In this document: positions 1 through 64,000 of the stretch, piece by piece
Numbering within the stretch: position 1 is the stretch's first letter
Layout: each line of letters begins with the position of its first letter
Assembly (NCBI GenBank): GCA_002162685.1
Contig: MAAQ01000020.1
Location: 124,001-188,000, forward strand
Direction: 5' to 3'
From: Flavobacteriales bacterium 33_180_T64
Lineage (GTDB): Bacteria > Bacteroidota > Bacteroidia > Flavobacteriales > Flavobacteriaceae
Length of the DNA stretch: 64,000 bases
The notes under the pieces: model-generated
Databases searched by the model: none
Told to the model about the DNA's origin: nothing
What the model saw: only the letters and a program-made list of their open reading frames with translations
Position numbers and translations under genes: made by a program

Positions 1-2175
1 CCCATTAACGGTGTTGTGGTGACAGATCGGTTTCAAAAAATGCATATTGACCCTAAGAAAGTAAAACCAATTGTTGAAGGGACGATACATCCGGATAACC
101 TAGTTAAAGATTTGCAAGATCTACGATTACATCCTTTTGAGATAACAGAAGCTCATATTTTGCCATTTATTCCTAAAGCAGGAGAGATTGACCAAGAAAA
201 AGATCAAGGCTTGCAAACATTTGCTAAAGTTATGGCGGAGAATGTGTCATTACATGCTGCCGCTACTCATGTAATGCGAACAACTGAATGGGACTTTATG
301 GGAGTATATTATGATTTTATAGATCATTTTTGTCATGCATTTATGAAATTTCATCCACCAAAATTAGGACCAATTCCTCAGGATTTATTCGAAATTTATA
401 ATGATTGCATATACAGCGCTTATCGTTTTCAAGATATGATGTTAGGACGGATGATGGATTTAGTAGATGACGATACGACTATTATTGTGATGTCTGATCA
501 TGGTTTCGAATCTGGAAATAAACGCATCTTGAAAATGCCAAAATATCAAGCAGCACCTTCATTAGAACATAGACAATTTGGAATGTTTGTTGCAGCAGGA
601 CCAAATATTAAAAAGAATGAAAAAGTTTTTGGTTTAGGTCTAGTCGATGTTGCACCAACGCTATTGCATATTTTTGATTTGCCTATTGGTAGAGATATGG
701 ATGGTAAAATTGCTTTGGATATATTTAAAGATGCAAAAGCACCGCAATATATAGACAGTTGGGAAACTGTTAAAGGTGATTTTGGAGAGCATTTGACTGA
801 AAATAAGACAAATAATATATTAAGTGATCAAGAGGCTTTAGAACAACTTATTGAATTAGGTTATATTGAGCGCCCTGATGAAAAAATTGAAGTCGCAATT
901 TTAAAGACTAAATGTGATTTGAATCATAATTTAGCGAGAGTTTACCAAGGTAAAGGAGAGTACGATAAAGCCAAATTGATTTTAAAAGATTTAATTACTG
1001 AAAAAGAGCCTATAGATGTGATTCCTTATTATATGGATTTATTGTCTATAAGTTTAGAAGAAGAAGAATTTGATAAGGCTGAAGTTTATCTCAATGAATT
1101 AAGGACACGTGATAAAAAATTTAAAATTAACACGTACTTCGCTGAAGCTAAAATACTGCTAAGCAAAGATAAGGTTCAAGATGCATTAGAACTTTTAACA
1201 AAAGCAAAAGACAACAAGCCAAACGGTCAAGTATGGTATCAAATAGGAAAGATATACATGCGTTTAAATCGTTTTGAAGAGGCGCAAAATGCATTTGAAA
1301 GTGCTTTGCATTTTGAGATAGACAATGCAAGATTTCATCAAGCCTTAGCGGTGTCTTTGAACAGAATCAATCAATTTGAAGATGCTGCAGAACATGCCCT
1401 TACCGCTATCGAACTTATTAAGTATTTTCCAGAAGCACATTATACGCTTGGTGAAGCTCTTGAAAAATTGGGAGATATTGATAATGCTAAAAAAGCTTAT
1501 GAAACAGCAGCTAAATTAAAACCTAAAACACACCATCGAGCAGAAAAATCGATAGAAAATATAACAGATCGAATCGACGATAATTTAGAGTTTAAAGATA
1601 AAAATACCTCTAAGTTTTATAAAGATCAAATTGTTGTTGTTTCTGGATTACCAAGGTCAGGGACTTCGCTTATGATGCAAATGCTCCATAAAGGCGGACT
1701 TGAAGTATTAACAGATTCAAATAGAAAAGCAGATGTTTCTAATCCGAAAGGTTATTTTGAATACGATCCTGTAATGTCCTTACATAAAGACAATTCATGT
1801 TTGGGTGACGCGCAAAATAAATCGGTTAAGATTGTCGCGCCACTGCTTAAGTTTTTGGATCCAAAGTATCGCTATAAAGTGATTTTTATGAATAGAGATT
1901 TAGATGAAGTCGTAAAATCACAACAGAAAATGATAGGTAAGGATACAGATACATTGCCTATTAAGTTATTAGAAACTTATAAAAAGCACTTACATCAAGT
2001 TGAAACCTGGAAAGCGAAAGAGCCAAGTGTAGAATTGATTTATGTTGATTATAAAGAGGCTTTAAATAATACCGAATCGGTCATCAATAAAGTGACTAGT
2101 TTTATAGATCAGGAGATGGATGAAAAGTCAATGTTGTCTTGTGTCAATAGAAGTTTATATCGAAATAAAATATAA
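1..2175 (+). CDS. Alkaline phosphatase superfamily-TPR-sulfotransferase fusion, 5' end cut by window
   Basis: The reading frame is open from the first base, so the true start lies upstream; the GTG at 16 is unlikely to be it. Three parts follow each other. Bases 1 to about 750 are the C-terminal half of an alkaline phosphatase/phosphodiesterase domain, with the metal-ligand motifs IDHFCH (about 319-336) and SDHGF (493-507). Bases about 880-1570 encode helical TPR repeats. From about 1620 a sulfotransferase domain begins: GLPRSGTS (1645-1668) matches the PAPS phosphosulfate loop, and a FMNRDLDEVV segment near 1890 resembles the 3'-phosphate site. From the families, the phosphatase part should cleave phosphate mono- or diesters and the other end should move sulfate from PAPS. 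The natural substrate is not evident. A bidirectional terminator follows immediately. Confidence 0.85.
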   Translation, partial: PINGVVVTDRFQKMHIDPKKVKPIVEGTIHPDNLVKDLQDLRLHPFEITEAHILPFIPKAGEIDQEKDQGLQTFAKVMAENVSLHAAATHVMRTTEWDFMGVYYDFIDHFCHAFMKFHPPKLGPIPQDLFEIYNDCIYSAYRFQDMMLGRMMDLVDDDTTIIVMSDHGFESGNKRILKMPKYQAAPSLEHRQFGMFVAAGPNIKKNEKVFGLGLVDVAPTLLHIFDLPIGRDMDGKIALDIFKDAKAPQYIDSWETVKGDFGEHLTENKTNNILSDQEALEQLIELGYIERPDEKIEVAILKTKCDLNHNLARVYQGKGEYDKAKLILKDLITEKEPIDVIPYYMDLLSISLEEEEFDKAEVYLNELRTRDKKFKINTYFAEAKILLSKDKVQDALELLTKAKDNKPNGQVWYQIGKIYMRLNRFEEAQNAFESALHFEIDNARFHQALAVSLNRINQFEDAAEHALTAIELIKYFPEAHYTLGEALEKLGDIDNAKKAYETAAKLKPKTHHRAEKSIENITDRIDDNLEFKDKNTSKFYKDQIVVVSGLPRSGTSLMMQMLHKGGLEVLTDSNRKADVSNPKGYFEYDPVMSLHKDNSCLGDAQNKSVKIVAPLLKFLDPKYRYKVIFMNRDLDEVVKSQQKMIGKDTDTLPIKLLETYKKHLHQVETWKAKEPSVELIYVDYKEALNNTESVINKVTSFIDQEMDEKSMLSCVNRSLYRNKI

Positions 2176-2180
2176 AAAAA

Positions 2181-2207
2181 AGCGCTTATAGTATAAGCGC
2201 TTTTTTT
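2181..2207. terminator. Bidirectional intrinsic terminator
   Basis: A 9-bp perfect stem (agcgcttat/ataagcgct, 2181-2189 and 2193-2201) has an A-run before it and a T-run after it. It lies between two convergent genes and can end transcription from both sides. Confidence 0.85.
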
Positions 2208-2220
2208 CTTTAATCTTATA

Positions 2221-3036
2221 TTATAAGATAATCTTTTTTCTAATAATTGCTCTTGAATTACTTTCGGTTAATTCTATGATGTATACACCATTAGCAATTG
2301 TAGTCGCTTCAACCACATGACTATGATCAGATGTTGTTCCGCTTAGAACTTCTTTTCCTGTCATATTAAGTATGCGATAATTTGTAGGCGCTTGCAAATT
2401 ATAAAGTCCAATACTTTTGTTTAACCCTACTATTTTAATAGCATTTAAAGTACTGTTCTCTTCAATAGAGAGTGTTTGTTGCCCTGCAGTTAAAGCCGTG
2501 TTTGGGGTGTCACTATACGCTAGGTCTTTTACCGTCCATACATTACCACTAGAATCAACGTCAAGTCTAACCCAACCATAATGCGTATTTCCGCTAATAT
2601 TAAATCGTAGTCCTATGTAGCCATCAGTAATATCGCACCAGTTACCAATACTACAAGAGCTATAGTTTAAAGATTGAAATCCTCCAGCAAAACCATTATT
2701 ATTCCAAGGTGTAGTACCACTAGAAATGGCATCACCATTATTTAACACAAAAGGATATGCATATGTTGCACCACCAGATCCTAAAACATCATTACTTGCG
2801 GTTAAAGGATCAATATATAAGTTAGAAGTACTTAACTCATTTCTAATTTGGAAGTCATCAGTTCCATTGCCATCAAGATCTATCATGAATGTGTCTCCAA
2901 CACCTCCAGTATAGTCGGCAATGTCATCATAGATGATAGATTGTCCGCTAGCATCATTAACACCTACTATAGCTGCCGTTAAAGCACCATATTTAGCAAG
3001 TTGTTTGGATAATTTTAAAGAAGTAGTTTTTTTCAT
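2221..3036 (-). CDS. Secreted protein with T9SS type A sorting domain
   Basis: A 271-residue exported protein of unknown activity. The N-terminus has a Lys-rich start followed by a small hydrophobic stretch (LTAAIVGV) ending near ASGQ, a plausible but unusual signal peptide. The middle is rich in Gly, Asp, Asn and Tyr and suggests a beta-sandwich. The last 75 residues (YRILNMTG, then ANGVYIIELT and a basic RKKIIL end) match the T9SS type A C-terminal sorting domain. The protein is therefore probably moved across the outer membrane and anchored or released by the Por/Gld machinery. It is transcribed alone and ends at the shared terminator. No catalytic motif was recognised. Confidence 0.75.
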   Translation of the reverse strand: MKKTTSLKLSKQLAKYGALTAAIVGVNDASGQSIIYDDIADYTGGVGDTFMIDLDGNGTDDFQIRNELSTSNLYIDPLTASNDVLGSGGATYAYPFVLNNGDAISSGTTPWNNNGFAGGFQSLNYSSCSIGNWCDITDGYIGLRFNISGNTHYGWVRLDVDSSGNVWTVKDLAYSDTPNTALTAGQQTLSIEENSTLNAIKIVGLNKSIGLYNLQAPTNYRILNMTGKEVLSGTTSDHSHVVEATTIANGVYIIELTESNSRAIIRKKIIL

Positions 3037-3133
3037 ATTTAATAAAGAGTTGGTTTGTATACATGCTAAAATAGAACTTTTATTAATACATATTTACTTT
3101 TTTCGATGAAATACAAAGAGAAAAATAGTATAA

Positions 3134-5179
3134 CTAACTTATTTGCAACCCGCTATTAACCGTTGTGTCTGGATTTACAAATACCAGTTTCCCTTCAGGA
3201 GTTTCGGTCATTAAAATCATACCTTCACTTTCGACACCTCGTAACGCTCTTGGTGCAAGATTCACTAAAACAGTCACTTGTTTACCTATCACTTCTTCTG
3301 GTGTAAAACTCTCAGCAATACCAGAAACAATAGTTCTTGTATCGATTCCTGTGTCCACTTTTAAAATAAGTAGCTTTTTTGTTTTTGGCATTTTTTCGGC
3401 TTCAATAATGGTTCCGACTCTCATATCGAGTTTTGTGAAATCATCAAAATTGATGAGATCTTTTTGAGGTTCAATTTCTTTATTTGCAGCGTCGTTAGCT
3501 TTTTTACTTGCCTCTAATTTATCGAGTTGCTCTTGAATGGTTTTATCTTCTATTTTTGAGAATAGTAATTCGCCTTTTCCAATCTGATGACCAGATGTGA
3601 TAAGAGTGTCTTTGGTTGAAATATCGCTCCAAGAGTTCTCATTAGTATTTAGAATACCTTTTAATTTAATAGATGTAAACGGTAAAAATGGTTCACATAA
3701 TGTCGCTAAAGCGCTTGCGATTTGAAGTGCAACGAACATGATAGTTTTTGTTCTTACGTCATCTGTTTTGATGAGTTTCCAAGGTTCTTCATCAGCCAGG
3801 TATTTATTTCCTAAACGTGCTAAATTCATCAATTCTTGGCTTGCTTCTCTAAAACGGTAACGTTCAATAGAGCTTTCAATAACAGATGGATAGGCTTTTA
3901 CTGTAGCTAAGGTTTCAATGTCAACTTCTGAAAATTCTGAAGCTTCAGGTACAATACCATCATAATATTTATTGGTAAGGACGACAACGCGGTTTATAAA
4001 GTTTCCGAAAATCGCTACCAATTCATTATTATTTCTAGCTTGAAAATCTTTCCATGTAAAGTCATTATCCTTACTCTCAGGAGCATTTGCAGTTAAAGCA
4101 TAACGTAAGACATCTTGCTGATTTGGGAAGTCTTCTAAATAATCTGGTAACCAAACGGCCCAATTTTTAGAGGTTGATAATTTTTTACCTTCTAAATTTA
4201 AAAACTCATTTGCAGGTACATTATCTGGTAAAATATATGACCCTTCGGCTTTTAACATGGCAGGAAAAATAATACAGTGAAATACAATATTATCTTTTCC
4301 AATGAAATGTACCAGTTTTGTGTTTTCATCTTTCCAATATGGTTCCCAATTTTTTCCTTCTTGTGCTGCCCATTCTTTAGTTGCAGAAATATAACCAATA
4401 GGGGCATCAAACCAAACATAAAGCACTTTGCCTTCTCCTCCAGGAGCAGGAACTGGAATTCCCCAATCTAAATCACGCGTTACAGCTCTTGGTCGTAAAC
4501 CATCATCAATCCAAGATTTTACTTGTCCGTAAACATTAGGTTTCCAATCTTTTTTATGGCCTTTTAAAATCCATTCTTTTAAAAAATCCTCGTGTTTATT
4601 TAGTGGTAAAAACCAATGTTTTGTTTCTTTTAAAGTAGGCACATTACCTGTAATTGCCGATTTTGGATTTATTAGATCTGTAGCATTTAAACTCGACCCA
4701 CAGTTTTCACATTGATCACCATAAGCTTCTTCATTGCTGCATTTTGGGCAGGTTCCTGTTACAAAACGATCGGCTAAAAACTGATTAGCTTCTTCATCAT
4801 AAAGTTGCTCAGTAACTTCTTCTATAAACTCATTTTTATCATTCAGCGTCTTGAAAAACTCTGAAGCCGTGTCATGATGAATTTTCGCAGAGGTACGTGA
4901 ATAATTGTCAAACGTAATTCCGAAGTCTACAAACGATTTTTTTATAATCGCATGATATTTATCGACGATATCTTGAGGTGTTACACCCTCTTTTTTTGCT
5001 TTAATTGTAATGGGCACACCATGTTCATCACTTCCACAAATGAAAGCCACATCATTTCCTGTTAATCGTTTGTAGCGTGCATAAATATCGGCAGGCACAT
5101 ATACTCCAGCCAAATGACCAATATGTATTGGGCCGTTAGTATAGGGTAAAGCTGCAGTAATGGTATATCTTTTAGACAT
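3134..5179 (-). CDS. metG: Methionyl-tRNA synthetase
   Basis: A 681-residue class I aminoacyl-tRNA synthetase that charges tRNA-Met in the cytoplasm. The HIGH motif is exact at residues 19-22, the KMSKS loop appears as KLSTSKN (333-339), and four Cys (C144, C147, C157, C160) form the zinc knuckle of the long-form enzyme. The C-terminal 100 residues (around DMRVGTII) are the EMAP-II/Trbp111-like tRNA-binding domain, which normally mediates dimerisation. Length and order are as expected for Bacteroidetes MetG. A TACTTTTG -7 box lies 23 bases before the ATG. The gene stands alone. Confidence 0.98.
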
Positions 5180-5202
5180 CTTGAATTTGTTTTAACAAGC
5201 CA

Positions 5203-5210
5203 CAAAAGTA
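5203..5210 (-). promoter_or_regulatory. -7 promoter element for metG
   Basis: Read on the minus strand this is TACTTTTG, a match to the Bacteroidetes -7 consensus TAnnTTTG, 23 bases before the metG ATG. No TTG is found at the usual distance, so only half of the promoter is supported. Confidence 0.45.
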
Positions 5211-5371
5211 CGCAATTTGCAAGCGATTTTGAAACGAGTATTTACAAATTTTGAACATAGTTTTTGCCTGGAAATGTTTGAGTATTGTAATTCAAGAAGA
5301 TCGTGGATATACATGTTCTTAATTTGATAATTATTAAATTTAGACCTGTGAAAAAAATGTACATTTACAAT

Positions 5372-6385
5372 ATGGCTAAAATTCGTTATTTTTTACTCTT
5401 AATTTGCGTGTGTATGTTCTTCGGAAATGTAACCGCTCAAGATAAATCTGTTCAAAAAAAACATACTACTTTGATACAAGCACCTTACTTAAAAGCTGGA
5501 GATACAGTTGCTATTGTTGCGCCTTCTGGAATATTAAAAAATAGAACTGATGAAGTTAGCCAAGCAGTAGCTTTATTAAAAAGTTGGGGTTTACATGCTG
5601 TTGTAGGAAAACATGTGTTTAGTAAAGCCGATCATTTTGCAGGCACTGATGCTGAGCGCTGTGAAGATTTCCAAAATGCATTAGATGATCCATCTGTTGG
5701 TGCAATTTGGTGTGCTAGAGGAGGCTATGGAACGGTTAGGATTTTAGATCAATTAGATTATACAAAATTTAAGGAACACCCTAAATGGATTATTGGTTAT
5801 AGTGATATTACGGCATTGCACAATCAAGTTCATAATGTAGGCTATCAATCTATACATGCAATGATGTGTGTGAGTTTGACTAAAGATTTAGACGATATTA
5901 AAGATACTTTAGAGACGTTTAAGTCGACTATCTTTGGGCAGCCCATAAATTATACTTTAGAAGGCTCGTCTTATAATAGAGTAGGAGAGGCGAATGGACC
6001 ACTAGTTGGCGGAAATTTAACAATACTACATACGATGTTAGGTTCTAAAACAAGTATTGATACATCTGGAAAAATACTGTTTATTGAAGAAATTGGGGAG
6101 TACAAATATCATATAGATCGTATGTTGCAAAGTTTAAAGCGTGCTGGTTATTTTGAGAACTGTAAAGGTCTACTTGTTGGTGATATGTCTAGAATGCGTA
6201 AAAACACAACACTTTGGGGAACTTCTGTAGAGCAGCTTATTTTAGACGCTTTAGCAGAGTATGATTTCCCAATCGCCTTTAATATGCCTGCAGGTCATGA
6301 GAAGGATAATCGAGCAATGATTTTAGGAAAGACTATTGAGATGAAAGTTGAGAAAGGGAAGAGTACTGTTGTTTTTGAAAAATAA
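5372..6385 (+). CDS. LD-carboxypeptidase, peptidase family S66
   Basis: A peptidase of the LdcA type, which removes the terminal D-Ala from murein tetrapeptides during cell-wall recycling. The start chosen at 5372 gives a clean signal peptide (MAKIRYFLLLICVCMFF, ending GNVTAQ); an in-frame ATG at 5357 and a GTG at 5303 are less likely. Numbered from 5372, the S66 catalytic residues are present: Ser144 in IIGYSDIT, Glu239 in FIEEIGEY and His309 in PAGHEKDN. The signal peptide suggests export, whereas the classical E. coli enzyme is cytoplasmic. The stop is 2 bases from the next start, so it probably heads an operon with the HEAT-repeat gene and the YraN gene. Confidence 0.9.
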   Translation: MAKIRYFLLLICVCMFFGNVTAQDKSVQKKHTTLIQAPYLKAGDTVAIVAPSGILKNRTDEVSQAVALLKSWGLHAVVGKHVFSKADHFAGTDAERCEDFQNALDDPSVGAIWCARGGYGTVRILDQLDYTKFKEHPKWIIGYSDITALHNQVHNVGYQSIHAMMCVSLTKDLDDIKDTLETFKSTIFGQPINYTLEGSSYNRVGEANGPLVGGNLTILHTMLGSKTSIDTSGKILFIEEIGEYKYHIDRMLQSLKRAGYFENCKGLLVGDMSRMRKNTTLWGTSVEQLILDALAEYDFPIAFNMPAGHEKDNRAMILGKTIEMKVEKGKSTVVFEK

Positions 6386-6387
6386 TT

Positions 6388-7149
6388 ATGGCATTCTATG
6401 ATCTAACAAAAGAGGAAAGAAATCAATTAGTTGAAAAAATCAACCGAGAGATTACAACAGATTTATCTCAAGGGACGACTACTCGTATCACCACTTATTT
6501 TTCAGATGAAGATACTTACATTCGTAAGACCGGCTATTTAACTATTGGGAAGATTTTTTATACGCAGCAAAAGTTTCAATCAGTAATACTTTCAGTATTA
6601 AAAAAATTGATGCAAACTGAAGATGAACTTATACGTCAAACCGTAGTGAATGCAGCAGGTGAGCTTGGAAAATTTCATTTTGATAAAATCCAGGAATTTA
6701 TGGATGGTGGTTTGTTTGATAGTCATCATCGTGTGCGTAATGCTGTGATTGGTTCAATTAAAAAAATGGGAGAGAAGAACCCTATTCCTGTTTTGGCATG
6801 GAGTAAAACTTATCTTAAGCATCCTGATAAAGAAATACGAAGAGAAATATGTCACGGGATTGAACTTCGCGGACGCACACACCCTCAAGATATTTTGCCA
6901 CTATTAAAAGTGTTAGAGTTTGATGAGGCTAAACGTGTAACTGTTACGCTTGTTCATGTTCTTGGTCAAATAGCATATAAAAATGGCTGTTTAAAAACAG
7001 TTGTCGCACATCTAAATACATGGGGAAATAAGCCTTTAGTTCAAAAAGCCTTAGATGAAATTGTAGACGTTCATGAACGTTATAAAAAATTTGCAGTTTT
7101 AAGTCAAGATGAAGTTATTGCTTATATTGATACTTATTATAAGCCTTAA
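6388..7149 (+). CDS. HEAT-repeat protein
   Basis: A 253-residue all-helical cytoplasmic protein without signal peptide or membrane segment. Repeated helix pairs such as IRQTVVNAAGELGKF, VRNAVIGSIKKMG and IRREICHGIEL have the spacing and Ala/Val/Ile pattern of HEAT or HEAT-like alkylation-repair repeats. No glycosylase catalytic residue could be assigned, so a scaffold role is as likely as DNA repair. It sits 2 bases after the LD-carboxypeptidase gene and 4 bases before the YraN gene, so the three are almost certainly cotranscribed. Confidence 0.75.
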   Translation: MAFYDLTKEERNQLVEKINREITTDLSQGTTTRITTYFSDEDTYIRKTGYLTIGKIFYTQQKFQSVILSVLKKLMQTEDELIRQTVVNAAGELGKFHFDKIQEFMDGGLFDSHHRVRNAVIGSIKKMGEKNPIPVLAWSKTYLKHPDKEIRREICHGIELRGRTHPQDILPLLKVLEFDEAKRVTVTLVHVLGQIAYKNGCLKTVVAHLNTWGNKPLVQKALDEIVDVHERYKKFAVLSQDEVIAYIDTYYKP

Positions 7150-7153
7150 AACT

Positions 7154-7513
7154 ATGGCAAATCATAACGAATTAGGAAAAAAAGGAGAAGACTTAGCTGT
7201 TGATTTTCTAGTGAAAAATGGCTACACTATTTGTGCTCGTAATTATAGGTATCAAAAAGCAGAAGTTGATATTATAGCAAGAAAAGGAGATACGTTAGCT
7301 GTGATTGAAGTAAAAACAAGAACAAGTGCTAATTTTGGTGATCCGCAACAATTTTTAAAGCCTAAGCAAATGCAACGTATTATAAAAGCCGTTGATGCTT
7401 ATGTGATTTCAAATGCATTAGATATTGAGGTGCGTTTTGATATTATCGCTATAGTATTAAATAAAAAAGAGATGACTTTAGAGCATTTAGAAAATGCATA
7501 TTATCATTTTTAA
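7154..7513 (+). CDS. YraN/UPF0102 family nuclease-like protein
   Basis: A 119-residue protein starting MANHNELGKKGEDLA, the usual YraN opening; the frame stays open 15 codons upstream, but that stretch is only the shadow of the preceding gene's end. The restriction-endonuclease-like core is intact: a conserved Glu in the first helix (GEDLA), Asp in AEVDIIARKG and the Glu-x-Lys pair in VIEVKTR. The family has this PD-(D/E)XK fold but no firmly established cellular role. It is the last gene of a three-gene run. Confidence 0.9.
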   Translation: MANHNELGKKGEDLAVDFLVKNGYTICARNYRYQKAEVDIIARKGDTLAVIEVKTRTSANFGDPQQFLKPKQMQRIIKAVDAYVISNALDIEVRFDIIAIVLNKKEMTLEHLENAYYHF

Positions 7514-7617
7514 GTACGATTTTTCTTTCTTATTAGGCCGCTTCAGCGAAAAAATAACTGTTTAATCGTAAATAATTATAACTTCACTTTCTGATTTAAC
7601 CCCAAATCTTATTTATT

Positions 7618-8229
7618 ATGAAAAAAATTACCTTTATTTTAAGCGCCCTTTTTTTAACTGTTTTTTTAAGTTGTGACACAGAAAGCATTAATGAAGAGCC
7701 TGAACAAGCAGCGAATAGTAATCCAAACTTTAGAGTAGCTTCAACTAGTGGTAAAGGAATGTTTAGCAGAGCGTCTTATGACGAACCATGTATGACAACT
7801 AACTTAATTGCAGGGCAAAACGATATAGCAGGAACAGTTTCTGTTGATAATGATGGTGAAAATTTAATTATAACATATAGTACAAATGGAGATTGGACTA
7901 TTGATTTAACTCATTTAAGTATTGGTGGTTGTGAAGAACAATGGGTGCCAACAACTGGATCAGGGAATCCTAAAATAGGACAATTTGAACATTCAGAACC
8001 TCATGCAGATGGAACCACTGAAGTGGTTTACCTAATAAGTTTGGATGCACTTACCGAAAATTATTGTTTTGCTGCACATGCCGAAGTACAAGGGGCTACA
8101 GGAGGAGAAACTGCTTGGGCTGAAGGACCAGGTTTTGATGGTAATAGTTGGGCGATGTATGTTGAAGCTTTATTGTCTGATTGTGATGTTGCTGCTGCTG
8201 ATGAAGAAGAAGAGCCTCCAGTAAAATAA
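7618..8229 (+). CDS. Putative lipoprotein of unknown function
   Basis: A 203-residue protein with a lipoprotein signal peptide (MKKITFILSALFLTVFLSC, lipobox FLSC, lipidated Cys19). Acidic residues follow the Cys, then a domain with a few Cys (EPCMT, GGCEEQW, NYCFAA, SDCDV) and Trp, which suggests a disulfide-stabilised beta fold. The tail is very acidic (AADEEEEPP). No known domain was recognised. It lies alone between the YraN operon and the convergent nadD gene, with no strong terminator seen. It could be an outer-membrane or surface lipoprotein. Confidence 0.7.
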   Translation: MKKITFILSALFLTVFLSCDTESINEEPEQAANSNPNFRVASTSGKGMFSRASYDEPCMTTNLIAGQNDIAGTVSVDNDGENLIITYSTNGDWTIDLTHLSIGGCEEQWVPTTGSGNPKIGQFEHSEPHADGTTEVVYLISLDALTENYCFAAHAEVQGATGGETAWAEGPGFDGNSWAMYVEALLSDCDVAAADEEEEPPVK

Positions 8230-8244
8230 TAAGAAAAAGAAAGA

Positions 8245-8826
8245 TTAGTTTTTATAAAAATTCATTTCATCCAAATATTCCCAGACATGTTTTGGTAGCA
8301 TCGGTTGTACATTCTTACCCTTTTTTATAGATTGTCTGATAAATGTAGATGACAATTCCATAATTGGTGCATTCACCTTATAAATCTTATTATGGTTATC
8401 AAATTGTGTTTCTATCTTCCCTTCGGAAATACGAGGATACACATAAATGTTATGGTTTTCTAGAATGAGCTGGTAGTTTTTCCATTTATGAAAACTCTTC
8501 AAGTTGTCTTCACCCATAATTAATGAAAATTCGTGTTCAGGATATTTCTCTTGAAGATAGGTTAGTGTATTTATAGTATAATTTGGTTGTGGTAAATTAA
8601 ACTCAATGTCACTAGGTTCTAATTTTGAATAGTCTTCAGTAGCACGATATACCATTTCATATCGCTGACGATTATCTAACAGAGAACTTTTCTTTTTAAA
8701 CGGACTATGTGGCGTGACTACAAACCAGATTTTATCTAAATTGCTATGTTCGGCTAAATGATTTGCAATAGTTAAATGCCCAACATGAATGGGATTAAAG
8801 GTTCCAAAATACAAGCCGATTTTCAT
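8245..8826 (-). CDS. nadD: Nicotinate-nucleotide adenylyltransferase
   Basis: A 193-residue enzyme that adenylates nicotinate mononucleotide in NAD synthesis. The nucleotidyltransferase motif GTFNPIHVGHL is at residues 9-19, and the second motif SSTFIRQSI lies near the C-terminus. Length is normal for NadD. It starts 3 bases after the gmk stop and ends a yicC-gmk-nadD run, a gene order common in Flavobacteriaceae. Confidence 0.96.
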   Translation of the reverse strand: MKIGLYFGTFNPIHVGHLTIANHLAEHSNLDKIWFVVTPHSPFKKKSSLLDNRQRYEMVYRATEDYSKLEPSDIEFNLPQPNYTINTLTYLQEKYPEHEFSLIMGEDNLKSFHKWKNYQLILENHNIYVYPRISEGKIETQFDNHNKIYKVNAPIMELSSTFIRQSIKKGKNVQPMLPKHVWEYLDEMNFYKN

Positions 8827-8829
8827 AAG

Positions 8830-9420
8830 TTATTCCTTAATGAAATTAGAAACTAATGTATAAGCATCATTTAGTGCTTTATCCAAATCTTTGTTGAGAA
8901 CAATTTCATCAAATAAAGGTGCTGTTGCTAATTCTGCAGGTGCTTTTGAAACGCGCATACTAATTTTGTCTTCACTTTCTTCTCCACGTTCTTTTAATCG
9001 TATGATAAGTTCATTAAGGTCTGGTGGTTTTACGAAAATAGCTAGAGTCTCTTTCGGAAATTTCTTTTTAATTCGTAATCCTCCAGAGACATCAATATCA
9101 AAAATAACATTTTTACCTTTTCCCCAAATACGCTCAATTTCAGTTTTTAAAGTGCCGTAGAAATTATCGCGATATACTTCTTCCCATTCTAAAAATTCGT
9201 CGTTCTTGATTCTGTTTTTAAAATCATTAATATCCAAAAAGTAGTAGTCTTTTCCGTGAATTTCTTGTCCTCTTTTTTCTCTTGAAGTCGCCGAAATTGA
9301 AAACTCTAAATTGAGTTCGTCTTGTTTTAATAAATGCCTAACAATGGTTGTTTTTCCAGAACCTGAAGGTGCTGAGAACACAATTAACTTTCCTCTTTTT
9401 TTGTTTTTTATTTCCGACAC
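8830..9420 (-). CDS. gmk: Guanylate kinase
   Basis: A 196-residue kinase converting GMP and ATP to GDP. The P-loop GSGKTT is at residues 20-25 within FSAPSGSGKTT, followed by the GMP-binding part (TSREKRGQEIHGKDYYFL) and the lid (LKERGEES). The only suitable start is a GTG codon at 9418-9420, giving MSEIKNKKRGKLIVF; this is a normal length for the family. It lies between yicC (24 bases) and nadD (3 bases) and is probably cotranscribed with them. Confidence 0.96.
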   Translation of the reverse strand: MSEIKNKKRGKLIVFSAPSGSGKTTIVRHLLKQDELNLEFSISATSREKRGQEIHGKDYYFLDINDFKNRIKNDEFLEWEEVYRDNFYGTLKTEIERIWGKGKNVIFDIDVSGGLRIKKKFPKETLAIFVKPPDLNELIIRLKERGEESEDKISMRVSKAPAELATAPLFDEIVLNKDLDKALNDAYTLVSNFIKE

Positions 9421-9444
9421 AAGTTTGATTTAAATTCTATGGTA

Positions 9445-10305
9445 TTAAAGTACATTCAGTAATTGTTCTTTGATTTTTTCGAGTTCATCTTTCATTTGAA
9501 CAACTAGCTTTTGCATTGGAGCATGGTTTGATTTTGAACCAATTGTATTTATTTCACGACCCATTTCTTGAGAAATGAAACCTAATTTTTTTCCATTAGA
9601 ATCATTAGATTTTAAGGCTTTTGAAAAATAATCTAAGTGATTAGTTAAACGCACTTTTTCTTCAGTAATATCAAATTTTTCAATGTAATATACGAGTTCT
9701 TGCTCAAAGCGGTTTTCGTCTACTTTTTCTTTTATATCAGAAATCCCTTTAGTTAAACGTTCTCTAACACCATCAATACGATCTGGATCCATGGCAATGA
9801 CATCATCTAATAATCCTGAAATATTTTGAGCGCGCGTCAAGAAATCGGCCTCTAGGCTTTCACCTTCATCTAATCTGTATTGCTGTATTTTTTCTAAGCT
9901 ATTATCAATTTCTTTAGCAATTTGATTCCATTCATTTTCATCAATTTCGTCACGTTCTGTAGTTAGAGCATCTGGTAAACGAATTGCCATTTTTAGTAAT
10001 TCGGTAGTTTCACCTGTGTCAACAACATCTTTTAATTGTTGCATATATTGTTTAACAACGGTTTTGTTGATTTGAGTTGAAGTTTCTTCACCTGTAACTT
10101 CCATATAAAGAGAAAAATCAATTTTTCCTCTAACTAATTTTGAAGCGATTAGTTTTCTTATTTTTAATTCTTTTTCACGATACATAGACGGCATTCGCGT
10201 ATTGAGGTCAAGATTTTTACTGTTAAGCGACTTTATTTCAATAGATATTTTTTTGGTTGGGAGTTGTATTACAGATTTCCCATAACCTGTCATCGATTGT
10301 ATCAT
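9445..10305 (-). CDS. YicC family endoribonuclease-like protein
   Basis: The protein begins with the family hallmark MIQSMTGYGKS. The frame stays open two codons upstream to a TTG, but the ATG at 10305 fits the family. The C-terminus holds the conserved SNGKKLGFISQEMGREINT segment and the final KIKEQLLNV. E. coli YicC has been linked to RNA turnover, and the linkage with gmk is conserved across bacteria. A TACCTTTG -7 box lies 21 bases upstream and should drive yicC-gmk-nadD. Confidence 0.93.
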   Translation of the reverse strand: MIQSMTGYGKSVIQLPTKKISIEIKSLNSKNLDLNTRMPSMYREKELKIRKLIASKLVRGKIDFSLYMEVTGEETSTQINKTVVKQYMQQLKDVVDTGETTELLKMAIRLPDALTTERDEIDENEWNQIAKEIDNSLEKIQQYRLDEGESLEADFLTRAQNISGLLDDVIAMDPDRIDGVRERLTKGISDIKEKVDENRFEQELVYYIEKFDITEEKVRLTNHLDYFSKALKSNDSNGKKLGFISQEMGREINTIGSKSNHAPMQKLVVQMKDELEKIKEQLLNVL

Positions 10306-10326
10306 GAACAAATTTTAAAAGTTGAG

Positions 10327-10334
10327 CAAAGGTA
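10327..10334 (-). promoter_or_regulatory. -7 promoter element for yicC-gmk-nadD
   Basis: On the minus strand it reads TACCTTTG, an exact TAnnTTTG match placed 21 bases before the yicC ATG. It faces a second such box for the divergent thioesterase gene. No clear TTG upstream. Confidence 0.5.
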
Positions 10335-10382
10335 AGGAAAATCATAAAGTTATAAATGATAGTCATACATTATAAAAAACAA

Positions 10383-10390
10383 TAACTTTG
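10383..10390 (+). promoter_or_regulatory. -7 promoter element for the thioesterase gene
   Basis: TAACTTTG matches TAnnTTTG and ends 16 bases before the ATG at 10407. A TTG at the usual distance is missing. Confidence 0.45.
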
Positions 10391-10406
10391 TAAGCTTAAA
10401 TATAGA

Positions 10407-10886
10407 ATGATGTACACAAAAGATTTTGAAATACGTTGGAGCGATGTTGATGCTAATGGCCATTTGGCGAATTCTGCTTATTTAAATTTTATGAGTCATA
10501 CACGAGTTGGCTTTTTAAATGAACATGGGTTTTCTATGAAAAAACTTATAGCTCATGGCATTGGACCAGTCGTGTTTTCTGAACAGATTTATTATTTCAA
10601 AGAATCTTTTTTAGAGCAAACATTAACTGTAACACTTGCTGTTTCTGGATTAAGTGAAGATGGTATGTTTTTTAAGTTTGAGCATAATTTCTATACTTCC
10701 AAAGGACAACATTTGGCAACTTGTGATATCTTGGGTGCATGGATAGATTTAAAAGCACGTAGTTTAACCGAACTTCCTGAGCAGCTTCAATACTTAATAA
10801 AACAATTTCCTAAATCTGATAATTTTAAAATCCTAACAAAAGAAGATACACGTAAATCAGGGAAAAAGCCAAAAAATTTATCTTAG
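10407..10886 (+). CDS. Hotdog-fold acyl-CoA thioesterase (4HBT type)
   Basis: A 159-residue single hotdog-domain protein. The opening IRWSDVDANGHLANSAYLNF matches the 4-hydroxybenzoyl-CoA/YbgC-type motif, where Asp in WSDVDANGH is the usual catalytic acid and the helix after it carries NSAYLN. It should hydrolyse acyl-CoA or acyl-ACP in the cytoplasm; chain-length preference cannot be read. The last nine bases overlap the end of the convergent EamA gene, and its C-terminal KKPKNLS is encoded by one arm of an inverted repeat that also encodes the partner's C-terminus. Confidence 0.88.
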   Translation: MMYTKDFEIRWSDVDANGHLANSAYLNFMSHTRVGFLNEHGFSMKKLIAHGIGPVVFSEQIYYFKESFLEQTLTVTLAVSGLSEDGMFFKFEHNFYTSKGQHLATCDILGAWIDLKARSLTELPEQLQYLIKQFPKSDNFKILTKEDTRKSGKKPKNLS

Positions 10887-10901
10887 GTTTTTAGGCTTTT
10901 T
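10863..10901. terminator. Bidirectional hairpin embedded in two converging coding ends
   Basis: The arms aaaaagcc-aaaaa (10863-10875) and ttttt-a-ggcttttt (10888-10901) pair around a short loop that contains both stop codons. Each strand shows an A-run, a GC core and a T-run. It forms the last codons of both the thioesterase gene (plus) and the EamA gene (minus). Confidence 0.6.
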
Positions 10902-11771
10902 AGTGACGAGGTATACACCAGCGAAGATTAAAATCATTGCAGCTAATTTAACAGGACTTACTGCGTCAACCCCCATTATAATTGCGAATACACCTGCAAT
11001 TACAGGTTGTAAATAGATGAAAACACCTACAGTTGATGCTTTTAGCGAATTTAGAGCTAATGGATTTAAAAGATATGTTCCAAATGTAGCGCCAACAATT
11101 ACGAATAGTACAGAAAACCAGATGTATGGTGTAAATGTATGCCATTCAATTTCTAATGTTTCCTGATATCCAAACGGCAATGTGAAAACAATACCAAACA
11201 AGAACAACCATTTTATAAAAGTAAACGGGTGATACTTTGCCGTTAATCTTTTGATAATAATAACATAGATACTATAAGAGATTGCATTAATAAAAATAAA
11301 TAAATTACCTAATGCTACATTATCTCCAACTCTATTTGAATCGCCTAGAGCAGTGAGTAAAACGCCTCCGGAAAAAGCTAAAACAACTCCAAAAACTTTC
11401 AGTTTTGTTAGTTTTTCATCAAGAAAGAAAATAGATAGAATTAATATAATTACTGGTGTAATTGTCATAATTACTGAAGCGTGAATAGGTGTCGTTAATT
11501 CTAAGCCTTTTAAAAATAAAAGCATGTTAATTCCTACACCAAAAAGAGCTGCAAAGAATATCGTTATATAGTCTTTTTTGTCTATTTTTTCTTGTTTAAA
11601 AAAGAAACTAAATAACCAAAAAAGAAGAGTTGCACCAACGACTCTTAAAAGCACAAATGCAAAGGATTGAACAAACCCTTCATTGATAACATTTTTAGCA
11701 AAAGTATAGTTTAATCCATAAAGGAGTTGAACTAAAAATAGGGCAATGAGTGCAAATTTTCTACTATTCAT
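10878..11771 (-). CDS. EamA/DMT family transporter
   Basis: A 297-residue inner-membrane protein with about ten hydrophobic segments arranged as two EamA halves. The repeat signature appears in ASVIMTITPVIILILSIFFL (first half) and in GVFIYLQPVIAGVFAIIMG (second half). Such carriers export or import small metabolites; the substrate is not evident. Its start overlaps the end of the upstream ArsC-like gene by 8 bases, so the two are translationally linked. It converges with the thioesterase gene, and both end in KKPKNL because of a shared inverted repeat. Confidence 0.88.
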   Translation of the reverse strand: MNSRKFALIALFLVQLLYGLNYTFAKNVINEGFVQSFAFVLLRVVGATLLFWLFSFFFKQEKIDKKDYITIFFAALFGVGINMLLFLKGLELTTPIHASVIMTITPVIILILSIFFLDEKLTKLKVFGVVLAFSGGVLLTALGDSNRVGDNVALGNLFIFINAISYSIYVIIIKRLTAKYHPFTFIKWLFLFGIVFTLPFGYQETLEIEWHTFTPYIWFSVLFVIVGATFGTYLLNPLALNSLKASTVGVFIYLQPVIAGVFAIIMGVDAVSPVKLAAMILIFAGVYLVTKKPKNLR

Positions 11772-12123
11772 GAGAATGGATAAAAGTCTTAGCTGCGTCT
11801 ACAGTTTTTGAACTATTGCCAATAAATATACGGTCGTTAAAAACAATAACTGGGCGTTTTAAAAATGTATAATGTTCTAAAATATAATGCTTATAATCTG
11901 CTTCAGATAAGTTTTGGTCTTTCAATCCCATGTCTTTATAAAGCTTTGCTCGCCTACTAAACAATGCTTCAAAAGAGCCGGCCTGTTGTTTAAGTGTTTC
12001 TAATTGTTTAACCGTTATGCTTTCTTCTTTTATATCTTGAAAAGCAGTAGTATTTGGTAGATCTAATGCTTTAATGATTCTTACACAGGTATTACAGGTC
12101 TTAAGGTAGAAAATTTTCTTCAT
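11764..12123 (-). CDS. ArsC/Spx-family thioredoxin-fold protein
   Basis: A 119-residue protein with the ArsC-family layout: an N-terminal CNTC (residues 10-13) at the active-site position, RRAKLYK in the middle and FLKRPVIVF before the last strand. The CxxC resembles Spx and YffB-like proteins more than classical arsenate reductase. A redox or glutathione-linked reductase role is possible, but no arsenic genes are nearby. It overlaps the EamA transporter gene by 8 bases, suggesting joint expression. Confidence 0.8.
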   Translation of the reverse strand: MKKIFYLKTCNTCVRIIKALDLPNTTAFQDIKEESITVKQLETLKQQAGSFEALFSRRAKLYKDMGLKDQNLSEADYKHYILEHYTFLKRPVIVFNDRIFIGNSSKTVDAAKTFIHSHE

Positions 12124-12236
12124 AGGATTGCATAAAAAACCTCAGTATGAATTAGAGGATGTTTTTAGTTTGTTATATGCAAAGTAAATAGATTTAAAAG
12201 TAAAATTAGTTACTTTTATCGAAAATTTAAGCACCT

Positions 12237-13484
12237 ATGGATTATTATGCAATTGCATCGATTTTAATTGTATTATCTGCTCTTTTTGGATATATAAACG
12301 TTAAGCTTTTAAAACTACCTATCACTATTGGTTTAATGCTTATTACTATAGTGTTTACAGTAATTGTAGTTGTTGTTGGGCAGTTTGATGACACCTTATT
12401 GCTTAGAGAAAAAGCCTTTATTTCGCAAATAGATTTCGAAACTGTTTTATTAGAAATTATGTTGAGTTTTTTACTGTTTGCAGGAGCTTTACATACTAAT
12501 TTCAATCAACTTAAAATTCAACGCTGGCCTGTATTAGTGTTTGCCACTTTTGGGGTTTTAGTGTCAACTTTTTTAGTCGGTATTTTAACCTATTATTTAC
12601 TTCAATTTTTAGGGTTAGAAGTTGCTTTTATTTACTGTTTGTTGTTTGGAGCTTTAATTTCTCCTACAGATCCAATTGCTGTTTTAGGCATCTTAAAGAA
12701 AGCAGGAGCGCCTAAAAAGTTAGAAACTAAAATTGTTGGAGAATCCTTGTTTAATGATGGTGTAGGTGTTGTTGTGTTTTTGACCATTTTTGCAATAGCA
12801 AAAGTGCCAGATGCGGCAATTGAAGTATCTGGTATCATGAAATTATTTGGACAAGAAGTATTAGGAGGTATCGCACTTGGTCTTATTTTAGGATATATAA
12901 CGTATAAATTATTAAAGTCAATTGATGATTATGAAGTTGAGGTTATTATTACTATTGCTACAGTAATGGGAGGGAGCTTATTGGCACATCATTGGCATTT
13001 ATCAGCGCCTTTAGCCATGGTTACTGCTGGATTAATTGTAGGTAATGATACCGTTAGGCAAACGGCTATGTCTGAAATCACTGAAACGTATGTAGATAAA
13101 TTTTGGGAATTAGTAGATGTGCTTCTTAATACGGTTCTTTTTGTAATGATAGGTATGGAAATGCTGGTCCTTAATTTTGAGTTGAATTATGTTGTTGCTG
13201 GATTAATTTCGGTTCCATTAGTTTTACTAAGTCGATATATGTCGCTTTGGGCACCTATTAAGTTTTTTGATAAAAAACTACAATTTGTAAAAAACACCAA
13301 TTTAATTATGACTTGGGGAGGATTACGAGGAGGGATATCAATAGCTTTAGCATTGAGCTTGACACAAGATATGCACCGTGACTTGTTTTTAGTGATTACC
13401 TATATTATTGTTGTTTTCTCAATTATTGGTCAAGGACTTACTGTTGAGCCAGTAATAAGACGCCTCTCTAAAAATGCAGATTAA
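12237..13484 (+). CDS. Na+/H+ antiporter, CPA1 family
   Basis: A 415-residue inner-membrane protein with about twelve hydrophobic segments. The CPA1 ion-binding motifs are present: SPTDPIAVLG in the unwound helix and GESLFNDGVGVVVF, whose Asn-Asp pair is typical of electroneutral exchangers. A conserved WGGLRGGISIALAL lies near the C-terminus. It should exchange cytoplasmic Na+ (or K+) for protons, in keeping with a marine lifestyle. There is no long cytoplasmic tail. Its stop shares the TTAA at 13481-13484 with the convergent lipoprotein gene. Confidence 0.93.
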   Translation: MDYYAIASILIVLSALFGYINVKLLKLPITIGLMLITIVFTVIVVVVGQFDDTLLLREKAFISQIDFETVLLEIMLSFLLFAGALHTNFNQLKIQRWPVLVFATFGVLVSTFLVGILTYYLLQFLGLEVAFIYCLLFGALISPTDPIAVLGILKKAGAPKKLETKIVGESLFNDGVGVVVFLTIFAIAKVPDAAIEVSGIMKLFGQEVLGGIALGLILGYITYKLLKSIDDYEVEVIITIATVMGGSLLAHHWHLSAPLAMVTAGLIVGNDTVRQTAMSEITETYVDKFWELVDVLLNTVLFVMIGMEMLVLNFELNYVVAGLISVPLVLLSRYMSLWAPIKFFDKKLQFVKNTNLIMTWGGLRGGISIALALSLTQDMHRDLFLVITYIIVVFSIIGQGLTVEPVIRRLSKNAD

Positions 13485-14227
13485 TTTAGGTTTAAAAATG
13501 AGTTAATCTCTTCAAAAGGAATTGTAAATTCTATAATTCCTTGAGCATATGAAGCAATTTCATAGGGGTTGTATAATATAATTATACCTTCATCACTATA
13601 GCCTATAGATTCAGGTAACTGAAAACCTTCACCGAAGAAAAGATCTTCTATAGGTTCATTTCCTGAATGATGTTCTAATTCATCTTTGAGTTTTTCTTCA
13701 ACAATTTTTGAAAGTGCCTTGATATTATTTATGTGATCTTTATTAAGTAGTAATTTACCTGTTTGCGAATTAAAGTTAAAAAATCTCACATTAGTATTTC
13801 CATGAGCTCCACCAGTATCCAAATATGAATTTACAGCAATACTAATAACTTCTGGAGAGTGATAGGTTACTTCTCCATCAATAAAAATTTCCCATTTTTG
13901 AGTAGAGTCGGGAAAGTCGTTTTTAAAATTATTAAAGTCGTTATTAAACTGTTTGATAGCATCATTTATTGATGCATTAGTGAGCGTGTCTTTATTAAAA
14001 TTTGTTTGGCTAATAATATGATTTTTAAGTGTTTTGTTTATCAGGTTAGCAACGTCTTTTGTTCCCTCTGCTTTTGGGTAGTTTATAGCTATTTCAGCAA
14101 CTGTTGAAGATTCGATATTTTGTTCTGTAAAATCAATTTTTATTTCTTTTTCACATGAAATAATTAAAGCTAGAAGCGCAAACGGCAGGCTTATTTTTTT
14201 TAAAACAATCTTGATTCTGTTAATCAT
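13481..14227 (-). CDS. Lipoprotein with DUF4163/DUF3298-type (RsiV-like) domains
   Basis: A 248-residue protein with a lipoprotein signal peptide ending LALIISC. The order of a DUF4163-like half (IAINYPKAEG through the long helix with FNNDFNNFKN) and a DUF3298-like half (SYLDTGGAHGNTNVRFFNFN, then EGIIILYNPYEIASYAQG) is typical of RsiV/PdaC-related extracytoplasmic proteins. Some relatives bind lysozyme or deacetylate peptidoglycan, but no deacetylase domain is present here. The last 4 bases overlap the antiporter gene end to end. Confidence 0.8.
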   Translation of the reverse strand: MINRIKIVLKKISLPFALLALIISCEKEIKIDFTEQNIESSTVAEIAINYPKAEGTKDVANLINKTLKNHIISQTNFNKDTLTNASINDAIKQFNNDFNNFKNDFPDSTQKWEIFIDGEVTYHSPEVISIAVNSYLDTGGAHGNTNVRFFNFNSQTGKLLLNKDHINNIKALSKIVEEKLKDELEHHSGNEPIEDLFFGEGFQLPESIGYSDEGIIILYNPYEIASYAQGIIEFTIPFEEINSFLNLN

Positions 14228-14249
14228 TCAATAAAGGTATTACATAGAT

Positions 14250-14279
14250 TTGAATAGAACGAATTAAACCTTAAATTTG
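14250..14279 (+). promoter_or_regulatory. Promoter of the cystathionine gamma-synthase-like gene
   Basis: TTG (14250-14252), a 19-base spacer and TAAATTTG (14272-14279) match the full Bacteroidetes consensus TTG-N17-23-TAnnTTTG. The inferred transcript would have a leader of about 60 bases before the ATG at 14349. Confidence 0.7.
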
Positions 14280-14348
14280 TTGTTTACTACAATAAATTGA
14301 AATGATTTCAGCTAGTTTCTGACTGAGTATTTTCTTAATAAACAGCAT

Positions 14349-15488
14349 ATGAAATTTAATACAAAAACAATACATGGTGGCCAAGAGCATGACCCAGCTT
14401 ATGGAAGTGTAATGCCGCCAATTTATCAAACATCTACGTATGCACAATCTACTCCAGGTGGACATAAAGGATACGAATATTCTAGAACACATAATCCAAC
14501 CAGAAATGCATTAGAAAATGCATTTGCTAGTATTGAAAATGGAAGTCATGGACTAGCATTTGGTTCTGGTTTAGCAGCAATTGATGCCGTTTTGAAATTA
14601 TTACAGCCAGGAGATGAAGTGATTTCTACGAATGACTTATATGGAGGAACATATCGTTTATTTACTTCAATATTTGAAGGATTAGGGATTAAATTTCATT
14701 TTATTGGTATGGAAAATGCCACTAATATTGAAAATTATGTCAATGAAAACACAAAATTGATTTGGGTAGAGACACCTACAAATCCAATGATGAATATTAT
14801 TGATGTAAAGGTCACTGCAACTATTGCCAATAAACACAATATACTTTTAGCCGTTGATAATACATTTGCTACACCTTATTTGCAACGTCCTTTAGATTTA
14901 GGAGCTGATATTGTAATGCATTCTGCAACAAAATACTTAGGTGGTCATAGTGATCTTGTTATGGGTGCATTAATTGTGAAAGACAAAAATTTAGCAGATC
15001 GTTTATATTTTATTCAAAATGCTAGTGGAGCAGTTTGTGGTCCTCAAGATAGTTTTTTAGCATTAAGAGGTATAAAAACATTACATGTTAGAATGCAACG
15101 TCATTGTGAAAATGGTAAAGCAGTTGCTGAGTATTTAGTAGCTCACTCAAAAATTGAGAAGGTATATTGGCCAGGATTTGAAAGCCACTCTAATCACAAT
15201 ATTGCCAAATCACAAATGAACGATTTTGGTGGGATGGTCTCTTTTACAACTAAAGGGAATAATTATGATGAAGCTATTAAGATTGTTGAAAAATTAAAGA
15301 TTTTTACATTAGCCGAATCTTTAGGTGGAGTTGAGTCTTTAGCAGGACATCCAGCGAGTATGACACATGCAAGTATACCAAAAGATGAACGAGAAAAAAC
15401 AGGTATTGTAGATTCTTTAATTAGATTAAGTGTTGGGATTGAAGATGAAGATGATTTAATCGCAGATTTAAAACAAGCTATTGGATAG
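14349..15488 (+). CDS. Cystathionine gamma-synthase/lyase family PLP enzyme
   Basis: A 379-residue trans-sulfuration enzyme of the Cys/Met metabolism family. The substrate-pocket segment GYEYSRTHNPTRNALE and the PLP-lysine motif SATKYLGGHSDL are intact, and the C-terminal AESLGGVESLAGHPASMTH is the family signature. It could be the gamma-synthase (MetB, methionine synthesis) or the gamma-lyase; sequence alone does not decide, although synthase is the usual name for flavobacterial homologues. It has its own promoter and ends at a strong hairpin. Confidence 0.9.
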   Translation: MKFNTKTIHGGQEHDPAYGSVMPPIYQTSTYAQSTPGGHKGYEYSRTHNPTRNALENAFASIENGSHGLAFGSGLAAIDAVLKLLQPGDEVISTNDLYGGTYRLFTSIFEGLGIKFHFIGMENATNIENYVNENTKLIWVETPTNPMMNIIDVKVTATIANKHNILLAVDNTFATPYLQRPLDLGADIVMHSATKYLGGHSDLVMGALIVKDKNLADRLYFIQNASGAVCGPQDSFLALRGIKTLHVRMQRHCENGKAVAEYLVAHSKIEKVYWPGFESHSNHNIAKSQMNDFGGMVSFTTKGNNYDEAIKIVEKLKIFTLAESLGGVESLAGHPASMTHASIPKDEREKTGIVDSLIRLSVGIEDEDDLIADLKQAIG

Positions 15489-15512
15489 TAGTAATAGTCT
15501 AATAGTCATATA

Positions 15513-15550
15513 ACATAAAAAGACAAGTGTTTACTTGGTCTTTTTATGTT
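15513..15550. terminator. Bidirectional intrinsic terminator
   Basis: An inverted repeat pairs cataaaaagac-aagt with actt-g-gtctttttatg around a gttt loop. It occupies almost the whole gap between the convergent ends and touches the stop codon of the minus-strand gene at 15551. Confidence 0.75.
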
Positions 15551-16366
15551 TTAATCTAAATAATAGATATAGCCAAAGTTTAACCAAACCAACCAATCTT
15601 TAGCTTTGTTTGATCTTAAATTATGATCTAGGCCATCAACTTTATTATTAAAAAAGTATTGCCATCTTAAATCTATCATTAAATCAGAAAGTACTGTAAG
15701 TTTATATCGTGTACCAACGCTTCCAACGACAGACCATGTTGTACCACTTTCATTAAATAAGAATGGATCTTCATTGGTGTCTGGATTTGCAGCTTGTACC
15801 CATGGTTGATAGAAATTATCCATATTTTCGATATTCCCATCACCATAAGTGGTTTCTACTTTAGGGTTAAAAGATGTAAAATGAACACCTAAGCTTACAA
15901 ATGGAGCAAATGAATAACTAAAGGCTTGAAATGAACGAATACTTTTAGGGAAAAATTCGATTTGTGTCCCAATATCAAAATTTTGAGCAACTCCAGAGTG
16001 TTGTCGTAAACGTTCAGCATCAGTACTTGTTCTTGAAGCATCAACCCATTTTCCAAAATGATTTAATGTCGTTTTATTCCAAGAAATCTCATTTCGTAAT
16101 TTAAAATGATCGTTAAAAAAAGTATCTGTAGAGTAACAGTTACAATCAGCTCTATATGCAAAGTTAATATAGTGAACAATACCTATTCCAAAACCAGTAT
16201 TACCAGCATTGGTTTCAAGATCACTCCTTACTCCAAAATCGGACTGGAAAGCTACAGGTCCAGTAATAACACCAATTTCGTGAGAAAAACCAAGTTGAGA
16301 ATAACCTTTATTTATACTAAGTGTAATAAATAATATAAAAGTTAATTGTTTAAAATTAAGCGTCAT
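15551..16366 (-). CDS. Outer-membrane beta-barrel-like protein (THC0290_0291-like)
   Basis: A 271-residue protein with a signal peptide (ILFITLSINKGYSQ) and alternating hydrophobic/polar strands typical of outer-membrane barrels, ending in aromatic-rich LVWLNFGYIYYLD. A short Cys pair (DCNCYSTD) lies near residue 75. The opening GFSHEIGVITGPVAFQSDFG matches a family in Flavobacteriaceae that I recall under the name THC0290_0291; the name is from memory and its function is unknown. It has its own full promoter and a terminator directly at its stop codon. Confidence 0.7.
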   Translation of the reverse strand: MTLNFKQLTFILFITLSINKGYSQLGFSHEIGVITGPVAFQSDFGVRSDLETNAGNTGFGIGIVHYINFAYRADCNCYSTDTFFNDHFKLRNEISWNKTTLNHFGKWVDASRTSTDAERLRQHSGVAQNFDIGTQIEFFPKSIRSFQAFSYSFAPFVSLGVHFTSFNPKVETTYGDGNIENMDNFYQPWVQAANPDTNEDPFLFNESGTTWSVVGSVGTRYKLTVLSDLMIDLRWQYFFNNKVDGLDHNLRSNKAKDWLVWLNFGYIYYLD

Positions 16367-16398
16367 AGGTTTTATTTTGTTGAGGGCTCATTTGTTAA

Positions 16399-16428
16399 CA
16401 AATATATAAAAACTGCTTTAACTACCAA
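16399..16428 (-). promoter_or_regulatory. Promoter of the 15551-16366 barrel gene
   Basis: On the minus strand, TTG (16428-16426), a 19-base spacer and TATATTTG (16406-16399) fit the full consensus. The -7 box is about 33 bases from the ATG at 16366. Confidence 0.65.
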
Positions 16429-16540
16429 ACAAATAGATTGATGTAAGAGTTTTTAAATAATAACATATTATTAAATTAATGTTTTATTAAAGTATCACTG
16501 AGAATATGAAAAAAAACACATAAACATTTTAAAGATAATG

Positions 16541-16548
16541 TATCTTTG
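16541..16548 (+). promoter_or_regulatory. -7 promoter element for gdhA
   Basis: TATCTTTG is an exact -7 match ending 39 bases before the gdhA ATG. No TTG at the standard distance is visible. The 221-base gap holds this element and the divergent promoter only. Confidence 0.5.
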
Positions 16549-16587
16549 TCGTACAAAAATCAACAGAGATTATTAATACTTTAATAA

Positions 16588-17931
16588 ATGAAAAATAAAA
16601 TTGAAGCTTTTTTAAAACTTGTAACAGATAAGAACAGTCACGAAACTGAGTTTTTACAAGCAGTACATGAGGTTGCAGAAACCGTTATTCCTTTTATAGA
16701 GGAGAATCCTAAATATCAAGGAAAGATGCTTTTAGAGCGTATGGTTGAACCAGAACGCACGATTATTTTTAGAATACCATGGATTGATGATAAAGGTAAT
16801 ACTCAGGTTAATAGAGGATTTAGAGTAGAATTTAACTCTGCAATTGGACCATACAAAGGAGGTTTGCGTTTTCACCCATCTGTAAATTTAAGTATTCTTA
16901 AATTTTTAGGGTTTGAACAAGTCTTTAAAAATTCTTTAACAACACTACCTATGGGTGGAGGTAAAGGAGGATCAGATTTTAATCCTAAAGGAAAGAGTGA
17001 TAATGAAGTTATGCGTTTTTGTCAATCATTTATGTCGGAGTTATATAGACATATAGGCCCTAATACAGATGTTCCTGCAGGAGATATTGGAGTTGGTGGA
17101 CGTGAGATTGGATACATGTTTGGGCAATACAAAAGACTGCAAAATGAGTTCACTGGGATTTTAACTGGAAAAGGAATGAGTTATGGAGGTTCTTTAATTA
17201 GACCTGAAGCTACTGGATATGGTTGTGTGTATTTTGCAAAAAATATGTTAGCAACTAATGGTGATTCTTTTGAAGGGAAAACTGTTGTTATTTCTGGTTC
17301 AGGTAATGTGGCGCAATATGCTTGTGAAAAGGCGACACAATTAGGTGCTAAAATTGTAACATTATCAGATTCTTCAGGATATATTCATGATGCAGATGGG
17401 ATTGATGAAGAAAAGTTAGCATTTGTAATGCATCTTAAAAACGTTAAACGAGGAAGAATTAGTGAATATGTAGATACATATACTTCAGCTACATTTCATA
17501 AAGGGGAAAGACCTTGGTCTGTTAATTGTGATATTGCTTTACCATGTGCTACTCAAAATGAATTAAATGGCGATGAAGCTAAATTGTTAATTAACAATAA
17601 TATTCTTGCTGTTGCTGAAGGTGCTAATATGCCTACAACACCAGAAGCTATTGAAGCCCTCCAAAATGCTAAAGTATTATTTGCACCAGGAAAAGCTTCT
17701 AATGCTGGAGGTGTTGCTACTTCTGGATTAGAGATGAGTCAAAATTCATTGAGATTAAGCTGGACAAGAGCAGAAGTGGATGAGAAATTAAATAAAATCA
17801 TGGATGATATTCATGAATCTTGTGTTGAATATGGAACACGTGCTGATGGTTATGTAGATTATGTAAAAGGTGCAAACGTGGCTGGGTTTGTTAAAATAGC
17901 AGATGCTATGCTAGCTCAAGGTGTTGTATAA
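16588..17931 (+). CDS. gdhA: NADP-type glutamate dehydrogenase
   Basis: A 447-residue cytoplasmic enzyme interconverting glutamate with 2-oxoglutarate and ammonia, mainly for ammonium assimilation. The substrate-binding GPYKGGLRFHPSVN, the catalytic-lysine region PMGGGKGGSDF and PAGDIGVGGREIGYM are complete, followed by the Rossmann fingerprint VVISGSGNVAQYACEKA. Length and the hexameric small-type sequence match the NADP-specific enzyme. It stands alone, with a -7 box upstream and a terminator after it. Confidence 0.97.
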   Translation: MKNKIEAFLKLVTDKNSHETEFLQAVHEVAETVIPFIEENPKYQGKMLLERMVEPERTIIFRIPWIDDKGNTQVNRGFRVEFNSAIGPYKGGLRFHPSVNLSILKFLGFEQVFKNSLTTLPMGGGKGGSDFNPKGKSDNEVMRFCQSFMSELYRHIGPNTDVPAGDIGVGGREIGYMFGQYKRLQNEFTGILTGKGMSYGGSLIRPEATGYGCVYFAKNMLATNGDSFEGKTVVISGSGNVAQYACEKATQLGAKIVTLSDSSGYIHDADGIDEEKLAFVMHLKNVKRGRISEYVDTYTSATFHKGERPWSVNCDIALPCATQNELNGDEAKLLINNNILAVAEGANMPTTPEAIEALQNAKVLFAPGKASNAGGVATSGLEMSQNSLRLSWTRAEVDEKLNKIMDDIHESCVEYGTRADGYVDYVKGANVAGFVKIADAMLAQGVV

Positions 17932-17950
17932 TTAACAACAAAGAATAAAA

Positions 17951-17987
17951 ATAAAAGCTTTCAGATTTATACTGGAAGCTTTTTTTA
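17951..17987 (+). terminator. Intrinsic terminator of gdhA
   Basis: The arms aaaagctttc and ggaagctttt pair with one mismatch around an 11-base loop, followed by a T-run (17980-17986). Confidence 0.75.
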
Positions 17988-18007
17988 TTTGGCAACGTTA
18001 TATGATT

Positions 18008-18041
18008 TTGAAGAAAATGTCGTTAGTTATAAATATATTTG
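18008..18041 (+). promoter_or_regulatory. Promoter of porZ
   Basis: TTG (18008-18010), a 23-base spacer and TATATTTG (18034-18041) fit the Bacteroidetes consensus. The -7 box overlaps a TTG codon at 18039, so that codon cannot be the translation start; the ATG at 18057 can. Confidence 0.65.
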
Positions 18042-18056
18042 ACAAAAATAATTGAT

Positions 18057-20429
18057 ATGTTTAAAAGAATAATATTTATCCTTTTAGCTTTAGTTTCTTT
18101 TAAAGGTGTTTCTCAAGATTTTTCAAGACTTTGGGAAGGGTATTTTTCATATTTTGAAATCAAAGATATCTCTAGAGGAGGCGATAAAATTTATGCAGCT
18201 TCAGAGAATGCTATTTTTAGTTATGATGTGCTTACAAATGAAATAGAAACAATAACAACGATCAATGGATTATCTGGAGAAACAATATCTACTATAAAAT
18301 ATAGTGAAGATTTTGATTTACTTCTTGTAGGATATGAAACAGGATTAATTGAAATTCTCTTTGATGCCGATTCTGAAATACTCTCGGTTGTTGATATTTT
18401 AGAAAAAGAATCAATTTCCCCAGCTCTTAAAAAAATAAATCATTTTAATGAAAATGAGGGTCTTATTTATATTTCAACAGACTATGGGATTTCAGTGTAT
18501 GACTTAAATCAATTACAATTTGGTGATACGTATTTTATAGGTGATGCTGGGAGTCAGGTTATTATTAATCAAACTACAATTTTTAATGGCTTTATTTACG
18601 CAGCTTGTGCTTCAAGTGGCGCTATAAGAAAAGCACCTTTATCAAATCCTAATTTGATTGATTTTCAGCAATGGACATCAATTTCTTTTGGAGATTTTAT
18701 TGCCATTCAAAAAGTTGGAAGCAAATTATATGCCGTACAATCAAATAAGACGTTGTATGAATTGGTAAACGATAACTTAAACGTTTTATTTACTTATCCA
18801 ACATTACCTTTAGATGTTAGATCGGTAGATGATAAATTAATTATTACGATAAAAGAACAGGTTTTTGTTTATAATGAAAACTATGTCGAACTTCAAACTG
18901 CTTCGACGAATGAAAATTACGATACTAACTTTGTTGCAGCTACTATTTTCGAGGACAACTTATATATAGGAACAGAAACAACAGGGGTTTTAAAAACTAT
19001 TAACGAGTCTCCTGGAGAATATGACATTATCTTACCTCAAGGACCTTCTAGTAATAGAGCTTTTAAAATTCAGGCTGGTGATGGAGAATTATGGGTAACT
19101 TATGGAGATTATACAACGTCTTTTAATCCAAATCCACAAAAACGAAGAGGAATAAGTATTTTAAGAGATGAAGAATGGAATAATATTCCTTATGATAGTT
19201 TATTGACTGCCGTAAATCTTGTTGATATAGCAATTAACCCTTTTAACCCAAGTCAAGTATTTATAAGTTCTTTTCAGAAAGGCATTTTAGAAATGAATAA
19301 TGATGAAGCTACAATACTTCTTAATCAAGAGAATAGCGGTTTAGAATCATTAGTTTACCCTCCTGCACCAAACTTTATAAGTATTAGACAATCAGGCTCA
19401 CAGTTTGATAGAAATGGTTTAATGTGGACAATAACATCAAAAGTTGATAGAGCTCTAAAATCGTATGATCCTTCAAGTGGACAATGGCAAGGCTATAGTT
19501 TTTCAGAACTAATTCCAGATGCCTTATTTGATGAATTAGGTTTTACAGAAATAGTAATTGGTAATGGTGGCATGAAATGGATTTCAGCTTATAATTTTGG
19601 ATTTATAGGATACAATACTGATACACAAGAGATTAATAATGTCTTTAGTGAAGAGCAAAATATGCCTTCTTCGCAAGTGAAAGCGATTGCTTTAGATAGT
19701 AGAAATCAACTTTGGATTGGTAGTATTAAAGGTTTAAGAGTATTATTTAATACATCAAATTTCATTAATGACCCCAATCCAAGTGTTAATGAAATTGTGA
19801 TTTTAGAAAACGGAATACCTACAGAATTACTTGCTAATCAGTATATCACAGATATTAAGGTAGATGGTTCTGATAATAAATGGGTAGGAACCTTAGATTC
19901 TGGGATTTTTTATTTTTCACCTGATGGACAAGAAACTATTTTTCATTTTACAACAGATAACTCACCATTACCATCGAATTCAATTTCAGATATATCCATA
20001 GACCCACAATCTGGTAGAGTATACATATCTACATTTAAAGGATTAGTTTCTTTTTCTTCTGGAGGAACAAAACCTAAGGAGACACTAGAAGAGGCTTATA
20101 TCTATCCAAATCCAGTTAGACCCGAATATAATATTTTAGGTTTTAGCGATTTAAATAATATTAATAATGGCATCAAAATTTCTGGGCTAACCGAAAGCGT
20201 TAATGTGAAAATCACCGATATAGAAGGTAATCTAGTTGCTGAAGCTCAATCTAGAGTTAACCAAAGATCTTCAAAAGCTAATTATAATTTTGCTATTGAT
20301 GGTGGAACAGGTATTTGGAACGGGAAAAATTTCAGAGGTAATATAGTAGCTTCTGGTGTTTATTTATTTTTAATTTCCGATTTAGATTCTTTTGAAACAA
20401 AAGTATTAAAGGTACTCATTGTTAGATAA
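18057..20429 (+). CDS. porZ: T9SS component PorZ
   Basis: A 790-residue exported protein. After a signal peptide (MFKRIIFILLALVSFKGVSQ) come two seven-bladed propeller-like regions with repeated segments such as IYAASENAIFSYD and LWIGSIKGLRVLF, as in two-component-regulator propeller domains. A C-terminal T9SS-type domain starts near YIYPNPVRPEY and ends with VYLFLISD and a basic tail. This three-domain layout, together with the recO neighbour, fits PorZ, the surface part of the T9SS attachment complex that delivers anionic lipopolysaccharide to the sortase in Porphyromonas. ATG 18057 is chosen because the upstream TTG lies inside the promoter. Confidence 0.88.
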   Translation: MFKRIIFILLALVSFKGVSQDFSRLWEGYFSYFEIKDISRGGDKIYAASENAIFSYDVLTNEIETITTINGLSGETISTIKYSEDFDLLLVGYETGLIEILFDADSEILSVVDILEKESISPALKKINHFNENEGLIYISTDYGISVYDLNQLQFGDTYFIGDAGSQVIINQTTIFNGFIYAACASSGAIRKAPLSNPNLIDFQQWTSISFGDFIAIQKVGSKLYAVQSNKTLYELVNDNLNVLFTYPTLPLDVRSVDDKLIITIKEQVFVYNENYVELQTASTNENYDTNFVAATIFEDNLYIGTETTGVLKTINESPGEYDIILPQGPSSNRAFKIQAGDGELWVTYGDYTTSFNPNPQKRRGISILRDEEWNNIPYDSLLTAVNLVDIAINPFNPSQVFISSFQKGILEMNNDEATILLNQENSGLESLVYPPAPNFISIRQSGSQFDRNGLMWTITSKVDRALKSYDPSSGQWQGYSFSELIPDALFDELGFTEIVIGNGGMKWISAYNFGFIGYNTDTQEINNVFSEEQNMPSSQVKAIALDSRNQLWIGSIKGLRVLFNTSNFINDPNPSVNEIVILENGIPTELLANQYITDIKVDGSDNKWVGTLDSGIFYFSPDGQETIFHFTTDNSPLPSNSISDISIDPQSGRVYISTFKGLVSFSSGGTKPKETLEEAYIYPNPVRPEYNILGFSDLNNINNGIKISGLTESVNVKITDIEGNLVAEAQSRVNQRSSKANYNFAIDGGTGIWNGKNFRGNIVASGVYLFLISDLDSFETKVLKVLIVR

Positions 20430-20438
20430 TTTACTCTC

Positions 20439-21158
20439 ATGCTTATTAAGACAAAAGCCATTGTGCTTTCTAAAGTTAAATACAGAGATAACGACTTAAT
20501 TGTAAGGTGTTTCACAGTGCATAGAGGTGTTGTGAGTTATTTGCTTAGAGGCGTAATGACTAGTAAGAAAGGAAATTCAAAAGTTGCTTATTTCCAATTA
20601 TTATCTCAACTCCAAATTGAAGAAAACTATAGAGAGAACCAATCATTACAATCAATAAAAAATGTTAGGTTGGATTATAATTATACAAGTTTACACACTA
20701 ATGTTTTTAAGAGTTCTATTGTTATGTTTTTAGCTGAAGTTTTAGCTTCAGTTTTAAGAGAGGAAGAAAAAAACCTGCAACTATATAATTATATAGAAAC
20801 AACATTTCGTTGGTTAGATGTTAAAGAAGAATTCTCGAATTTTCATTTATTATTTTTATTAAATTTAACAAAGCATCTAGGTTTTTATCCAGACACATCA
20901 GAGATTAATCAAATGTATTTTAATTTGAATAATGGTTTGTTTGAGCCTAAAAAAGAAAATGTTTATAGTGTTTCAGGAAATAATTTAACAGTTCTTAAAC
21001 AGTTGTTAGGCATAAATTTTGATGAACTAGATAATATCAAATTAAACTCAAACCAAAGACAATCATTTCTAACGATGTTATTGTTATATTTTGAATTACA
21101 TTTGGGCAGTTTTAAAAAACCAAAATCTCTACAAATTTTCAATCAGGTATTTAAATAA
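20439..21158 (+). CDS. recO: DNA repair protein RecO
   Basis: A 239-residue protein of the RecFOR pathway, which loads RecA onto SSB-coated gaps. The N-terminal OB-fold segment (KTKAIVLSKVKYRDNDLIVRCF) and the following SYLLRGVM are typical. The zinc-finger Cys cluster seen in some RecO proteins is absent, as is common in this phylum. It starts 9 bases after porZ, and its stop overlaps the next start as TAATG, suggesting one operon porZ-recO-TonB receptor. Confidence 0.92.
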   Translation: MLIKTKAIVLSKVKYRDNDLIVRCFTVHRGVVSYLLRGVMTSKKGNSKVAYFQLLSQLQIEENYRENQSLQSIKNVRLDYNYTSLHTNVFKSSIVMFLAEVLASVLREEEKNLQLYNYIETTFRWLDVKEEFSNFHLLFLLNLTKHLGFYPDTSEINQMYFNLNNGLFEPKKENVYSVSGNNLTVLKQLLGINFDELDNIKLNSNQRQSFLTMLLLYFELHLGSFKKPKSLQIFNQVFK

Positions 21159-23575
21159 TGTTTATGAAGTTTACGCTTTCTATTTTATTCTTATTTGCAT
21201 TTTTTATTGGTAATTCTCAAAGAGTTATAGTTCTTGAGGAAGGCACTAAAAATCCTATATCTGGAGTAACTATATTTAATTTTAAAAAAAATAAATCTGT
21301 AATAACAGACATAGACGGAAGTGCATCTCTAGATCAATTTGAAGAGACTGAGATGATCTATTTTCAAAATATACTATACATTAAAAAAAATCTAAAAAAA
21401 TCTAAAATTAAAAAAGATGATTTTATAGTTTATCTAAAACCCAGCATAGAAGATTTAGATCAGGTTGTGATATCTGCTTCTAAATTTGAACAAAGTAAGC
21501 GTGATATACCACAAACCATCGTTAATATTAATGCTAGTGATATTAAGTTTGAAAACCCACAAACTAGTGCAGATTTATTAGAGAGCACAGGTAATGTTTA
21601 CATTCAAAAAAGTCAACTCGGTGGAGGAAGCCCAATGATTAGAGGTTTTTCTACAAATAGATTACTAATTACAGTTGATGGTGTTAGAATGAATAATGCT
21701 ACATTTAGAGGTGGGAATTTACAAAATGTTATTTCTATAGATCCTTTTACAATCCAAAACACCGAAATTACATTAGGAGCGGGTTCGGTTGTATATGGAA
21801 GTGACGCTATTGGTGGTGTTATGAGTTTTTATACTCAAAAACCGCAATTATCATATAAAGATTCCTTGTACTTTAATTCAAATGCTGCGGTGAGATATGC
21901 AACAGCTAATAAAGAAAAAACAGGACATTTAGATCTTAATTTTGGTTTGAAAAATTGGGCTTTTTTGAGTAGTGTGAGTTATACTGATTTTGATGATTTA
22001 AGAATGGGAAAACATGGTCCTGATGATTATTTAAGACCAGAATATGTCGAGACTATAAATGATGAAGATGTTATTATTCAAAATGAAAATCCTCGTATTC
22101 AAGTTTCAACGGGATATGACCAAATCAATTTCTTGCAAAAAGTACGATATGAGCCAAAAGAAAATTTAAGCTTTGATTTAGGATTGTATTACAGCACAAC
22201 TTCAACGTATCCTAGATACGATAGATTAATAAGGTATAGAGGTGATAATTTACGTTCTGCTGAGTGGAATTATGGTCCTCAACGCTGGTTTATGGGGAAT
22301 TTACAGGTTACGAAATTAAGTAGTAGTTCAAATTTGCACGATAAAATACAAACAACTTTTGCATATCAAAATTTTCAAGAGAGTAGGTTTGATAGAGATT
22401 TTCAATCAGTTATTAGAAATGTAAGAGAAGAATCTGTAGATGCCTATTCATTAAATATAGACTTAGAAAAGAGTTTAAGTTCTAGAAGTAAACTCTTTTA
22501 TGGAATGGAATATGTCTACAATAGTATTGCTTCTACAGGAGAAGAAATAAATAGTATTACAAATGCAATTAGTCCAGCAGTATCAAGATATCCAACAGGT
22601 TCTGATTGGCAATCTATTGCTGTTTATGGGAGCTTTAAATATAAACCAAACTCTAAGTTAGTATTTCAATCAGGATTGAGATATAATCATATTATAGCTA
22701 ATGCCGATTTTACTGAAAATAATGTGTTTTTAAACCTGCCATTTAACAAGACTAAACTAAATACAGGAGCACTTACTGGAACAGCAGGTATAAGTTGGAT
22801 ACCAAGTGAGATGATACAATGGAGGTTTAATGCATCAACAGCATTTAGAGCTCCTAATATTGATGATATAGGAAAGGTGTTTGATTCAGAACCAGGTTCG
22901 GTTGTTGTGCCAAATCAAAATTTGAAACCTGAATATGCTTATGGAGGTGAATTAGGGCTTAAATTAAATTTTAATGATGTATTCGTATTAGATATGTCAA
23001 CTTATTATACTTTTTTAGATAATGCTTTAGTTAGAAGTGATTTTACATTAAATGGTGAGTCGCAAATTGTATATGATGGAGAGCTAAGCAATGTTCAAGC
23101 CATACAAAATGTTTCTAAAGAGTGGATTTACGGTTTTGAAATAGGAGCACAGCTTAATTTTTCTGAAAATTTAAAACTTAGATCTCAATATAATATTATT
23201 GGAGGAACAGAAGAAGGCAATGGAAAAGAAGTGCCTGTGAGGCATATAGCTCCAAGTTTTGGAAACACACATTTTGTATGGAAAAGTGATAAATTTTTAT
23301 TCGATGCATTTGCTGAATATAATAATGAGTTGTCATTTAATCAATTAGCGCCATCAGAGCAATCTAAAGATTATATTTATGCATTAGATGCTAATGGCAA
23401 TCCTTATGCTCCATCTTGGTATACACTTAATTTAAGAACTCAATATCAAATCTCTGATTCAACAACAGTCATAGCGTCATTAGAGAATATTACTGATCAA
23501 CGTTACCAAACCTATTCTTCTGGAATTGCAGCTCCTGGAAGAAACTTAATATTATCTTTACGATATAGTTTGTAA
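21158..23575 (+). CDS. TonB-dependent outer-membrane receptor
   Basis: An 805-residue receptor. After a signal peptide (FTLSILFLFAFFIGNSQ) comes a short carboxypeptidase-regulatory-like domain (about 21-95), then a plug with LDQVVISASKFEQSKRDIPQ (TonB-box-like start) and MIRGFSTNRLLITVDGVRMN, then a 22-strand barrel ending in RNLILSLRYSL. It imports an unknown ligand, perhaps a siderophore, haem or vitamin, using TonB energy. An in-frame ATG at 21164 is an equally good start. Coupled to recO by one-base overlap. Confidence 0.92.
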   Translation: MFMKFTLSILFLFAFFIGNSQRVIVLEEGTKNPISGVTIFNFKKNKSVITDIDGSASLDQFEETEMIYFQNILYIKKNLKKSKIKKDDFIVYLKPSIEDLDQVVISASKFEQSKRDIPQTIVNINASDIKFENPQTSADLLESTGNVYIQKSQLGGGSPMIRGFSTNRLLITVDGVRMNNATFRGGNLQNVISIDPFTIQNTEITLGAGSVVYGSDAIGGVMSFYTQKPQLSYKDSLYFNSNAAVRYATANKEKTGHLDLNFGLKNWAFLSSVSYTDFDDLRMGKHGPDDYLRPEYVETINDEDVIIQNENPRIQVSTGYDQINFLQKVRYEPKENLSFDLGLYYSTTSTYPRYDRLIRYRGDNLRSAEWNYGPQRWFMGNLQVTKLSSSSNLHDKIQTTFAYQNFQESRFDRDFQSVIRNVREESVDAYSLNIDLEKSLSSRSKLFYGMEYVYNSIASTGEEINSITNAISPAVSRYPTGSDWQSIAVYGSFKYKPNSKLVFQSGLRYNHIIANADFTENNVFLNLPFNKTKLNTGALTGTAGISWIPSEMIQWRFNASTAFRAPNIDDIGKVFDSEPGSVVVPNQNLKPEYAYGGELGLKLNFNDVFVLDMSTYYTFLDNALVRSDFTLNGESQIVYDGELSNVQAIQNVSKEWIYGFEIGAQLNFSENLKLRSQYNIIGGTEEGNGKEVPVRHIAPSFGNTHFVWKSDKFLFDAFAEYNNELSFNQLAPSEQSKDYIYALDANGNPYAPSWYTLNLRTQYQISDSTTVIASLENITDQRYQTYSSGIAAPGRNLILSLRYSL

Positions 23576-23587
23576 ACTAGTAAAAAT

Positions 23588-23620
23588 AAAAAAAGGTTTC
23601 AGTATAAAACCAAAACCTCT
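23588..23620 (-). terminator. Intrinsic terminator of the 1843-residue T9SS gene
   Basis: On the minus strand, aggttt and aaacct pair around about 14 bases, followed by a run of seven Ts (at 23587-23594 on this strand). The stem is short, so strength is moderate. Confidence 0.5.
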
Positions 23621-23643
23621 TTACTTCACGTTAATAGCAACGT

Positions 23644-26600
23644 TTAGTTTCTTTTTATTGCCTTTTTAGTAATTACTTGTCCGTTTGAAAGCGTTACTCT
23701 AGCTATATATGTTGATTGACTTAGGCGAGATAAGTTATAAATTTCAGTAGCATTATTTCCTTTAAGCTTATAAATTGTTCTCCCAACAACATCAATAATT
23801 TCAATGTGTTTTATCACTAAACTATTGCCTATTGAAAATTTAACATTTCCATCACCAAGTTCAATAATTGATAATTCGTTAGGTGTGATTTCATTTTCAG
23901 TTACAGAAAGTGTCTCAGGTTGGAAAATAATTTCAAAGCGAGAATTAAACTCTCCAGTTTCTGAAGTAAACGAATAATTATTTGCATTCAAATCATGTGT
24001 AATGTTCAATAAATTGTCTCTAAGATAAACTGTATTATTGGTCATAAATTCACCTTGTAATTGAGCGATAGCTAAGGTGTAAATTGTAGGTTCTTCAATT
24101 ACTGAGTAAAACCCTAAAGAAATTACTTCATTTAATGTTAAATCATTAGGCGCTTTTCCTTGTATTGCATATTTCTTATCAATTTCTGTATCTATAAGTG
24201 AGTATAAGATAGCATTTGCATTTATTGACAAGTTTTTGTGTGCATCATAATACATCCCGTCATCTTCATTTGTAGCACCATTAACATAACCTACTAGTAT
24301 TTGATTGAAAATACCATTATTTGATGTCAGATCTAATCGTATTTTATTGTAAGCAGACACATTAGATGTTCTAAAAAATTGAGCATTATTACCGGTAACT
24401 CTCATACTATTATTGAAAATAATATCGGTTGTTCTAATACTTCCAGAAACGACTGTTGATGTCGCAGCATTAGTCATTGAGACAAAGAAACCTTGACCTG
24501 AAGGAATAAAACGATTTGGAACAACGCCATCACCACCAGCTGTTTGTCCTGTACCATTAATTATAGCATAATCGCTTTGAGAGTAGTTTAAGGCTTCATT
24601 ACCATTGGTACTTCCATCAGCAGCTGTATTGTGAGACCAGAAAAAGATAGCACCATTTGTAGCACCTACTGTTTGATCGACACTGCCATTAGCCGCTAAA
24701 AATAAGTCAGCATCTATTGCTGAAGGGTAAGGGTTACCTATAAAATTCCAGTTATTATCGTTAGTTTCGGCATCATTTCTATAAATTGGAATGTTATAAA
24801 TTCCATTATTAAAAGGACCTTCAAAGGTGTATTTATAACGTGCTGAACCAATATAACCAATAGCAGCATGTGTTGCTGCGTAGCCTACTCCTGTTGACAT
24901 TGTTGATCCTGCTGTGGCATATTGCCAATCGTTTGCATCATCATCAATATCATCTTGACCAGTACTCGTAGTATCATCATTAGAAGTTTCATAAGTAGAG
25001 TCTCTAAAGTTTTGGCCATTATACCAAAAACGTCTTTGCACAGCAGACTCATTTAGACCATCACTAATAACTTCACCAAATACAGGAGAACTCCAATAGG
25101 TATATTCTTGCGGAGAGTTTAAAATAGCGGTTTCTTTCTCAACTACAATTTTTGTTTTGTCACTCAATACAGCGCCATCTACAATTGCACTATTATTATT
25201 TTGAACAAAAGAACCATCCGTTTCTATTAAGATATTACCATCTACAGTAAGATTATTTTCAACTTCAATAAATGTATTATTATTAATAGTTAATGTATAT
25301 GTAGAATTAACTATTAATTGGCAAGAACTAAAGCTTCCATGTGTAGAAGTGTCATAATCACCGTCAATAACAGCAATAGTATTAATATCTGGAGGTGTTG
25401 AATTAGTCCAATCTGCTCCATCCCAAGTTGTTGTTGCTACATTAAGTTTTACAGCATTTGTTGCTGTATAACATGTTGCGGTATCTTCTCTAACTTCACA
25501 ATAATATTGGTACCCATCTAAACTTAAAGTATTTAAAATATTAAGGGTAGCGCTAGTCGCTCCACTATATGTTGCTCCATTTGTAGCTGCAGTCCAGCTT
25601 GTGTTTCCTGGAGCTGTAAAATACCATTGATAGGCTAAGGAGTTGCCTCCAACAAAGCCTTCTGTAGCAGTTATACTTATTGATGCCGTAAGATCACAGC
25701 TTGTTGATGGTGTGTTTGGTTGAACAGTTATTGTTGGAGGTGTTCCAGTTGAAAAATCATAAGCTCCAATATCACTATAATCTACTGGAGTGAAACTATC
25801 CCAATCATTACTATCCCAAGTCGTGCTTGGAGCAACGATTCCAGTATTTTTTCTACGATAAGTATAATCTTTAGAAGCAATAGTAAAAACACTTCCAGTA
25901 GTATCACCCCAAAGGTCGATCCAAGTAGTAGTAGCGGTATTATATAGTCTAATATTGTCATCTTCATTAATACCACTTGCATTATCAGACAAATCGTAAC
26001 CATGAGCAGCGTGAGCCGTAGTTGCATCAGTACTACCAAAAGCAACAACAAAAACATCATTATTAATTACAGTGCCAGTAAGCGGTATCGTATTCGTTGC
26101 TGTTGCTGCTCCATTATTATGAATTCTAATTTCATAATCACTTAAATCAACACTAGCTCCAGTACCGTTAAATAATTCAACATAAGAGTGTGAACCGGTT
26201 CCATGGTCTGTAATTTCACTAATAAAAATATCAGTTGGTGTGCTACCAGCACTACCTTCACAGCTAGAGATAAGCTCATCAATTACTGTAAACAATTCAG
26301 CGCTTAAACAACCTAGATCATCATTAATTTCTAAACTTCCCGTTGTAGCGCCAGAAGGGATTGTTACTTCAATTTCTGTAGCAGAAATTATACTTACAGT
26401 AGCACTTAAGCCATTAACTGTAGCTGTTGTTGAACCTCCAAAGTTAGTTCCAGTAACTGTTACAATCGTGTTTTCTGGTCCTGTTGTTGGCGTTATTGTT
26501 AAGCTTGATGCTGCGCAATCACCGTCGCCTTCAACTCCAAATGTATAAGGATTTTCGTCACTATCATTATTGTTTAAGGTAATAGTTGAGCTTCGGGTTC

Positions 26601-29175
26601 CATTTGTTGTTGGTGAAAATTCAATTTCAAAAACAATAGATTCTGTTGGAAGTAAAGTAAATGGGGCAGGGTTAGTTGAGATATTGAATTCTGTATTATT
26701 TGATGAGGTAATACTAGACACGGTTAGGTTTGCAGTACCTTCATTTCTTACGTAATAAGTTTTAGGAGCAGTAGTGTTACCAATTACAGTAGTTGCAAAA
26801 ATAGTATTGTTACCTGCATTTGCAGCATTACCATTAGTTATAGAAGCTAGTGTATTTCGTTCGACATCTATTTCTGGTGCAGGAGTAAAACCTTCACCAG
26901 TTAAATTTACAGCACAAGCAGCTTCATTACTATCATTATTATTAATGGTTAACACACCTGTTCTGGTGCCATCAGCAGATGGTGTAAACCTAACAGTAAC
27001 AGTTTGTGTATTTCCAGAGGTAACCGTAAAAGGTGTTGCTGGAGAAATAATAGTATAATCACCAGTTATGCCAAAAGAACTGATATCTAAGTCTGCTGAG
27101 CCTGCATTTTCTATATCAAAGGTAAGATCAGACGTGCTGCCATCGCTAGCAACATTACCATAATCTATAGTGTAACCGCAATTTTGGTTAGTTGCTGTAT
27201 TATCTACAAGTTGAATTTCTGGACTGGTACCTTGACAATCACTTGTGTGACTTCCAAGATTTGAAATATCATTAGAACTGTAACAGCTCCATTCGGTATC
27301 TGGGTCAAAAGTATTGCCACCATCATCATCTCCACTTTGGACCGTACTATTTCTCACGAGAGTACCATCGGCAGTTCCCTGCGTACATAAAGTTCCTGTC
27401 CATTGCGAACCTGGATCTAAACCAATTTCTCCTACAACGTCAATAATTGTACTGGAGTTACGTAAGGCTATTGCATCATCTCCATTAAATGTAAGCGACC
27501 CAGATTGTTGGTCGGAAGCAAAGCCTAGACCTTCACTTGAATTTTCTAATACGAACACGTCATAAGATGCAACTGTACCGCTTAAAGCAATAGTTGTGCC
27601 TGCTGATGTACTTCCGTTAGAATAAATTTGAATATCATAGCCTGTAAGAGATATTGAAGATGCTGTTGGGTTATAAATTTCTATAAATTTGTTATTAGAA
27701 GAGCCTTCTACATATTCTGAAATAAAAAGATCAGAGCAAGGGGCATCGGTAACTGTAAGGATTCCTGAGTTATTAGTGACAGCATCCCAAAAGTTTCCTA
27801 CGTTATCAGATTGAATTCCTCCATAAGTATAAGTACTACCATTTAATTGAAAACGGCTTGCATAATAATAAGTGCCTGCAGAACCAATAACGGCACCAAT
27901 GTCTGCGATGTATTGATCGTTGTTTCCTGAATCAGAGTCATAAGTGGCAGCCACCCATGTCCATCCCGCTCCAATGCTTGGATCATTATCGGTTGTATTA
28001 TAACCTATCCAAGATAGAATATTCGCTCCTTGCCCTACTGCATCAGTTACTCCAGGTTCATAAACTTGAGCATAGACGTTATGTGTTGCTCCTGTTGTAA
28101 TATTCCCTAATTTCGGAAAATCAACATTACAAAAATCTGCCGTATCAGGGTCTACAACGAGCTGTACAGAATCACTACTCCAGATACCTCCAGTACCACC
28201 ATAAACAAAACCACAGCTATTTAAGCGGAAGCGAGTAGCATAATAATAAGTGCCAGTAACTAATCCAGAACCAATTTCTGCAGTAAATTCATCATTATTT
28301 CCAGATTGCACATTAAAAGTTGCAGCAGTCCAAGTCCATCCAGCATTACTTGGATTGTCATTTGTAGAGCTATAACCAATCCAGGCTTCAATACCTGCAC
28401 CTGCACCTGCCGCTTCAGTGACTCCTGCCTCATAGGCCTGTGCGTACACATTAAAAGTATCTCCAACGGTAATTGTTTGAGGTGATGCGGTTGGAGATTG
28501 TATGTTAGCGTAATCTACAGCATCTGTGCATGAAGAGATTCCCTCTACTTCAATGTTATCAAATGCTACTGCTTCATTTCCTGCCGTCATAAAAACATCA
28601 ATTCGTAAATCCAAAGTATTACCTGTTGTCCCTATTGCAAATGAAAATTGTTGTAAAGCAGTTGTTAAAGCTGTTCCATCTCCGGTACCATCAAAGGTCG
28701 TATCTTGGTTTAAAGTTGTATTGAATCCACCGGTTCCTTCAAAAGCACCAACTAAAGTATAACCGCCACTGTCTATTTGACTATATATTCTAATATATTC
28801 TGGGTCATCATATGCTCCAGAACTGCCGGCTCCAAACAAGCCTAAAATGTTAACTGAGGTATATCCAGAAATATTAATAGATGTAATGCCTACAGTTGAA
28901 ATTCCAGATCCAACTGGGTTAGCTCCATCTTGAGTGTCTTCACCAGCCCAATATTTGGTTCCATCAATGCCAGAATATGCTGGCACACCAGTAGGGTCAG
29001 TTGCATCACCTATTAAATCAAAATAATCATCTGTTCCGTCTGAAAACACACCAGTAGATGTATAGCCAACATTTGGCGCTCCTTCAAAAGATTCAGAATG
29101 TATTGTTACTTGTCCATAACTAGACATAAAAGCAAGTAGAAATGCTAATAGAATTGGGGTGTAATTTTGTTTCAT
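23644..29175 (-). CDS. Giant multidomain secreted protein with T9SS type A sorting domain
   Basis: An 1843-residue surface or secreted protein. Layout by residue: signal peptide 1-21; beta-sandwich 22-214; two related units at about 240-340 and 360-477 (both with NVYAQ-YE-GVT, WIGY and YYYA-RF-LN); a lamin-tail domain 483-645 (LFISEYVEGSSNNKFIEIYN); two choice-of-anchor-D repeats 652-885 (NNNDSNEAACAVNLTGEG and NNNDSDENPYTFGVEGDG); an IPT/TIG domain 890-965; a second lamin-tail domain 983-1142; an Ig-like domain 1145-1246; a region typical of T9SS cargo 1355-1760 (NFIGNPYPSAID); and the type A sorting domain 1765-1843. No catalytic site is recognised; adhesion or matrix binding is likely. Monocistronic. 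Confidence 0.88.
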   Translation of the reverse strand: MKQNYTPILLAFLLAFMSSYGQVTIHSESFEGAPNVGYTSTGVFSDGTDDYFDLIGDATDPTGVPAYSGIDGTKYWAGEDTQDGANPVGSGISTVGITSINISGYTSVNILGLFGAGSSGAYDDPEYIRIYSQIDSGGYTLVGAFEGTGGFNTTLNQDTTFDGTGDGTALTTALQQFSFAIGTTGNTLDLRIDVFMTAGNEAVAFDNIEVEGISSCTDAVDYANIQSPTASPQTITVGDTFNVYAQAYEAGVTEAAGAGAGIEAWIGYSSTNDNPSNAGWTWTAATFNVQSGNNDEFTAEIGSGLVTGTYYYATRFRLNSCGFVYGGTGGIWSSDSVQLVVDPDTADFCNVDFPKLGNITTGATHNVYAQVYEPGVTDAVGQGANILSWIGYNTTDNDPSIGAGWTWVAATYDSDSGNNDQYIADIGAVIGSAGTYYYASRFQLNGSTYTYGGIQSDNVGNFWDAVTNNSGILTVTDAPCSDLFISEYVEGSSNNKFIEIYNPTASSISLTGYDIQIYSNGSTSAGTTIALSGTVASYDVFVLENSSEGLGFASDQQSGSLTFNGDDAIALRNSSTIIDVVGEIGLDPGSQWTGTLCTQGTADGTLVRNSTVQSGDDDGGNTFDPDTEWSCYSSNDISNLGSHTSDCQGTSPEIQLVDNTATNQNCGYTIDYGNVASDGSTSDLTFDIENAGSADLDISSFGITGDYTIISPATPFTVTSGNTQTVTVRFTPSADGTRTGVLTINNNDSNEAACAVNLTGEGFTPAPEIDVERNTLASITNGNAANAGNNTIFATTVIGNTTAPKTYYVRNEGTANLTVSSITSSNNTEFNISTNPAPFTLLPTESIVFEIEFSPTTNGTRSSTITLNNNDSDENPYTFGVEGDGDCAASSLTITPTTGPENTIVTVTGTNFGGSTTATVNGLSATVSIISATEIEVTIPSGATTGSLEINDDLGCLSAELFTVIDELISSCEGSAGSTPTDIFISEITDHGTGSHSYVELFNGTGASVDLSDYEIRIHNNGAATATNTIPLTGTVINNDVFVVAFGSTDATTAHAAHGYDLSDNASGINEDDNIRLYNTATTTWIDLWGDTTGSVFTIASKDYTYRRKNTGIVAPSTTWDSNDWDSFTPVDYSDIGAYDFSTGTPPTITVQPNTPSTSCDLTASISITATEGFVGGNSLAYQWYFTAPGNTSWTAATNGATYSGATSATLNILNTLSLDGYQYYCEVREDTATCYTATNAVKLNVATTTWDGADWTNSTPPDINTIAVIDGDYDTSTHGSFSSCQLIVNSTYTLTINNNTFIEVENNLTVDGNILIETDGSFVQNNNSAIVDGAVLSDKTKIVVEKETAILNSPQEYTYWSSPVFGEVISDGLNESAVQRRFWYNGQNFRDSTYETSNDDTTSTGQDDIDDDANDWQYATAGSTMSTGVGYAATHAAIGYIGSARYKYTFEGPFNNGIYNIPIYRNDAETNDNNWNFIGNPYPSAIDADLFLAANGSVDQTVGATNGAIFFWSHNTAADGSTNGNEALNYSQSDYAIINGTGQTAGGDGVVPNRFIPSGQGFFVSMTNAATSTVVSGSIRTTDIIFNNSMRVTGNNAQFFRTSNVSAYNKIRLDLTSNNGIFNQILVGYVNGATNEDDGMYYDAHKNLSINANAILYSLIDTEIDKKYAIQGKAPNDLTLNEVISLGFYSVIEEPTIYTLAIAQLQGEFMTNNTVYLRDNLLNITHDLNANNYSFTSETGEFNSRFEIIFQPETLSVTENEITPNELSIIELGDGNVKFSIGNSLVIKHIEIIDVVGRTIYKLKGNNATEIYNLSRLSQSTYIARVTLSNGQVITKKAIKRN

Positions 29176-29278
29176 AGGGATAATAAATATTAATCTTGCT
29201 AAAAAGAAAACAGGCTAATTTAAACAAAAATACTTATTAATGAGCATTTTATGATGGTTCATTATTAACATAAAGTTA

Positions 29279-29286
29279 TATTTTTG
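29279..29286 (+). promoter_or_regulatory. -7 promoter element for recX, near-leaderless
   Basis: TATTTTTG matches TAnnTTTG and ends only 4 bases before the recX ATG, so transcription would start at or very near the start codon. Confidence 0.5.
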
Positions 29287-29290
29287 CAGG

Positions 29291-29764
29291 ATGTATCTAC
29301 AAAAAACATATACTGTCGATGAAGCGCAAAAACGATTAGAGCGGTATTGCGCTTATCAAGAACGTTGTCATAAAGAAGTTACTCAAAAGTTGTATGAAAT
29401 GAAAATGATTCCTGAAGCAAGAGATCAAATTATCGTGCATTTACTTCAACATAATTTTTTAAATGAAGAGCGCTTTGCTAAAACTTTTGTTAGAGGGAAG
29501 TTTAGAATAAAAAAATGGGGAAAGCAACGTTTGCAACTAGAATTAAAACGCAAGGATATCAACAAAACAATTATTTCAATTGCTTTAAAAGAAATTATAG
29601 ATGAAGATTACTATGATACGTTTAATACACTTGCTGAAAAAAAGTTTGACAGCTTAAGAGAGACCAATCTTCAAAAGAAGCGTAAAAAACTAGCAGATTA
29701 TCTTTTATATAGAGGTTGGGAAAGCCATTTAGTTTATGATAAGATAAGAGCGTTAATCCCATAA
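29291..29764 (+). CDS. recX: Regulatory protein RecX
   Basis: A 157-residue all-helical protein that modulates RecA filaments. The three-helix repeats are visible: YCAYQERCHKEVTQKLYEM, then LNEERFAKTFVRGKFRIKKWGKQRLQLEL, the strongest family segment, then KLADYLLYRGWESHLVYDKI. Length is normal. Transcription appears to begin at the ATG, since a -7 box ends 4 bases upstream. recA itself is not in the window. A strong terminator follows the stop. Confidence 0.92.
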   Translation: MYLQKTYTVDEAQKRLERYCAYQERCHKEVTQKLYEMKMIPEARDQIIVHLLQHNFLNEERFAKTFVRGKFRIKKWGKQRLQLELKRKDINKTIISIALKEIIDEDYYDTFNTLAEKKFDSLRETNLQKKRKKLADYLLYRGWESHLVYDKIRALIP

Positions 29765-29767
29765 AAA

Positions 29768-29802
29768 AAAGCCCTAAAACTAATAGTCTTAGGGCTTTTT
29801 TT
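29768..29802. terminator. Bidirectional intrinsic terminator between recX and the outer-membrane protein gene
   Basis: An 8-bp stem (agccctaa 29770-29777 / ttagggct 29789-29796), with eight As before it and a T-run after it. Confidence 0.85.
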
Positions 29803-29815
29803 ATATTTTAAACTT

Positions 29816-30307
29816 TTAGAATTTAAAAGCTGCACCGATATTTAAAGCAAACTGATTATGGATATAATAGCCTATATCAGATTTATCGTCACTATATTTT
29901 GCTAATGGAAATGTAGCTTCAGTGAATAAACCAAATCCTTCACTAAAAAAATAACAGGCACCTAAATGTCCTCCAAAGTTTTTTAAGCTTAAGCTTAGAC
30001 CAGGATAAAAATCGAAATTTTCATCAATATTTATAACATTACCTAAATTGGCATTAAACCTTGCTTTTAAATCAAAACGATCACCAAAACCAATATTTAA
30101 ACGATCATCAATTCCTAAAGCATATGAAGATGAAATTCCTACAGATATGTTTTCTCCTAATCCGTAATCGTAAGTTACTGTGATACCTGTTGCTTCATCT
30201 TGAATATTAGCACCAATTTGAAACTTTTGATCGCCTTTTCCTTTATATGCTTGCGCATTTAATACTGATACAGAAACTAAAGCAATAATTAAAAGTATGT
30301 TTTTCAT
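29816..30307 (-). CDS. Small outer-membrane beta-barrel protein
   Basis: A 163-residue protein with a signal peptide (MKNILLIIALVSVSVLNAQA) and strongly alternating strands (VGISSSYALG, LKARFNANLG, GLFTEATFPLA), ending in an aromatic residue (NIGAAFKF), as outer-membrane barrels do. About eight strands fit the length. The segment GKGDQKFQIGANIQDEATGI resembles a small flavobacterial family that I recall as DUF6646; that name is uncertain. Function unknown. A CAAATATA, the complement of a TATATTTG -7 box, lies 37 bases upstream of the ATG. Confidence 0.75.
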   Translation of the reverse strand: MKNILLIIALVSVSVLNAQAYKGKGDQKFQIGANIQDEATGITVTYDYGLGENISVGISSSYALGIDDRLNIGFGDRFDLKARFNANLGNVINIDENFDFYPGLSLSLKNFGGHLGACYFFSEGFGLFTEATFPLAKYSDDKSDIGYYIHNQFALNIGAAFKF

Positions 30308-30344
30308 GTAGTAAAAATTAATTGTTTTTTAAAATTTGAGTTTG

Positions 30345-30352
30345 CAAATATA
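30345..30352 (-). promoter_or_regulatory. -7 promoter element for the small barrel gene
   Basis: On the minus strand it reads TATATTTG, 37 bases before the ATG at 30307. No TTG at 17-23 bases. Confidence 0.45.
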
Positions 30353-30379
30353 TCACAAGTTTTCAATTATGAATTGCTT

Positions 30380-31246
30380 TTAGTTAAATCTCTTATTTGT
30401 GCGAGTAATAGCTTGTTCGTTTTTCCAATCTATCCATTTTTGACCTTTAACACGTCGCATTATATTATCAAAATGACGCATTATTAAAACATTATAAATA
30501 GCTTTACTTAGATTTTTAGGGCGTCTAGCAATAGCTCGTAAACTCATAGAAAATCCAGGAGTGAGGTATTTCATATAATGCCAATACCCTTCAGGAATGT
30601 ATAATACTTCGCCATGATTTAACTCACATTGCCAACCTATAGCATTTTTAAGCGCTGGCCATTTGTTAAAATCCGGATTTGAGAAATCAATATCTTCTCT
30701 TGTGATTAACGAATGTGGAATTTTATATAAGTGATCATTTTGATTTTGATCAAATAAGATGCATTGTTTATTACCTTCAAAATGGAAATGAAAAATATTG
30801 GCTAAATCAATATCATAATGCATAAAGGTGTGTGAGTTTCTTCCTCCAAAAAACAGCATTGGAAGACTCTTCATTAGTTTTAATCCAAAATCTGGATACG
30901 TGTAATCGCTTTGTAGTTGTGGTATTTCCTTTAAGACATTCCAGAGAAAAATACGATACTTCGTGGGTTCTTTTTTGAGCAAGTCAACATACTCGCTCAT
31001 TTTCATTTTTGCATGAGGTTGATTGAAACCATCTTTATAATCTACAGGTCTGTCGTCATAAAGCGGAACAGTTTTGTCTCCCGCAATGGTTTTTATATAG
31101 TCTAAATTCCATTTATTATAAGCAGGCCAATCTTCTATAAAATGCTCTATAACCACAGGTTGCTGTGGTTTAAAATAGTTTGTGATAAATTCCTCTTTCG
31201 TGATGTTTTTTACCCGAGGAATGTCTTGAAGATTCAATGTGGACAT
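30380..31246 (-). CDS. Cupin-like/JmjC-type Fe(II) 2-oxoglutarate dioxygenase-like protein
   Basis: A 288-residue cytoplasmic protein of the Cupin_8 group. The start is the ATG at 31246; the frame also has a TTG one codon earlier. The double-stranded beta-helix metal site is intact: His143-x-Asp145 in MHYDIDLAN and His223 in PEGYWHYMKYL. A basic residue for 2-oxoglutarate is plausible in FSMSLRAIARRP. Relatives hydroxylate proteins or small molecules, but the target here is unknown. It lies downstream of a bioB terminator and is probably expressed separately from bioB. Confidence 0.82.
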   Translation of the reverse strand: MSTLNLQDIPRVKNITKEEFITNYFKPQQPVVIEHFIEDWPAYNKWNLDYIKTIAGDKTVPLYDDRPVDYKDGFNQPHAKMKMSEYVDLLKKEPTKYRIFLWNVLKEIPQLQSDYTYPDFGLKLMKSLPMLFFGGRNSHTFMHYDIDLANIFHFHFEGNKQCILFDQNQNDHLYKIPHSLITREDIDFSNPDFNKWPALKNAIGWQCELNHGEVLYIPEGYWHYMKYLTPGFSMSLRAIARRPKNLSKAIYNVLIMRHFDNIMRRVKGQKWIDWKNEQAITRTNKRFN

Positions 31247-31328
31247 CAAAAAAAATTAGTGCTCAAAGTTAATGAAACGTTATGAAATGGAATTAATTGT
31301 TAGTAAAAAACGTTTAATCTCCGATGTA

Positions 31329-31358
31329 AAAAAGAGAATAGGCGTTATCGCCTATTCT
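31329..31358 (-). terminator. Intrinsic terminator of bioB
   Basis: A 9-bp perfect stem (gaataggcg 31336-31344 / cgcctattc 31349-31357) with a ttat loop; on the minus strand it is followed by a T-run (31329-31334). Confidence 0.8.
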
Positions 31359-31440
31359 TTCTATCTTTTAATTTTATAATTAGTAACAGCTAAATAGTAA
31401 ATTGTAATTACTGTGTAGAACAGTAGTGATTTAGATGAAC

Positions 31441-32535
31441 TTATTTAAGCACTTTAGCTTTTTGTTTAGCCTCTTCGTTACGTTCAATTTTATGCTCAGG
31501 TCTTGTCCATTTTGGTTTTTCACCTAAAGCTTGATATTGTGAATCTTGAGCTTCAACTGTTTCAGGTTGCATTTTTTTAATGAATGGCTTTTGTGGATTT
31601 AATCCCAACATCTTGAACATTTCCATATCCGCATTAACATCTGGATTAGGCGTTGTTAGTAATTTGTCTCCAGCAAAAATAGAATTTGCTCCAGCAAAGA
31701 AACACATCGCTTGACCTTCGCGAGTCATTTCAGTACGACCTGCACTTAAACGTACTTGCGTTTCTGGCATAACAATTCGTGTTGTTGCAACCATTCTTAT
31801 CATATCCCAAATAGAAACAGGTTTTTGGTCTTCAAGAGGTGTTCCTTCTACGGCTACTAAAGCGTTAATTGGAACAGATTCTGGTTGTGGGTTTAGTGTT
31901 GATAAAGCGACCAACATGCCAGCACGATCTTCGGCATTTTCTCCCATACCAATAATGCCTCCAGAACAAACCGTAACATTAGTTTTACGAACGTTATCAA
32001 TCGTTTCTAAACGGTCTTCATAGCCACGAGTAGAAATCACTTCTTTATAGTATTCTTCAGAAGAATCTAAGTTATGGTTGTAAGCATATAAGCCAGCTTC
32101 GGCAAGACGTTGTGCTTGATTTTCAGTAATCATACCTAATGTACAGCAGACTTCCATATCTAGTTTATTAATGGTTCTCACCATTTCTAAAACTTGATCA
32201 AACTCCTCACCATCTTTTACATTTCGCCATGCAGCTCCCATACATATGCGAGAACTTCCTGATGATTTTGCACGTAGTGCTTGCGCTTTTACATGTTGAA
32301 CAGACATAAGGTCATTACCTTCAATATCTGTATGATATCGTGCGGCTTGTGGGCAATATCCGCAATCTTCAGGACATCCTCCAGTTTTTATAGATAATAA
32401 AGTTGATACTTGAACCGTATTTGGATCATGATGTTTACGATGAATCGTTGCTGCATTATATAGCAAATCCATTAAAGGCGTGTTATAAATTTCTAAAATG
32501 TCTTCTTTAGTCCAATTATGTCTCGTCTCGCTCAT
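31441..32535 (-). CDS. bioB: Biotin synthase
   Basis: A 364-residue radical-SAM enzyme that inserts sulfur into dethiobiotin. The cluster motif CPEDCGYCPQ supplies C54, C58 and C61 for the 4Fe-4S centre. Other conserved segments are YNHNLDSSEEYY, TVCSGGIIGMGE, and RLSAGRTEM, whose Arg helps bind the 2Fe-2S cluster. The C-terminal tail is longer than in E. coli and Lys-rich (about 30 residues). It is separated by about 5 kb from bioF-bioD-bioA. It starts 34 bases after the stop of the alpha/beta hydrolase gene and could share its transcript. Confidence 0.97.
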   Translation of the reverse strand: MSETRHNWTKEDILEIYNTPLMDLLYNAATIHRKHHDPNTVQVSTLLSIKTGGCPEDCGYCPQAARYHTDIEGNDLMSVQHVKAQALRAKSSGSSRICMGAAWRNVKDGEEFDQVLEMVRTINKLDMEVCCTLGMITENQAQRLAEAGLYAYNHNLDSSEEYYKEVISTRGYEDRLETIDNVRKTNVTVCSGGIIGMGENAEDRAGMLVALSTLNPQPESVPINALVAVEGTPLEDQKPVSIWDMIRMVATTRIVMPETQVRLSAGRTEMTREGQAMCFFAGANSIFAGDKLLTTPNPDVNADMEMFKMLGLNPQKPFIKKMQPETVEAQDSQYQALGEKPKWTRPEHKIERNEEAKQKAKVLK

Positions 32536-32569
32536 AGTATATGATGGTCTTTATAGAGTTCAAAAATAC

Positions 32570-33538
32570 CTATTTTATGTTCATAAAATTATCAAAAACT
32601 GTATAAAATTTTTCAGGTTCTTCAAGGTACGGATTATGACCACTTTGTTCAAACATTTCAAACTGTGCTTGTGGCATAAATAATTTGTATTGTACAGCAA
32701 ATTCTGGTGTGGAAACACCATCATATCGACCAGCAATAACTAATGTTTTTGCTTTTATATATTTTAATTGTTGACGATAATCTTGATTAATCATACTTCC
32801 AGACACATCAAAATCACCATCTTTTCCTATAATCGTTGTATAGACGTCTCCTGCCCAACCTCTATGTTTTGTCTTGGGAGCTTTAGACTGTAATTTCGTG
32901 TTGTGATAGTAAATGTATTTTGTAGGGAAATTTCCATAAACTGTTTTAAGAGGTTCTTGACTTGATAGATATCCTAAAGAACGAAGCGAATCTACAACCT
33001 GCCATTTTTCAGGAAAATGAGTTTTTGCATAATGATTATAGCTGTCACAATTAGCTTGCCACATAGCACCAGAATGAAAACCGTTGATTAATACCATATT
33101 TTTCACATGATCTTTATATTTGATAGCATAAGCTTGAGCAGGAACCGTTCCATAAGAATGACCAACAAGTGATATTTTATCAAGTTTTAAAAGTTGACGT
33201 AGTTTTTCAATTAAATCAACATCGTTGTCTACACTGTATTCTGAAACATCATTTGCATTATCACTTTTACCACGACCTAGCCAGTCAAAAAATACTACAG
33301 TATTGGTTTTGTGGTAGTGACCAAAAGCACCTTGCATATAATCATGAGAATTACCTGGGCCTCCTGGTAAAAAGAAAATAGGGTCGCCTTCTCCTAAAAC
33401 TTCAACATTGATTTGATAGCCATCAATAGTATAAAATTTGGATTCGAATTTCTCGAAGATATTGGGATCAGTTTGAGCTTGAGTAGAAAGGCTAGAGAAG
33501 ACTAGAAACACAAGATAAATTTTAAAAACAGAACTCAT
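32570..33538 (-). CDS. Secreted alpha/beta hydrolase, proline iminopeptidase-like
   Basis: A 322-residue exported hydrolase. ATG 33538 gives a signal peptide (SVFKIYLVFLVFSSLSTQAQ); the frame continues 12 codons upstream without a better start. The oxyanion motif FFLPGGPGNSH resembles HGGPG of S33 peptidases, the nucleophile elbow is GHSYGT, the acid is in VIAGRYDGVS and the His is in QSGHNPYLEEP. This fits proline iminopeptidase-like enzymes, but the substrate may equally be an ester. Its closeness to bioB invites comparison with BioH, the pimeloyl-ester hydrolase, yet the signal peptide argues against a cytoplasmic BioH role. Confidence 0.85.
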   Translation of the reverse strand: MSSVFKIYLVFLVFSSLSTQAQTDPNIFEKFESKFYTIDGYQINVEVLGEGDPIFFLPGGPGNSHDYMQGAFGHYHKTNTVVFFDWLGRGKSDNANDVSEYSVDNDVDLIEKLRQLLKLDKISLVGHSYGTVPAQAYAIKYKDHVKNMVLINGFHSGAMWQANCDSYNHYAKTHFPEKWQVVDSLRSLGYLSSQEPLKTVYGNFPTKYIYYHNTKLQSKAPKTKHRGWAGDVYTTIIGKDGDFDVSGSMINQDYRQQLKYIKAKTLVIAGRYDGVSTPEFAVQYKLFMPQAQFEMFEQSGHNPYLEEPEKFYTVFDNFMNIK

Positions 33539-33580
33539 AAAAATGGATTTATTGTAAATATAATTAGAAATCAATACATA

Positions 33581-33607
33581 AAAAAAATCCGCTAAGTAGC
33601 GGATTTT
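33581..33607 (-). terminator. Intrinsic terminator of the NfeD-flotillin operon
   Basis: A stem aaaatccgct/agcggatttt with aagt loop (33584-33607), and on the minus strand a run of seven Ts (33581-33587). It lies 6 bases after the flotillin stop. Confidence 0.85.
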
Positions 33608-33613
33608 AAAATA

Positions 33614-35041
33614 TTAATTGTCGTTGTTTTCGGTTTTTTTAGGAATTGATTTTGGCTCTACATCATTTTTGTCTTTACCTTTTAAGTATTCTGGTAAATC
33701 CATACCAGCCATATTAAACATGTCTTGTAAAGGTGGAACAGATTTATACATTCCCGATAAGAAATTAGCAGTAGACGATTTTCCGTCGTTACCATTTCCA
33801 CCATTTTCCCAAACAGTTACTTTATCAATCTTTATATTTTTGATGGCCTCTGCCTGTGTTTTTACTAATTCTGGTAATTTATCTGCAATTAATAATAAGA
33901 CTGCATCTTTACTACTGTTTCCAGCAGCTTTTACGATTTCTTGTAAACCAGCGGCTTGTTTTGTTAAGACTTCAAACTGTCCTTGAGCTTCAGCTTGTGC
34001 TTTAAATAATATCGCATCGGCTTCACCTTTTGCTTTACGACGAATCATTTCGGCTTCGGCTTCGGCATCAATTTCAACTTTACGTTTATCAATTTCTGCA
34101 GGAACAATGATATCTGCCATTTGAGATGACCGTTCACGTTCTGCTCTTGCTACTTCTGCTTGCTGTTCAGCAGCATAAGACTCTTCTAATGCTTTTGCGC
34201 TTTGTACTTTTTCTGTTGCGATTGCCACACGTTCTGCTTCTGCTTCTCGTTGACGACGTAATGAATCAGAATTTGCAACGGCAATTTTCGCGGTATTTTC
34301 ACCTTCTACAGCTTGTGCGTTTGCTGCAGCAACTTGAGTTCTTTCATCTTGTACGGCATTAGCTTCACCAATAGATCCATCTCTAGTTTTCTCAGCTACC
34401 GATTTACGAGCTGCATTAATTGCGTGTGCTGCAGCTTCTTTACCAAGTGCTTCAATGTATCCAGATTCGTCAACAATATCTGTAATATTTACGTTAATCA
34501 ATTTAAGACCAACTTTCTTTAATTCAGACTCTACACTTTGAGAAATATTCGTTAAAAATTTATCACGATCGTTATTAATTTCCTCAATATCCATTGAAGC
34601 TACCACTAAACGTAATTGTCCGAAAATAATTTCTTGCGCTAATTCTTGAATTTCATTTTGACCTAAGCCTAATAAACGTTCGGCAGCATTTTGCATTACA
34701 CCAGGTTCAGTTGAGATCCCAATGGTGAATCGCGATGGTACATTAACACGAATGTTTTGTTTTGATAATGCATTTACTAGGTTAACTTCAATAGAAATTG
34801 GTGTTAAATCTAAAAATTCATAATCCTGAAATACAGGAATAATAAAGGCTGCACCACCATGAATACATTTGGCCGATTTACCTCCGCCTACTTTTCCGTA
34901 GACCACTAAAATGCGATCTGAAGGACAACGTTTATAGCGTTTTATAAGAATGATTAAAAATACGAAGACGAAAAGTATTGCGGCAACAGCTGCAATAGGA
35001 AAGCCTAAGTCAAAGTTATTTTGTGTTACTAGGTAATTCAT
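33614..35041 (-). CDS. Flotillin family (SPFH) membrane protein
   Basis: A 475-residue protein: one N-terminal membrane segment (about 14-34), an SPFH/band-7 domain (LDLTPISIEVNL through VNITDIVDESG), then a long Glu/Ala-rich coiled coil with repeated EAEAE and AEAQ segments (about 210-390), and a Gly/Asn-rich tail. This is the flotillin (FloT/YuaG) plan; such proteins form large oligomers that organise membrane microdomains. Its first 26 bases overlap the end of the NfeD-like gene, so they are translationally coupled, as in Bacillus yuaF-yuaG. A terminator follows. Confidence 0.93.
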   Translation of the reverse strand: MNYLVTQNNFDLGFPIAAVAAILFVFVFLIILIKRYKRCPSDRILVVYGKVGGGKSAKCIHGGAAFIIPVFQDYEFLDLTPISIEVNLVNALSKQNIRVNVPSRFTIGISTEPGVMQNAAERLLGLGQNEIQELAQEIIFGQLRLVVASMDIEEINNDRDKFLTNISQSVESELKKVGLKLINVNITDIVDESGYIEALGKEAAAHAINAARKSVAEKTRDGSIGEANAVQDERTQVAAANAQAVEGENTAKIAVANSDSLRRQREAEAERVAIATEKVQSAKALEESYAAEQQAEVARAERERSSQMADIIVPAEIDKRKVEIDAEAEAEMIRRKAKGEADAILFKAQAEAQGQFEVLTKQAAGLQEIVKAAGNSSKDAVLLLIADKLPELVKTQAEAIKNIKIDKVTVWENGGNGNDGKSSTANFLSGMYKSVPPLQDMFNMAGMDLPEYLKGKDKNDVEPKSIPKKTENNDN

Positions 35042-35642
35042 ATATTTTTGTTTTAATTGGTTCTATAGGTTTTTTTGTTTGTTCTACTATTAATATGCCA
35101 TTACTAGTGACATCTATAACTCGAATGATAGTACCTGATTTTAGTTCGGAAAGTGAATCTGAAAGTGCTTCAAGTTCTCTTAATGTTCCTTGAACACTCA
35201 CACTTACTTTTCCCATACTTGAGCGATTGGCACCAATGGTAAGATATACTTCTCCGATGGCATCAATTGCATTTTTATAATTTAGTGTTCCACTATCTGA
35301 TAATTTTTGCATCCCATAAAACATGGCTGCCATAATACTCATCATAAGGAGTCCACAGACTAAAGCAACAATAACACTTACAGGTTTTGAAAATCCTGAA
35401 TTGATACATGCGATACCTATCCATCCAAAAATGGTAAAGAAACCAACGAGATTTTTAAAAGTGATAAACTGAAACCCAATTCCTGCATCACCATCCATTT
35501 CAGAATCAATACCATCAAAATCGTCTCCGCCATCCATTCCTGCAAAGGTCATGATAATTACAAAAATGAAGATGAGTGAGCCAATGAGTGCAATCATCCA
35601 AAAGAATTGAGAGAATCCATCTAAAGCTGAAAACCAGTCCAT
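35016..35642 (-). CDS. NfeD-like (YuaF-type) membrane protein
   Basis: A 208-residue protein with an N-terminal membrane segment (QFFWMIALIGSLIFIFVIIM), an acidic loop (MDGGDDFDGIDSEMDGD), two more segments near 65-110, and a C-terminal OB-fold domain (IGEVYLTIGANRSSMGKVSVS and SGTIIRVIDVTSNGILIVE). This is the NfeD plan known to partner flotillins. The exact role of NfeD proteins in microdomains is not settled. It is followed by flotillin with a 26-base overlap and preceded by a 60-base gap to the ketoacyl synthase gene. Confidence 0.88.
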   Translation of the reverse strand: MDWFSALDGFSQFFWMIALIGSLIFIFVIIMTFAGMDGGDDFDGIDSEMDGDAGIGFQFITFKNLVGFFTIFGWIGIACINSGFSKPVSVIVALVCGLLMMSIMAAMFYGMQKLSDSGTLNYKNAIDAIGEVYLTIGANRSSMGKVSVSVQGTLRELEALSDSLSELKSGTIIRVIDVTSNGILIVEQTKKPIEPIKTKIYELPSNTK

Positions 35643-35702
35643 AATAGGTTAGTGTTAAAAATTAATACTGAAATATAAGACCTTTAAAAAGGACTTGCAA
35701 TT

Positions 35703-36845
35703 TTATTTTGAAAGCAAAATAGATACCGCATTTCCACCAAATCCAACGGCATTTACTAGGATATTTTTAATATGTTTAGGTGTTTCAGGTTTTAAGAAAG
35801 GAACTGAAATAAACGTTTGGTTTTCGAGCATCATAATTGCCATTTCAATACTCAAAAGGCCAGAAGTACCAAGGCTGTGACCTATCTTCCACTTATTAGT
35901 AGTTAATGAAGGCGTTTTGTTACAAAAAAGGGTTTGAATGGCATTTATTTCGGCTTGATCACCCTTAATTGTTCCAGGAGTATGCGTGACGATAACATCG
36001 ATGTTTTCAGGATTCATATCACCTAAAGCCATTGCCATAGATTTTTGAAAACAAAGCGCATTAGTTGATAAGGATGCATTGTGCTCTAAAATTTCAGTAG
36101 CATAACCAATACCAATAATTTTGGCCAGTGCATCTTTTGTTTCTCCTAACTCTAAACAAGCCATTGCAGCACCTTCACCAAGAATCATAGTGTTTTCGGT
36201 TTTGCTTAAGTCTAATGCTTTACACGGAAATTCACTTTTATGCCTTGCATAGATTTTCAAAGCTTGCATTTGGGCAATTGTGAATGCTGTTAAAGGCGCT
36301 TCACTACCACCAACTAAAAATTTATCACACATTCCTGAATTAAGCCATGCAATCCCATTTAGTATGGCATGTAAGGCTGTAGAACAGGTGATAGAATGTG
36401 ATATTTCTGGACCTTGAGTTTGTAAGTCGTGTGCTACCCAAGAGGAGATGTTTCCTAAGGTTGTGGTTGGTGATGTTAAAGGTTTTGTTGTGTTTTTTTG
36501 AAGAAATTCTTTATGATAATTTTCAAAAAGTGCTGTGGCTCCTCTTGAAGACCCAATATTAATCCCAAAATTATCCTTGGCTTCCCATTTCGCATTTTTA
36601 ATGGCTTGACGAGACGCGTATATGGCATATAATACAGAGTTATCTAAGGCTTTGTATTTAGCATTAGATTGCTTTAATGTTTTAATTTCTTTTTTTATTT
36701 CCGAAGACATTTCAGCAATAAAATTATCATCCTTTTGAGTAAAAAAATGGTTGTCATTTTTATAATTTTCCCAGATCTCTTTTGGTTGAGATCCTAAAGG
36801 GGAAATAGATGAAATAGCTGTTATGGAAATGGGTTGTTGCAACAA
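35703..36845 (-). CDS. Beta-ketoacyl synthase-like protein
   Basis: A 380-residue thiolase-fold condensing enzyme, somewhat shorter than the 410 residues usual for FabF. The Cys-His-His triad is present: C154 in SITCSTALHA, H288 in VTHTPGTIKGD and H323 in KWKIGHSLGTSG. The start is TTG (36845) and no ATG is close. From the family it should elongate acyl chains by decarboxylative condensation. Its position close to bioA, bioD and bioF suggests a part in making the pimeloyl chain of biotin, but a different acyl pathway is possible. It is monocistronic or leads to the NfeD-flotillin pair 60 bases on. A TATTTTTG -7 box lies 13 bases upstream. Confidence 0.85.
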   Translation of the reverse strand: MLQQPISITAISSISPLGSQPKEIWENYKNDNHFFTQKDDNFIAEMSSEIKKEIKTLKQSNAKYKALDNSVLYAIYASRQAIKNAKWEAKDNFGINIGSSRGATALFENYHKEFLQKNTTKPLTSPTTTLGNISSWVAHDLQTQGPEISHSITCSTALHAILNGIAWLNSGMCDKFLVGGSEAPLTAFTIAQMQALKIYARHKSEFPCKALDLSKTENTMILGEGAAMACLELGETKDALAKIIGIGYATEILEHNASLSTNALCFQKSMAMALGDMNPENIDVIVTHTPGTIKGDQAEINAIQTLFCNKTPSLTTNKWKIGHSLGTSGLLSIEMAIMMLENQTFISVPFLKPETPKHIKNILVNAVGFGGNAVSILLSK

Positions 36846-36858
36846 AACAATTTTAAGG

Positions 36859-36866
36859 CAAAAATA
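36859..36866 (-). promoter_or_regulatory. -7 promoter element for the ketoacyl synthase gene
   Basis: Reads TATTTTTG on the minus strand and ends 13 bases before the TTG start. No TTG box upstream is apparent. Confidence 0.45.
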
Positions 36867-36969
36867 CTACTATAGGATAATTTTGTAAACATAATATCCA
36901 ATTTGTTTCATAAATTAAGTAACAAATTTAGATTGAATTATACTTATCGTTATAAATAGACAATTAATT

Positions 36970-37401
36970 ATGGAAGACGTACGTAAAAAAAATTGGTTTG
37001 GCAGAAATTGGCTTTGGGCTTTACCTGTTGGAGGTTGTTTCACTGTTATTTTATTATTTGTTTTTGGTTTAGGTGCTGTTTTTTTTGGGGTTTCTAAAAT
37101 TATTGAAACTTCTACACCTTATGAGTATGCTTTACATGCCGCTCAAAGTAATAGTGCTGTCCAAAATAGTCTAGGTAAAGACATTGATACTGATGGGGTT
37201 TTTGAAGGGAATTTGACCTTTAATAATGATTCAGGGGAAGCAAATTTTAGAATTCCTATTAAAGGAGAAAAAGGAAAAGGAACCATAGTGGTTATTGCCG
37301 AAAGGGAAAATGATGAATGGGTTTATGAAAAACTTTATGTCCTTATAAAAAAGACACAAGAGGAAATTAATTTAAAAGACAAAAATATGGAAGGGTATTA
37401 G
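36970..37401 (+). CDS. Coa1-family membrane protein
   Basis: A 143-residue protein with one membrane segment (about 15-42, LPVGGCFTVILLFVFGLGAVFFGV) followed by a soluble domain (PYEYALHAAQSNSAVQNSLGKDI, then EANFRIPIKGEKGKGTIVVIAE). This pattern resembles the cytochrome oxidase assembly factor Coa1 family, in which bacterial members are uncharacterised. No oxidase genes are nearby, so a role in oxidase assembly is only inference. It stands in antisense to the surrounding biotin genes, and its stop codon shares TTAG (37398-37401) with bioA's. Confidence 0.7.
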   Translation: MEDVRKKNWFGRNWLWALPVGGCFTVILLFVFGLGAVFFGVSKIIETSTPYEYALHAAQSNSAVQNSLGKDIDTDGVFEGNLTFNNDSGEANFRIPIKGEKGKGTIVVIAERENDEWVYEKLYVLIKKTQEEINLKDKNMEGY

Positions 37402-38663
37402 AGCGTATCTAATGCATCCTCAATTACTTGATACACTTTTTGCAATTGCTCATTAGAAATCACAAAAGGAGCCAAAATATAGATTGTGTTTCCTAGTGGT
37501 CTCAAAAACACACCGTTTTTCATAAAAAAGTGAAATAATTGGTCGCGCAAATTCCCATAGCGTTCCATTTTTGTATTTAAATCTAAAGCAATAATAATTC
37601 CAGTTTGGCGTATTGATTCTACTTTTGGATGCAATTTTATATGCGCTCCAAACTGTTTGTGAGACTGTATAATACGTTTAATATTGTTTTGAATATCTTC
37701 TGATTTAAGAAGATTGATTCCTGCTAAAGCTGCTGTGCAGGCTAGTGGATTTGCAGAGTAGGTGTGACCATGAAATAAACCTTTGCTAATGTCATCACTA
37801 TAAAATGCATCATAGACGTGTTGAGAACAACTCGTAATTGCCATTGGTAATAAGCCCGCAGTTAGAGATTTACTTAAACATATAATGTCTGGTTTGGTTT
37901 CCATGTAATCTGAAGCAAAGTAACGTCCTGTTTTTCCAAAGCCAGTCATCACTTCGTCAGCTACAGTGATGATCTGATTTGCTTTGCAGAATTTTAAAAT
38001 ATGTTCTAAACCTTCCACATCATGCATTTTCATTGCCGCTGCACCTTGTACTAATGGTTCGTATACAAAACCAGCAATTTTATGTTGAGATACAATGGTT
38101 TCTAATGCCTTTAAAATGGCTTCATGATTTTTGCCATTAGGTGTTGGAATACGTTTTACTTTTAAAAAAAAATCTTCAAACGGACCATTGTAAACTGATA
38201 AACCAGAAACACTCATAGCACCAAAGGTGTCACCATGAAACCCGTCTTCAAAAGCAATTAAGACGTTGCGTTTTTCGCCTTGATTAAAATGATATTGTAA
38301 AGCCATTTTAATACCAATTTCTACTGAAGTAGACCCATTATCACTAAAGAAGATCTTGTTTTGGTTTTCTGGAAGGATTTCAATTAAAGCTTCAGAAAGC
38401 TTTACAGCGGGTTCATGAGTAAATCCGCTAAACACTACTTGGTCTAGCGTTTGCATTTGCTCAGCAACCTGACGGGTTATTTGTGGGTTACAATGCCCAT
38501 ACATACTGGTGTACCAGGACGCAATAGCGTCAATATATTTGTTGCCATTCTCATCTGTTAATATACAACCACTAGCTTTGGTGATACCAATAGTTTCGGG
38601 GTGTAATTTGTGTTGCGTTAGCGGATGCCAAATGTGTTTTTTATCGCGTTCTTTTAAGCTCAT
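37398..38663 (-). CDS. bioA: Adenosylmethionine-8-amino-7-oxononanoate aminotransferase
   Basis: A 421-residue PLP-dependent class III aminotransferase turning KAPA into DAPA in biotin synthesis, with S-adenosylmethionine as the usual donor. Conserved segments are WHPLTQHK at the start, DGFHGDTFGAMSVSG, VADEVMTGFGKTGRYFA and the PLP lysine in CLSKSLTAGLLPM. It overlaps bioD by 4 bases (38660-38663), and the bioF-DUF2007-bioD-bioA order makes a tight operon. The C-terminus converges with a plus-strand gene by 4 bases. Confidence 0.97.
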   Translation of the reverse strand: MSLKERDKKHIWHPLTQHKLHPETIGITKASGCILTDENGNKYIDAIASWYTSMYGHCNPQITRQVAEQMQTLDQVVFSGFTHEPAVKLSEALIEILPENQNKIFFSDNGSTSVEIGIKMALQYHFNQGEKRNVLIAFEDGFHGDTFGAMSVSGLSVYNGPFEDFFLKVKRIPTPNGKNHEAILKALETIVSQHKIAGFVYEPLVQGAAAMKMHDVEGLEHILKFCKANQIITVADEVMTGFGKTGRYFASDYMETKPDIICLSKSLTAGLLPMAITSCSQHVYDAFYSDDISKGLFHGHTYSANPLACTAALAGINLLKSEDIQNNIKRIIQSHKQFGAHIKLHPKVESIRQTGIIIALDLNTKMERYGNLRDQLFHFFMKNGVFLRPLGNTIYILAPFVISNEQLQKVYQVIEDALDTL

Positions 38664-39268
38664 AGTTTTTCTCTAAATAGTTCGGCATATTCTTTAACGA
38701 CATTTTTATCAAAATAAGGCTCTTCGTTAATACGACCAATAACCTTCACGCTTGTCATTTTTGTAATAATATCTTCAGTTGTTTTATGTTCATTTCCGCT
38801 AAAAACAATAGAAATATCAAACCCTTTATTTTGTAACATTTTAATTGTTAATAATGTATGGTTAATGCTTCCTAGATAATGTCTTGAGACAACGATGACT
38901 TTATCTTTTGGTTTGATAAGGTCAAAAACAGTGTTTTTATGATTAATAGGAACCAACAACCCTCCAGCGCCTTCAATAATTAGATTATTAGTCGTTTTAG
39001 GACGTTTTATGTGTTTAGGTTCAATTGAAATTTTATCGATACCAGCAGCAGCATGAGGACTCATTGGTGTTTGTAATGCATAGCTATTATCGTGAAATTT
39101 AGATATTGGATTTGATGTTAAATGCTGCACCTTTTTGGTATCACAATTATCTAATTCTCCTGCCTGTATTGGTTTCCAATAATCAGCTTCTAAGGCTTCT
39201 GTAAGTATTGCAGCAGCTATAGTTTTACCAACGTCTGTTCCAATTCCTGTGATGAAATATGTATTCAT
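38660..39268 (-). CDS. bioD: Dethiobiotin synthetase
   Basis: A 202-residue ATP-dependent enzyme closing the ureido ring of dethiobiotin. The P-loop GIGTDVGKT is at residues 8-16, followed by the substrate segments YWKPIQAG and MSPHAAAG, and the second nucleotide motif EGAGGLLVP. It is somewhat shorter than E. coli BioD (225) but keeps all motifs. It overlaps both neighbours by 4 bases, so translation is probably coupled. Confidence 0.95.
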   Translation of the reverse strand: MNTYFITGIGTDVGKTIAAAILTEALEADYWKPIQAGELDNCDTKKVQHLTSNPISKFHDNSYALQTPMSPHAAAGIDKISIEPKHIKRPKTTNNLIIEGAGGLLVPINHKNTVFDLIKPKDKVIVVSRHYLGSINHTLLTIKMLQNKGFDISIVFSGNEHKTTEDIITKMTSVKVIGRINEEPYFDKNVVKEYAELFREKL

Positions 39269-39645
39269 TTAAAAATTGTTTTGCAATCATTACAAATGTG
39301 TTTTGTCTTTTCAAAAAAGGGAAATAACATATGAAATAGATTCTTGCGCTCTAAAGGTGCAATCAAAATATGATTAGAATTACAAGATTGGCAATGTATA
39401 GGGTTTCCATTTGCATCAACTTCATAAGGTCTTATTTTATTATAAATAAGTAATGCTTTTTCGAAATCATCGTTTGCTACTAAAAGTTTTACGCCTCCAA
39501 TAGCTTGACTTATCAATGGGTCTGAGTCTATAGTTTTTTCGTCTAATAACATCACAGAAACGCCTTCTGATTCGAGTTTAGATTTTGTGATTTGCGCTTC
39601 AGTTGAATAAGGAAACGTTGTAAGTACTTTATAATTATCTATCAT
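39265..39645 (-). CDS. DUF2007-type protein with zinc ribbon, inside the biotin operon
   Basis: A 126-residue cytoplasmic protein. Residues 5-75 form a ferredoxin-like DUF2007 domain (TTFPYSTEAQITKSKLESEG and VKLLVANDDFEKALLIY), a family named as putative signal-transducing. Residues 85-121 add C85-x2-C88 and C118-x2-C121, a likely zinc ribbon. It is placed between bioF (15-base gap) and bioD (4-base overlap). No enzyme step in biotin synthesis lacks a gene product that this domain could replace, so its role in the operon is unknown. Confidence 0.8.
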   Translation of the reverse strand: MIDNYKVLTTFPYSTEAQITKSKLESEGVSVMLLDEKTIDSDPLISQAIGGVKLLVANDDFEKALLIYNKIRPYEVDANGNPIHCQSCNSNHILIAPLERKNLFHMLFPFFEKTKHICNDCKTIFK

Positions 39646-39660
39646 AAAAATGAATTGATT

Positions 39661-40821
39661 TTAGACAAAAATAGCAAGTAACTGTAAGACTTTGGTTATT
39701 TCTTCCGAAGAATTATAACTGTGTATACAAAAGCGTAAACGTTCTTTTCCTTTTGAAACTGTAGGAGAGAGAATGGCTTTTACGTCAAATCCATGATCTT
39801 CCAATTTGAGAGCCGTTTGCTTTGCATTTTCATTTCCATGTATAATGCAACTTTGAATGGCAGAATGGCTTGGTATAAATAAATGTAGAAGGCCTAACCG
39901 TTTAAGTTCTGCCTTAAAAAATGTAATATTATGATGTAGTTTTTGTATTGGTGATGTTTCGTTATCACTTTGTATACTTATCGTATTGTAACTCGTTTTA
40001 ATTGTCGCTAATGCATGTGGCGGAAGTGCAGTGGTATAAATAAATGATCTTGAAAAATTTATCAGATAATCTTTAAGACTTTGATGGCATAAAATTGCAG
40101 CACCATGCGAGCCTAATGCCTTCCCGAAAGTTATAATTCTTGCAAAAACAAAGTTTTCAAGTTGTAAATCGCTTATGAGTCCGTTTCCATTTTCACCAAA
40201 AACACCAACAGCATGCGCTTCGTCAATGATGAGATGTGTGTGTTGATTTTTACAGAGTTCTGATAATCCCTTTAAATCTGGAGCATCACCATCCATTGAG
40301 AATATAGATTCGGTAACGACATAAATCTCATGATGAGATTCTGAAATAAGTTCAGAATAACGATGAATAAGTCGTTCTAATTCTTCTAGATTATTGTGTT
40401 CAAACTTATAGGCTTTTGCATGGCTCATTGCAATACCATCGCGAATGGATGCATGACAATATTCGTCATACAAAATAATATCTCCACGTTGCGGTACAGA
40501 TGAAAAAAAGCCTAAGTTAGCATCGTAACCTGAGTTGAAAATAAGAGCACTTTGAGAATTATGGAATTTACTTATTTGTTGTTCGACTTCTGAGTACAAC
40601 TGATGATTTCCTGATAATAATCGAGAACCTGTTGCACCATTTTGAATGTAATTGTGAGTAATTAAATACTGATGCGCTTGCTCAAAAATTACTTTAGATT
40701 GCGCAAAACCTAAATAATCATTTGATGAAAAATCAATGTGTTGCTTTGAGTTGCCTAATTGTCGAAAGGATTGGTTTTGCTTTCGAATATCTAATTTCTG
40801 TTTAAGTTTTTTTGGTAGCAT
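39661..40821 (-). CDS. bioF: 8-Amino-7-oxononanoate synthase
   Basis: A 386-residue PLP enzyme condensing pimeloyl-thioester with alanine, the first step of the biotin ring assembly. Conserved parts include DFSSNDYLGFAQS, GATGSRLLSGNH, DEAHAVGVFGENG and the PLP-lysine segment TFGKALGSHGAA. Length is normal. It is the first gene of bioF-DUF2007-bioD-bioA. No bioC, bioH or bioW gene is present in the window. Confidence 0.96.
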   Translation of the reverse strand: MLPKKLKQKLDIRKQNQSFRQLGNSKQHIDFSSNDYLGFAQSKVIFEQAHQYLITHNYIQNGATGSRLLSGNHQLYSEVEQQISKFHNSQSALIFNSGYDANLGFFSSVPQRGDIILYDEYCHASIRDGIAMSHAKAYKFEHNNLEELERLIHRYSELISESHHEIYVVTESIFSMDGDAPDLKGLSELCKNQHTHLIIDEAHAVGVFGENGNGLISDLQLENFVFARIITFGKALGSHGAAILCHQSLKDYLINFSRSFIYTTALPPHALATIKTSYNTISIQSDNETSPIQKLHHNITFFKAELKRLGLLHLFIPSHSAIQSCIIHGNENAKQTALKLEDHGFDVKAILSPTVSKGKERLRFCIHSYNSSEEITKVLQLLAIFV

Positions 40822-40830
40822 TAATCACAA

Positions 40831-41358
40831 TTAATCGATGTAAATAAGTTCTCCTTTTTCTCTAAAAATAGCTTTATCTACCCATTTATAATCGCCTTTT
40901 CTAGTAGCATCTAAAAGGTCTATCAATAAAGCATCTGCAATATGTGACGCAACATCAAAGGCATCTTTTGGGCTTTTAGTTTTATAGACTGTGATTTTCT
41001 TATTTCTTTCATAGAATATATTTAAAACTATAATTGGAAAAGTATTTGTTGTCTCAGCAGTTATATATCTCCATGTTATATCTTCTGTTGTATTAAAAAC
41101 AGAAACATATTCTGGGTTATTGAGTGTTTTCCATGAACCAAAATTTATACCTAAAAAAGAAGTGATTTTTCTATAGGTATTTGATTCTAAATTTATTTCT
41201 GAACCTTCAGATTTTAACATCATTACGCCAAATAAAATAAAAACAAGACCATAATAAATTAATTGCAAAAGACTTAAAACACCAAGGCATATTGAAGCAA
41301 ATCCAATTATGACTTTCCATACGGGTACTTTTCTAATGTATTTTATTGTTGTATCCAT
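40831..41358 (-). CDS. Predicted membrane-associated protein of unknown function
   Basis: A 175-residue protein starting MDTTIKYIRKVPVWK at 41358; the frame stays open 19 codons upstream, but that part lies before a -7 box. Two adjacent hydrophobic segments (VIIGFASICLGVLSLL and LIYYGLVFILFGVMML) are followed by a soluble domain (GSWKTLNNPEYVSVFN and VYKTKSPKDAFDVASHIADAL). No family was recognised. It ends 9 bases before bioF and in the same direction, so it could head the biotin operon transcript. A -7 box ends 5 bases before the ATG. Confidence 0.65.
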   Translation of the reverse strand: MDTTIKYIRKVPVWKVIIGFASICLGVLSLLQLIYYGLVFILFGVMMLKSEGSEINLESNTYRKITSFLGINFGSWKTLNNPEYVSVFNTTEDITWRYITAETTNTFPIIVLNIFYERNKKITVYKTKSPKDAFDVASHIADALLIDLLDATRKGDYKWVDKAIFREKGELIYID

Positions 41359-41363
41359 AACTA

Positions 41364-41371
41364 CAAATATA
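41364..41371 (-). promoter_or_regulatory. -7 promoter element for the 41358 gene, near-leaderless
   Basis: CAAATATA, which is TATATTTG on the minus strand, ends 5 bases before the ATG at 41358, so the transcript would begin about at the start codon. It may also serve the biotin genes behind it. Confidence 0.5.
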
Positions 41372-41439
41372 AATAATGAAAGATAGAAATTAGAAGTTTT
41401 CGTAAGCCAATACAATCATTCTTTTTAAATAAAAAATTA

Positions 41440-41467
41440 TTGTTTATCAATAATTTTATTACATTTG
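41440..41467 (+). promoter_or_regulatory. Promoter of the DoxX-DUF2975-HTH operon
   Basis: TTG (41440-41442), a 17-base spacer and TACATTTG (41460-41467) match the full Bacteroidetes consensus. The inferred start of transcription falls inside the palindrome that follows. Confidence 0.75.
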
Positions 41468-41484
41468 TTATCGAAAAACGATAA
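41468..41484 (+). promoter_or_regulatory. Operator-like palindrome TTATCG-N5-CGATAA
   Basis: A perfect inverted repeat with 6-base arms (41468-41473, 41479-41484) and a five-A spacer begins directly after the -7 box. It covers the inferred transcription start of an operon whose third gene encodes a small HTH protein, which makes it a likely binding site for that protein. Confidence 0.65.
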
Positions 41485-41525
41485 TAAACTATAGCCGATT
41501 TAAATTAAAATAAACAAACTACGAA

Positions 41526-42773
41526 ATGAATTTTGACAACACACAAAATAATAATTGGAGCTTTATAAAAAAAATAGGTTTTAAATTGGTATTCACTTAT
41601 CTCGTTTTATTTGTTTTACTACTGTTTTTAGCACCATTATTTGAAGGTTTTTTGCGTTGGTTTGCTGGTAACATTCTTAATTGGGGAGCAGATTTCGACA
41701 TGCAAAGTACTGGAAGTGGTGATCGTTCTTATGATTATGTTCGTTTTGGATTAAATATAATTTTGGCGATACTAATAACTGTGATTTGGTCCATTGTAGA
41801 TGCTAAGAGATCATCTTATAATATCTTGTTCCATTGGCTTCGAGTTATCATTAGAATATCATTGTTTTTGGCAATGCTCTTTTATGGTTTTGCTAAAATA
41901 TTTCATGGTCAGTTTGGAGATCCTAGTTTAGAACTATTGTTACAGTCAGTAGGAGAGATGTCTCCCATGGGATTGGCATGGACTTTTATGGGGCACTCTA
42001 TGGCTTATAATATCTTTATAGGTTTTACTGAAGTTCTTGGAGGAGTATTACTCCTTTATCGTAAAACGTTAACTATAGGAAGTATGATCATTATTGGTGT
42101 AATGGCTAATGTTGTTATGATGAATCTTTCTTATGATGTTCCTGTGAAATTATTTTCGATGCATCTTGTTTTAATGGCACTTGTTTTATTATGGCCAGAT
42201 AAACAACGTGTAATCAATGTCTTTTTTAAAAATGAAGCAGTGGAGAAAGTGATTTATTATATACCCTCAATGAGTACAACTTTAAAAAGAATAATAACAG
42301 GAGCTAAGGGTCTTGTGGTTATTTTATTAACTCTAATTATTGCTGTTCAATGTTTCGTTCGATTTGAACTTAAAGAACAGCTAAAATCAAAATCTGAGTT
42401 TTATGGAATTTGGGAGTCTCAATTATTTATAAAGAATGGCGATACTTTAAAACCACTACTATCAGATTCTTATAGATGGCGCTATTTAATTGTAAACTAT
42501 AAGAAAAAGGCGGCAGTAAAAAAAATGAATGACTCTATAGATAGATATCAATTTAAATTTAATGCAAATCAAAAAGAAATTGTTTTTAATCGTGAAACAG
42601 ATTCTATTCCACAGCATTTTTTCTATAGTTTTGACAATCCAGAACTATTAAAATTAAATGGCGTTTTTGATCACGATTCTCTTCAGATTCACTTCAAAAG
42701 AAAAAAAGAGACTAATTTTAGGCTTATTAATCGAAAGTTTCATTGGGTAAATGAATCTACATATAACTATTAA
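41526..42773 (+). CDS. DoxX-like membrane protein
   Basis: A 415-residue inner-membrane protein with six or seven hydrophobic segments, including one at about 24-45, a DoxX-like four-helix part (SLFLAMLFYGFAKIFHGQFG, FIGFTEVLGGVLLLYRKTLT and FSMHLVLMALVLLW), and another at about 263-280. A soluble C-terminal domain (about 290-415) contains FYGIWESQLF and charged beta strands. DoxX-family proteins are linked to quinone or redox chemistry in some organisms, but no such activity can be read here. It is first in a three-gene operon; 9 bases separate it from the DUF2975 gene. Confidence 0.75.
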   Translation: MNFDNTQNNNWSFIKKIGFKLVFTYLVLFVLLLFLAPLFEGFLRWFAGNILNWGADFDMQSTGSGDRSYDYVRFGLNIILAILITVIWSIVDAKRSSYNILFHWLRVIIRISLFLAMLFYGFAKIFHGQFGDPSLELLLQSVGEMSPMGLAWTFMGHSMAYNIFIGFTEVLGGVLLLYRKTLTIGSMIIIGVMANVVMMNLSYDVPVKLFSMHLVLMALVLLWPDKQRVINVFFKNEAVEKVIYYIPSMSTTLKRIITGAKGLVVILLTLIIAVQCFVRFELKEQLKSKSEFYGIWESQLFIKNGDTLKPLLSDSYRWRYLIVNYKKKAAVKKMNDSIDRYQFKFNANQKEIVFNRETDSIPQHFFYSFDNPELLKLNGVFDHDSLQIHFKRKKETNFRLINRKFHWVNESTYNY

Positions 42774-42782
42774 TACATAAGT

Positions 42783-43253
42783 ATGAAAAAAGTAAAGTTG
42801 TTATACCGATTGTTAGTTTTCATAAACCTATTAACTTTCATTTTAATTGGAACACAGAGCATAATGCTTGTAATTCCTGATATTTACTATTCAAAAGTTT
42901 ATGAAAATCATGTTTTAGGTGCTTTTAATAACCTAATATTGACTGGGCTTTTAGTTATAATTCTGACAGGATCTTTTAAAGTTCAACAAGGAATTAAGCA
43001 CATTATAAAAGAGGGTTTTTTTAATAGCACTAGTGAGCTTAAATTTAAACATTCTGGTTTAATTTTTATCGTTTTTGCATGTTGTAGATTTCTTTATATT
43101 ATTATTGTTATACGTGAATTCAAATTAAGTGAATTGATAAATAATAGTATTATGGCTTTCTTAGTAATATTAGTAGGGATAGGTTTATTAATCTTTTCCG
43201 ATTTTATTAAAAATGGAGGTGTTCTTAAAGAAGAAAACGACTTAACCATCTAA
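42783..43253 (+). CDS. DUF2975 family membrane protein
   Basis: A 156-residue protein with four hydrophobic segments (about 8-28, 47-63, 92-109, 122-145) and short charged ends. The four-helix layout and the immediately following HTH gene (3-base gap) are characteristic of DUF2975, which is often next to a YozG-like Cro/CI regulator. The biochemical function is unknown. It may act with the upstream DoxX-like protein in the membrane. Confidence 0.8.
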   Translation: MKKVKLLYRLLVFINLLTFILIGTQSIMLVIPDIYYSKVYENHVLGAFNNLILTGLLVIILTGSFKVQQGIKHIIKEGFFNSTSELKFKHSGLIFIVFACCRFLYIIIVIREFKLSELINNSIMAFLVILVGIGLLIFSDFIKNGGVLKEENDLTI

Positions 43254-43256
43254 ATT

Positions 43257-43463
43257 ATGCCAATACTAGTTCATCTTGATGTAATGCTTGCTAAGCGTAA
43301 AATGAAAAGTAAAGACTTAGCAGAAATTATTGGTATTACCACAGCAAACTTATCTATTTTAAAATCTGGGAAAGCTAAAGCGGTTCGGTTTTCAACACTA
43401 GAAGCTATTTGTAAAGCTTTAGACTGTCAACCCGCAGATATTTTGGAATATACTGAAGACTAA
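43257..43463 (+). CDS. YozG-like Cro/CI-family HTH regulator
   Basis: A 68-residue protein made almost entirely of one helix-turn-helix domain: MKSKDLAEIIGITTANLSILK contains the two HTH helices, and STLEAICKALDCQPADILEY completes the five-helix fold. The size and linkage with a DUF2975 gene match YozG-like regulators. The palindrome at 41468-41484, on the inferred transcription start, suggests autoregulation. Confidence 0.9.
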   Translation: MPILVHLDVMLAKRKMKSKDLAEIIGITTANLSILKSGKAKAVRFSTLEAICKALDCQPADILEYTED

Positions 43464-43526
43464 GCTCTAACAATTTGATTAAAATAAAACAATAACATTC
43501 AAACATTTTCTTGTATATTTACACAT

Positions 43527-44783
43527 ATGTTTGCACTTGTAGATTGTAATAATTTCTATGCGTCTTGTGAACGTGTTTTTAATCCTAATTTACAAGGAAT
43601 ACCAATTGCTATTCTTAGTAATAATGATGGTTGTGTGATTTCACGTAGCGACGAAGCTAAAATTATTGGCTTGCCAATGGGAGCTCCTATTTTTAAATGG
43701 GAAAATTTCTGTAAAGCAAATCAGATACAAGTATTATCGTCTAATTATCCTTTGTATGGTGACATGAGTAGTCGCGTAATGACCCTATTAAAACAGTTTA
43801 CACCAGATGTTGAGGTTTATAGTATAGATGAAGCTTTTTTAGAATTTAAAGGCTTTAATCATTATGATTTTGATGACTACGGAAATGAGATGAGAGTACG
43901 TATTCTAAAATGGACGGGTATTCCTACCTGTGTTGGTGTTGCTCCAACCAAAGCTTTGTCTAAAGTGGCAAATAAAGTGGCTCGGAAGTTCCCAGATGAG
44001 ACCAAAGGTGTATATGTTATAGATTCTGAAGACAAACGAATCAAAGCCTTAAAATGGATAAAAATTGGAGATGTTTGGGGAATAGGTAGAGGCTTGCAAA
44101 AGCGATTAAAAGCGAAAGGGTGTAAAACTGCTTATGACTTCACACAGCTTTCCGATGATTGGGTTCGTAAAACGTTTTCAATTACCGAATGGAAGTTGAA
44201 AAAAGACTTAGAAGGGAATTCTAAAATCCTATTGGATGAACCTAAAAATAAACGTGCCATAGCAACTACACGAAGTTTTGAGTATACATATTCAGATATT
44301 GAAGATATAAAAGAACGCATCTCAACGTTTGCTAGTAGTTGTGCCGAAAAATTGCGAAAACAAGGTTCTAGTTGTCATATGATTATTGTAATATTGAGTA
44401 GTGATAGGCATAAAAAAGATTTAGAGCAACATCGCGCAAGTAAAAGTGTGAGTTTATCTTATCCAACAAATTCTTCTTTAATCATAAGTAATTGTGCTGT
44501 TAGTGCAGTTATGTCTATTTTTAAAACAGGGATAAAGTATAAAAGAGCGGGAGTAATCGTTACAGGATTAGTGCCAACAGATAATCATCAATTGCATTTA
44601 TTTGATTCTGAGAATCCAAAACACCAGCCTTTGATGAAATCTATAGATCGTATGAACACAAAATATAAAAGTCATAAAGTTAAATTAGGCAGTCAAGATT
44701 TAAAGCGTACTTGGAAAATGCGTCAAGAGCGATTGTCACCAAAGTATACCACGAATATTAACGATATTATTGTAGTAAAATGA
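43527..44783 (+). CDS. umuC: Y-family DNA polymerase V catalytic subunit UmuC
   Basis: A 418-residue translesion polymerase. The active-site motifs are intact: ALVDCNNFYASCERVFNP at the N-terminus (catalytic Asp6), then VYSIDEAFLEF with the Asp-Glu pair. GVAPTKALSKVANKVARKF and WGIGRGLQKRLKAKG (the HhH region) follow, and the C-terminal little-finger domain and RPW-like tail are present. It copies past damaged bases during SOS repair. It overlaps umuD by 4 bases (ATGA), with umuC first, the opposite of the E. coli order. Confidence 0.95.
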   Translation: MFALVDCNNFYASCERVFNPNLQGIPIAILSNNDGCVISRSDEAKIIGLPMGAPIFKWENFCKANQIQVLSSNYPLYGDMSSRVMTLLKQFTPDVEVYSIDEAFLEFKGFNHYDFDDYGNEMRVRILKWTGIPTCVGVAPTKALSKVANKVARKFPDETKGVYVIDSEDKRIKALKWIKIGDVWGIGRGLQKRLKAKGCKTAYDFTQLSDDWVRKTFSITEWKLKKDLEGNSKILLDEPKNKRAIATTRSFEYTYSDIEDIKERISTFASSCAEKLRKQGSSCHMIIVILSSDRHKKDLEQHRASKSVSLSYPTNSSLIISNCAVSAVMSIFKTGIKYKRAGVIVTGLVPTDNHQLHLFDSENPKHQPLMKSIDRMNTKYKSHKVKLGSQDLKRTWKMRQERLSPKYTTNINDIIVVK

Positions 44784-45220
44784 TAAAAAATAACTCAGGA
44801 AGTTTAGCTTTCTTTACACCCGAAACCATTGATGGCGCTGCAGCGCAATTTTTTGATGCTGGAATTTCTGCTGGATTCCCATCTCCAGCCGATGATTTTA
44901 AAGAACAGCGTTTATCGTTAGACGAAGAACTTGTTAAAAACAAAGAAGCGACATTTTATGCTCGTGTTAGTGGACAATCAATGATTGGAGCTGGATTAGA
45001 AGATAATGATCTGTTGGTGATAGATAGAAGTTTAGAGCCCGCAAACAACAAAATAGCAGTTTGTTTTTTAGATGGTGAATTTACGGTAAAGCGTTTACGT
45101 GTTTCTAATGAGGAAGTATGGTTACAACCAGAAAACCCAAGCTACCCAATTATAAATATTACAGAAGAGAATAATTTTTTAATTTGGGGTATTGTGACTA
45201 ATGTGATTAAGAAGGTGTAA
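44780..45220 (+). CDS. umuD: UmuD-like autoproteolytic subunit
   Basis: A 146-residue LexA/UmuD-fold protein. The cleavage site is Ala31-Gly32 in FDAGISAGFPSP, and the Ser67/Lys104 dyad lies in VSGQSMIGAG and GEFTVKRL. There is no N-terminal HTH domain, which separates it from LexA. After RecA-stimulated self-cleavage the product should activate the UmuC polymerase. Its start lies within the last codons of umuC, so production is probably coupled to umuC. A strong terminator follows. Confidence 0.95.
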   Translation: MIKNNSGSLAFFTPETIDGAAAQFFDAGISAGFPSPADDFKEQRLSLDEELVKNKEATFYARVSGQSMIGAGLEDNDLLVIDRSLEPANNKIAVCFLDGEFTVKRLRVSNEEVWLQPENPSYPIINITEENNFLIWGIVTNVIKKV

Positions 45221-45233
45221 TGTTTAGCTAATA

Positions 45234-45273
45234 ATAAAAAAAGGCCAAACATTTAATATTTGGCCTTTTTTTA
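45234..45273. terminator. Bidirectional intrinsic terminator between umuD and atpC
   Basis: The stem aaggccaaa (45241-45249)/tttggcctt (45259-45267), extended by A and T runs on either side, serves both convergent transcripts. Confidence 0.88.
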
Positions 45274-45292
45274 TATGTAAATAAAATAATGT

Positions 45293-45568
45293 CTAGTCTG
45301 CTAAAACAATTACTTTATTGTCTTTCATTTCAATTGTCCCAGAAGTGATTGGTAGCCAAAATCCTTTATCCGTTTTGTTGAATAATGATTCAACCTCTTC
45401 TTCTAAAGTAATATTCCCGTTAATTTTAACGTTACCTTCTTTTAATAAAGAGATGATAGGAGCGTGATTATTTAACATTTCAAACTCACCCATTACACCT
45501 GGTACAGTAACACTAGTTACTTCTCCGCTAAATAATTTAGCTTCTGGTGATACAATTTCTAAAAGCAT
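45293..45568 (-). CDS. atpC: ATP synthase F1 epsilon subunit, short form
   Basis: A 91-residue protein matching the N-terminal beta-barrel of the epsilon subunit (MLLEIVSPEAKLFSGEVTSV through IEMKDNKVIVLAD). The C-terminal two-helix regulatory domain of the usual 130-140-residue epsilon is absent; short forms are usual in Bacteroidetes. Without these helices the inhibition of ATP hydrolysis by epsilon cannot occur. It follows atpD by 17 bases. Confidence 0.93.
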   Translation of the reverse strand: MLLEIVSPEAKLFSGEVTSVTVPGVMGEFEMLNNHAPIISLLKEGNVKINGNITLEEEVESLFNKTDKGFWLPITSGTIEMKDNKVIVLAD

Positions 45569-45585
45569 GTTTCTGTAAATTTAGA

Positions 45586-47097
<1,512 letters not shown>

Positions 47098-47151
47098 TTA
47101 TGTGTTTAATGTTTAGATATTTCAATTGAAAAACATTCGTTTTTCGCGCTG

Positions 47152-47159
47152 CAAAGATA
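47152..47159 (-). promoter_or_regulatory. -7 promoter element for atpDC
   Basis: Reads TATCTTTG on the minus strand, about 57 bases from the atpD start. No TTG was found at the usual distance. Confidence 0.5.
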
Positions 47160-47208
47160 TATTTTTTTAATTGAAAACTAAAGTAAATTTTGATGCTTTT
47201 TTGTGTAT

Positions 47209-47241
47209 AAAAAAACACCCTCAAACTGAGGGTGTTTTTTA
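47209..47241. terminator. Intrinsic terminator after the TonB-receptor/GDSL operon
   Basis: A near-perfect 14-bp stem (aaaaaacaccctca/tgagggtgtttttt) with an aac loop. It lies just behind the GDSL gene stop and works on the minus strand; its symmetry would also stop plus-strand reads. Confidence 0.88.
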
Positions 47242-47263
47242 TATGGTATTCTATATTGTTTTA

Positions 47264-48730
47264 TTATAATGTAGGCCCATAATTAGTTGGTAAAAGACCA
47301 GCTGCAGGTGCACTACCAGACGCTATGAAATTAGATCCAAAAGCAGCATCCATTGCTACTAAAAATTCTCTAGCCATTAATCCATAACCTCTTGCTGTTA
47401 AATGCACACCATCAAGACTTACCAAGCCTCCAAAAACTAAGTCAGTAGTCATTGTATAGTCATCATAAGGGTACCCAATAGTAGCTGCTTGTTCTAGAAC
47501 TGCTCTTAAATCTGCAACAGCAACATTTGGATTTGCGTCAGCTACAGATTGAATTGTTGAGTTATAAGCTGCTGTTGCAGTTGCTATTGAAGCCTGTTCT
47601 TCTGGAGTTAATACCCATTTATCTTCTAATTGAATTTGAGTCCCGTAACCTTGTGGAATTAATGAAGCTAAAGGTAGCACAAATAAATCTGCGGATGTAG
47701 ATTGTCTAAAACTAGGAATTCCGAAAGACGTTAAATCTGTTAATGCCTCATCTATTAGGACCATAGTATTTGATTCAGATTCTTCAAACACAATAGTTCT
47801 AGTTGCAGCTTCTTCAGCAGTAAGTAGACCATTTGCTAAAGCGAATTGCAATCCACCATTATATGTCGCATAACCTGCATTTAATGCGCCAGCTGTAGCA
47901 GCGTCTAAAGGAATAGGGTTATGAGATATAGAAGTAAAATGCGATAAGCTTGTAATATCTGGTACTGTAGTTACAACGCCTTTAGCTCCATTTTGAGTTA
48001 ATGCGGTAACCATTACACTAAATGATTGGGCGAAAACATTTGGATCTGTAATATCGTTAATACCATAAGTCAATGGGTTTATATTGCCTGTTTGGTCCAC
48101 ACCAACTCCACCAGAAGTTGCATAACTCAATACATCATTACCTCCAATTTCTGATAATGTGAAAAAGGTAGGACTTTGTGTTAAAGCATCTCCTAGCATA
48201 GATGCTGTAGGAGAAGAAGCCATACGCCCAAAATAAGGATTTAGTGCGCCATAGCCTTCAAAAGGGATATGAAAACTTTTAGCTCCAGGGACACCTACAT
48301 TGTTAAAAGTTCCTCCTAAGTTATTAGTAGCTTCTGTTGTTGACATACCAGGTAAAACAGCAGGTCCAGCGCCATTAAAAAATAATCTTGGCCCAAAACT
48401 TCCATCAGGAGCAGGCATGCCATTAAATAGTAGCCCTCCTATATTATCATTCATTAATGGTTGTGAAAAACTCCCGCCTCCAGCTTTTGCAAATTGAGTT
48501 GCTAGTTGATTAGGAAACGAATTTTCTTGACCAGCAATAAATAATGCATTGTCTGTAAAACCAGCAGTAAAAGACGCTCCTACAGCAACATAGTTTGATA
48601 AATCAAGTGATCCTACTGTTAATTCAGGAAGTACAACTGCGTCTTCAGACATGTCAAAATCTTCTTCATCGTTACATGCTGTAAAGCCTATAAGAACGGT
48701 AGAAAGTAATATGTATTTTATAGTTTTCAT
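47264..48730 (-). CDS. SGNH/GDSL-type lipase-like lipoprotein
   Basis: A 488-residue lipoprotein (lipobox FTAC, Cys19) with an SGNH hydrolase fold. The block I motif is GASFTAG with Ser53, block III is GGND with Asn198, and block V is DGVHLTARGYG with the Asp-His pair, so the catalytic residues are complete. It should hydrolyse esters at the outer membrane. The gene starts 11 bases after the TonB-receptor gene; the pair resembles an uptake system in which an esterase takes the place of a SusD-like binding lipoprotein. Substrate unknown. Confidence 0.85.
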   Translation of the reverse strand: MKTIKYILLSTVLIGFTACNDEEDFDMSEDAVVLPELTVGSLDLSNYVAVGASFTAGFTDNALFIAGQENSFPNQLATQFAKAGGGSFSQPLMNDNIGGLLFNGMPAPDGSFGPRLFFNGAGPAVLPGMSTTEATNNLGGTFNNVGVPGAKSFHIPFEGYGALNPYFGRMASSPTASMLGDALTQSPTFFTLSEIGGNDVLSYATSGGVGVDQTGNINPLTYGINDITDPNVFAQSFSVMVTALTQNGAKGVVTTVPDITSLSHFTSISHNPIPLDAATAGALNAGYATYNGGLQFALANGLLTAEEAATRTIVFEESESNTMVLIDEALTDLTSFGIPSFRQSTSADLFVLPLASLIPQGYGTQIQLEDKWVLTPEEQASIATATAAYNSTIQSVADANPNVAVADLRAVLEQAATIGYPYDDYTMTTDLVFGGLVSLDGVHLTARGYGLMAREFLVAMDAAFGSNFIASGSAPAAGLLPTNYGPTL

Positions 48731-48741
48731 TGTTGTAATTT

Positions 48742-51528
48742 TTATAAGTTATTAATTGTCCATGAAGCATAATACATAGATCCTATAAATCCAGTACCAA
48801 AGGCAGTGAAGTATTCATTACCTGTTAGGTTAGTTGCACCTACTTTAAAAGACGATTTTAAGCTCGGTATTCTATAATTGATTTGAGCATCTACAACATG
48901 AAATTCAGGTACTACACCATTTCCAAAAGTTGCTTCCCAGAAATAATCATCACTAAATCTGTATGCAACATTAAACCCAAAGTTTTTAAATAAATTAGTA
49001 TTCCCAAATGAAGCTTTGAATTTATGTTCTGGTGTATTAAAATTGGTTTGAAAATCAGGGTTAGCTTCTTGATCAAAATCTAACTTAGTATATGTATAAC
49101 TTCCACCTAAGTCAAAATTCTTGAAGACTTTAGTCGATAATCCAATAGAAGCTCCATATGAATTAATATCAGCATCAGAGTTTGTATACCCACTATATGC
49201 TTGGAAATCTCCATTAGATATTGCGGCAACTGATAATGCTCCATCACCAACAGTACCATAATAAGGAGCAATCACTACTTCTTGAGAGATAAAGTCTTCA
49301 TATTTGTTATAATATGTACTAAAATCAACAATTAAATTGCTGAATTTCCCACGGTATCCAATTTCAAATGATGTTACTTGTTCAGGCTTAACTAAATCAG
49401 GATTTGAAACCACAAGATCTGCAGGGTTTCCTGATACGCCTAAGGCTTCTACTGAACTAAGTGTATAAGAATTAGTATAGGCAGCAGTTCCTGTTTGAGT
49501 AATTACTGCTGGTTGACCTAATGCTTGTCCGCCACCACTAACACCAAAATTTCTTGAGTATCGTTCTAAATTATCAGGAGCAGAACCAACTAAAATAGCT
49601 CTACCTGCATCTAAACCAATAAATAAATCTTGTGTTGTAGGGTTTCTAAAACCTGTTTGAACAGAAGCTCTTATATTGTGATTTTTATTAACTGAAAGTC
49701 CGGCAGATAATCTAGGAGAAAAGAAGCCATCAAAAAACTCTGACTTATCATAACGAACAGATCCTGTAAGCTTTAATTCCATTATTTCGTTAATTTCTAA
49801 ATTCTTTTGTATTTGCGTATAAATACCAAATTCAGAATAATCAATTGAACCATCTGTATCTGTATAAATTGTTCCGCCAGAATTTAAACTATATCTTCTA
49901 TAAGACCCTCCAACTTGGATATCGGCAACATCAGTTAAATGACTAAAGTTATAATTACCATCTGCATGATAATATTTGGAAGCATCTTGAAATTTAGATC
50001 CTTGAGATAAATCAGGATTAGCTACCGATTGGTTAAATGCAGATTGAAACTCGGGAGATCCTGGTTCAAAACGACCCGTTTCTGCTGTTGCTCTTCCTAC
50101 AGCATGTGCCGCTTCGTTTGTAGCTCCAGCTAATGTTGCTTGAACGTAAGCACCAGTATATTCACCAAACCAAGTATTATCATCTTTCCATGCTCTGTTA
50201 ATATTAATACCAGTAAATACCATATCATAAGAATCTCCTGCTTTATCAGCAACGACATAACCTCTTAAGAAGAAATTATCATTTCTAACTTCAAGTTTAT
50301 GTTGTTCTTGGAAGAATCCTTTAATATTGTATCTATTTGTTCCTTGATAGATTGTTGATCCTGTACCAACTTTACCTACATAAGACAACTCTAAGCTTTT
50401 ACCTTCTATTGGGCGAAAAAATAAGCCCCAATCTGCTTTAATGCTTTCAGCATTATAATTTGTTAATTCACGTTCATTATATCCTGTTCTACTTACATTT
50501 ACAGAAGGGACTAATGCATTTGCACCAGCAGGTAAAATACCTAAGCCTTCTAATGTAACCGCTACATCCTTAATATCTGTAGATACCTCATCACCATATA
50601 CATTGATACCGTTATAGTTTAAGTTTGTCGCTCTCGTTCCTCCAGGTGTATCGCTATCAACTTCACTAGTTGCAGCCCAATCGGTTCCTTTAAGGTAACC
50701 AAAATTGATCTTAGCGGCGAACTTCTCACTGAACTTGTAGGCTGCACGGAATCCTAAATCGGTATAGTTATTATCTCCAGCAGCTTCTTGAGATGTGATA
50801 CCAGTTTTGATGTATCCACTAATACCTTGATGATCAAATGGATTTTTACTTCTCATAAATAAAATTCCATTAAATGCATTTGCACCATATAATGCAGATG
50901 AGGCACCGGGAAGTAACTCTACACTTAGTACATCAGTTTCAGTCATACCAACTAAATTACCAATAGGGAAATTTAAGGCCGGAGTTGAATTATCCATGCC
51001 ATCAATTAATTGCATAAATCGCGTATTGGCAAAGGTTGCAAAACCTCTTGTGTTAATAGATTTAAAGGTTAAACTGTTCGTGTTAACATCTACGCCTTTA
51101 AGGTTTTCTAAACCGCCATAAAAATCTGCAGATGCTGTATTCTTTATTTCTTTAAGACCAAAACGCTCTACCGTAACTGGAGATTCAAATATACGTTCTG
51201 GAGTTCTAGAAGCAGAGATAACAATTTCATCTAATGAAGTTCCTTCTGCCATAATAATGTCAATGGATTGAGGATTTGTTGTTACTTCTTTTGTTACTGT
51301 TTCAAAACCAACACTGCTCACTTGTATTGAAAAAGGAGGGTCTTGATTTACTAATAAGGTATAGTTTCCATCGAAATCTGAAATTGTACCTGTAGTTGTT
51401 CCAACAACAATAATATTGGCTCCAGGTAAAGGGATACCATTATTGTCTGTGACTTTACCATTCACTGTTGTTTGTGCAAAAGTAAACACACAACAAAACA
51501 GCATCATAATTTTGAAAATTGTCTTCAT
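48742..51528 (-). CDS. TonB-dependent receptor with CarboxypepD-reg-like domain
   Basis: A 928-residue outer-membrane receptor. After a signal peptide (IFKIMMLFCCVFTFAQ) is a carboxypeptidase-regulatory-like domain (about 20-100; GKVTDNNGIPLPGANI), then LDEIVISASRTPERIFESPV (TonB box and plug start), the plug (INTRGFATFANTRFMQLIDG) and a large barrel. The last strand reads YYASWTINNL, ending in an unusual Leu instead of the aromatic residue common in such barrels. It is probably cotranscribed with the GDSL lipoprotein 11 bases downstream, suggesting uptake of a lipid or ester-bearing ligand. Confidence 0.92.
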   Translation of the reverse strand: MKTIFKIMMLFCCVFTFAQTTVNGKVTDNNGIPLPGANIIVVGTTTGTISDFDGNYTLLVNQDPPFSIQVSSVGFETVTKEVTTNPQSIDIIMAEGTSLDEIVISASRTPERIFESPVTVERFGLKEIKNTASADFYGGLENLKGVDVNTNSLTFKSINTRGFATFANTRFMQLIDGMDNSTPALNFPIGNLVGMTETDVLSVELLPGASSALYGANAFNGILFMRSKNPFDHQGISGYIKTGITSQEAAGDNNYTDLGFRAAYKFSEKFAAKINFGYLKGTDWAATSEVDSDTPGGTRATNLNYNGINVYGDEVSTDIKDVAVTLEGLGILPAGANALVPSVNVSRTGYNERELTNYNAESIKADWGLFFRPIEGKSLELSYVGKVGTGSTIYQGTNRYNIKGFFQEQHKLEVRNDNFFLRGYVVADKAGDSYDMVFTGININRAWKDDNTWFGEYTGAYVQATLAGATNEAAHAVGRATAETGRFEPGSPEFQSAFNQSVANPDLSQGSKFQDASKYYHADGNYNFSHLTDVADIQVGGSYRRYSLNSGGTIYTDTDGSIDYSEFGIYTQIQKNLEINEIMELKLTGSVRYDKSEFFDGFFSPRLSAGLSVNKNHNIRASVQTGFRNPTTQDLFIGLDAGRAILVGSAPDNLERYSRNFGVSGGGQALGQPAVITQTGTAAYTNSYTLSSVEALGVSGNPADLVVSNPDLVKPEQVTSFEIGYRGKFSNLIVDFSTYYNKYEDFISQEVVIAPYYGTVGDGALSVAAISNGDFQAYSGYTNSDADINSYGASIGLSTKVFKNFDLGGSYTYTKLDFDQEANPDFQTNFNTPEHKFKASFGNTNLFKNFGFNVAYRFSDDYFWEATFGNGVVPEFHVVDAQINYRIPSLKSSFKVGATNLTGNEYFTAFGTGFIGSMYYASWTINNL

Positions 51529-51661
51529 TTTAGGGAATTAGTTAAATTAATTAAAGCAATATAAATAATTATATGATACTGAAATGAAAAAAACCATAAA
51601 AATTATGCGTGCATAATAGTTTTTTAACAAAAAAGACAGTTATAAATTTAGTTTTTTACAT

Positions 51662-51707
51662 AAAAAAGAGCTGAAAATGAAATATATACATTTTTAGCTC
51701 TTTTTTA
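51662..51707. terminator. Intrinsic terminator of glmS
   Basis: An 18-bp stem (aaaaaagagctgaaaatg/catttttagctctttttt, with one G-T pair) around a nine-base loop, 19 bases from the glmS stop. On the minus strand the arm ends in a T-run. Confidence 0.8.
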
Positions 51708-51725
51708 TTTATGATGAAAGTTTCT

Positions 51726-53573
51726 TTATTCTACCGTAACAGCTTTTGCAAGATTACGAGGTTGGTCTACATTTTTCCCTAACATTAATGCAATGTGATA
51801 AGAGAGCAATTGTAAAGGGATTGTCGTTAATAAAGGAGATAAAGATTCAATTGTCTCTGGTACTTCAATTACATGATCTGCCAATTCTTTAACCTGTATG
51901 TCTCCTTCGGTAACAATACCTATAATTTTACCTTTACGAGATTTAATTTCTTGGATGTTACTTACAACTTTTTCATAATGGCCTTTTTTTGTTGCAATAA
52001 CAACAATTGGCATATTTTCATCAATCAAAGCTATTGGGCCATGTTTCATTTCGGCAGCAGGATAACCTTCAGCATGTATGTAAGATATCTCTTTAAGTTT
52101 TAAAGCGCCTTCTAATGCTACAGGAAAATTATAACCTCTTCCTAAATACAGAAAGTTATGTACGTCTTTATAAATAGCCGCTATAGTTTTTACATATTCA
52201 TCAGATTCTAATGCTTTTTTTACTTTATCGGGTATTAATTCTAATTCAATTAAGTTATGTCTGTAATCTGAACTGGAGATTGTCCCTTTAGCTCTAGCTA
52301 ATCGAAGTGCAATTAATGTTAAAACGGTAATTTGTGTCGTAAATGCTTTGGTTGAAGCAACTCCAATTTCTGGTCCTGCATGTGTATAAGCTCCAGCATG
52401 AGTTTCTCTTGCGATAGAAGACCCTACAACATTACAAACGCCAAAAACAAAAGCGCCTTTAGATTTAGCTAATTTGATTGCAGCAAGTGTATCGGCTGTT
52501 TCACCTGATTGAGAAATGGCGATAACAACATCGTTTTCTGTAATTATAGGATTTCTATATCTAAACTCAGAGGCGTATTCAACTTCAACTGGGATTCGAG
52601 CTAAATCTTCAAAAATGTATTCAGCAACTAACCCTGCATGCCAAGATGTACCACAAGCAACAATGATAATTCTGTCTGCATTGAGAAATCTTTTCATATT
52701 ATCTTCAACGCCTGCCATTTTTATAATGGCTTCATTGATGAGTAATCGACCTCTAAATGTATCTAGAATAGCACTAGGTTGTTCATAAATTTCTTTAAGC
52801 ATAAAATGTTCATAGCCGCCTTTTTCTATTTGCTCAAGGTTTAATTGGAGCTCCTGGATATAAGGGGCTACAAGAGAATCATCTTTGATCTTTCTTATTT
52901 TAACACCTTTGTCGCGTCTTATAATCGCCATTTCTTCATCTTCAAGATAAATAGCGTTCTTAGTATATTCAATAAAAGGTGATGCATCACTAGCTATAAA
53001 AAATTCATCTTCTCCAATACCAATAGCTAAAGGACTACCTAAGCGAGCAACAACAATTTCGTTAGGTTTGTTTTTGTCAAAAACAGCAATTGCATAAGCG
53101 CCTATTACCTGATTTAAAGCAATTTGAACAGCTTTACCTAGTTTTGTGTTTTCGTTTTTTTTAACGTCTTCAATTAGGTTAATTAATACTTCTGTATCTG
53201 TGTCGGATTTGAAAGTATAACCTCTTTTAATTAATTCTTTTTTAAGCGATTCATAGTTTTCTATGATACCATTATGAATGATAACTAAATCGCCTGAATT
53301 TGAATAATGTGGGTGTGAGTTAACGTCATTAGGGACACCATGTGTTGCCCAGCGTGTATGACCGATACCTAAAGTGCCTTTAGTGGAGATTTCTTTTTCT
53401 AACCTAGCTTCTAAATCAAGAACTTTACCTTTGGTTTTAGATAATTTAATATCAGCCCCATCATAAAGTGCTATACCCGCACTATCGTAACCTCTATATT
53501 CTAATCGTTTTAATCCTTTAAGTATTATTGGATATGCTTCTCTATGTCCAATATAGCCTACAATTCCACACAT
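51726..53573 (-). CDS. glmS: Glucosamine-fructose-6-phosphate aminotransferase
   Basis: A 615-residue enzyme making glucosamine-6-phosphate from fructose-6-phosphate and glutamine, the first step to UDP-GlcNAc. The N-terminal Cys2 (MCGIVGYIGH) is the glutaminase nucleophile. Two SIS domains follow (ACGTSWHAGLVAEYIFEDL and GRGYNFPVALEGALKLKE), and the C-terminus ends DQPRNLAKAVTVE as in other GlmS proteins. It starts 5 bases after the DUF4270 lipoprotein gene. No glmS ribozyme-like feature was found in that short gap. Confidence 0.98.
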   Translation of the reverse strand: MCGIVGYIGHREAYPIILKGLKRLEYRGYDSAGIALYDGADIKLSKTKGKVLDLEARLEKEISTKGTLGIGHTRWATHGVPNDVNSHPHYSNSGDLVIIHNGIIENYESLKKELIKRGYTFKSDTDTEVLINLIEDVKKNENTKLGKAVQIALNQVIGAYAIAVFDKNKPNEIVVARLGSPLAIGIGEDEFFIASDASPFIEYTKNAIYLEDEEMAIIRRDKGVKIRKIKDDSLVAPYIQELQLNLEQIEKGGYEHFMLKEIYEQPSAILDTFRGRLLINEAIIKMAGVEDNMKRFLNADRIIIVACGTSWHAGLVAEYIFEDLARIPVEVEYASEFRYRNPIITENDVVIAISQSGETADTLAAIKLAKSKGAFVFGVCNVVGSSIARETHAGAYTHAGPEIGVASTKAFTTQITVLTLIALRLARAKGTISSSDYRHNLIELELIPDKVKKALESDEYVKTIAAIYKDVHNFLYLGRGYNFPVALEGALKLKEISYIHAEGYPAAEMKHGPIALIDENMPIVVIATKKGHYEKVVSNIQEIKSRKGKIIGIVTEGDIQVKELADHVIEVPETIESLSPLLTTIPLQLLSYHIALMLGKNVDQPRNLAKAVTVE

Positions 53574-53578
53574 ATAAT

Positions 53579-55225
53579 TTAGTCGTTTTGTTCAGTAAAA
53601 AATATTTCCAAATATAACTTTTTTTCTTGGTCTGTAGTGCCGTTTCCGTATAATACAGTTCCTCTAGGAGTAATAATAGAACTTAGAGGAAGAGTCTGTT
53701 CAGTGTTGCCAGTACTTAGAACATCATATTGTAGAGTATTACTTTCTAGATTTATATTTCCTGAAACAGATAAGCCCAATTTAACATTAGTAGAGTCTCT
53801 TAATAAAAGATTATTGATATGTTCGGTTATTCTTATTTTATATTTAATTCCTTCACCATCTGCTTCGTCGTCTACTCTTTGTAATCGTCCAAGGTGATTA
53901 ATTCTAGAAAAAGCAGGGAATGCAGTATTAGAATTATCTAAGAAATAATCACTAAGCGGGAATTGGTTATCAAGATCATACAAGTAAATACGATCTGGTT
54001 CTTCTGCGCCATTAACTTCATCTTGATTAACATAAAAAACAAGATTAGCTTCATTTATCAGTTTCTTATTACTTAGAAAATTTCCATTTTCATCAGTTTC
54101 TACGAATTCATTTTTAAACGTTTCAAATATGTTATCGGAAGAATTATCTTCATCGATGTTATCTCCATTAAATAGTTTGATCTCGGCAATAGAACCTTGT
54201 CCTCCTTTTAAATAAAGGCTTTCATCACCTGTGTTTTCATTTCCTTGAGGTATTGTGAAATCATTAGATAAGAAATTGACACGGTTTTCAGTAAAATTTA
54301 ACACGTATGTAGAGTTTATTCTGTCACCCTCTTCAACAGAATTATCTTTGGTGTAGTATAATGTAATATTAGCACTACTTGATGCAAAATTAAGCAACGA
54401 CATGTTGCCTAAACTTCCAATTGATTCCGCTTTAAAATAGACACCTCTAAAGTAATCTTTAAAATTGCTTTGATTACTTAAAACAGCCTCACCTTGTTGC
54501 TCAATTATTTTGTTAAACCAATACCCAACACTTAAATTTAGCCTTAAAGCTGGTGCTATACGAGCAACAACCTCTCCGTCTTCGTTTTCTAATGGTATTT
54601 GTAATGCACTTGGGACAAAACTATTAAGGTCAATACTATTACTATTGGTAATTGGTATTTCAAAACCTTCCAATTGTGTAGAGTTAATGTTATCTACACC
54701 TGTTGTCATATTAGAATAATATAATTGTTGATCGTTAAGATCACCATCTTCAGGGTTAAAATCTCTTAAGAAGTAATTACTCTCATAAATTGAAAGTTTT
54801 ATAGGAGCACTTCCAAAAATGGAATCTAAATCATACGAAGTTATGCCATCATCATCAATATCAGTAGGGGTGCTAAAATATGGAATCGTTAAAACAACAG
54901 AATCTAACACAACACCTTCTCCAAAATCTGGATCAAGAGTAGACGATCCTATTTGAGAAACAATACTTGCTGTAGTGTTTCCATAAAGAGGGTCGTTATA
55001 AATGCCTAGCATATTGATTGGCAAGTTGTTTGTTTGTATTGGGTTTAACGATTTTGTGTATGCGATAACTTCAAAATCTCTAGAATTAGTATCAAAATGA
55101 CTTGCGTTATCATTATTTATGATATCAGATTCGATATCAGCAAAATCCTTATCACAAGCAATAAAACAGCTTACTAAAACTGTTAGTATTGCCAAGTTTC
55201 TTAGGGCAATTTTTCTTTTTTTCAT
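53579..55225 (-). CDS. DUF4270 lipoprotein
   Basis: A 548-residue lipoprotein (lipobox FIAC, Cys near residue 24) of the DUF4270 family, recognisable by DPLYGNTTASIVSQIG and the segment VVLDSVVLTIPYF near the N-terminus. The rest is beta-rich with many Asn and Asp. Function unknown; the family is confined to Bacteroidetes. It lies between the GT5-like gene (11 bases upstream) and glmS (5 bases downstream), so the three look like one operon, hinting at a cell-surface saccharide role. Confidence 0.88.
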   Translation of the reverse strand: MKKRKIALRNLAILTVLVSCFIACDKDFADIESDIINNDNASHFDTNSRDFEVIAYTKSLNPIQTNNLPINMLGIYNDPLYGNTTASIVSQIGSSTLDPDFGEGVVLDSVVLTIPYFSTPTDIDDDGITSYDLDSIFGSAPIKLSIYESNYFLRDFNPEDGDLNDQQLYYSNMTTGVDNINSTQLEGFEIPITNSNSIDLNSFVPSALQIPLENEDGEVVARIAPALRLNLSVGYWFNKIIEQQGEAVLSNQSNFKDYFRGVYFKAESIGSLGNMSLLNFASSSANITLYYTKDNSVEEGDRINSTYVLNFTENRVNFLSNDFTIPQGNENTGDESLYLKGGQGSIAEIKLFNGDNIDEDNSSDNIFETFKNEFVETDENGNFLSNKKLINEANLVFYVNQDEVNGAEEPDRIYLYDLDNQFPLSDYFLDNSNTAFPAFSRINHLGRLQRVDDEADGEGIKYKIRITEHINNLLLRDSTNVKLGLSVSGNINLESNTLQYDVLSTGNTEQTLPLSSIITPRGTVLYGNGTTDQEKKLYLEIFFTEQND

Positions 55226-55236
55226 AAATGTGCTTA

Positions 55237-56046
55237 CTAATCTAATACTTTAGTGTTGTAAAACTCTGTGTAATGGTCAGCAAAATCTTCTAAAGGGAAA
55301 TATTCTAAAACTGGTTTATCTGCAGCATCTAGATAATCATCAAGTTCTTTTGGTAATTCACTTGATCCTTTAATTAGAGCGTCAGAATGATCTATAGCAA
55401 TCTTCATAAGATTGTTATAAGTAGGATTCTCTAAAGATTTAATTTTACTTTCATCTACATTATCAAATTTCACTTTTTTAATCATGTTCTTATCTAACGT
55501 GCCATCAAAGCTTTGATTGTACACAGAGGTCACAATTTTACTTTCGGTAAACAAAGGTTCGTTTTTGTAAAATTCTTTTAAATATAGAGGTAACAACGAG
55601 GCTAGCCATCCATTAACATGAATTATATCAGGTGACCAGTTAAGTTTTTTAACAGTTTCTATAACGCCTTTTGCGAAAAAGATAGCACGTTCGTCATTAT
55701 CAGGGAAAAGTTTTCCGTCTTCATCTGTAAGTGTTGCTTTTCTTTTAAAATATTCTTCATTATCAATAAAGTAAACTTGTATTCTTTCCTTTGGAATAGA
55801 AGCTACCTTAATAATTAAAGGCATATCTAGGTCGTTAATTACTAAATTAATACCTGATAATCTAATCACTTCGTGAAGTTGATGTCTTCTTTCGTTTATA
55901 TTACCATAACGAGGCATAAATATTCGTATTTGTCCTCCTTGTTTGTTTACCATTTTTGGAGCTTCAAATGACATTGAAGAAATCTCAGTTTCTGGTAAAT
56001 ATGGTACAACCTCAGATGATACATACAATATTCTCTTATCTTTCAT
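55237..56046 (-). CDS. Glycogen synthase-like (GT5) protein, truncated and with degenerate active site
   Basis: A 269-residue protein homologous only to the N-terminal domain of glycogen/starch synthase: ILYVSSEVVPYLPE at the start, FMPRYGNINERRHQL and PDIIHVNGWLASLLPLYL. The C-terminal GT-B half, needed for nucleotide-sugar binding, is missing. The KTGGL motif is replaced by PETEI (residues 18-22), and the HAHDW motif by HVNGW (143-147), losing the usual catalytic His. It is therefore probably not an active synthase. ATG 56046 is used, since a TTG 12 codons upstream lies near the promoter. A -7 box lies 37 bases upstream. Confidence 0.82.
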   Translation of the reverse strand: MKDKRILYVSSEVVPYLPETEISSMSFEAPKMVNKQGGQIRIFMPRYGNINERRHQLHEVIRLSGINLVINDLDMPLIIKVASIPKERIQVYFIDNEEYFKRKATLTDEDGKLFPDNDERAIFFAKGVIETVKKLNWSPDIIHVNGWLASLLPLYLKEFYKNEPLFTESKIVTSVYNQSFDGTLDKNMIKKVKFDNVDESKIKSLENPTYNNLMKIAIDHSDALIKGSSELPKELDDYLDAADKPVLEYFPLEDFADHYTEFYNTKVLD

Positions 56047-56083
56047 AAATTTATCGTTTTTGGAATTATAAATAAAAAACATG

Positions 56084-56091
56084 CAAAATTA
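56084..56091 (-). promoter_or_regulatory. -7 promoter element for the GT5-like/DUF4270/glmS run
   Basis: CAAAATTA is TAATTTTG on the minus strand, 37 bases before the ATG at 56046. It is the only candidate for a promoter of the three genes. It faces the divergent panC gene. No TTG box. Confidence 0.4.
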
Positions 56092-56155
56092 CAAAAATTT
56101 ATGCAGATTGCTAGTAAAATATTAAGTTTGCAGGCTGTTAAACTTTTGTTATTGT

Positions 56156-57007
56156 ATGAGGATTTTTAAAAACAAAACAGACTTAACCACTTATGTTGAT
56201 GTCTTAAAGTCTGAAAAAAAAACACTGGGGTTTGTACCTACAATGGGTGCATTACATCAAGGGCACGCTTCATTAATCCTTGAAGGTTTAAAGGAAAATG
56301 ACTTTGTTGCTGTTAGTATTTTTGTTAATCCAACTCAGTTTGATAATCAAGAGGATTTGGTAAAATACCCAAGAACTTTAGATTGTGACGTAGAGTTACT
56401 TAAAACTATTTCCGATGAAAAAATAATTGTTTATGCACCAACGGTTTCAGATATTTACGGGAGTAATGTAACTTCAACTTCTTTTTCATACGATGGCTTG
56501 GAGCATGAAATGGAAGGCAAATTTAGAGACGGTCATTTTGATGGAGTTGGAACTATTGTAAAACGACTTTTTGAAATTGTTAGACCTAATAAGGCTTATT
56601 TTGGAGAAAAAGATTTTCAACAGCTCATGATAATTAAGAAACTTGTTGAAAAATATGAGATTCCAGTAACTGTTGTTGGTTGTAAAATACATAGAACAGA
56701 AGATGGTTTAGCTATGAGTTCTCGTAATACAAGGTTAAAATTGGACTATCGAGAAGCGGCACCTTTTATTTATGAAACCTTAAAATCTGTTAAACAAAAA
56801 TTTAGCAAGAAAAGTGCTTATAAAGTAACAGATTGGGTTACCAAACAATTTGCAAAACATGAATTATTAGAATTAGAATATTTTATCATTGCAGAGGTTA
56901 AAACTCTAAAAACAGTAAAACGAAAGTCAAACAAAAAAACATATAGAGCATTTATTGCAGTATATGCAGATGATATTAGACTTATAGATAATATCGCACT
57001 AAATTAA
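56156..57007 (+). CDS. panC: Pantothenate synthetase
   Basis: A 283-residue ligase joining pantoate and beta-alanine. The nucleotidyltransferase HIGH-like segment [11 protein letters not shown] is near residue 35, the pantoate pocket is [19 protein letters not shown], and a conserved GEKDFQQL and [12 protein letters not shown] follow. Length is normal. It starts a panC-panD run (13 bases to panD), with panD supplying beta-alanine. Confidence 0.97.
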
Positions 57008-57008
57008 T

Positions 57009-57016
57009 TATCTTTG
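57009..57016 (+). promoter_or_regulatory. -7 promoter element for panD, near-leaderless
   Basis: TATCTTTG lies in the 13-base gap between panC and panD and ends 4 bases before the panD ATG. panD may be transcribed both with panC and from its own start at the ATG. No TTG box. Confidence 0.45.
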
Positions 57017-57020
57017 CCTC

Positions 57021-57371
57021 ATGCAAATTCAAGTAGTAAAATCTAAGATTCACAGAGTAAAAGTAACTGGCGCAGACCTTAATTATATTGGTAGTATTAC
57101 TATTGATGAGGATTTAATGGAGGCAGCCAATATTATTCAAGGTGAGAAAGTTCAAATCGTTAATAATGATAATGGTGAGCGTTTAGAAACGTATTGTATC
57201 CCAGGACCACGACATAGTGGTGAGATTACTTTAAATGGAGCTGCAGCTCGAAAAGTTGCTGTTGGTGATACACTTATTTTGATTACATATGCGTTTATGG
57301 ATATTGAAGAAGCTAAAATCTTTAAGCCTTCGTTAGTGTTTCCTGATGAGGCAACTAACCTTTTAAAATAA
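57021..57371 (+). CDS. panD: Aspartate 1-decarboxylase proenzyme
   Basis: A 116-residue proenzyme which cleaves itself at Gly24-Ser25 (YIGSITID) to form a pyruvoyl cofactor and then makes beta-alanine from aspartate. The catalytic Lys9 and Tyr58 region ([12 protein letters not shown] and [11 protein letters not shown]) and the [11 protein letters not shown] segment are intact. It follows panC by 13 bases and precedes the YbhN-like gene by 4 bases. Confidence 0.97.
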
Positions 57372-57375
57372 ACTT

Positions 57376-58329
57376 TTGAATAAAAAGATAAAAAAAGCAT
57401 TAAAAATTATCCTTCCCTTATTATTGGGTGTTTTTTTGGTTTGGTATTCTTTAAAAGATGTTCCTATTCCTGTAATTATTGAATATTGGAAATCCTCAAA
57501 TAAATCCTGGATTGTTTTAGGTGTTTTTTTAGGCTTTTTAAGTCATTTATCTAGAGCATACCGCTGGCGTTTTCAATTAGAGCCAATGGGTTATAATATT
57601 AGGTTTGGAAACAGTATTATGGCTGTATTTGCCACCTACTTAATAAACTATACAATTCCTAGGTCTGGTGAAGTCGCTAGAGCGACAATACTTACAAATT
57701 ACGAAGGAGTCCCTTTTGAAAAAGGATTTGGAACAATTGTAGCAGAACGTATAGCCGACTTAATAGTAATGCTTGGGATTATAATAATCACGTTATTTCT
57801 TCAATTCGATTTTATTTATGCCTTTTTAATTGAAAAATTTAATCCAATTAAGATCATAATCGCCTTAATCGTAATTATCCTTGTAGTAACATTACTTTCC
57901 CTGTATATAAAAAAAAGCAAGTCTAAATTTGCTTTAAAGACAAAAACGTTCATTAGCGGTTTAACAGAAGGAGCTTTAAGTATTTTTAAAATGAAAAAGA
58001 AATGGCCCTTCATTTTTCACACACTTTTTATTTGGGTTATGTATTTACTCATGTTTTATGTTACATCTTTAGCTATTGAAGATTTACACGGAATTTCTAC
58101 AGGAGCTGTTTTAATAGGGTTTATTTCTGCAAGCTTTAGTATTGCAGCAACAAGCGGTGGTATTGGAGCTTATCCTTTGGCTATTTATGGAGCCTTTCTT
58201 ATTTTTGGTATTGAGAAAGATCCAAGTATTGCTTTTGGATGGATTATGTGGGCCGCCCAAACATTAATGATAATTGTATTTGGAGGACTCTCTTTAATTT
58301 ATTTACCAGTTTACAATAGAAGTAAATAA
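57376..58329 (+). CDS. UPF0104/YbhN-type membrane protein
   Basis: A 317-residue inner-membrane protein with about eight hydrophobic segments. The family motif is in AVFATYLINYTIPRSGEVARA, and a second signature is FGTIVAERIADLIVMLG. This resembles the transmembrane flippase part of lysylphosphatidylglycerol synthases (YbhN-like), without the synthase domain. It starts with TTG at 57376, as no ATG is nearby and the spacing to panD is 4 bases. Function not established; lipid translocation is only inferred. Confidence 0.85.
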   Translation: MNKKIKKALKIILPLLLGVFLVWYSLKDVPIPVIIEYWKSSNKSWIVLGVFLGFLSHLSRAYRWRFQLEPMGYNIRFGNSIMAVFATYLINYTIPRSGEVARATILTNYEGVPFEKGFGTIVAERIADLIVMLGIIIITLFLQFDFIYAFLIEKFNPIKIIIALIVIILVVTLLSLYIKKSKSKFALKTKTFISGLTEGALSIFKMKKKWPFIFHTLFIWVMYLLMFYVTSLAIEDLHGISTGAVLIGFISASFSIAATSGGIGAYPLAIYGAFLIFGIEKDPSIAFGWIMWAAQTLMIIVFGGLSLIYLPVYNRSK

Positions 58330-58363
58330 TTTTTTACCTTGCCTTTAATAAATTTACCTTGTC

Positions 58364-59500
58364 ATGAATAAAATTAAATTATTTATACTCTGTTGCCTAT
58401 TTTTTCAAATAGCGACTTCTCAAGTCATTTATGAAACAATTCAATCCTCTAAATTAGGAGACTCTAGAGAGATTAAAATTCAATTGCCAAGAAATTACGA
58501 CCCTGAAGGTGATGTTTTATACCCTTTAGTAATTGTTTTAGATGGCGACTATCTTTTCGAACCAATAACAGGTAATACAGATTATCACTCTTATTGGGGA
58601 GACATGCCCAAATCTATTGTTGTTGGGGTCAATCAAGCAAAAACTAGAGACGCAGATTTATTATATAGTGATATTACTTTTTTTCCGTCAGACGAAGGCG
58701 CTAAGTTTTTTGAATTTATTGGTATGGAATTAATACCATATATCAACGATAATTATTTGACGTCTGATTTTAGAATTATTGTTGGCCATGATCAAAGTGC
58801 TAATTTTATTAATTATTATTTATTTAAAGACAAACCATTATTTAGAGGTTACATTGCTTTTAGTCCAGATCTATCACCCGAAATGGCTAGTCGTTTGCAG
58901 GAAAAATTAGCGACTACTTCAGAAGACACTTTTTATTATATAGCTACTGCAGATAATGATGTTAAAGTATTAAGGCAAGATATTTTAGCGTTTAACACAT
59001 TGTTAAGTGCTATAGAGAATGAAAAATTACACTATAGATTTGATGACTTTATAGACGCAGATCATTATTCATTAGTTGGTTTAGGAATTCCAAAAGCAAT
59101 TAATGAGATATTTGGTTTGTATAAACCGATTAATAAAAAGGAATATAAAGCAAAAGTATTGACTTATGAAGAAGGGCCTTATGCTTACTTGATGAAAAAA
59201 TATGAAGACATTGAATTTTTCTACGGATTTGAGAAGAAAGTTGTTGAAAATGACCTTAGAGCTGTATTAGCAGCAATAAAAAAGAAGGATGATATCGAAG
59301 CTATGAAAGAATTATCCAAACTTGCTAAAAGAGAATATCCTGAATCTATGATAAGTGCTTATTATGCAGGAGTCTATCATGAAATGGGAGGCAATACTAG
59401 AAAAGCACTGATAGAATATAAATCGGGTTTGTTATTAGAAGAATCTGAATTTATTTTTAAAGACATGCTACTGGATAAAATTTATGATCTCCAGGAGTAA
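58364..59500 (+). CDS. Exported esterase-D-like protein lacking the nucleophile Ser (paralogue A)
   Basis: A 378-residue protein: signal peptide (KLFILCCLFFQIATSQ), an alpha/beta-hydrolase domain of the IroE/esterase D type (about 21-250) and a helical C-terminal part with one or two TPR-like pairs (about 300-375). The nucleophile elbow should be G-H-S-x-G; here it is GHDQSA (141-146), with Asp143 at the Ser position. The His of the triad remains (H234 in DADHYSL). Asp at this site is the nucleophile in epoxide hydrolases and dehalogenases, so either loss or change of activity is possible. It is paralogous to the next gene. Confidence 0.82.
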   Translation: MNKIKLFILCCLFFQIATSQVIYETIQSSKLGDSREIKIQLPRNYDPEGDVLYPLVIVLDGDYLFEPITGNTDYHSYWGDMPKSIVVGVNQAKTRDADLLYSDITFFPSDEGAKFFEFIGMELIPYINDNYLTSDFRIIVGHDQSANFINYYLFKDKPLFRGYIAFSPDLSPEMASRLQEKLATTSEDTFYYIATADNDVKVLRQDILAFNTLLSAIENEKLHYRFDDFIDADHYSLVGLGIPKAINEIFGLYKPINKKEYKAKVLTYEEGPYAYLMKKYEDIEFFYGFEKKVVENDLRAVLAAIKKKDDIEAMKELSKLAKREYPESMISAYYAGVYHEMGGNTRKALIEYKSGLLLEESEFIFKDMLLDKIYDLQE

Positions 59501-59591
59501 GAATTAAGATATTTCATGTATTTCATCGAGTAAATTAGCGCTTTAACTTATTTTGGGTATATTTACCCACCCTAAATTAAACTTACTTAAG

Positions 59592-60770
59592 ATGAAAACC
59601 CTCTTACTTTTTATCATCTCATTATTTTTTTGTGTTCAAATTTCAGCGCAAGTAATTTATGAGAAATTTGAATCTCGAAAGCTTAATACTACTCGAGAAT
59701 TAAAAATTAAACTTCCTGATAATTACGACCCAAAATCTGAATTAAAACACCCAGTGATTATTGTTTTTGACGGTGAATATTTATTTGAACCTGTAAGTGG
59801 TCAAGTCAGTTTTCAAACTCATTTTGATGAAATGCCCGAGTCAATAATTGTTGGAGTTATTCAAGGAAAAGAGCGTTTTTATGATAGTTACTTCGATGAG
59901 GTATCTGGTCTTCCAATAGAGTCTGGTGACCGTTTTTACAAGTTTGTAGCTCAAGAATTATTACCTTATATAGATGCTAATTATAACACAAGTAAGTTTA
60001 AAGTCGCAGTTGGTCATAATCTAATGGGTAATTTTATCAATTCATTTTTATTTCACGAAACTCCAGTATTCCAGGCTTACATTAACTTGAGCCCAGATTT
60101 TAAAGGAACCATGAGTCAAAATGTGACGACGCGTTTAGAATGGTTAGAGGATGATGTTTTTTATTATATGGCGACATCTAATACTGATATAAAATCTATA
60201 AGAACTAGTGTTAGAGAGACAGATCAAAGCTTAAAAGCTATTAATAATCAAAAACTCACTTATTATTATGATGAATTAAAAGGAGACTCTCATTACCAAT
60301 TAGTAACAGGTGCACTGTCTAAAGCAATGGATAGAATTTTTGAGATGTATAAACCACTTGATGAGAAAGAACTCAAAGAAAAGGTGCTTCCTTATGAAGG
60401 TACACTCGATGATTATATTGTTGATCGTTATAATCGTATTGATGATTTATTCGGAATTTTTAAGCCTATTTCAGAAGAAGAGCTTCAGCAATTAATTGTT
60501 GTTGCCGAAGAACGAAAAGACTTAGAGTCTGTATATAAAATTGGAAAACTTGCCAATAAGTTAAACCCTAATTCTTCTTTTGGGATTTATTATATGGCGC
60601 TACATGCCGAAAAGCTAGGAAAGACTAAAAAAGCTGTTAAACTTTATGAGTCTGCATTAACCTTAGAAGATATGGTTCATATTGATAGGGATTTTATCAT
60701 GTCTCATGTAGAAGGCTTAAAAGTGGTTGAGGAGGATACTGAAACAGATGACGAAGATGAAGAAAACTAA
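59592..60770 (+). CDS. Exported esterase-D-like protein lacking the nucleophile Ser (paralogue B)
   Basis: A 392-residue paralogue of the preceding protein with colinear motifs along its whole length. ATG 59592 is preferred over an upstream start that would add 13 residues before a clean signal peptide (MKTLLLFIISLFFCVQISAQ). The nucleophile elbow reads GHNLMG (141-146), so Asn143 stands at the usual Ser position. His234 in GDSHYQL is retained. The C-terminal helical repeat resembles TPR units, and the tail is very acidic (EEDTETDDEDEEN). A tandem duplication is the simplest origin. Confidence 0.82.
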   Translation: MKTLLLFIISLFFCVQISAQVIYEKFESRKLNTTRELKIKLPDNYDPKSELKHPVIIVFDGEYLFEPVSGQVSFQTHFDEMPESIIVGVIQGKERFYDSYFDEVSGLPIESGDRFYKFVAQELLPYIDANYNTSKFKVAVGHNLMGNFINSFLFHETPVFQAYINLSPDFKGTMSQNVTTRLEWLEDDVFYYMATSNTDIKSIRTSVRETDQSLKAINNQKLTYYYDELKGDSHYQLVTGALSKAMDRIFEMYKPLDEKELKEKVLPYEGTLDDYIVDRYNRIDDLFGIFKPISEEELQQLIVVAEERKDLESVYKIGKLANKLNPNSSFGIYYMALHAEKLGKTKKAVKLYESALTLEDMVHIDRDFIMSHVEGLKVVEEDTETDDEDEEN

Positions 60771-60944
60771 ATTAAACATATATTCTACAGACTACTTTTT
60801 TGAATGGATGTATCGTAAAATAAAAGAATTTATTTTTTCAGATATACGCTCAAAAATAATTGCTATTAAAATTCTATCTGTGATAAGTTGGTTTAAAGAT
60901 ATCAATTAAAAATATCTTAATTTAGCCTTTACTAAAAACGGTTC

Positions 60945-62303
60945 ATGGCTAAAGTAAAAACAACTTTTTTTTGTCAAAATTGCGGCACTCAATATTCTAA
61001 GTGGCAAGGACAATGTACAGCTTGTAAAGAATGGAATACAATAACAGAAGAGCTTATTCAAAAGCCAGAGAAGAGTGATTGGAAAACGCCTAATAATTCG
61101 TCGAAGCGTGTTTCAAAACCTCTTAAAATTAATGAAATTGATGCATCTAAGGAGGCTAGATTAAATACTATAGATAATGAGTTTAACCGTGTTTTAGGAG
61201 GTGGTTTGGTTCCAGGATCATTAACACTTTTGGGAGGAGAACCTGGGATTGGAAAAAGCACACTTCTACTTCAAATCTCATTAAAATTACCTTATAAAAC
61301 ATTATATGTTTCTGGCGAAGAAAGTCAGAAACAAATAAAAATGCGAGCAGAACGTATTAATCCAAATACAAATAATTGCTACATTCTTACCGAAACAAAA
61401 ACACAAAATATATTTAAGCAAATTGAAGGTTTAGAACCAGATATTGTTGTTATAGATTCTATACAAACATTGCATAGTGATTATATCGAGTCATCATCAG
61501 GAAGTATTTCTCAAATTAAAGAGTGTACTACTGAGCTTATAAAATTTGCAAAAGAAACAGCTACTCCTGTCATTTTAATTGGTCATATAACTAAAGATGG
61601 CAATATAGCTGGACCAAAAATATTAGAACATATGGTCGATACTGTTCTACAGTTTGAAGGTGATCGTAATCATGTGTTTAGAATTTTGAGAGCTCATAAA
61701 AATAGATTTGGTTCAACAAATGAGCTTGGAATTTACGAAATGCAAGGCTCTGGATTAAGAGAAGTTTCAAACCCTTCAGAAATCTTAATCTCTCAAAAAG
61801 ACGAAGAATTATCAGGCAACGCTATTGCTGCAACATTAGAAGGGATGCGTCCTTTAATGATTGAAGTACAGGCATTGGTGAGTACTGCGGTTTATGGAAC
61901 ACCACAACGTAGCGCAACAGGCTTTAATGCTAAACGGCTCAATATGCTATTGGCTGTTTTAGAAAAACGTGCCGGATTTAGACTTGGAGCAAAAGATGTG
62001 TTTTTAAATATTACAGGAGGAATTACAGTAGATGATCCTGCTATAGATTTGGCTGTTGTTGCTGCTATTTTATCCTCTAATGAAGATGAAGCACTACAAA
62101 AAGACTTTTGTTTCGCTGCTGAAGTTGGGTTATCTGGAGAAATTAGACCAGTGCAACGTGTAGAACAACGTATTTTAGAAGCTCAAAAATTAGGGTTTTC
62201 AACTATTTTTGTGTCCAAATACAATAAAATTGGATTAAAAAATACGGCAATAAAAATTCAATTGATTTCTAAGATTGAAGACTTGGTTGGTTTTGTAGTT
62301 TAA
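60945..62303 (+). CDS. radA: DNA repair protein RadA
   Basis: A 452-residue RecA-like protein. The N-terminal zinc finger (CQNCGTQYSKWQGQCTAC, residues 10-27) is followed by the Walker A motif GGEPGIGKST, the RadA-specific KNRFG motif (HKNRFGSTNE) and a C-terminal Lon-like domain (ITGGITVDDPAIDLAVVAA). It promotes branch migration in recombination. Upstream 174 bases hold no clear promoter. The start is ATG 60945, giving MAKVKTTFFCQNCG. Confidence 0.97.
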   Translation: MAKVKTTFFCQNCGTQYSKWQGQCTACKEWNTITEELIQKPEKSDWKTPNNSSKRVSKPLKINEIDASKEARLNTIDNEFNRVLGGGLVPGSLTLLGGEPGIGKSTLLLQISLKLPYKTLYVSGEESQKQIKMRAERINPNTNNCYILTETKTQNIFKQIEGLEPDIVVIDSIQTLHSDYIESSSGSISQIKECTTELIKFAKETATPVILIGHITKDGNIAGPKILEHMVDTVLQFEGDRNHVFRILRAHKNRFGSTNELGIYEMQGSGLREVSNPSEILISQKDEELSGNAIAATLEGMRPLMIEVQALVSTAVYGTPQRSATGFNAKRLNMLLAVLEKRAGFRLGAKDVFLNITGGITVDDPAIDLAVVAAILSSNEDEALQKDFCFAAEVGLSGEIRPVQRVEQRILEAQKLGFSTIFVSKYNKIGLKNTAIKIQLISKIEDLVGFVV

Positions 62304-62663
62304 AATCAGCAGAAACGCATGAAGACACACTCTTTGGTTAGTATAAATAACTAGTATTTAGCAAGTTAATATTTCAAATTTTAGCCATAAACTTAAATGA
62401 GTTTTAGACATATAATTTAAGATTATATGCAACGAATTGTACTGATTTATTTGGCTAGCCTATTTTTTTTTAGTAGTATTGTTTTTTCTTAACTACATGA
62501 TAATAAATGATTTATATATAAAATATTCATTAAATTAATCTTCCCTTCTTTGTTTTTACGTCTAGTTATAAGGCTTTAAAACACGAGTTAATTACCATTG
62601 TTCTAAAAGTTTGATTTTATATTATTAGTTAATCCATAGCTATTGATTATTAAAACCTGACTT
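62304..62663. other. 360-base gap with one isolated signal-peptide-like ORF
   Basis: The only gap above 300 bases. It is very AT-rich and has no RNA gene, repeat or strong hairpin that I can see. Bases 62427-62492 hold a 21-codon ORF, MQRIVLIYLASLFFFSSIVFS then stop, which looks exactly like a signal peptide without its protein. There is no recognisable downstream coding continuation in any frame. It could be a remnant of a lost secreted-protein gene or chance. Confidence 0.35.
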
Positions 62664-64000
62664 ATGAAAACAAAACTGTTTTTATGGGTGTTTATGCTCA
62701 TTACTATTATGGTTAATGGGCAAACATTCACGACAATTCAAGATGGTGATTGGAGTAGCGCCTCTACTTGGGATGCTAATGGAGTGCCTCCAATAAATTT
62801 ATCTAGCGATGTGGTTATAATAAACCATCGCATTACCAATTCAAATACGATTAAACTTTTAGGTAATTCTACCCTAACGATTAATCATATTTTAAGCTTT
62901 GACTCTGGATCTCTAGAAATAGAGACCACGACAGATGTACTTAATATTAATTATGGGATGCTAATTGTTAAAAATGGACTGGTTTTAAACAAAGCAGGTA
63001 TTGTTAATTTTAATTATGGCCGTATACAATTGTGTAATGATAATTATAAGGATGAGAGTAATAGTCCGCAGGGAACTTTTGGTACTGGGACAATTTTTGC
63101 TGAAAACGGAAATATTGAAGATATTAATTCTGGAAATTTTAGTAGTAGTATAGAATGGTGTTCAGCTAATGGAGGAAGTCTAAATTTACCTATTCCAGAA
63201 AATTGTGCACTCGTTGAGCCACCTGCCTCCGATTGTGATGACGAAACGTACTATATTCAGGTAATATGTAGTTTAAATCCTCCAAGTTTTGCCGATACAG
63301 ATACTGATGGTGTACTTGATTTTTGTGATAATGATGATGATAACGATGGTGTTACTGATGTGATTGAGCAAGATGGTAATTTAATGAGAGATACGGATAA
63401 TGACGGGCTAGAAGATATTATAGATATAGATTCTGACGCAGATGGAATCCCAGACAATGTAGAAACACAGCTTACTATAGGTTACATAGCGCCATCTGGC
63501 GCTGTAGATGCCCAAACAGGAATATTAAATGTTTATGGAACAGGTTTAATACCAATAGATACAGATAATGATGGTGTTGCAGATATTATTGATACAGATA
63601 CAGATAATGATGGCTTGTTAGATATAGAAGAGAATGGGATGTCTAATGTGCTTTTAAATAGTGATACAGATAACGATGGGTTAGACGATGCTTTTGAAGG
63701 CGCCAACTTAAATGATGCAATAGACGTAAATGACGAAATTAACAATCCTTCCTCTTCAATATTACCAGATACAGATGCAGATTTAGGAAGTGGAGGTGAT
63801 TTGGATTATAGAGACTTGTTTGATATTAATCCCCCATCGTTTGCAACTTTAGATTTTGATGGAATTGACGATTATTTATCAGCCTCAACTTTTATTGATG
63901 GAAAAGATGAAGTAAGTATTATGGCTTGGGTGAAAATAGCTTCTGGAAATGCCGTTGTAACAACAATTGCGGGTGAAGATATATCTTGTAAATTATATAT
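62664..64000 (+). CDS. Secreted multidomain protein with calcium-binding TSP3-like repeats, 3' end cut by window
   Basis: The frame is open from ATG 62664 to the window end: 445 complete codons without a stop. A signal peptide (MKTKLFLWVFMLITIMVNGQ) is followed by a beta-helix-like region starting GDWSSASTWDANGVPP, which resembles the start of many T9SS cargo proteins. From about 63287 to 63780 come thrombospondin type 3-like repeats, with DTDTDGVLDFCDNDDDNDGV, DTDNDG and DIDSDADGIPD, likely to bind Ca2+. After them a LamG/concanavalin-like domain begins (LDFDGIDDYLSAS). A C-terminal sorting domain is expected beyond the window. An adhesin or matrix protein is likely; no enzyme is visible. 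Confidence 0.85.
   Translation, partial: MKTKLFLWVFMLITIMVNGQTFTTIQDGDWSSASTWDANGVPPINLSSDVVIINHRITNSNTIKLLGNSTLTINHILSFDSGSLEIETTTDVLNINYGMLIVKNGLVLNKAGIVNFNYGRIQLCNDNYKDESNSPQGTFGTGTIFAENGNIEDINSGNFSSSIEWCSANGGSLNLPIPENCALVEPPASDCDDETYYIQVICSLNPPSFADTDTDGVLDFCDNDDDNDGVTDVIEQDGNLMRDTDNDGLEDIIDIDSDADGIPDNVETQLTIGYIAPSGAVDAQTGILNVYGTGLIPIDTDNDGVADIIDTDTDNDGLLDIEENGMSNVLLNSDTDNDGLDDAFEGANLNDAIDVNDEINNPSSSILPDTDADLGSGGDLDYRDLFDINPPSFATLDFDGIDDYLSASTFIDGKDEVSIMAWVKIASGNAVVTTIAGEDISCKLY

Follow-up and report, generated by a model that had tools for sequence, protein, structure and literature searches.

A tandem pair of exported proteins with an esterase fold, here called A and B, probably represents a branch of the putative-esterase fold that has lost catalysis. 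One relative, itself uncharacterised, has a solved structure. Family-wide alignments suggest, at a probability that we put at about two in three (0.66), that A and B belong to an old, maintained and non-decaying pseudoenzyme orthogroup derived from a serine esterase, which would bind a ligand in the former pocket and a partner via the C-terminus. The initial annotation had noticed the missing nucleophile serine in these two proteins; the observation is real, broader than first noted, and not peculiar to the pair.

Results

A and B lie in a conserved gene neighbourhood. The window, a stretch of 64,000 nucleotides from Flavobacteriales bacterium 33_180_T64, carries panC, panD, an LPG_synthase_TM gene, A, B and a radA-like gene in this order, all on the + strand. 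From the coordinates, the gaps are 13 bp between panC and panD, 4 bp between panD and the LPG_synthase_TM gene, and 34 bp between the latter and A. The features are as follows.

56156..57007, + strand: panC, pantoate-beta-alanine ligase, conserved context
57021..57371, + strand: panD, aspartate decarboxylase, conserved context
57376..58329, + strand: membrane protein LPG_synthase_TM (PF03706), ending 34 bp before A, a usual but separable neighbour
58364..59500, + strand: gene A, an exported protein of 378 aa with an esterase fold and Asp143 where the nucleophile would be
58784..58801, + strand: A elbow GHDQSA, residues 141-146
59063..59065, + strand: A His234 codon, in the alignment column where Ser-bearing relatives have their His
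59135..59494, + strand: A C-terminal part, helical and weakly TPR-like, residues 258-377 (profile match and AlphaFold model)
59592..60770, + strand: gene B, the tandem paralogue, 392 aa when read from ATG 59592, with Asn143 where the nucleophile would be
60012..60029, + strand: B elbow GHNLMG, residues 141-146
60291..60293, + strand: B His234 codon
60363..60737, + strand: B C-terminal helical part, residues 258-382 (AlphaFold model)
60945..62303, + strand: radA-like gene downstream, conserved context; Pfam matches AAA, ChlI and Zn-ribbon

We take the last of these genes to be radA. B was read from ATG 59592 (MKTLLLF...), the basis of its residue numbering. The TTG at 59553, which would give a 405-aa ORF, was rejected as the start: its 13 additional residues would spoil the match with A at 141-146. 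The two proteins are 38% identical in alignment, and each appears to begin with a signal-like N-terminus. Both match PF00756 'Esterase' above its gathering cut-off of 22 (37.3 bits for A and 49.0 for B); NCBIfam gave no match at its cut-offs.

Both paralogues lack serine at the nucleophile position. As first described, the elbow is changed at residues 141-146, to GHDQSA in A and GHNLMG in B, and the two motifs occupy the same alignment columns. Where a serine esterase has the Ser of a GxS elbow, A has Asp and B has Asn. The catalytic His after the last strand is present in both, as His234 in A and at the aligned position in B, again agreeing with the original description. The TPR-like C-terminal part that had been proposed holds up as a helical region in both models, but its resemblance to TPRs is weak and below the Pfam cut-off. 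Pfam returned TPR_2 in B only (E=0.019, 15.5 bits against a cut-off of 27) and no TPR row for A, and profile searches gave weak matches to a designed TPR over residues 335-362 and to a TPR-like chain over 296-362. Judged from the alignment, the elbow pattern of the pair is not chance, because it is common to the whole orthogroup.

Serine is nearly absent from position 143 among relatives. The family-wide elbow alignment proposed in the initial annotation covered 326 distinct members, obtained from 387 pooled matches above 300 bits by keeping a single row wherever the last 330 residues were identical. The residue at 143 is Asp in 209 of them, Gly in 72, Asn in 32, Glu in 7 and Ser in 2, while Ala, Gln, Arg and Thr occur once each. 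A first sample had Ser143 in 0 of 138 sequences, and the two Ser members appeared with wider sampling. At other positions of the 326, H234 is found in 307, D199 in 290, S167 in 315 and N147 in 309, and residue 145 is Met in 72. Y63, Q91, P108, N147, N150 and Y191, among others, are conserved in the orthogroup, unlike in 11 Ser-bearing rows, where the S167 column is Ser in 6 and Asp in 5. The 31 matches below 300 bits were left out of these counts; they comprise 23 Ser-bearing esterases outside the orthogroup and 8 divergent rows, the latter representing five distinct sequences (L042=L120, L052=L118, L048=L119, L141 and L142) whose residues at 143 are S, K, D, G and R. More distant esterase matches outside the orthogroup keep Ser in 24 of 24 cases, including L003 and L004 of the window's own genome.

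An orthologue with Ser143 had been named at the outset as a finding that would count against the pseudoenzyme idea, and this objection applies in small part. Two of the 326 members carry Ser143, L278 (G117) and L321 (G105), with TCG and AGT codons and with Asp199 and His234 kept; both nest within the Ser-less clade. The third case is a short, divergent B-like copy without the His (L042/L120), 283 aa long, which reads GHSEMAN with Ser at 143 and no His at 234, in an alignment that is less sure for so short a copy. A further diverged branch, L140, L141 and L142, has neither elbow Ser nor His, and its flanks contain no panC, panD, LPG_TM or radA match. These intermediate rows off the locus group with the Ser-less side.

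The orthogroup is a widespread, dispensable component of one family. It is mostly single-copy, and across the family its usual neighbours are an LPG_TM-type membrane gene on one side and radA on the other. In the genus sample, A and B are both present in 23 of 23 genomes. An even family sample of 199 genomes from 198 genera yielded an A/B match at E<=1e-20 in 167 and none in 32. The figure of 167 sets a ceiling on orthologues at the panD-LPG locus, since 11 weak matchers (G024, G025, G047, G055, G068, G079, G134, G137, G140, G152 and G167) lack a copy there. Searches of the order (148 genomes) and of the phylum (198 genomes) found matches at E<=1e-77 confined to the window's family, the best outside it reaching 3e-47. 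In 80 named loci we read panC, panD, LPG_TM, A and radA in the same order; they come from Psychroserpens, Winogradskyella, Gelidibacter, Aquimarina, Dokdonia and others, which we take to be Flavobacteriaceae. The gene is dispensable: 32 family genomes have no match, and in 11 of 39 informative stretches A is missing although LPG_TM and radA are there. At seven g127 loci (L130, L132, L134-L137 and L139) there is no LPG_TM match between panD and A, and A and radA remain. One genome contains a second panD-LPG-A-radA locus with a Gly-type copy (L027, G017:C72:2236-3360); the assembly has 88% completeness and 4% contamination, and this contig is probably a contaminant.

Structural comparison identified a solved homologue with the same two-part build. 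AlphaFold models of both proteins are confident (A, pLDDT 94.4 and pTM 0.87; B, pLDDT 90.5 and pTM 0.83), and in each residue 143 sits between strand 133-142 and helix 144-154, the place of the nucleophile elbow. The closest solved structure is PDB 4W9R, with Z 40.4 over 356 residues for A and 40.5 over 357 for B and a profile match at E=1.2e-80. Sequence and structure match over the full length, including the C-terminal part, placing A and B in the orthogroup of 4W9R / Coch_1243. 4W9R is Coch_1243 of Capnocytophaga ochracea, an uncharacterized two-domain protein and structural-genomics target (CASP11 T0852 / CAPRI T94); it has been assessed as a homodimer whose largest interface measures 1190 A2 (PMC5030136). 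The profile alignment puts Glu at its nucleophile site and differs from A and B in having Val at His234 and Phe at Asn147. The pocket residues are therefore not universal, since 4W9R as aligned lacks both His234 and Asn147. We found no paper on the function of this gene in the open-licence literature searched.

Next after 4W9R came BES, a hydrolase resembling IroE, and further siderophore or feruloyl esterases. These siderophore and related serine esterases (BES 2QM0, IroE-like 3GFF, Fes, PfeE and EstB) share the alpha/beta fold, with Z of about 21-28 across 209-285 residues that fall largely in the N-terminal domain. They use a Ser nucleophile, as judged from entries titled esterases or hydrolases, several of them Ser-to-Ala mutants, whereas the A/B orthogroup has mostly D, G or N there and adds a helical C-terminal part. 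The best 50 matches of each search were by title serine esterases, acyltransferases or 4W9R; beyond these 50, other families, Asp hydrolases among them, may match as well. A paralogue in the window's own genome, L003 (G000:C23), resembles A and B in its esterase domain, hydrophobic N-terminus and tail with weak TPR-type matches, but it lies at a different locus and has GHSLGG, with Ser and with His in ENHS.

Phylogeny points to a single early loss of the catalytic serine. A tree of 154 rows separated 143 orthogroup rows, thinned at 72% identity, from 11 Ser-bearing rows on a branch with SH-aLRT 99. At a minimum, three changes between Ser and non-Ser are needed, two of them being the isolated Ser members L278 and L321. 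The simplest reading is that Ser was lost once, before the sampled members diverged, and was then regained in two isolated reversions, with a root that is not certain in these quick trees, which have long outgroup branches and drew a programme warning of long branches meeting. L278 and L321 look like secondary reversions, because both nest inside the Ser-less clade.

Site 143 evolves under less constraint than the residues around it. It requires a minimum of 26 changes, at the 35th percentile of 359 sites (median 34); it is slower than the median site and hence not wholly free. Minimum changes elsewhere are 1 at G141, 3 at N150, 6 at A146, 6 at N147, 8 at D199, 9 at H142 and 13 at H234. G141, A146, N147 and N150 fall among the slowest tenth of sites, with conservation at 146-150 inflated in the 80 named loci, which were found partly by a pattern that starts at Ala146-Asn147 and leaves 143 outside. 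Residue 143 does not behave as a nucleophile, because a catalytic nucleophile should rank among the slowest sites and 143 does not, while several residues around it do. Across the 143 orthogroup rows of this thinned tree, the His at 234 has disappeared 8 times or more.

Purifying selection on A and B is strong. Across 10 loci dN/dS has a median of 0.064 in A and 0.055 in B, taken from the pairs with measurable dS (27 of 45 for A and 29 of 45 for B), and five neighbouring genes span 0.024-0.120. The initial argument against decay is thus borne out by values within the neighbours' range and by two intact AlphaFold models.

B is a lasting companion of A with no fixed residue of its own at 143. 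The two adjoin in 56 of the 57 loci L165-L221, the L221 copy being divergent, and this constancy makes redundancy between the duplicates improbable. The 80 named loci contain 56 B copies, with Asp in 41, Asn in 14 and Glu in 1; in the window and 9 close loci, B has Asp in 4 and Asn in 6, and A has Asp in 10 of 10. The proposed unequal pair of an Asp enzyme and an Asn binder is not supported by these counts, since most B copies have Asp and B may have either residue within one close group. A stable Asp/Asn division of labour between A and B was rejected on the same counts. Four loci (L118, L119, L120 and L221) contain three-gene arrays in which a copy resembling A is accompanied by a short or divergent one resembling B and by a third of the GHGxTANF type. 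These arrays suggest an older Gly-type gene, since lost from the window's genus, next to which A and B arose.

Discussion

Our preferred reading is that A and B are retired esterases kept for binding. Their ancestor would have been a serine esterase of the siderophore-esterase/PF00756 kind, from which the exported two-domain proteins descend. The catalytic Ser was presumably lost once, before the sampled members diverged; site 143 has since moved among small and polar residues, with its surroundings under constraint. The conserved residues beside a variable nucleophile site suggest that the pocket was kept and put to another use, of which ligand binding is the simplest. A and B would act in the periplasm without ester hydrolysis, with the former pocket, His234 and the orthogroup-specific Asn147, Asn150, Tyr63, Gln91 and Tyr191 recognising a ligand, and the helical C-terminal part may bind another protein, the whole probably acting as a dimer. 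Psychroserpens, Winogradskyella and genera related to them keep the pair together, which may reflect a hetero-dimer or two ligands. The initial annotation had offered pseudoenzymes as one of two options, and it appears to be the better one: as far as alignments and substitution rates tell, the catalytic residue is lost and selection is maintained.

Catalysis by other means fits the variation less well. Asp is the nucleophile at this site in epoxide hydrolases and haloalkane dehalogenases, and the other original option was a different hydrolase of that sort, in which Asp143 would work, if not everywhere, then in the A branch and the other lineages with Asp. Asp is indeed the commonest residue, fixed in A across the 10 loci compared, which leaves some room for a role of its own in that branch, and His234 (307/326) and Asp199 (290/326) are mostly kept. 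It is not invariant across orthologues, however (209/326): sister lineages have Gly (72/326), Asn, Glu, Ala, Gln, Arg or Thr within the same surrounding motif and with adjacent pocket positions mostly unchanged, B is mixed within ten close loci, and 143 changes far more often than 141, 146, 147 or 150. Such variability led us to reject an Asp nucleophile as the general mechanism, and we hold even its lineage-restricted form to be very unlikely. A residual or new enzyme working through another residue (Ser/Thr145, Ser167, or His234/Asn147 as acid-base), for example a lyase or transferase, is somewhat easier to accommodate and still unlikely. The retention of H234, S167 and N147 in 307, 315 and 309 of 326 members and the orthogroup-specific N147 and N150 favour it, and so many His234 could mean residual catalysis; yet residue 145 is Met in 72 members, Ser-bearing rows have Ser or Asp in the S167 column, His was repeatedly lost on the tree, and 4W9R as aligned lacks both His234 and Asn147.

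The neighbourhood raises another role, that of a lipid- or headgroup-binding partner for the adjacent LPG_TM flippase-like membrane protein, whose gene lies directly upstream in most loci read and 34 bp away in the window. This coupling is weakened because each gene occurs without the other. LPG_TM matches 193 of 199 genomes versus 167 for A/B and is found with radA but without A in 11 of 39 informative stretches, while 7 of 9 g127 loci have A with panC/panD close upstream and no LPG_TM match in the 1.5 kb flank, and G148 has no LPG_TM match at E<=1e-15. We regard such a partnership as distinctly improbable. That the genes are relaxed, decaying esterase duplicates is hardly credible: the catalytic Ser is gone and extra copies in some arrays are short and divergent (275-283 aa in L118, L119 and L120), but frames are open family-wide, folds are confident, orthogroup-specific residues are conserved, and a dN/dS near 0.06 led us to reject decay.

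The pseudoenzyme reading has precedents elsewhere in the fold. Neuroligins and the GID1 receptor are catalytically dead alpha/beta-hydrolase-fold proteins. An inactive Arb2 domain and a family without catalytic residues are cited in PMC11878206. These proteins likewise reuse a hydrolase fold without catalysis, in subfamilies that differ from that of A and B. A bolder version of the pseudoenzyme reading, which we offer tentatively and consider well below an even bet, is that a Ser esterase was converted once, before the family radiated, into a periplasmic binder or receptor whose dead active site would hold an ester-, siderophore- or lipid-like ligand, with A and B forming a hetero-dimer in some marine genera.

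For this family, the Pfam 'Esterase' label misleads. Across this large environmental family the gene stays in nearly the same place, but in almost every species read its product is without the residue that makes an esterase, and an easy annotation error is corrected here. The orthogroup is also a clear case in which to study the periplasmic role of a dead hydrolase: it has a solved relative, and its two natural Ser-bearing members, L278 and L321, are natural test cases for regained activity.
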